Source: Acidobacteriaceae bacterium (GTDB taxonomy: Bacteria; Acidobacteriota; Terriglobia; Terriglobales; Acidobacteriaceae). From it: a DNA stretch of 17,349 bases. Shown here in pieces: positions 1-17,349 of the stretch. The stretch is from assembly GCA_030040175.1 (NCBI GenBank), contig JASHUF010000112.1, positions 1 to 17,349 on the forward strand, written 5' to 3'. The notes under the pieces are model-generated. The model did no database searches and was not told where the DNA came from. It saw only the letters and a program-made list of their open reading frames with translations. Both the position numbers and the translations under genes were made by a program. Positions within the stretch are counted from its first letter, which is position 1, and each line of letters opens with the position of its first letter.

Positions 1-423
1 CTCGTCCAGCGCGTAGAGCAGCTGCTGGCCCGTGGTCGCGCCCGCAAACGCCGTGCGGTGGTAAAGCGTGCCGCCGAAGCGGCGAAAGTCGAGCAGACCC
101 TCGGGCGTGCGGTTGAAGGGCACGCCCATGCGATCCAAAAGATCAATAATCGCCGGCGCCGCCTCGCACATGGCTTTCACCGGCGTCTGGTTGGCCAGAA
201 AATCGCCGCCGTAGATGGTGTCGTCAAAGTGCTGCGCGGTGGTGTCGCCTTCGCCCTTCAGGTTCTTGGCTGCGTTGATGCCGCCCTGCGCGCACACGCT
301 GTGCGAGCGCTTCACGGGAACGATCGAAAACAGGTCCACCGTTCCGCCGGCCTCGGCGATCTTGATCACCGCGGCCAGCCCCGCCAGCCCTCCGCCCACT
401 ACGATGATCTTCGGGTTCGCCAT
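1..423 (-). CDS. sdhA: Succinate dehydrogenase/fumarate reductase flavoprotein subunit, N-terminal part (cut by window edge)
   Basis: This frame stays open from the ATG at 421-423 to the left edge, giving the first 141 residues. The catalytic flavoprotein of complex II oxidises succinate to fumarate and binds FAD covalently. The N-terminus is a Rossmann dinucleotide fold (IIVVGGGLAGLAA, residues 6-18). It is followed by RSHSVCAQGGINAA at about 39-52, where His41 is the expected covalent FAD-attachment histidine. A further family-typical stretch (FDDTIYGGDFLANQ) and LLDFRRFGGTLYHRTAFAG also fit. A purine-rich GAGAGGGA lies about 9 nt before the ATG. It follows sdhC by 73 nt on the same strand, as in the Bacillus-type sdhCAB order. 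The iron-sulfur subunit would lie beyond the window. SdhA of the non-proteobacterial type is the best call. Fumarate reductase cannot be excluded from sequence alone. Confidence 0.95.
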   Translation of the reverse strand, partial: MANPKIIVVGGGLAGLAAVIKIAEAGGTVDLFSIVPVKRSHSVCAQGGINAAKNLKGEGDTTAQHFDDTIYGGDFLANQTPVKAMCEAAPAIIDLLDRMGVPFNRTPEGLLDFRRFGGTLYHRTAFAGATTGQQLLYALDE

Positions 424-496
424 CGAACGGTTTCCCTCTCAATCCCATCCAGCCAACGCGCCCGGCCATTGCGCGTTCGTCACGCTTCCCTGTCCG

Positions 497-1207
497 TCAA
501 AACCCCGACGGCGTATTCGCAGGCAACGGCCCCAGGAACGCCCAGATGCTCATCAGGCCCATCACGCACAGCGTCACGCCTCCGGCCAGGCACACCCACC
601 CGAACCGCCGCCGCGCCTTTTCACCGGGCGTAATGCCCCACTTGGCCGCGAACAGCCACACGCCGTAAGCAAAATGCCAGCAGATGGCGATCATCGCGAT
701 CACGTAAACCGCCAGCGCCCAGGGGTGCATCAGTTCGTTGTGCACCTTGAGAAACGCGGCATACGGGTGCTCCGGCAGATTCACGCCCAGGAAGCGCTGC
801 GTGGCCACGTGGTAGGCAATATAGGCAAACGCAACCAGCCCCGTATAGCGCTGCGCCACATACATCCAGTTGCCGGCCCACGGATAATACACCACGTTCG
901 ATTTGCCGCGAATCCAGATGGAGACCCCGTAAACGCCGTGATAGAGCAGGGGCAGAAAGATGAACACCCACTCGAGCACCCGCACCAGCGGCAGATTGTT
1001 CAGGAACTTCACCTGGTCCCCGTACGCAATCGGCCCCTTGAGCGCCTCGAAGTTCGAGAGCAGATGCTCCACGAGAAACGCGCCGATGGGAATCACGCCG
1101 AGCAGCGAGTGCAGCCTGCGCCATACGAAGCTCCAGCCCTGGCCTGCCCGGAGCGGCGGCACGCCGCGGGCAACCGCAGGCGGAGTTGGGGACTGAAGTG
1201 TGGCCAT
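497..1207 (-). CDS. sdhC: Succinate dehydrogenase cytochrome b558-type membrane anchor
   Basis: A 236-residue protein with five hydrophobic segments (about 34-53, 74-98, 120-138, 163-188 and 203-226), the topology of the single large di-haem anchor of type B succinate dehydrogenases. Histidines suited to haem ligation lie in or next to the helices (H33, H48, H90, H133, H178). It anchors SdhA and SdhB to the inner face of the membrane and passes electrons to the quinone pool. The ATG at 1205-1207 is preceded by GAGGAG, about 12 nt upstream, which is rather long spacing. The N-terminus (WSFVWRRLHSLLGVIPIGAF) is typical of the family. It is the first gene of an operon with sdhA. A promoter candidate sits about 140 nt upstream. 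The only alternative would be the anchor of a fumarate reductase of the same architecture. Confidence 0.93.
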   Translation of the reverse strand: MATLQSPTPPAVARGVPPLRAGQGWSFVWRRLHSLLGVIPIGAFLVEHLLSNFEALKGPIAYGDQVKFLNNLPLVRVLEWVFIFLPLLYHGVYGVSIWIRGKSNVVYYPWAGNWMYVAQRYTGLVAFAYIAYHVATQRFLGVNLPEHPYAAFLKVHNELMHPWALAVYVIAMIAICWHFAYGVWLFAAKWGITPGEKARRRFGWVCLAGGVTLCVMGLMSIWAFLGPLPANTPSGF

Positions 1208-1344
1208 GGCTGCTGAAGGCTCCTCGATGACGATTGCCAGATGGCGCCGGGCACGCGATTCCCGCGCTTTTCGCGGCTCCGGCTGCGCAAGAACAGGAGC
1301 AGTATCGGATGGCGAGACGGGATATCGTGCTTTACTTCCAATGC

Positions 1345-1374
1345 ATTATTCGAGTCCTGAGTGGACCCCGTCAA
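1345..1374 (-). promoter_or_regulatory. Candidate sigma70-type promoter for sdhCA
   Basis: On the minus strand, TTGACG (1369-1374) is separated by 18 nt from AATAAT (1345-1350). Each hexamer matches the consensus at five of six positions. It lies between the rdgB stop and the sdhC start and would give a leader of about 130 nt. The rest of the 1208-1421 gap shows nothing else I can name. Confidence 0.5.
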
Positions 1375-1421
1375 GGCACGAGCGCTCGGTTTCCCGCTGC
1401 GAATGCACAATGCGGAACAAC

Positions 1422-2042
1422 CTACCCCAGCCTGGGCAGCAGCGCCTGGAGCGCCCGCCCGCGATGGCTCAGCGAAAGCTTGGTCACCAGATCGATCTCC
1501 GCCATGGTGCGGTCGAGCTCCGGCAGATAAAACAGCGGATCGTATCCAAATCCGCCTGTCCCTCGCGGCGCATCCACTATGATTCCTTCCACCGACCCCT
1601 CCGCCGTGTGCAGCAGCACGCCGTCCCGCGCCACGGCCAGCACGCAGCGGTAGCGCGCCGTGCGCTGTGCATAGGCAATCCCCTCCATTTTCTGCAGCAG
1701 CACAATGTTGTTCCACACGTCGGTGTTGTCGTTCGCGTCCGGCGAGTCCACCATCCCCTGGTCGGCCGCAAACCGCGCCGAGCGCACGCCCGGCGCTCCG
1801 TTGAGCGCGTCTACCTCGAGTCCCGAGTCGTCCGCCAGCACCAGCGCCCCGCGCGCAAACCGCGAGTAGTAGATGGCCTTGAGCGTGGCGTTGGCCGCAA
1901 AGGTCGCGCCATCCTCCGCCGGCGCCTGAATCTCCCCGAGGTTCGGCAGCGGCTCAATCTCCAGGTCGTGCGCCTGCGCCGCCGCGCGAAAGTCCCGCAA
2001 CTTCCCAAGGCTGGTGGTGGCCACAAAAAGACACAACTCCAT
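1422..2042 (-). CDS. rdgB: XTP/dITP pyrophosphatase (RdgB/HAM1 family)
   Basis: A 206-residue protein, normal length for the family. It hydrolyses non-canonical purine nucleoside triphosphates (ITP, dITP, XTP) to monophosphates, so these bases are kept out of DNA and RNA. Family landmarks appear in order: an N-terminal ATTSLGKLRDF, ADDSGLEVDALNGAPGVRSA with the acidic metal and base-binding residues, GTGGFGYDPLFYLPE, and the C-terminal SHRGRAL. The N-terminal motif has Ser-Leu where most members have Asn-Pro before GK, a mild deviation. I chose the ATG at 2040-2042, which begins right before the first beta strand (MELCLFVATT). The longer upstream frame is low-quality sequence. There is no Shine-Dalgarno. 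TACACT lies 8 nt upstream, so transcription may start at or near the ATG. It is divergent from rhaT. Confidence 0.93.
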   Translation of the reverse strand: MELCLFVATTSLGKLRDFRAAAQAHDLEIEPLPNLGEIQAPAEDGATFAANATLKAIYYSRFARGALVLADDSGLEVDALNGAPGVRSARFAADQGMVDSPDANDNTDVWNNIVLLQKMEGIAYAQRTARYRCVLAVARDGVLLHTAEGSVEGIIVDAPRGTGGFGYDPLFYLPELDRTMAEIDLVTKLSLSHRGRALQALLPRLG

Positions 2043-2048
2043 AGATAT

Positions 2049-2069
2049 TGAGTGTAGACGTGAGTGTAG
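2049..2069. repeat. 9-bp direct repeat upstream of rdgB
   Basis: TGAGTGTAG occurs at 2049-2057 and again at 2061-2069 (plus strand), a 12-bp period with ACG between. It lies 7-27 bp upstream of the rdgB ATG, within its likely core promoter, and could be a regulator site. No regulator is identified. Confidence 0.5.
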
Positions 2070-2163
2070 TCGCGAGGCTCCCCGGGCGTGGAAACGTGCG
2101 TGGGCATTGCGTGCCCCCTGGGCGTCGCATGTGCGCAGCCCCCGCGCCCAAGTGCATTGTTCC

Positions 2164-2191
2164 TTGACAACGCACGCCCGCCTTGCATACC
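2164..2191 (+). promoter_or_regulatory. Candidate promoter for rhaT
   Basis: A perfect TTGACA (2164-2169) is followed after 16 nt by a weak -10 candidate, CATACC (2186-2191). It lies about 40 nt before the proposed TTG start at 2232 and leaves room for the ribosome-binding site at 2220-2225. The match at -10 is poor, so an activator may be needed. Confidence 0.4.
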
Positions 2192-2219
2192 TTGGTCCAG
2201 CCTGGAACATTTTTCAAAT

Positions 2220-2234
2220 GAGGAACGCCCATTG
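2220..2234 (+). promoter_or_regulatory. Ribosome-binding site deciding a TTG start for rhaT
   Basis: GAGGAA at 2220-2225, a 6-nt spacer, then TTG at 2232-2234. This is the only well-placed Shine-Dalgarno/start pair ahead of the first RhaT helix. It argues against a start upstream of the promoter. Confidence 0.6.
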
Positions 2235-3317
2235 TCCCTGCCCGGAACTCTGCCCCTCGCCCGATCCACAGCAGAAATCGTCGCTGCGCCCGTCATTCTC
2301 GCCGGAATCGGATGGCACACCCTCGGCGCGGCCTGCGCCGCCAGCTTCTACGCGCCCATCGAAAAGGTCAAAAGATGGTCCTGGGAGACCACCTGGGCCA
2401 TCGCCGGCTTTTTTTCCTGGATCTTGCTGCCCTTCGGCTTCGCCCTGTTTCTGCTGCCCGATTTCACCGGCTTTTACGACGGCTTCAGCTCTCACCTTCT
2501 GCTCAAGGTGGCCCTCTTCGGCGCCATGTGGGGCGTAGGCAATGTCAGCTACGGGCTCACCATGCGTCATCTCGGCATGTCGCTCGGCATCGGCGTGGCC
2601 ATCGGCGTCACCCTCGTCGTGGGCACGCTGGTGCCTCCGCTGATTCACGGCCAGAGCGCCACGCTCTTCCACACGCAAAGCGGCCTGTTCACCATGGCCG
2701 GCATCGTCGTCGCGCTCCTCGGCGTCGCCGTCGTCTCCTACGCCGGCCACCTCAAAGAGATCGAGCTCGGCGCCCGGGTGGAGGAGTTCAACGTCGCCCT
2801 CGGTCTCACCCTCGCCGTCCTCTGCGGCATCTTTTCTTCCGGATTCTCTTTCGGTCTCGACGCGGCCACACCCATGCGCGACGCCGCCCTCCGCCTCGGC
2901 GTCAACCCGCTCTACGCGCGTCTGCCCAGTTACGTCTTCATCATGGGCGGCGGCGCCGTCATCAACATGGCCTACTGCTTCATCCGCCTGGGCGCGCTCC
3001 CGCGCCTTTCGCTGCGCGCGGACCTCGGCCAGCCCGGCCCCGTCCTCGTCAAGAACGGGCTCCTCGCCGCCGCCGGCGGCATCATGTGGTACTTCCAGTT
3101 CTTCTTTTACGCCTGGGGCGAAGCCAATATTCCCGCGCGCCTGGCCTACGTGAACTGGATGCTGCACATGAGCATCTACGTCCTCTGCGGCGGCCTCGTC
3201 GGCCTCGCTCTGGGCGAGTGGAAGGGCGTGGGCTCGCGTCCCGTCCGCCTGCTGTGGGTGGGCGTGCTGGTCATCATCGCCGCCGCCAACCTCGTCGGCC
3301 TCGGCCTCAAATCCTGA
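2232..3317 (+). CDS. rhaT: L-rhamnose/proton symporter (RhaT family)
   Basis: A 361-residue, strongly hydrophobic protein with about ten membrane segments. From memory it aligns with E. coli RhaT along nearly its whole length. Shared stretches include GWHTLGAACAASFYAP, KRWSWETTWA, FGAMWGVGNVSYGLTMRHLG, LPSYVFIMGGGAVIN, WYFQFFFYAWG and WMLHMSIYVLCGG. RhaT imports L-rhamnose with a proton across the inner membrane. No ATG, GTG or TTG fits better than the TTG at 2232: GAGGAA (2220-2225) stands 6 nt before it and the candidate promoter just upstream. The ATG at 2218 is out of frame. No rhamnose isomerase, kinase or aldolase gene is in the window, so the permease is isolated from its pathway here. 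Substrate is inferred from homology. The gene is convergent with the HAD gene. Confidence 0.92.
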   Translation: MSLPGTLPLARSTAEIVAAPVILAGIGWHTLGAACAASFYAPIEKVKRWSWETTWAIAGFFSWILLPFGFALFLLPDFTGFYDGFSSHLLLKVALFGAMWGVGNVSYGLTMRHLGMSLGIGVAIGVTLVVGTLVPPLIHGQSATLFHTQSGLFTMAGIVVALLGVAVVSYAGHLKEIELGARVEEFNVALGLTLAVLCGIFSSGFSFGLDAATPMRDAALRLGVNPLYARLPSYVFIMGGGAVINMAYCFIRLGALPRLSLRADLGQPGPVLVKNGLLAAAGGIMWYFQFFFYAWGEANIPARLAYVNWMLHMSIYVLCGGLVGLALGEWKGVGSRPVRLLWVGVLVIIAAANLVGLGLKS

Positions 3318-3346
3318 CGCGCGAATTTTCTCGAGCCGGGAAAAAC

Positions 3347-3414
3347 GGGTGCCCCAGAGCCTGCCCTGAGCTTGCCGAAGGGTCCCTCGCATTGGGGGAC
3401 CTGGGACAGCACGA
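3347..3414. repeat. GGGTGCCCC-hairpin element with a second repeat nested inside
   Basis: The left end is GGGTGCCCCAG (3347-3357) and the right end GACCTGGGACAGCACGA (3398-3414), with CCCAG/CTGGG as the outer stem. Between them lies a CCCTGAGCTTGCCGAAGGG unit, another dispersed bacterial repeat, which seems to have inserted into the hairpin. It sits between the convergent rhaT and HAD genes and could also help end both transcripts. Confidence 0.6.
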
Positions 3415-3444
3415 TCCCAACACGGATTCGCTGACTCGTTTCCC

Positions 3445-4077
3445 TCACTCCGGCAGGGGAAGCTCTCGATCAAGGCCTACGGCGATTAGCTGAGCCCTCA
3501 GCTTCTCCACCGTCGAATACTCGAGGCCCCGCATCCCCAGCGCCCGCGCCGCCTCCACGTTCGCCGCCTTGTCGTCCAGGAACAACGTCTCCTCGGCGCG
3601 CGTAGCCAGCCTGCGCAAAACCTCTTCGTAAATCCGCGGGTCCGGCTTGCCCAATCCCAGCTCGTAACTCCACACCAGCGCGTCGAAATCCTTCAGCCAC
3701 GGAAACGCCTGCATGATGCTCGCGTGCACGCTGTCGCCCATGTTCGAGAGCACCGCCGTCTTCAGCCCGCATTCCCTCGCCCGCGCAGCCCACCGCACCA
3801 TCGCCGGATTCTGCGTTGTCCACATGCGCGCGTCCCACTGGTTCAGCTCGGCAATCGTCTCCGCGTCGAACTTCAACCCCGCCCCCGCGCATAGCTTTTC
3901 CCAAAATTGCAAGCCCGTGAGCCGGCCCTCGTCGTAAGCGTGCCGGTCGGCCCAGTAGAGCCGCTCAAACGCCTCTTCGCTCAGGCCCGTCATGCGCAGC
4001 AACTGCGCGCGCGCATGCGCATCCGGCGGCCCGGTCAACACCATCCCAAAGTCGAAGACCACCGCCCGCAGCGCCAA
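3445..4077 (-). CDS. HAD-superfamily phosphatase, subfamily IA (YihX-like)
   Basis: A 210-residue soluble protein with all four HAD motifs. Motif I is VVFDFGMVL (nucleophile Asp9), motif II VLSNMG (Ser111), motif III GLGKPDPRIY (Lys144) and motif IV LFLDDKAANVEAA (Asp168, Asp169). The helical cap lies between motifs I and II, as in subfamily IA. Motif I reads DFG rather than DxD, so the usual general acid-base Asp is a glycine. E. coli YihX, a sugar-phosphate phosphatase, has DLG at the same place. The physiological substrate cannot be read from the sequence. The start is TTG (4075-4077), with GGGGAGG just upstream. It places the first beta strand at the N-terminus, as is normal. Divergent from the aminotransferase. 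Confidence 0.88.
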   Translation of the reverse strand: MALRAVVFDFGMVLTGPPDAHARAQLLRMTGLSEEAFERLYWADRHAYDEGRLTGLQFWEKLCAGAGLKFDAETIAELNQWDARMWTTQNPAMVRWAARARECGLKTAVLSNMGDSVHASIMQAFPWLKDFDALVWSYELGLGKPDPRIYEEVLRRLATRAEETLFLDDKAANVEAARALGMRGLEYSTVEKLRAQLIAVGLDRELPLPE

Positions 4078-4200
4078 TCCGCCTCCCCGCCCCGTTCATC
4101 GCGCCCGTGTATGGTGGAAAGGGGCGCCCACCTCCATTGTGCACGACCAATACAGGGGCCCCGGGGCTCCTCGAATTCGCTGCGTCACATTTTTATCTGT

Positions 4201-4297
4201 CATCCTGAGCGAAGATCGGCCGCAGCGCTCGGGGTCCCCACGGACAGGTCTTCGTCCGTGGGGTGAGCGGACGACCGGAGTCGAACGACCTGCATTT
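4201..4297. repeat. CATCCTGAGC...AGTCGAACGACCT repeat interrupted by an AGGTCTTC hairpin
   Basis: The outer repeat begins CATCCTGAGCGAAG at 4201 and resumes as CGGAGTCGAACGACCTG. A related uninterrupted copy is at 8915-8960. The insert is a hairpin: CCCCACGGAC (4236-4245), loop AGGTCTTC (4246-4253), GTCCGTGGGG (4254-4263), a perfect 10-bp stem. It fills most of the 248-bp gap between the HAD and aminotransferase genes. The rest of that gap shows no gene. Confidence 0.7.
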
Positions 4298-4325
4298 GCT
4301 TCATCCCTTTCAGAAGAACGTCAAA

Positions 4326-5603
4326 ATGCATTTCTCCCAGCGCACGAATTGGAACACGGAGGAAACCGCGCTCGCCCGCGCCCACCGCCAGCGTCTCGCC
4401 GCCGGCCTGCCCCTCGCCGATCTCACCGCCTCCAATCCCACCCGCTGCGGATTCGCCTACCCTGCGAACCTGCTCGACGCCCTCCGCGATCCCCGCGCCC
4501 TCGACTACGATCCCCAGCCCCGCGGCAGCCTCGCCGCGCGCCAGGCCGTCTGCGCCTACTACGCCGCCCGCGGCGCAGCCGTCGATCCGGATCAGATCAT
4601 CCTCACCACCAGCACCAGCGAGGCCTACAGCTATCTCTTCCGCCTGCTCCTGAATCCAGGCGAAGAAATCCTCGTCCCTCAGCCCGGCTATCCGCTCTTC
4701 GACTTCCTCGCCGACCTCGACGATGTGCGCCTCAAACCCGCGCCGCTGGTTTACGCCCACGGCTGGCAGATCGACCCCGAAGGCTTTCGGCGCGCCCTTA
4801 CACCCAAGACCCGCGCCCTCGTCCTCGTCCATCCCAACAACCCCACCGGCCACTTCATCAAGCCCTGGGAGGTCGAGGAGCTGGCCCGCCTTTGCCGTGA
4901 GCACGCGCTCGCCCTCATCGTCGACGAGGTCTTCCTCGACTACCCGATGATTGGGAACGAGGGATCAAGGGACCGGGAGAACAAGAAAACAGGGAGCAAG
5001 GGAGCAGGGGAGCGAGGGGGTAACAAGGTCCGCACCTTCGCCTCCGGATTCGACGGCCTCCTCGCCGGCGTCCCCGTCTTCGTCGTCAGCGGTCTGAGCA
5101 AGATCGCCGGCCTGCCGCAGATGAAGGCCGCGTGGATCGCGGTGACTGGCCCGGTCCAAGACCAGGAAAAAGCCCTCGCCCGCCTCGAGATCGTCGCCGA
5201 TACCTTCCTCTCCATGAACGCGCCCATCCAGTGCGCCCTGCCGGCCTGGCTCGAAGGCGGGTCCGCAATCCAGCAACAGATCCGGGAGCGCGTCTCCGCC
5301 AACCTCGCCGCGCTCGATGCGGAACTCGCCGGCATCCCGGCAACCGAGCGCCTCGCCCAGCGTCTCGATGTTGAGGGCGGCTGGTACGCCGTGCTGCGCA
5401 TTCCCGCGTTCGCGCCCGGCGAGGCCACGGTTCTGGCCCTCCTGGAGCGCGGCGTCTGCGTCCATCCCGGTTACTTTTTCGGCCTTCCGGATTCCGGCTG
5501 GCTCGTCCTCAGCCTGCTCCCGCCACTCGCTGAATTCCGCGCCGGCGTAAGAGGTCTGGTTGACTATTTGCACAAGAATCAGCGCAGTAATATTACTGGG
5601 TAA
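4326..5603 (+). CDS. Fold-type I PLP-dependent aminotransferase carrying an in-frame repeat insertion
   Basis: A 425-residue class I/II aminotransferase. Landmarks are LTASNPTRCGF near the N-terminus, TTSTSEAYSYLF, PQPGYPLFD, the cofactor loop HPNNPTG (about 170-176), VDEVFLDY with the Asp expected to pair with the PLP ring nitrogen (Asp200), and SGLSKIAGLPQMKAAW, where Lys259 should form the Schiff base. The substrate is not evident, although the family works on amino acids such as alanine or aspartate. The ATG at 4326 follows a weak AGAAG and puts FSQRTNWN at the N-terminus. Residues about 210-235, between DEVFLDY and the lysine motif, are a Gly/Arg/Lys/Glu-rich stretch encoded by a purine-rich dispersed repeat. 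Removing it leaves a normal loop length. The active-site residues are intact, so the enzyme may still work. Confidence 0.9.
   Translation: MHFSQRTNWNTEETALARAHRQRLAAGLPLADLTASNPTRCGFAYPANLLDALRDPRALDYDPQPRGSLAARQAVCAYYAARGAAVDPDQIILTTSTSEAYSYLFRLLLNPGEEILVPQPGYPLFDFLADLDDVRLKPAPLVYAHGWQIDPEGFRRALTPKTRALVLVHPNNPTGHFIKPWEVEELARLCREHALALIVDEVFLDYPMIGNEGSRDRENKKTGSKGAGERGGNKVRTFASGFDGLLAGVPVFVVSGLSKIAGLPQMKAAWIAVTGPVQDQEKALARLEIVADTFLSMNAPIQCALPAWLEGGSAIQQQIRERVSANLAALDAELAGIPATERLAQRLDVEGGWYAVLRIPAFAPGEATVLALLERGVCVHPGYFFGLPDSGWLVLSLLPPLAEFRAGVRGLVDYLHKNQRSNITG
4951..5027 (+). repeat. Purine-rich GGGAACGAGGGA-type repeat inside the aminotransferase gene
   Basis: The tract starts GGGAACGAGGGATCAAGG and continues almost without pyrimidines to GGGGGTAAC. 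It resembles the intergenic tracts at 7327-7376 (plus) and 16801-16864 (minus), which share GGGAAC(G/A)AGGGA-type phrasing. The frame is preserved and no stop is created. Confidence 0.7.
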
Positions 5604-5672
5604 TGAGCTCAGGTAATCGTTGAACTATCTTTAACAAATTAATGATTTTTAATGATTTATGTAAAATGAAAA

Positions 5673-6305
5673 TCAACGCAAAATCAAAAAGGGGTTACTT
5701 TTGCGCTCATCCTGAATTCTGGTCGCCGGCCCATGGCCAGGAATCACTTTCGTTTCGCCCGGAAGCGGAAGCAGCCGCGCATGGATCGAATCGAGGATCT
5801 GCCCGTAATTCCCTCCCGGCAGATCCGTCCGCCCGATGCTCCCGGCAAACAGCGTGTCGCCGGCAAAGAGCAACTGCAGCGGCACAAAGTGCAGGCACAC
5901 CGACCCGCGCGTGTGCCCGGGCGTGTGCAGCACCTGTGCCGGATAGCGCTTGAGACCCACGGTCATGCCGTCGGCCAGGTGGGCGTCCGGCGCCGCCGTC
6001 TCCGGCGTGGCCACCCCAACCCACTTGGCCTGCGCCGCCATCATCTTCACCTGCTCGAGATCCGCCTCGTTCAGAAAGATCGGCGCGCCGGTCAGCCTTT
6101 TCAGTTTCACCGCCCCGCCGATGTGGTCGATGTGCGCGTGCGTGATGAGAATCTGCTTGAGCACGAGGCCCAGCTCCGTCAGCCGCCGCTCGATCCGCTC
6201 CACCTCGTCGCCGGGATCGATCACGATGGCCTCGCCCGCTTCCTCGTCGCCCAGGATGGTGCAGTTGCACTGCAACAACCCCACCGGAAAGGTTTCCAGA
6301 ATCAT
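5673..6305 (-). CDS. Metallo-beta-lactamase-fold hydrolase (glyoxalase II-like)
   Basis: A 210-residue protein with the full di-zinc ligand set: THAHIDH (His56, His58, Asp60, His61), His131 in HTPGHTRGS, Asp150 in FAGDTLF and His191 in IPGHGPAT. FAGDTLFAGSIGRTDLPGG is typical of the short hydroxyacylglutathione hydrolase-like proteins (YcbL type), which lack the glutathione-binding C-terminal domain of true GloB. The likely reaction is thioester hydrolysis, with the substrate unknown. I chose the ATG at 6303-6305 (MILETFPVG). An ATG ten codons further upstream is possible but adds residues outside the conserved fold. There is no clear Shine-Dalgarno, and TAGAAT lies 7 nt before this ATG. The gene is convergent with the aminotransferase across an AT-rich 69-bp gap. 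Confidence 0.88.
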   Translation of the reverse strand: MILETFPVGLLQCNCTILGDEEAGEAIVIDPGDEVERIERRLTELGLVLKQILITHAHIDHIGGAVKLKRLTGAPIFLNEADLEQVKMMAAQAKWVGVATPETAAPDAHLADGMTVGLKRYPAQVLHTPGHTRGSVCLHFVPLQLLFAGDTLFAGSIGRTDLPGGNYGQILDSIHARLLPLPGETKVIPGHGPATRIQDERKSNPFLILR

Positions 6306-6366
6306 GATTCCGATTCTAGAACCGGTTGCATACATGGCGTTGTAAAAGGGCCCGGCTTCCCGGGGC

Positions 6367-6394
6367 CCCCAGCGACAGGTCTTCGTCGCTGGGG
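6367..6394. repeat. AGGTCTTC-loop hairpin
   Basis: CCCCAGCGAC, loop AGGTCTTC, GTCGCTGGGG: a perfect 10-bp stem. Relative to the copy at 4236-4263, two stem pairs are changed on both arms while the loop is identical. Confidence 0.75.
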
Positions 6395-6439
6395 TGGCTT
6401 GAGCCGGGCCGCAAAGGCCGCATCAACGTTGGGGCTTTA

Positions 6440-6551
6440 CGGCATTTTCTGAGTTACTGTGTCCTTTTCATTTCCTCATAAGGTCGCCGCTCCCTGTTGG
6501 TCGCGTCGACTCTGCCTTCCGTCTTCGGGATACAGCTACTCAGAAAATGCG
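6440..6551 (+). mobile_element. 112-bp MITE-like element, copy A
   Basis: Begins CGGCATTTTCTGAGTTACTG and ends CAGCTACTCAGAAAATGCG, imperfect terminal inverted repeats of about 20-25 bp. It is flanked by TTA at 6437-6439 and 6552-6554. Without the element and one TTA the site reads GGGGCTTTAGCCCC, which is exactly the unoccupied sequence (minus strand) at 16647-16660. It has no coding capacity for a transposase. It is 98% identical (two mismatches) to copy B in the opposite orientation. Confidence 0.88.
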
Positions 6552-6617
6552 TTAGCCCCTGAGGGACCCTACCCAACCGCCTGAGGCCATGGATGCAACC
6601 AACCCTAGTGCCCGGGT

Positions 6618-6639
6618 GTTAGCCTGCTGACTGGCTAAC
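6618..6639. other. Small inverted repeat upstream of lexA
   Basis: GTTAGCC (6618-6624) and GGCTAAC (6633-6639) form a 7-bp stem with an 8-nt loop. It lies about 70 bp upstream of the lexA -10. The function is unknown. It is too weak to call a terminator and has no following T-run. Confidence 0.3.
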
Positions 6640-6692
6640 TTGCTGATGGTTCCTTCCCAGTAAACCCGATTGTCAAAAAAATAAGTGACTCA

Positions 6693-6715
6693 ATTCGCTT
6701 TTTATTCGCTATAAT
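6693..6715 (+). promoter_or_regulatory. lexA core promoter with an 11-bp-period direct repeat
   Basis: A perfect TATAAT stands at 6710-6715 and the lexA ATG follows after only 6 nt. The direct repeat ATTCGCT occurs at 6693-6699 and 6704-6710, an 11-bp period that overlaps the core promoter. This is where a LexA operator for autoregulation would be expected. Direct repeats with 11-bp period are known for alphaproteobacterial LexA (GTTC-N7-GTTC). The -35 region is poor. Confidence 0.5.
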
Positions 6716-6721
6716 GCGCCC

Positions 6722-7327
6722 ATGGCGGTTACACGCAGGCAAAAAGAGATTCTCGACTTCCTGGAAGCATTTGTGGCGCGCAATGGCTATTCGCCCTCGT
6801 TTGAGGAGATTGCGCGCGGTATGGGGCTCAAGAGCCTGGCCACGGTACACAAGCACGTGACCAACCTTGAGAAGAAGGGCATGCTCGACCGCGTGCACAA
6901 CCGCAGCCGGTCCATTGATCTGCTGCCTCCCGGCGCGCGCACCCGCTCCAGCGCCAAGCTCCCCCTCGCGGGCCGCATCGCCGCCGGCCTGCCCGTCGAG
7001 CAGATGGAGACCCCCGAAACCATCTCCCTCCACGACGTGGTCGGCAACCGCGACGTCTTCGCCCTCGAAGTCCGCGGCGACTCCATGCGCGACGAGCACA
7101 TCATCAACGGCGACTACGTCCTCGTGGAGCGCACCAAGGTCGCGCGCCAGGGCGAGATCGTCGTCGCCCTCGTCCACGGCAGTGAGACCACTCTCAAGCG
7201 CTTCTTCTCCGAGGGCAACGTCGTGCGCCTGCAACCGGCCAATGTGGAGATGGAGCCCATCTACGTCCCCGCCGCCCAGGTCGCCATCCAGGGCCGCGTC
7301 CTCGGCGTCCTGCGCAAGTACCGTTAG
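6722..7327 (+). CDS. lexA: SOS response repressor/autoprotease LexA
   Basis: 201 residues, typical length. Residues 1-68 form the winged helix-turn-helix DNA-binding domain (NGYSPSFEEIARGMGLKSLATVHKHVTNLEKKGML). The self-cleavage site is Ala83-Gly84 (LPLAGRIAAG). The catalytic dyad is Ser121 (VRGDSMRDEHI) and Lys159 (ETTLKRF). LexA represses DNA-damage genes until RecA filaments trigger its autocleavage. The ATG has no Shine-Dalgarno, and TATAAT ends 6 nt upstream, so the mRNA is probably leaderless. The recognition helix does not by itself tell the operator. The gene stands alone, bracketed by inverted copies of a 112-bp mobile element (6440-6551 and 7453-7564). A purine-rich repeat begins right after its stop codon. 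Confidence 0.97.
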   Translation: MAVTRRQKEILDFLEAFVARNGYSPSFEEIARGMGLKSLATVHKHVTNLEKKGMLDRVHNRSRSIDLLPPGARTRSSAKLPLAGRIAAGLPVEQMETPETISLHDVVGNRDVFALEVRGDSMRDEHIINGDYVLVERTKVARQGEIVVALVHGSETTLKRFFSEGNVVRLQPANVEMEPIYVPAAQVAIQGRVLGVLRKYR

Positions 7328-7376
7328 AGGGGGAACAAGGGACCGAGAGAACGAGAGAACGAGAGAACGAGGGACG
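7327..7376 (+). repeat. Purine-rich repeat with (GAGAACGA)3 after lexA
   Basis: Starts at the lexA stop: GGGGGAACAAGGGACC, then three perfect 8-bp units GAGAACGA at 7347-7370, then GGGACG. It is the same family as the tracts at 4951-5027 and 16801-16864. Short tandem units like these can vary in copy number. Confidence 0.65.
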
Positions 7377-7396
7377 TGAATCTCCAGTCGCGGGCC

Positions 7397-7438
7397 GGGT
7401 GCCCCAGGTCTGGATTTTCAGACCTGGGAAAGCACGAA
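7397..7438. repeat. GGGTGCCCC-hairpin element
   Basis: GGGTGCCCCA start (7397-7406). A perfect 10-bp stem CCCAGGTCTG / CAGACCTGGG (7403-7412, 7419-7428) has a 6-nt loop. The end is AAAGCACGAA. It could act as a transcript-ending hairpin for lexA, although no T-run follows. Confidence 0.7.
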
Positions 7439-7452
7439 CGCCAACCCGCTAA

Positions 7453-7564
7453 CGCATTTTCTGAGTAGCTGTATCCCGAAGACGGAAGGCAGAGTCGACG
7501 CGACCAACAGGGAGCGGCGACCTTACGAGGACATGAAAAGGACACAGTAACTCAGAAAATGCCG
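7453..7564 (-). mobile_element. 112-bp MITE-like element, copy B (inverted relative to copy A)
   Basis: Begins CGCATTTTCTGAGTAGCTG and ends CAGTAACTCAGAAAATGCCG. It is flanked by TAA at 7450-7452 and 7565-7567, the same 3-bp duplication as copy A read in this orientation. It equals the reverse complement of copy A except for two substitutions near 7526 and 7532. It separates lexA from nagA. Confidence 0.88.
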
Positions 7565-7626
7565 TAAGTGCCCGTTCTAACTCCGCTCACTCCGCTGGCA
7601 CCGCTAACTCCGCTGTCTGCTCCCCC

Positions 7627-7635
7627 TGCGATAAT
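7627..7635 (+). promoter_or_regulatory. Extended -10 promoter of nagA
   Basis: TGC followed by GATAAT (7630-7635) forms an extended -10. The ATG follows after 6 nt, the same spacing as in lexA. No Shine-Dalgarno is present. TAACTCCGCT-type direct repeats precede it (7578-7617). Confidence 0.5.
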
Positions 7636-7641
7636 CGCTCC

Positions 7642-8844
7642 ATGCCCACCATCACGGCGGCCCGTCTTTGGAACGGCAAGGAACTCCTCGACAACCCCAT
7701 TCTCCAAATCGAAGACGGCCGCATCGCGTCGATCCTCTCCCGCGCGGCGGGCAAAGCGCCTGGCGCAACCTCGCCCGGCGACCTCGACTTCCCCGCCGCC
7801 ACGCTGGCGCCCGCATTTTTCGATGTGCACATCCACGGCGCCGCCGGCCACGACGTGATGGAAGCCACGCCCGAAGCTCTCCGCACCATCGGCCGCTTTC
7901 TCGCCGCGCGCGGCACGGGCAGCTTCCTGGCCACCACCGTCACCGCCCCGCTCGACATGACCCTCCGCGCCCTCGACGGCCTCGCCCGCCTCATCGACCA
8001 CCCCGAAGCCTTCGACGCCGACAACCGCGCCGCGCGCCCCATCGGCATTCATCTCGAAGGACCGTTTCTCTCCCACGCCAAGCGCGGCGTGCAGCCGAAA
8101 GAATATTTGCTCGAACCCGACCTCGCCACTTTCGACAAGCTGTTTGAAGCCGCCGGCGGCCACGCGCGCCTGATGACAGTCGCGCCGGAGCTCCCCGGCG
8201 CCATCGAGCTCGCCGCCCACGCGACCCAACGCGGCGTCCGCGTGTCCGTCGGCCATTCTGACGCCAAAGCCGCCGACACCCGCGCCGCCCTCGCCGCCGG
8301 AGCCGTCAGCGCAACGCACACCTTCAACGCCATGCGCGCGCTCGACCACCGCGAGCCCGGCATCCTGGGCGTGGTTCTCGCCACGCGCACGCTCTACGCG
8401 GAGCTGGTCTGCGACGGCATCCACGTGGCGCCCGAAATTGTCGATCTCTGGTGGCGCTTGAAAGGACCGGAGCGCGCCATCCTCATCACCGACGCCATGG
8501 CCGCGGCCGGCATGCCCGACGGCGAGTACACCCTGGGCAACTTTGCCGTGCAGGTGGCCAACGGCCGCGCCATGGCCCGCGGCGTCCTCGCCGGCAGCGT
8601 GCTCACCCTCGACCGCGCCCTCCAGAATTTCATCGCCTTCACCGGCGCGCCGCTCGACGAGGCCCTGCGCCTGCTCACCGTCAACCCCGCCGCGATGCTC
8701 GGATTTTCGACCGGCATTCCGGACCAGACCGGCTTGCTCGCGCCCGGCTCCATCAAAATCGGCGCACCCGCCAACCTCGTCGCCGTGGACGCACAGGGCA
8801 AGCTCCTCGCCTCGATCCACGAAGGAGAGCTGATTCAGCAATAA
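7642..8844 (+). CDS. nagA: N-acetylglucosamine-6-phosphate deacetylase
   Basis: 400 residues, an amidohydrolase-fold protein of the expected length. It removes acetate from GlcNAc-6-phosphate to give glucosamine-6-phosphate in amino-sugar use and cell-wall recycling. The family signature is complete: FFDVHIHGAAGHD (His63, His65), HLEGPFLSHAKRG (metal ligand Glu139), VGHSDA (His205), SATHTFNAMRALDHREPG (His226), CDGIHV and the catalytic Asp284 in LITDAM. The start fits the small N-terminal beta domain (MPTITAARLWNGKELLDNP). No Shine-Dalgarno is seen, and GATAAT ends 6 nt before the ATG. A BadF-type sugar kinase lies on the other strand at 9658-10596 and could supply the substrate. The deaminase NagB is not in the window. 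Confidence 0.95.
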   Translation: MPTITAARLWNGKELLDNPILQIEDGRIASILSRAAGKAPGATSPGDLDFPAATLAPAFFDVHIHGAAGHDVMEATPEALRTIGRFLAARGTGSFLATTVTAPLDMTLRALDGLARLIDHPEAFDADNRAARPIGIHLEGPFLSHAKRGVQPKEYLLEPDLATFDKLFEAAGGHARLMTVAPELPGAIELAAHATQRGVRVSVGHSDAKAADTRAALAAGAVSATHTFNAMRALDHREPGILGVVLATRTLYAELVCDGIHVAPEIVDLWWRLKGPERAILITDAMAAAGMPDGEYTLGNFAVQVANGRAMARGVLAGSVLTLDRALQNFIAFTGAPLDEALRLLTVNPAAMLGFSTGIPDQTGLLAPGSIKIGAPANLVAVDAQGKLLASIHEGELIQQ

Positions 8845-8914
8845 GCGCGAGGGCTCCATCCATGCGCCGCTCTTGGGGAATGGGTGGGAAGGCGCAGACC
8901 CAAACCCGACCGTC

Positions 8915-8960
8915 ATCCTGAGCGGAGGCCGCGCGAGCAGCCGTAGTCGAAGGACCTGCT
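8915..8960. repeat. CATCCTGAGCGGAGG...AGTCGAAGGACCTGC dispersed repeat
   Basis: Reads CGTCATCCTGAGCGGAGG and ends GTAGTCGAAGGACCTGC. It is the uninterrupted relative of the repeat at 4201-4297. It occupies the middle of the 162-bp gap between nagA and the 9007 gene. Confidence 0.6.
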
Positions 8961-9006
8961 GTTGTCTTGAGCAAATCAGGCCGTCCCCTCATCGTATCCT
9001 CGCTAC

Positions 9007-9561
9007 ATGCCTCTTTTTCTGTGGAGACGCCTCATGCTGGGGTCCTGCCTTTTCCTTTTGCTCGAATCCTCCGGAGCCTGGGGAAAAACTGAGGAAGAGC
9101 AAACCTCGTTCGACGCCGATCCCTCCAGTCAGATCACTCGTCCCGTCCCTTTGCCCGATTCTGTATTACAGATTCTCGCGCAGGACAGCGAGGTCGTCGC
9201 ATGTAGGAAGGAGAATCCCATCGCGTCAGAATCCTCCCTGGCTTCGTGGTTCGTGGCCTCGGAAATCCATTTGGGCAGACCTGACGAGACGGACCTGATT
9301 GTGTTGCCCCTCGCGCAAGGAAATCGTCTTATGTGCTTTCACAGCGTCGAGGGTATTGGCTGGTTTTGGGTGTTTCGCCAGGTTGGCGCGCACTACGAAC
9401 TGGCGCTAAAGACCGCCGGTCTGGGCTTGAGCATTCTTGACTTGAGGCACCACGGATTCAGAGACATCCGGAGCGGGCTGGCATTCGGGAGCTATAGTTC
9501 ACAAACCACTTATCGCTTCGAGAACGGCAAATACCGTAAGTATCGAAGCGAGTCAAAGTAG
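9007..9561 (+). CDS. Secreted protein of unknown function
   Basis: 184 residues. The N-terminus has a signal-peptide shape: Arg7-Arg8, then a hydrophobic run LMLGSCLFLLLESSGAW, with cleavage plausible around residue 26. The mature part has ETDLIVLPLAQGNRLMCFH, GIGWFWVFRQVGAHYELAL, LDLRHHGFRDIRSG and a final TTYRFENGKYRKY. This order (a quantity line, a display-like FW-FR strand, a GFRDI line, and a Y-F-N-G-Y ending) reminds me of uncharacterised secreted proteins of acidobacteria, but I cannot name a domain. There is no Shine-Dalgarno. TATCCT ends 6 nt before the ATG. The gene appears less G+C-rich than its neighbours and is convergent with the kinase cluster. The downstream gap 9562-9657 shows nothing clear. 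Confidence 0.75.
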   Translation: MPLFLWRRLMLGSCLFLLLESSGAWGKTEEEQTSFDADPSSQITRPVPLPDSVLQILAQDSEVVACRKENPIASESSLASWFVASEIHLGRPDETDLIVLPLAQGNRLMCFHSVEGIGWFWVFRQVGAHYELALKTAGLGLSILDLRHHGFRDIRSGLAFGSYSSQTTYRFENGKYRKYRSESK

Positions 9562-9657
9562 TATCCAGTGCGGATTGAACGTTCTTGCCGAAGTACTGGC
9601 AACTCCGACTTTACCTTCTCGATACTTCTAAAAGACCCCGTCGCGAAGACCGCTGCC

Positions 9658-10596
9658 TCACTCCGCCAGCCTTCCGGCGCGCCACAGCGCTCCTTCGAGC
9701 GGCACCACCCCTTCCCGCCCCACCGGCATCCCCGGCGCGCCCGCTGCAAGCGCCGCAAAAAATGCCTCGCGCACCAGGCGCATCTTCTCGATCACGCCGC
9801 CCGTCCACGCGAAAGGCACCTCGCCCGCGATTCCATGTTTCCGTTTCAGCTTCGCGCGCACCAGCAGGACAAACTGCGCCAGGTCCGCGGCCGCCTGCTG
9901 CAAAACTCCCAGCGCCACCGCGTCGCCCGCTTCGGCCAGCTCGTTGATCGCCGGCGCCAGCGCGGCAAAGTCCGGTCCGGGCGTGCCGTCGCCCACGTTC
10001 ACCAGCTCGTCGAGCGACGGCGTGCCCCAGATCGCGCCCACGCGTTCGAGAATCTTCGTCGGCTCCTCGCGGTCATACGCATGCAGCGCGCGCCGGATCG
10101 CGTGCAGCCCGATCCAGTAACCCGATCCCTCGTCGCCCAGCCGCGAGCTCCATCCGCCCGCGCTTTCGCGGCTGCCGTCCGGCGCGCGGCCAACCGTGTT
10201 CGAGCCCGTGCCCGCAATCTGCAAAATCCCCGGCCCGCCCTGGAAGGCCGCGTCCAGCGCGATCACCTCGTCGCCCACCACCTCCGAGCGTTCCACCTGA
10301 AAATCCTTGAACACCGCCCCAATCCACTCCGGAATTCCCGGCATGCAGGCGCTGGCTACGCCGCAGCTGGCCGCGCGCACGCTCTTAACCGCCGCCTGCG
10401 CGTACACCTCCTTAAGCAGTGCGCGCAGATTTTCTTCCGCCGCTGCGGCGCCCACGCGCAGCCGCTTGATCGATCCGCTCTCCGCGCGTCCGAGCACGCG
10501 GCGGCCCTCGCCCGGGCCCAAGTCGACAATCGACGCGCGCGTGCGCGTGCCTCCGCCGTCAATACCCAGCACAACGTTCCCTTGGATTCCGCTCAT
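9658..10596 (-). CDS. BadF/BadG/BcrA/BcrD-family sugar kinase, probably N-acetylglucosamine kinase
   Basis: 312 residues of the ASKHA ATPase fold. It has the phosphate-1 loop LGIDGGGTRTRA (11-21), a second phosphate-binding loop QIAGTGSNTVGR (126-137) and the family-specific GGWSSRLGDEGSGYWIG (147-163). A late glycine-rich loop is WTGGVIEK. Family members phosphorylate N-acetylglucosamine or related amino sugars, while others activate benzoyl-CoA-type dehydratases. Those activators carry an iron-sulfur Cys pair that I do not see here. The start at 10594-10596 has GAGGGG just upstream. The gene begins 15 nt after the stop of the phosphodiesterase gene, so the two are almost certainly co-transcribed. 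With the nearby nagA, a GlcNAc salvage role is likely but inferred. Confidence 0.87.
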   Translation of the reverse strand: MSGIQGNVVLGIDGGGTRTRASIVDLGPGEGRRVLGRAESGSIKRLRVGAAAAEENLRALLKEVYAQAAVKSVRAASCGVASACMPGIPEWIGAVFKDFQVERSEVVGDEVIALDAAFQGGPGILQIAGTGSNTVGRAPDGSRESAGGWSSRLGDEGSGYWIGLHAIRRALHAYDREEPTKILERVGAIWGTPSLDELVNVGDGTPGPDFAALAPAINELAEAGDAVALGVLQQAAADLAQFVLLVRAKLKRKHGIAGEVPFAWTGGVIEKMRLVREAFFAALAAGAPGMPVGREGVVPLEGALWRAGRLAE

Positions 10597-10611
10597 CGCC
10601 CCTCGCCCTGT

Positions 10612-11994
10612 TTACCTGCCCGCATCGAGTCCATCATCGCGCCCGCCATCGCGCAGCGTCCCGGAAAGAATATTCAGGCTGCCGTCGTTCTTCGGCGGCG
10701 TCAAGCCCAGCATGTGCGCCATCCATGGATAGAGATTCACATTCTCGAACGGCGCCACCGTTTTGCCGGCCACAATATCCGGCCCCGCCGCGAAGAAGCT
10801 CGCCTTCATCTCCGGCACAACGCGCGGATCGAATCCGTGCATCCCCGCCGGGGGCTTGCTGTCTCCATCGGCGGGCGCATGCGCGCGAACGGCGTAAGGC
10901 CCTGTGGCCACAATCACCGGATCGCCCGCGCGCGGATTCGCGTTGTAGTGCAATTCGGCAGGCACGTTCCTGAGCCGGTACACCATGAACTGCGAAGTGG
11001 CGCGCTTGAGCTCTTCGTATACCCGCGCGCGATCGTCTTCGCTCTCCGCGTAGAGCAGCGCGCCCTCGGTCTCGAATCCTTTGAGATCCGCGAACTGGTC
11101 GAGCGTGATCCAGCCGCCCTCCGGCCGCACCGTGCCGTGATCGCTCACCACCACCAGGTCGATGGGCAATCCGGTCGCGTCCAGCGCCGCTTTCAGCTTG
11201 CCCACCAGCGCATCCATTTTCAGCTCCGCCGCGCGCGTCTCCGGCGCGTCCGGCCCGTGCTCGTGCCCTTCACGATCCGGCTCCGAATAATAGATCGCGA
11301 TGAAATGCGGCCGCTCCTCGGCGGGCAGCCGCAACAGCGCCGCCGCATCGTCGATCCGCGCCTGCTCTCCCTGCCCGCTCGTCTCCGTCTTCTCGTCGAA
11401 GTGCGCGTACCACGTGGGCCGTTCGCCGGCAATCTCCGCCTCCGCGCCCGGCCACAACAGGCATGCCGTGCGCATGCCCCTGCTTTCGGCCAGGCTCCAG
11501 ATGGGCACGCCCGCATACCACGAGCCGTCGCTCACATCCTGCGCATCGCTCATCGAGAAGTGCGCTTTGCGCGCGGGATCGTAAAAATGGTTGGCCACAA
11601 TGCCGTGATGCTCCGGATACAGCCCGGTGATCATGGTCAGGTGATTGGGAAAGGTGACCGATGGGTAGCTCGGCAGCATGCCTTCGGGCGCCCACACGCC
11701 TTGCCTGCCCAGGGCGAGCAGGTGCGTCGCGTGGTCGCGCCGCGCGTAGTCCCACCGGAACCCATCGAGCGAAACCAGCACCACGTAATGCTGCGCTTCG
11801 GCCCACGCGGAATTCGGCCCGTGATCCAGGTGCGTGAGCGGCAGCGCAGGATTAAGCCCCCCCTGCGCGGAGGCCGCAGCAGCCGGCAGAGCCAGCAGCA
11901 GAGCCAGCGCAGCACGGCGGGCGGGCTCTTGAAAGCGTGCCCGCACGCCGCGGATTGTGCGCGCCGCCGCTCGCCGTTCCCTCGGAGAATCCAT
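10612..11994 (-). CDS. Secreted NPP-type phosphodiesterase/nucleotide pyrophosphatase (alkaline phosphatase superfamily)
   Basis: 460 residues. A basic N-terminus and the hydrophobic run ALALLLALPAAAASA (29-43) form a signal peptide with cleavage near ASA-QGG, so the enzyme should act in the periplasm or outside. The catalytic domain shows the di-zinc set of the NPP family: Asp77 in VVLVSLDGFR, nucleophile Thr114 and Asn117 in PSYPSVTFPNH, Asp240 and His244 in YSEPDREGHEHGP, Asp285-His286 in VVSDHG and His386 in GMHGFDP. These enzymes split phosphodiester or pyrophosphate bonds of nucleotides, dinucleotides or lipids. The substrate here is open. I used the ATG at 11992-11994. The longer frame runs into a GGGTGCCCC repeat that cannot be a natural N-terminus. 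It is the middle gene of the minus-strand cluster. Confidence 0.9.
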   Translation of the reverse strand: MDSPRERRAAARTIRGVRARFQEPARRAALALLLALPAAAASAQGGLNPALPLTHLDHGPNSAWAEAQHYVVLVSLDGFRWDYARRDHATHLLALGRQGVWAPEGMLPSYPSVTFPNHLTMITGLYPEHHGIVANHFYDPARKAHFSMSDAQDVSDGSWYAGVPIWSLAESRGMRTACLLWPGAEAEIAGERPTWYAHFDEKTETSGQGEQARIDDAAALLRLPAEERPHFIAIYYSEPDREGHEHGPDAPETRAAELKMDALVGKLKAALDATGLPIDLVVVSDHGTVRPEGGWITLDQFADLKGFETEGALLYAESEDDRARVYEELKRATSQFMVYRLRNVPAELHYNANPRAGDPVIVATGPYAVRAHAPADGDSKPPAGMHGFDPRVVPEMKASFFAAGPDIVAGKTVAPFENVNLYPWMAHMLGLTPPKNDGSLNILSGTLRDGGRDDGLDAGR

Positions 11995-12041
11995 CCGCAC
12001 CAGCTTATCGCACGCAGCCGGCCCGGATTGAGCACGAACAT

Positions 12042-12084
12042 GGGTGCCCCAGGTCCCGCTTTCGGGACCGGCGAAACCACGAAC
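12042..12084. repeat. GGGTGCCCC-hairpin element
   Basis: GGGTGCCCCA start, stem GGTCCCG / CGGGACC (12052-12058, 12063-12069) with loop CTTT, and end AAACCACGAAC. It lies in the 120-bp gap between the two secreted phosphoesterase genes. Confidence 0.68.
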
Positions 12085-12114
12085 TCCCACCGGACGCTCT
12101 CCACCAGATCTGCG

Positions 12115-13545
12115 CTACTTCTCCCCGCACACACACGCCCGGTACGCCTCCGGCTCATCATGGTCCAGCGCGCACACATACATCGGCCAGAACGGCGCCA
12201 GATCCCGCGCGCCCGCGCCCGCAAAGTAGTGGCTCAGATAATGCTCGCTCACCGGCGACTGCGCCCCGGGATCGGCCCCGAACTCGCCGATCAAATGCGC
12301 CACGGATTCGGCTGAAAACGCCGGCTCATGATAATCCTGCGCGTAGTCGTACTCCTCGCTCCACGCCGTATTCACGCCGCTCTGGTTCGACGCCGCAAAA
12401 ACGCGATAGCCGGCAAGCGCCGCCGGCGCCGGATCGACCGCGCCCACTGTGAACGCGGGATTGTTGCCGTCAATCGGCGAAATTGAAGGAACCATCTTCA
12501 CCGCCACCGGCCCGCGGCCTTCGCCGCCGGCCGCGGCTGCCAGCAGCCGCAGCTCGTCCATGTGCGTGTGCGCGAAGAGGGCGAGCTGAATCACGTCGCC
12601 GTATTGCGCGATCGTCTCCGCCATGGCCTCCGACGAAAGAAACATCTGCGGCGCTTTGCCCGCGCAGATGTTTCCGCTCTTGGTCGCCGTCGAGTAGGGA
12701 TCCACGCCCGGCGGAATATGCGCCATCACCCAGACCTTTTCCTTCTCGCGCCGCGCGCGGTCAAGCTGCTGCTTGAGCCACGCAATCTGGTTCGCTGCCG
12801 CTTGCGCATCGGGCTGGCCCGCGCAGGTTTTGTATTTGCGCGCCATGAACACGTCGTCCAGCACCACCATGCGCGTGTGCGGTATGGGCAGCGCCGCGCT
12901 GAAGTAACCGCCTGCCGCAAAATCTTCTTCCGCGGTCTTGCGCTCCGCTTCGGGAAAATCAGCCGCAACGATTCTCCCCGTCGCAGCCAGAAAGCCGCTG
13001 TGCGCATCGAGCTGATAATCGCCGCAATCGGAGTCGTTGTTGCCCAGCGCCGCATAGACCGGCACGCCGGGAAAACTCTCGCGCAGCGAGCCCATCACAA
13101 AGGCAATCGTTTTTTCCACGAAGGCCCGGTAATCGGCCGGCGCTGCCTGCGGAAACAGCGTCTTGTATTTGCAGTCGAACGAGTGCGCAATCAGGTCGCC
13201 GCTCACGGTGATGAAGCGCGCGCCCGCCGCATCCGCGCGCATTGCTCCCAGGCTCGACGCGAGCAGGGGGTACGATGTGTCCACGCCGCGTGCATGGCAG
13301 GATTGCTCCAGGCCGTCGAAGCGCTGCGCGCGGTCCGCGGAGTCCGGCGCAGCCAGAATCGCCGTCCATCCGCGCGCCGGTGCGGCTTGAAGCTGCGCCA
13401 CTTTCCCCGGATCCCAGAACGGATCGAAATGAATGTCGCTCACCAGGAGCGCCGGAATCTCACGCCTCGCCGCGGGCGTCTTCTGCGCCGGGCACAGAAC
13501 CGCACACACCCCCAGCGCCACGCTCATCCCCCACTTCTTTCTCAT
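12115..13545 (-). CDS. Secreted calcineurin-like metallophosphoesterase (acid sphingomyelinase-like)
   Basis: 476 residues. The N-terminal MRKKWGMSVALGVCAVLCPAQ is a signal peptide (cleavage near Ala20), so export is likely. The calcineurin-like fold follows: SDIHFDPF (Asp37, His39), SGDLIAH (Asp117), ALGNNDSDCGDY (Asn169 or Asn170), MAHIPPG (His276) and FAHTHMDEL (His326, His328). Length, the SDIHFDPFW opening, an ASNQSG segment and the C-terminal cysteine pair (CVCGEK) recall secreted acid sphingomyelinase-type phosphodiesterases, but the substrate is not fixed by sequence. GGGAG stands 5 nt before the ATG (13543-13545). It is the first gene of a cluster with the NPP-type enzyme and the sugar kinase. 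Confidence 0.88.
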   Translation of the reverse strand: MRKKWGMSVALGVCAVLCPAQKTPAARREIPALLVSDIHFDPFWDPGKVAQLQAAPARGWTAILAAPDSADRAQRFDGLEQSCHARGVDTSYPLLASSLGAMRADAAGARFITVSGDLIAHSFDCKYKTLFPQAAPADYRAFVEKTIAFVMGSLRESFPGVPVYAALGNNDSDCGDYQLDAHSGFLAATGRIVAADFPEAERKTAEEDFAAGGYFSAALPIPHTRMVVLDDVFMARKYKTCAGQPDAQAAANQIAWLKQQLDRARREKEKVWVMAHIPPGVDPYSTATKSGNICAGKAPQMFLSSEAMAETIAQYGDVIQLALFAHTHMDELRLLAAAAGGEGRGPVAVKMVPSISPIDGNNPAFTVGAVDPAPAALAGYRVFAASNQSGVNTAWSEEYDYAQDYHEPAFSAESVAHLIGEFGADPGAQSPVSEHYLSHYFAGAGARDLAPFWPMYVCALDHDEPEAYRACVCGEK

Positions 13546-13791
13546 CGCGGCTCCCGAGTCCGGCGTGTCCTGTACCCCGCATCCGGAACTGAGTAGAATA
13601 CCCCTGCGCCGCGCACGGAAACCTTAAACAGCGTTGAACTGTCTGCGTTCTTCGCTCAATCTGGAACAGTCTCGCCCTCCGGATGCTCTAACTCCGCAAG
13701 CTCCGCTCCGTGCCCTCGGCTCCCTATGCGAAACTGAATTGTCCGCGCGCCCGCCCGGCCCGCCCGGCGCCGTCTGCGGCCGAGTTCGCCC

Positions 13792-14730
13792 ATGCCCCTT
13801 TTGCGCTCCGCCTTTATTGCTCTCTCCCGCAATCGAGCACTGCGGCGCTTCTCTGAGCAATCGCGCCTGGGCGCGCGCCTGAGCTCGCGCTTCGTCGCCG
13901 GCCTCACGGTCGAGGACGCTTTGCGCGCCGCCGAAAGCGTCAACGCGCAGGGTATGGCCGTCACCCTCGACTCGCTGGGCGAGAGCGTAACCTCGGAAGC
14001 CGAAGCCCGCCAGGCCGCCCAAATCTACCACCAGGTCCTCGAGCGCATCGCCGAACGCGGACTCGACGCCAACATCAGCCTCAAGCTCACGCAGATGGGC
14101 CTGGGTATGGGTATCGATCTCTCGCCCGCTCTGGCGGAAACCATTGTGCGCGAGCTGGTCGAGCACGCCCGCTCTCTCGGCAATTTCGTGCGCATCGACA
14201 TGGAAGACTCGCGCCTCACCCAGCTCACGCTCGACATCGTGTACCGGCTGCACGCGCGCACGGAGACGCGCGGCGCTGTGGGCGTGGTCATCCAGGCCTA
14301 CCTCTACCGCTCGCAGGCCGATATCGAGCAGCTCCTCGCCGCGGGCATCCGCGTGCGCCTGTGCAAAGGCGCGTACAAGGAACCTCCTGAACTCGCCTTC
14401 CCGCGCAAGCGCGACGTGGACGGAAATTTCATCCACCTGAGCCGCATTCTGCTCGCGAGCCCGATCTACCACGGCCTGGCCACGCATGACGAAGCCATGG
14501 TGGCCGCGGTCAAAGCCTGCGCCCGCGAGCGCGGCATCGGCCCCAGCCGCTTCGAGTTTCAGATGTTGTACGGAGTCCGCCGCGATCTGCAGCGCGCGCT
14601 GGTGAAGGAGGGTTATCGCGTCAGAGTCTATGTGCCCTTCGGCAGCGCCTGGTACCCCTATTTCATGCGCCGTCTTGCCGAACGGCCCGCCAACCTGTTC
14701 TTCCTCGCGCGCAATCTCCTGCGCTCCTGA
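13792..14730 (+). CDS. Proline dehydrogenase, stand-alone (PRODH)
   Basis: 312 residues with the TIM-barrel core of FAD-dependent proline dehydrogenase, which oxidises L-proline to pyrroline-5-carboxylate and feeds electrons to quinone. Signatures are NISLKLTQMGLG (Lys98), VRIDMEDS (Asp136), VIQAYLYRS (Gln168), VRLCKGAYKEP (189-198), LATHD (His232), FEFQMLYGVR and the substrate-carboxylate end FMRRLAERPANL (Arg293, Arg294). It is monofunctional: there is no DNA-binding or aldehyde dehydrogenase part, unlike PutA. The partner P5C dehydrogenase gene is not in the window. The ATG at 13792 has no good Shine-Dalgarno. Its N-terminus (MPLLRSAFIALSRN) fits homologues as I recall them. The 246-bp divergent gap to the metallophosphoesterase gene holds a TAACTCCGC-type repeat and no clear promoter. 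Confidence 0.93.
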   Translation: MPLLRSAFIALSRNRALRRFSEQSRLGARLSSRFVAGLTVEDALRAAESVNAQGMAVTLDSLGESVTSEAEARQAAQIYHQVLERIAERGLDANISLKLTQMGLGMGIDLSPALAETIVRELVEHARSLGNFVRIDMEDSRLTQLTLDIVYRLHARTETRGAVGVVIQAYLYRSQADIEQLLAAGIRVRLCKGAYKEPPELAFPRKRDVDGNFIHLSRILLASPIYHGLATHDEAMVAAVKACARERGIGPSRFEFQMLYGVRRDLQRALVKEGYRVRVYVPFGSAWYPYFMRRLAERPANLFFLARNLLRS

Positions 14731-14743
14731 GACCAGCCCGCGT

Positions 14744-14989
14744 CTATTCGGTGTACTCTTTCTTTTTCGATTTTCTGCGGTAGCGCCTCCGCATCAGAAA
14801 GGTTGACTTGCACGCTCCGCATAACCAGGGATAATAGCCGAGCAACGGATAGACCCTCTGCTGCAGAAATCCTTTGCGCTCCTGCCGGCGGGGCTGATCG
14901 GCGCCGCAATGGGGACATCGGACTTTCGCCGTTGCTCCGGCTTGCCCTACGTACCCGGATGCAGCGTCGGAACCGCTTCCAAGCGTCAC
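14744..14989 (-). CDS. Small zinc-ribbon protein of unknown function
   Basis: 81 residues from the GTG at 14987-14989. Two Cys pairs, CPHCG (25-29) and CGAC (57-60), about 28 residues apart, form a likely zinc ribbon. Between them is RQERKGFLQQRVYPLLGYYPWLC. The C-terminus is very basic (LMRRRYRRKSKKK). I do not recognise a named family. Similar small CPxCG...CxxC proteins occur in acidobacteria. I preferred this GTG because AGGAG stands 7 nt before it. The frame could extend to a GTG at 15059-15061 (105 residues), but no Shine-Dalgarno is seen there. It is downstream of hemH on the same strand after a gap of about 390 bp, so co-transcription is uncertain. It lies tail to tail with proline dehydrogenase. 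Confidence 0.65.
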   Translation of the reverse strand: MTLGSGSDAASGYVGQAGATAKVRCPHCGADQPRRQERKGFLQQRVYPLLGYYPWLCGACKSTFLMRRRYRRKSKKKEYTE

Positions 14990-15061
14990 TCTGAAGCTCC
15001 TGTCTCCTCTAAGGAAGTCTTGCGCACACACTCGTCCCGCAGCTCTATAGCCACACTTCAC

Positions 15062-15375
15062 AGCAGCGGGTGCCCCGCCGGCAATGGCTGATTTGGGTCA
15101 GTTCCCCCGAAACTCTGAAAAACGCTGCCGGTACCGGTTCTACCCGCTCTACCCCAGGTGCACGAACGCCTCCGGCAAGCACGGCGCGTGGGAGTAAAAC
15201 CGGTAACCGGGCGAACCCAACATTCTACTATCCGGCTGCGGTGCCGGAACATAAAAACCGGGCGCCGGCCAGCCCCTGTAACTCCTTGGGAAACACCTGC
15301 GGATCGCGCCCTCTTCCTGCACGCCTCCGGTCCCCCCGCAATATGTCCATCGCCACAAGTTGCCTGCTTCGGCCC
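15062..15375. other. Gap of about 310 bp without a supported gene
   Basis: Between the zinc-ribbon gene and the hemH stop. It contains a degenerate GGGTGCCCC start (15068-15076) and the opposing CCGGTTCTACC and AAAACCGGTAACCGGGC motifs, but no open frame with recognisable protein features. It may be repeat debris or a hemH 3' region. Confidence 0.4.
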
Positions 15376-16584
15376 TCAGGCAGACAGGCGGGCCAAACCC
15401 TTTTGCGCCAGGTCGGCAACCGCTCTGGCCAGGGTACGCGAAGCATTCAGTGACTCGGGGCGCTCCAATCGTATCCCAAGTTTCGCCGCGTAGCCGCGAA
15501 ACCCTCTGTCCACATCGAAAAGGATCTCCACGTGATCGCAGAGGAATCCGATGGGCTGGAGCAGGAGCGCCGTCACGCCCTCGCGCGCCAACCCATCCAG
15601 CGTCTGTTCCACAGTGGGGCCAATCCACTCGCCGCCGCTCGCCCCCTGGCTCTGGAAGGCGAAGCGCCAGAAGGGGATCTCCGGCACGCGCGCAGCCACC
15701 AGCTCGGCGGTGTGCCGCGCCTCCTCGGCATACGGATCGACGCCCCGGCCCGGCCAATGCGGCTCTCCCCCTCCGCCTTGACCAGGGTGCCCCACCCCTT
15801 CTGGAGCCGGTTGCCCCATCCTGGCCGCGTCTTTGTCTTTGCGGCCAGGGTGGGAAACAGAATCCTGCTGCTGCTCGGCAACCGGTTCCACCGTCCGCCT
15901 CGGCACGCTGTGCGCGGTCATCAACACCGGTACCGGCTGGCCGGTTTCTGCGGTCAGCTTCACCCATGCCGGCCGCAGCCGCTCCGCAAAAGCCTCGATG
16001 AGCAGCGGGTGCCGCGCCCAGCCCTCGGTAAAATCGATGCGCAGTCCATGCGCCTCGGCTTCGACCGCGCGCCGGTAGAGCCCCACGCTGGTGCGCGAGT
16101 TCTGCGGCGCCATGCAGACGACCGCCGCCTCTTCCACTTCATCGGCACGCATCTGCTTCACCACATCGGCAATGTACGGCTTCCAGTTGCGCATGCCCGC
16201 GTACACGCGCACGCGCTCATCCCCACTCGGGTGCCCCATCCTCAACACGGGGTCGGGGTCCCCGCGGACAGGTCCTCGTCCGTGGGGTGACTGAGCCTTT
16301 AGGGTGGGATTCGGGCACCCCATCCTGACGACGTCTTTCTCGTCAGTGTGGAAATCGGATTGTGCGTCTCCCGCCCCGTTCAACTCCTTCTCCACCAGCC
16401 GCGCCTGCTCCAGCGTGATCTCAGTCAGCGGGCTCTTGCCGATCAGCGCGTAGCGGTGCTGAATCTCTTCGATCAGGTGCGGAGACACAGGCCGGCCGCT
16501 CACCACGTTGCGCAGGTACTCCGGCACCTGCTCCACCGTCTCCGGCGTTCCATGCGCCAGCAATAACACCGCCTGTTTGGCCAT
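15376..16584 (-). CDS. hemH: Ferrochelatase with two in-frame repeat-derived insertions
   Basis: 402 residues, against about 310-330 for ordinary bacterial ferrochelatases, which insert iron into a porphyrin late in haem synthesis. The parts align with B. subtilis HemH from memory. They are LLLAHGTPETVEQVPEYL, HRYALIGKSPLTEITLEQA, VYAGMRNWKPYI, LMTAHSVPRRT with the catalytic His225, FAFQSQGASGGEWIGP, and PIGFLCDHVEILFD with Glu353. Two extra stretches, about residues 72-123 and 236-281, fall at positions where B. subtilis HemH has short loops. They are encoded by the palindromic repeats at 16216-16371 and 15742-15879, and both contain an RMG(C/H/Q)P peptide motif. The catalytic residues are intact. 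The start at 16582-16584 has GAGGGA close upstream. It lies 239 bp after hemE on the same strand. Confidence 0.93.
   Translation of the reverse strand: MAKQAVLLLAHGTPETVEQVPEYLRNVVSGRPVSPHLIEEIQHRYALIGKSPLTEITLEQARLVEKELNGAGDAQSDFHTDEKDVVRMGCPNPTLKAQSPHGRGPVRGDPDPVLRMGHPSGDERVRVYAGMRNWKPYIADVVKQMRADEVEEAAVVCMAPQNSRTSVGLYRRAVEAEAHGLRIDFTEGWARHPLLIEAFAERLRPAWVKLTAETGQPVPVLMTAHSVPRRTVEPVAEQQQDSVSHPGRKDKDAARMGQPAPEGVGHPGQGGGGEPHWPGRGVDPYAEEARHTAELVAARVPEIPFWRFAFQSQGASGGEWIGPTVEQTLDGLAREGVTALLLQPIGFLCDHVEILFDVDRGFRGYAAKLGIRLERPESLNASRTLARAVADLAQKGLARLSA
15785..15860. repeat. GGGTGCCCC-hairpin element inside hemH (insertion 2)
   Basis: GGGTGCCCCA at 15785-15794. The stem CCCATCCTGGCCGC / GCGGCCAGGGTGGG (15815-15828, 15841-15854) is 14 bp with one G-T wobble, and the 12-nt loop contains GTCTTT twice. 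On the gene strand it is read as KDKDAARMGQP and flanking residues without a stop. Confidence 0.75.
16229..16356. repeat. Repeat cluster inside hemH (insertion 1): two GTGCCCC-type units plus an AGGTCCTC hairpin
   Basis: GGGTGCCCCATCC (16229-16241) opens the first unit. A hairpin CCCCGCGGAC, loop AGGTCCTC, GTCCGTGGGG (16260-16287) is nested in it. A second unit GGGCACCCCATCC (16313-16325) is followed by stem CTGACGA / TCGTCAG with loop CGTCTTTC. The gene strand reads DEKDVVRMGCP and VLRMGHP from these units. Confidence 0.72.
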
Positions 16585-16605
16585 CCGTCCCTCGTCCCTG
16601 GAACT

Positions 16606-16713
16606 GGTTGCATCAATGGATTAAGGCTATGAAGAACATTCCCTCAGGGGCTAAAGCCCCAATGTTTATGCGGCCCTCGCGGCCCGGCTAAAGCCGGGCC
16701 CTTGTTACAAAAC
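16606..16713 (-). repeat. Repeat related to the 6.3-6.6 kb composite, without its two insertions
   Basis: On the plus strand it starts GGTTGCATCAATGG (16606-16619). It then has the tight hairpins GGGGCTAAAGCCCC (16647-16660) and GGCCCGGCTAAAGCCGGGCC (16681-16700) and ends near TTGTTACAAAA. Read on the minus strand it matches the body of the element at 6324-6600 and preserves the two unoccupied insertion points. Only one terminal repeat is present. It fills much of the hemE-hemH gap. Confidence 0.7.
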
Positions 16714-16800
16714 CTCCTTCGATCGAGTTTTTCGGCATCCTGTAAACTCGTGCCCTATTTGAGAGCCAATTATGCAATCATTTCCAGCCTCAGCCCCTGA

Positions 16801-16864
16801 TCCCTGACCCCGGTCTCTACTCTCTACTCCCTATTCCCTACTCCCTCGTTCCCTCGTTCCCTGT
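16801..16864 (-). repeat. Purine-rich repeat overlapping the hemE 3' end
   Basis: On the minus strand, AGGGAACGAGGGAACGAGGG continues as GAGTAGGGAATAGGGAGTAG and GAGAGTAGAGACC. It belongs to the family seen at 4951-5027 and 7327-7376. The hemE stop codon (TAG, 16824-16826) lies inside it. Confidence 0.7.
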
Positions 16865-17349
16865 ATGCGTGCACCATCCTCACCACCGCCTGCACGTTTT
16901 CGACCGGCGTCCCCGGCGCAATGCCGTGGCCCAGGTTAAAAATGTGTCCGGGCCTTCCGCCCGCCGCGCGCAGAATCTCCTTCACGCGCAGTTCCAGGAT
17001 CTCCACCGGCGCAAACAGCGTAATGGGATCGAGATTGCCCTGCACCGCGCAACCGTGCCCCACCGCACGCCAGGCCACGTCCAGCGGCTGGCGCCAGTCC
17101 AGTCCGATCACGTCGGCGCCCGTCGCCGCCATCTGCTCCAGCAGGCCCGCCGTCTCCACGCCGAAGTAAATCACCGGCACGCCCATCTGTTGTACGGCGC
17201 GGACAAGCCGCTTCGAGGCCTCGAACGCGTAGGCGCGGTAATCGGCCAGCGCAAGCGAGCCGACCCAGCTATCGAAGATCTGAATGACATCGGCCCCGGC
17301 CTGCACCTGAAGACGGCAATACTCGGTAAGCACGGCAACCAGCTTGTCC
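16824..17349 (-). CDS. hemE: Uroporphyrinogen decarboxylase, C-terminal part (cut by window edge)
   Basis: The frame is open to the right edge and gives about 174 C-terminal residues. HemE removes the four acetate carboxyls of uroporphyrinogen III to give coproporphyrinogen III. Family stretches are GADVIQIFDSWVGSLA, FGVETAGLLEQM, TGADVIGLDWRQPLD, AVQGNLDPITLFAP and the C-terminal HIFNLGHGIAPGTPVENV. The normal enzyme ends soon after the helix VRMVHAYRE. Here the last dozen residues (RGNEGVGNRE) and the TAG stop are encoded by a purine-rich dispersed repeat that has replaced the natural end. The catalytic N-terminal residues are outside the window. It is upstream of hemH on the same strand, consistent with a haem gene cluster. 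Confidence 0.95.
   Translation of the reverse strand, partial: DKLVAVLTEYCRLQVQAGADVIQIFDSWVGSLALADYRAYAFEASKRLVRAVQQMGVPVIYFGVETAGLLEQMAATGADVIGLDWRQPLDVAWRAVGHGCAVQGNLDPITLFAPVEILELRVKEILRAAGGRPGHIFNLGHGIAPGTPVENVQAVVRMVHAYRERGNEGVGNRE

Follow-up and report, generated by a model that had tools for sequence, protein, structure and literature searches.

Palindromic repeats lie in frame at two loops of the ferrochelatase of a soil acidobacterium

The window that we analyzed, a stretch of 17,349 nucleotides from an Acidobacteriaceae bacterium (GCA_030040175.1, contig JASHUF010000112.1), carries hemH as a single stop-free frame encoding 402 residues (Table 1). The product matches the Pfam ferrochelatase family PF00762 (E 5e-65) and the NCBIfam model TIGR00109 (142.7 bits; cut-off 124.6), scoring below the cut-offs of two further NCBIfam ferrochelatase models, and its predicted structure resembles that of Bacillus subtilis HemH with a TMt of 0.84. 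The residues that the earlier note had named as a retained catalytic pair, His225 and Glu353, do align with His183 and Glu264 of the B. subtilis chain (numbering counted by hand), and the protein keeps 106 of the 107 columns that are invariant among 31 relatives, the exception being F222M. Profile, fold and catalytic His and Glu all identify the product as HemH. We found no second PF00762 gene in the host's metagenome-assembled genome, which is fragmented (562 contigs) and 80% complete. A hemE-like fragment (16824-17333) precedes hemH, and elsewhere in the window a lexA-like frame (6722-7327; both names come from sequence alone) is flanked by inverted arms at 6437-6556 and 7448-7567, 120 nt each and 98% complementary, each with its own 23-nt inverted-repeat pair. 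In addition, a repeat with GGCTAAAGCC-type palindromes occurs at 6396-6439 and at 16652-16695, the latter between the hemE-like fragment and hemH. Rfam gave no matches in the window at gathering scores.

Table 1. Features of the window, with the hemH inserts and the repeat elements that compose them
Feature	Position	Strand	Basis
hemH, ferrochelatase, 402 aa, two in-frame repeat inserts	15376..16584	-	PF00762, TIGR00109, fold
Insert 1, about 50 aa, residues about 73-122 (approximate edges): A hairpin, then second A with B inside	16219..16368	-	alignment of 88 distinct HemH; pLDDT mostly <50
First A element of insert 1: stem CTGACGA/TCGTCAG, end GGATGGGGTGCCC, peptide HTDEKDVVRMGCP	16310..16352	-	alignment with L111, which has one A insert here
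Second A element of insert 1 (CCCACCCT ... AGGATGGGGCACCC), B nested inside	16226..16312	-	motif search
B element, core CACGGACGAGGACCTGTCCG, within second A element of insert 1	16253..16290	-	repeat search
Insert 2, about 32 aa, residues about 240-271 (approximate edges)	15772..15867	-	alignment; pLDDT
A element of insert 2: CCCACCCTGGCCGC-AAAGACAAAGAC-GCGGCCAGGATGGGGC, peptide SHPGRKDKDAARMGQP	15806..15861	-	motif; hairpin z -3.52
B-type copy outside hemH, 5' edge of frame 4263-5603	4229..4266	-	repeat and motif search
Diverged B-type copy outside hemH, 82% to 4229 copy, same orientation	6360..6397	-	repeat search
C-type element GGGTGCCCCAGGTC...GACCTGGG	7397..7446	+	repeat and motif search
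C-type element, near 5' end of minus-strand frame 10612-12090	12042..12091	+	repeat and motif search

The extra length of the enzyme falls at two places, between residues 76 and 80 (site 1) and between residues 189 and 194 (site 2) of B. subtilis HemH. The earlier note had described both places as short loops in that protein, and the gains of about 50 and 32 residues come near the excess of roughly 80 that was claimed from the letters; the observation of two in-frame insertions is confirmed. The inserts are built from GGGTGCCCC-tagged hairpins (family A) and one nested AGGTCCTC element (family B); they encode the peptide motifs KDVVRMGCP, RMGHP and KDAARMGQP, and the frame stays open through both of them. 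When folded as single-stranded DNA, the hairpin at site 2 exceeds shuffled sequences in stability (z -3.52), as does, weakly, the first hairpin of insert 1 (z -1.89); neither the B element (z -0.53) nor the latter half of insert 1 (z 0.24) does, which makes hairpin formation a less firm part of the observation. In the AlphaFold model, computed with 32 sequences, pLDDT falls below 50 at residues 75-82, 84-115, 117-120, 251-253 and 255-280, and in ten-residue blocks it ranges from 36 to 55 within the inserts and from 67 to 98 in the core. The inserts thus appear in the model as low-confidence, unstructured loops; low pLDDT is weaker evidence than a solved structure, because it is expected wherever few homologues have the residues.

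A protein search found HemH in 58 of 60 relatives, with no match in G003 and G059 and only a weak one in G011. For alignment we took frames from 114 loci (80 from GTDB genomes, 34 others) and our own, making 115 sequences, 88 of them distinct, among which some end at contig ends and several loci represent the same genome twice. The site-1 loop is 8 residues long in 58 of the 88 and 58 residues long in ours; the site-2 loop has a mode of 18 residues (33 of 88) and measures 50 in ours. Site 1 is filled in only five distinct sequences, our own, L005 (palsa_249), L111 (JOPF027), L145 (JOPF159) and L170 (fen_409), and site 2 is filled by an element in four, our own, L111, L145 and L004 (SbA5), so the extra segments are no conserved domain of the relatives. 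All nine inserts, from six species, are free of stops and frameshifts, and the filled site-1 loops span 29-58 residues depending on the species. Four distant HemH proteins have unrelated site-2 loops of 48-53 residues, and this site is naturally variable.

The make-up of the inserts also differs between species. The relative L113 has neither insert, L111 has one A element per site and L145 two elements per site, and our own site 1 holds an A element followed by a second A that encloses B; in L005, a B element is read in another frame than in ours and is followed by EMGHP. Viewed across living species, this series (no insert, one, two, nested) suggests growth by accretion. A quick tree wanted three changes at site 1 and two at site 2, as repeated independent insertion would give. 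A tree constrained to group our sequence with L111, L145 and L170 scores higher (p-AU 0.81), as does one that groups it with L111, L145 and L004 (p-AU 0.69), and the five-row site-1 group is not rejected (p-AU 0.27). Because the constrained trees allow one origin per site, we do not claim recurrence; each site may have been filled once, with losses after. One further sequence in the set, L144 (JARLJI010000177.1), comes from a record titled Rhodoferax sp. although its HemH groups with this acidobacterial genus, probably through a binning or labelling error.

The hemH core is under purifying selection, and the inserts are relaxed yet in frame. Between our sequence and L111, pN/pS is 0.15 in the core (292 codons), 0.58 in insert 1 (29 codons) and 0.51 in insert 2 (42 codons), a difference between core and inserts with a Fisher p of 2.6e-5 on rounded pooled counts. 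The comparison with L145, which ends at a contig edge, gives 0.16 for the core (222 codons) and 0.62 and 0.66 for the inserts; the insert alignments behind all of these ratios are short and partly uncertain.

The elements in hemH belong to families dispersed through the genome. Family A has the form CCCACCCT-stem-loop-stem-AGGATGGGGCACCC, and AGGATGGGGCACCC occurs in 54 copies with at most one mismatch in 3.37 Mb, against none for the reversed control. The B core occurs in 23 copies with at most three mismatches (control, 1), and family C, GGGTGCCCCAGGTC...GACCTGGG, in 75 matches (control, 0). B lies inside A or C in several places, and by eye the printed copies of A and C carry GGGTGCCCC or a close variant as their end tag. 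Of 47 genomes from the genus, 41 contain the exact A motif; beyond the genus 2 of 32 do, with one match in each of those two. The A stems pair despite differing in their letters: in the 41 of 54 sites that could be scored, the other 13 having no usable CCCACC-like box within 45 nt, 209 of 246 pairs match, compared with a mean of 142 (sd 6, maximum 164) over 2000 re-optimised shuffles. As expected of REP-like elements, the repeats are short palindromes in many copies; B is repeated, but its hairpin is not stable beyond shuffles.

Insertion into genes is genome-wide, and HemH is not special in this respect. We examined all 54 A sites, all 23 B sites and 30 C loci out of the 75 matches, and ran 50 frames through Pfam, of which 26 had a match and 24 had none. 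A gene was counted if the element interrupts a domain or separates two domains of a single protein; by this rule at least 18 genes recognised by Pfam have A, B or C in frame, namely 17 of the 26 matched frames and hemH, and 20 of the 77 A and B sites fall in them. They encode, with names finer than the Pfam family assigned from the sequences, HemH, ValRS, ArgS, a GlmM-like phosphoglucomutase, an IspE-like GHMP kinase, PriA, UvrC, an AMP-binding enzyme, an Lhr-like DEAD helicase, UvrD, DNA polymerase III delta (HolA), an MtnA-like IF-2B family protein, a HutH-like aromatic amino acid lyase, glycine dehydrogenase, an ABC ATPase, prolyl oligopeptidase, PNP phosphorylase and YbeY. Nine matched frames were left out, their element lying before the first domain and often probably in a 5' leader: MacB-like L048, polyprenyl synthetase L062, M28 peptidase L105, FeS assembly L053, ParA-like L094, cytochrome c L308, GH16 L307, the MocA-like minus-strand frame of L071, and the S1 frame L059, which ends at a contig end. 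In the prolyl oligopeptidase frame (L289, G000:C13), two C elements face opposite ways and both are in frame.

Five of the 18 genes were compared with relatives, hemH as above and four others against 13 relatives each, and the other 13 are placed by Pfam match and repeat sequence. The 34-residue insert of ValRS is absent in 9 of the 13, with a shorter insert containing GAPGP in G031, a cut sequence in G013 and only a distant synthetase in G005 and G034. The place of the B peptide in phosphoglucomutase is unfilled in 12 of the 13 and holds a different insert in G020. The IspE loop and the ArgS loop at the A site vary in length among relatives anyway, which makes these two cases weaker. ArgS has a further insert of 27-34 residues, absent in all 13 relatives, that is built of other palindromes, GGCACGACTTCAGTCGTGCC and GGGGCTTTAGCCCC; a palindrome like the GGCTAAAGCC type forms part of an in-frame ArgS insert (L064, residues about 217-251). 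With mobile-looking hairpins sitting inside their genes without breaking the frame, these enzymes of the soil bacterium therefore probably carry extra floppy loops derived from selfish DNA.

PF01797 matches three places in the genome, all Y1 transposases, and one of them is a REP-associated tyrosine transposase (RAYT; NF047646, 100.9 bits, cut-off 80). It is the only one of the three flanked by like elements in opposite orientation, being bracketed by A-like hairpins with their tags outward; the base of their stems reads CACCTT/AAGGTGGG, compared with CATCCT or CACCCT/AGGATGG in the hemH copies. A scan of eight Y1-transposase loci for A, B and C gave matches only in L252, the locus of this RAYT, with none near the other two transposases of this genome or at five loci of relatives chosen from among the best scores. 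Among 30 loci homologous to the RAYT, 26 of them from the genus, the tag matches on both sides in 2 and on one side in 9, or in 13 of 60 flanks, where 0.01 is expected per flank (flanks of 260 bp, one mismatch; background of 17 matches in 446,612 bp); the other 19 loci have no match in either flank under these settings. In the 13 such loci that were printed, we saw by eye at least one hairpin with GGGTGCCCC or a close tag in each: C-type in L259, L260, L262, L264 (variant tag) and L268, A-type in L258, L275, L277 and L278, and hairpins with other stems in L265, L266, L267 and L270. The transposase genes of L266, L267 and L270 adjoin a hairpin of the form GTCCTAGC...GCTAGGGCGGG, which shares the tag and has a different stem type. 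At some loci (L268, L274) the flanking copies share one orientation, and B has no transposase beside it among the loci scanned. These neighborhoods tie A and C, and not B, to RAYT genes of the genus, and the REP-associated transposase is the likely mobiliser of the repeats.

We consider it highly probable that the extra HemH segments originated as REP-like mobile palindromes that inserted in frame and are tolerated as disordered loops. The palindromes would have entered loop-coding DNA of hemH in an ancestor of the lineage, probably moved by an HUH/Y1 RAYT through recognition of single-stranded hairpins with the GGGTGCCCC tag. Insertions would survive where they kept the frame (a length that is a multiple of three, no stop) and fell in exposed loops, others being lost; a resident element would then be translated as a disordered loop, nearly neutral for the enzyme, drifting under relaxed selection and growing as further elements land in or beside it, as in an A followed by an A with B inside. 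The same process would have marked many housekeeping genes of the genome, and in HemH the products may be tolerated surface peptides. Points that count against this reading are the natural variability of site 2, the many homologous transposase loci with no tag match in either flank, the other stem base and the like-oriented copies noted above, and B, which has neither a neighboring transposase nor a hairpin stable beyond shuffles. An improbable alternative, whatever the origin of the segments, is that selection maintains them as lineage-specific functional loops, for instance for partner binding or regulation. Their presence in frame in three related species (our own, L111 and L145) and an insert pN/pS still below 1 fit that idea, but the same sequences stand in dozens of unrelated places, the site-1 loops differ in length by species, pLDDT is mostly below 50, and the inserts have 3-4 times the pN/pS of the core.

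Skipped elements occur in some mitochondria, and with at least the site-2 element folding well, the hairpins might be bypassed in translation or cut from the RNA to leave an enzyme of normal length. We think this very unlikely, given that all nine HemH inserts are in frame and stop-free, which skipping would not require; the open inserts of the other 17 genes add no independent support here, because in-frame copies were collected as open frames and broken copies would be missed. An assembly or binning artefact would be conceivable in so fragmented and incomplete a genome, where short repeats invite misjoins, yet the assemblies JOPF027, JOPF159, fen_409, palsa_249 and SbA5 also carry inserts at these hemH sites, with substitutions of their own, and we give this explanation hardly any weight. 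Equally little speaks for a decaying hemH with the inserts as signs of loss: another copy might be missed in an incomplete genome, but the pseudogene replaced by another copy that the earlier note had envisaged finds no counterpart in a gene with no other copy found in the 80%-complete genome, a core pN/pS of about 0.15, a stop-free frame, nearly all invariant columns kept, an unchanged catalytic pair and a matching fold.

Copies of A and of B occur in several reading frames. A is stop-free in all six frames in 21 of 41 scored sites, compared with 21% for mononucleotide shuffles and 23% for random segments of the genome, and B in 17 of 23, compared with 29% for random segments; these figures are confounded by the shared ancestry of the copies, and base composition and stem symmetry may suffice for them. 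With openness beyond expectation, a still-active transposase would keep supplying translatable loops to enzymes of the whole genus from repeats adapted to life inside genes. We regard this as a doubtful extension of the mobile-palindrome explanation; if true, gene-adapted repeats would be a standing source of new protein segments. More immediately, our findings extend coding palindromes to free-living Acidobacteria, link two families (A and C) to transposase genes within the genus, and provide in one enzyme a natural series from no insert through one and two elements to a nested one. Annotators should be aware that stretches of the RMGHP, TDRSSSVG or GAPGP type in proteins of Acidobacteria may be repeats instead of domains.

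In-frame REPs have already been published for other bacteria. In the account of the GTAG/CGTC superfamilies by Di Nocera et al. 2013, Opitutus terrae, Thauera, Xanthomonas and others carry such elements in frame in genes for repair proteins, helicases and tRNA synthetases, as single or grouped palindromes linked to RAYTs, and clusters encode 43-82 residues (PMC3733652); an acidobacterial passage there deals with TIR-flanked transposases of Koribacter and not with coding repeats. The Solibacter genome paper reports many short repeats in Acidobacteria, with no coding ones in its passages on them (PMC3174227). Our limited literature search returned no report of acidobacterial coding palindromes or of a GGGTGCCCC-tagged set, which is weak evidence that this set is new.

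The closest behavioral parallel, drawn in the earlier note, is with the Rickettsia palindromic elements (Ogata et al. 2000, 2002), several palindrome families that interrupt, in frame, numerous unrelated genes within a single genus (PMC10969869, PMC3733652). The acidobacterial palindromes likewise form several families in frame in unrelated genes (18 by Pfam, five of them compared with relatives) and by analogy seem to work in the same way; they differ in their free-living soil hosts, the GGGTGCCCC end tag, the RAYT with like hairpins and the several reading frames of A and B. The parallel stands for behavior and not for class: with a RAYT as likely mobiliser, the repeats look like REP-like elements, not Rickettsia palindromic elements proper, and we claim no membership. 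In-frame coding palindromes of housekeeping genes in Wolbachia and Methanocaldococcus jannaschii (PMC2996958), summarised beside the Rickettsia ones (PMC10969869/PMC2996958), share the habit in other hosts, a likeness by description only. As in the intragenic GTAG/CGTC REPs, small RAYT-linked palindromes sit in helicases, tRNA synthetases and repair genes, but the acidobacterial hairpins carry the tag GGGTGCCCC and not the GTAG or CGTC of those superfamilies. The RAYT itself belongs to the REP-associated family and has hairpins on both sides, as in the TnpA-REP branch of the IS200/IS605-like HUH group, whose usual guide sequence is GTAG/GTGG (PMC6006769); here, GGGTGCCCC stands in its place.
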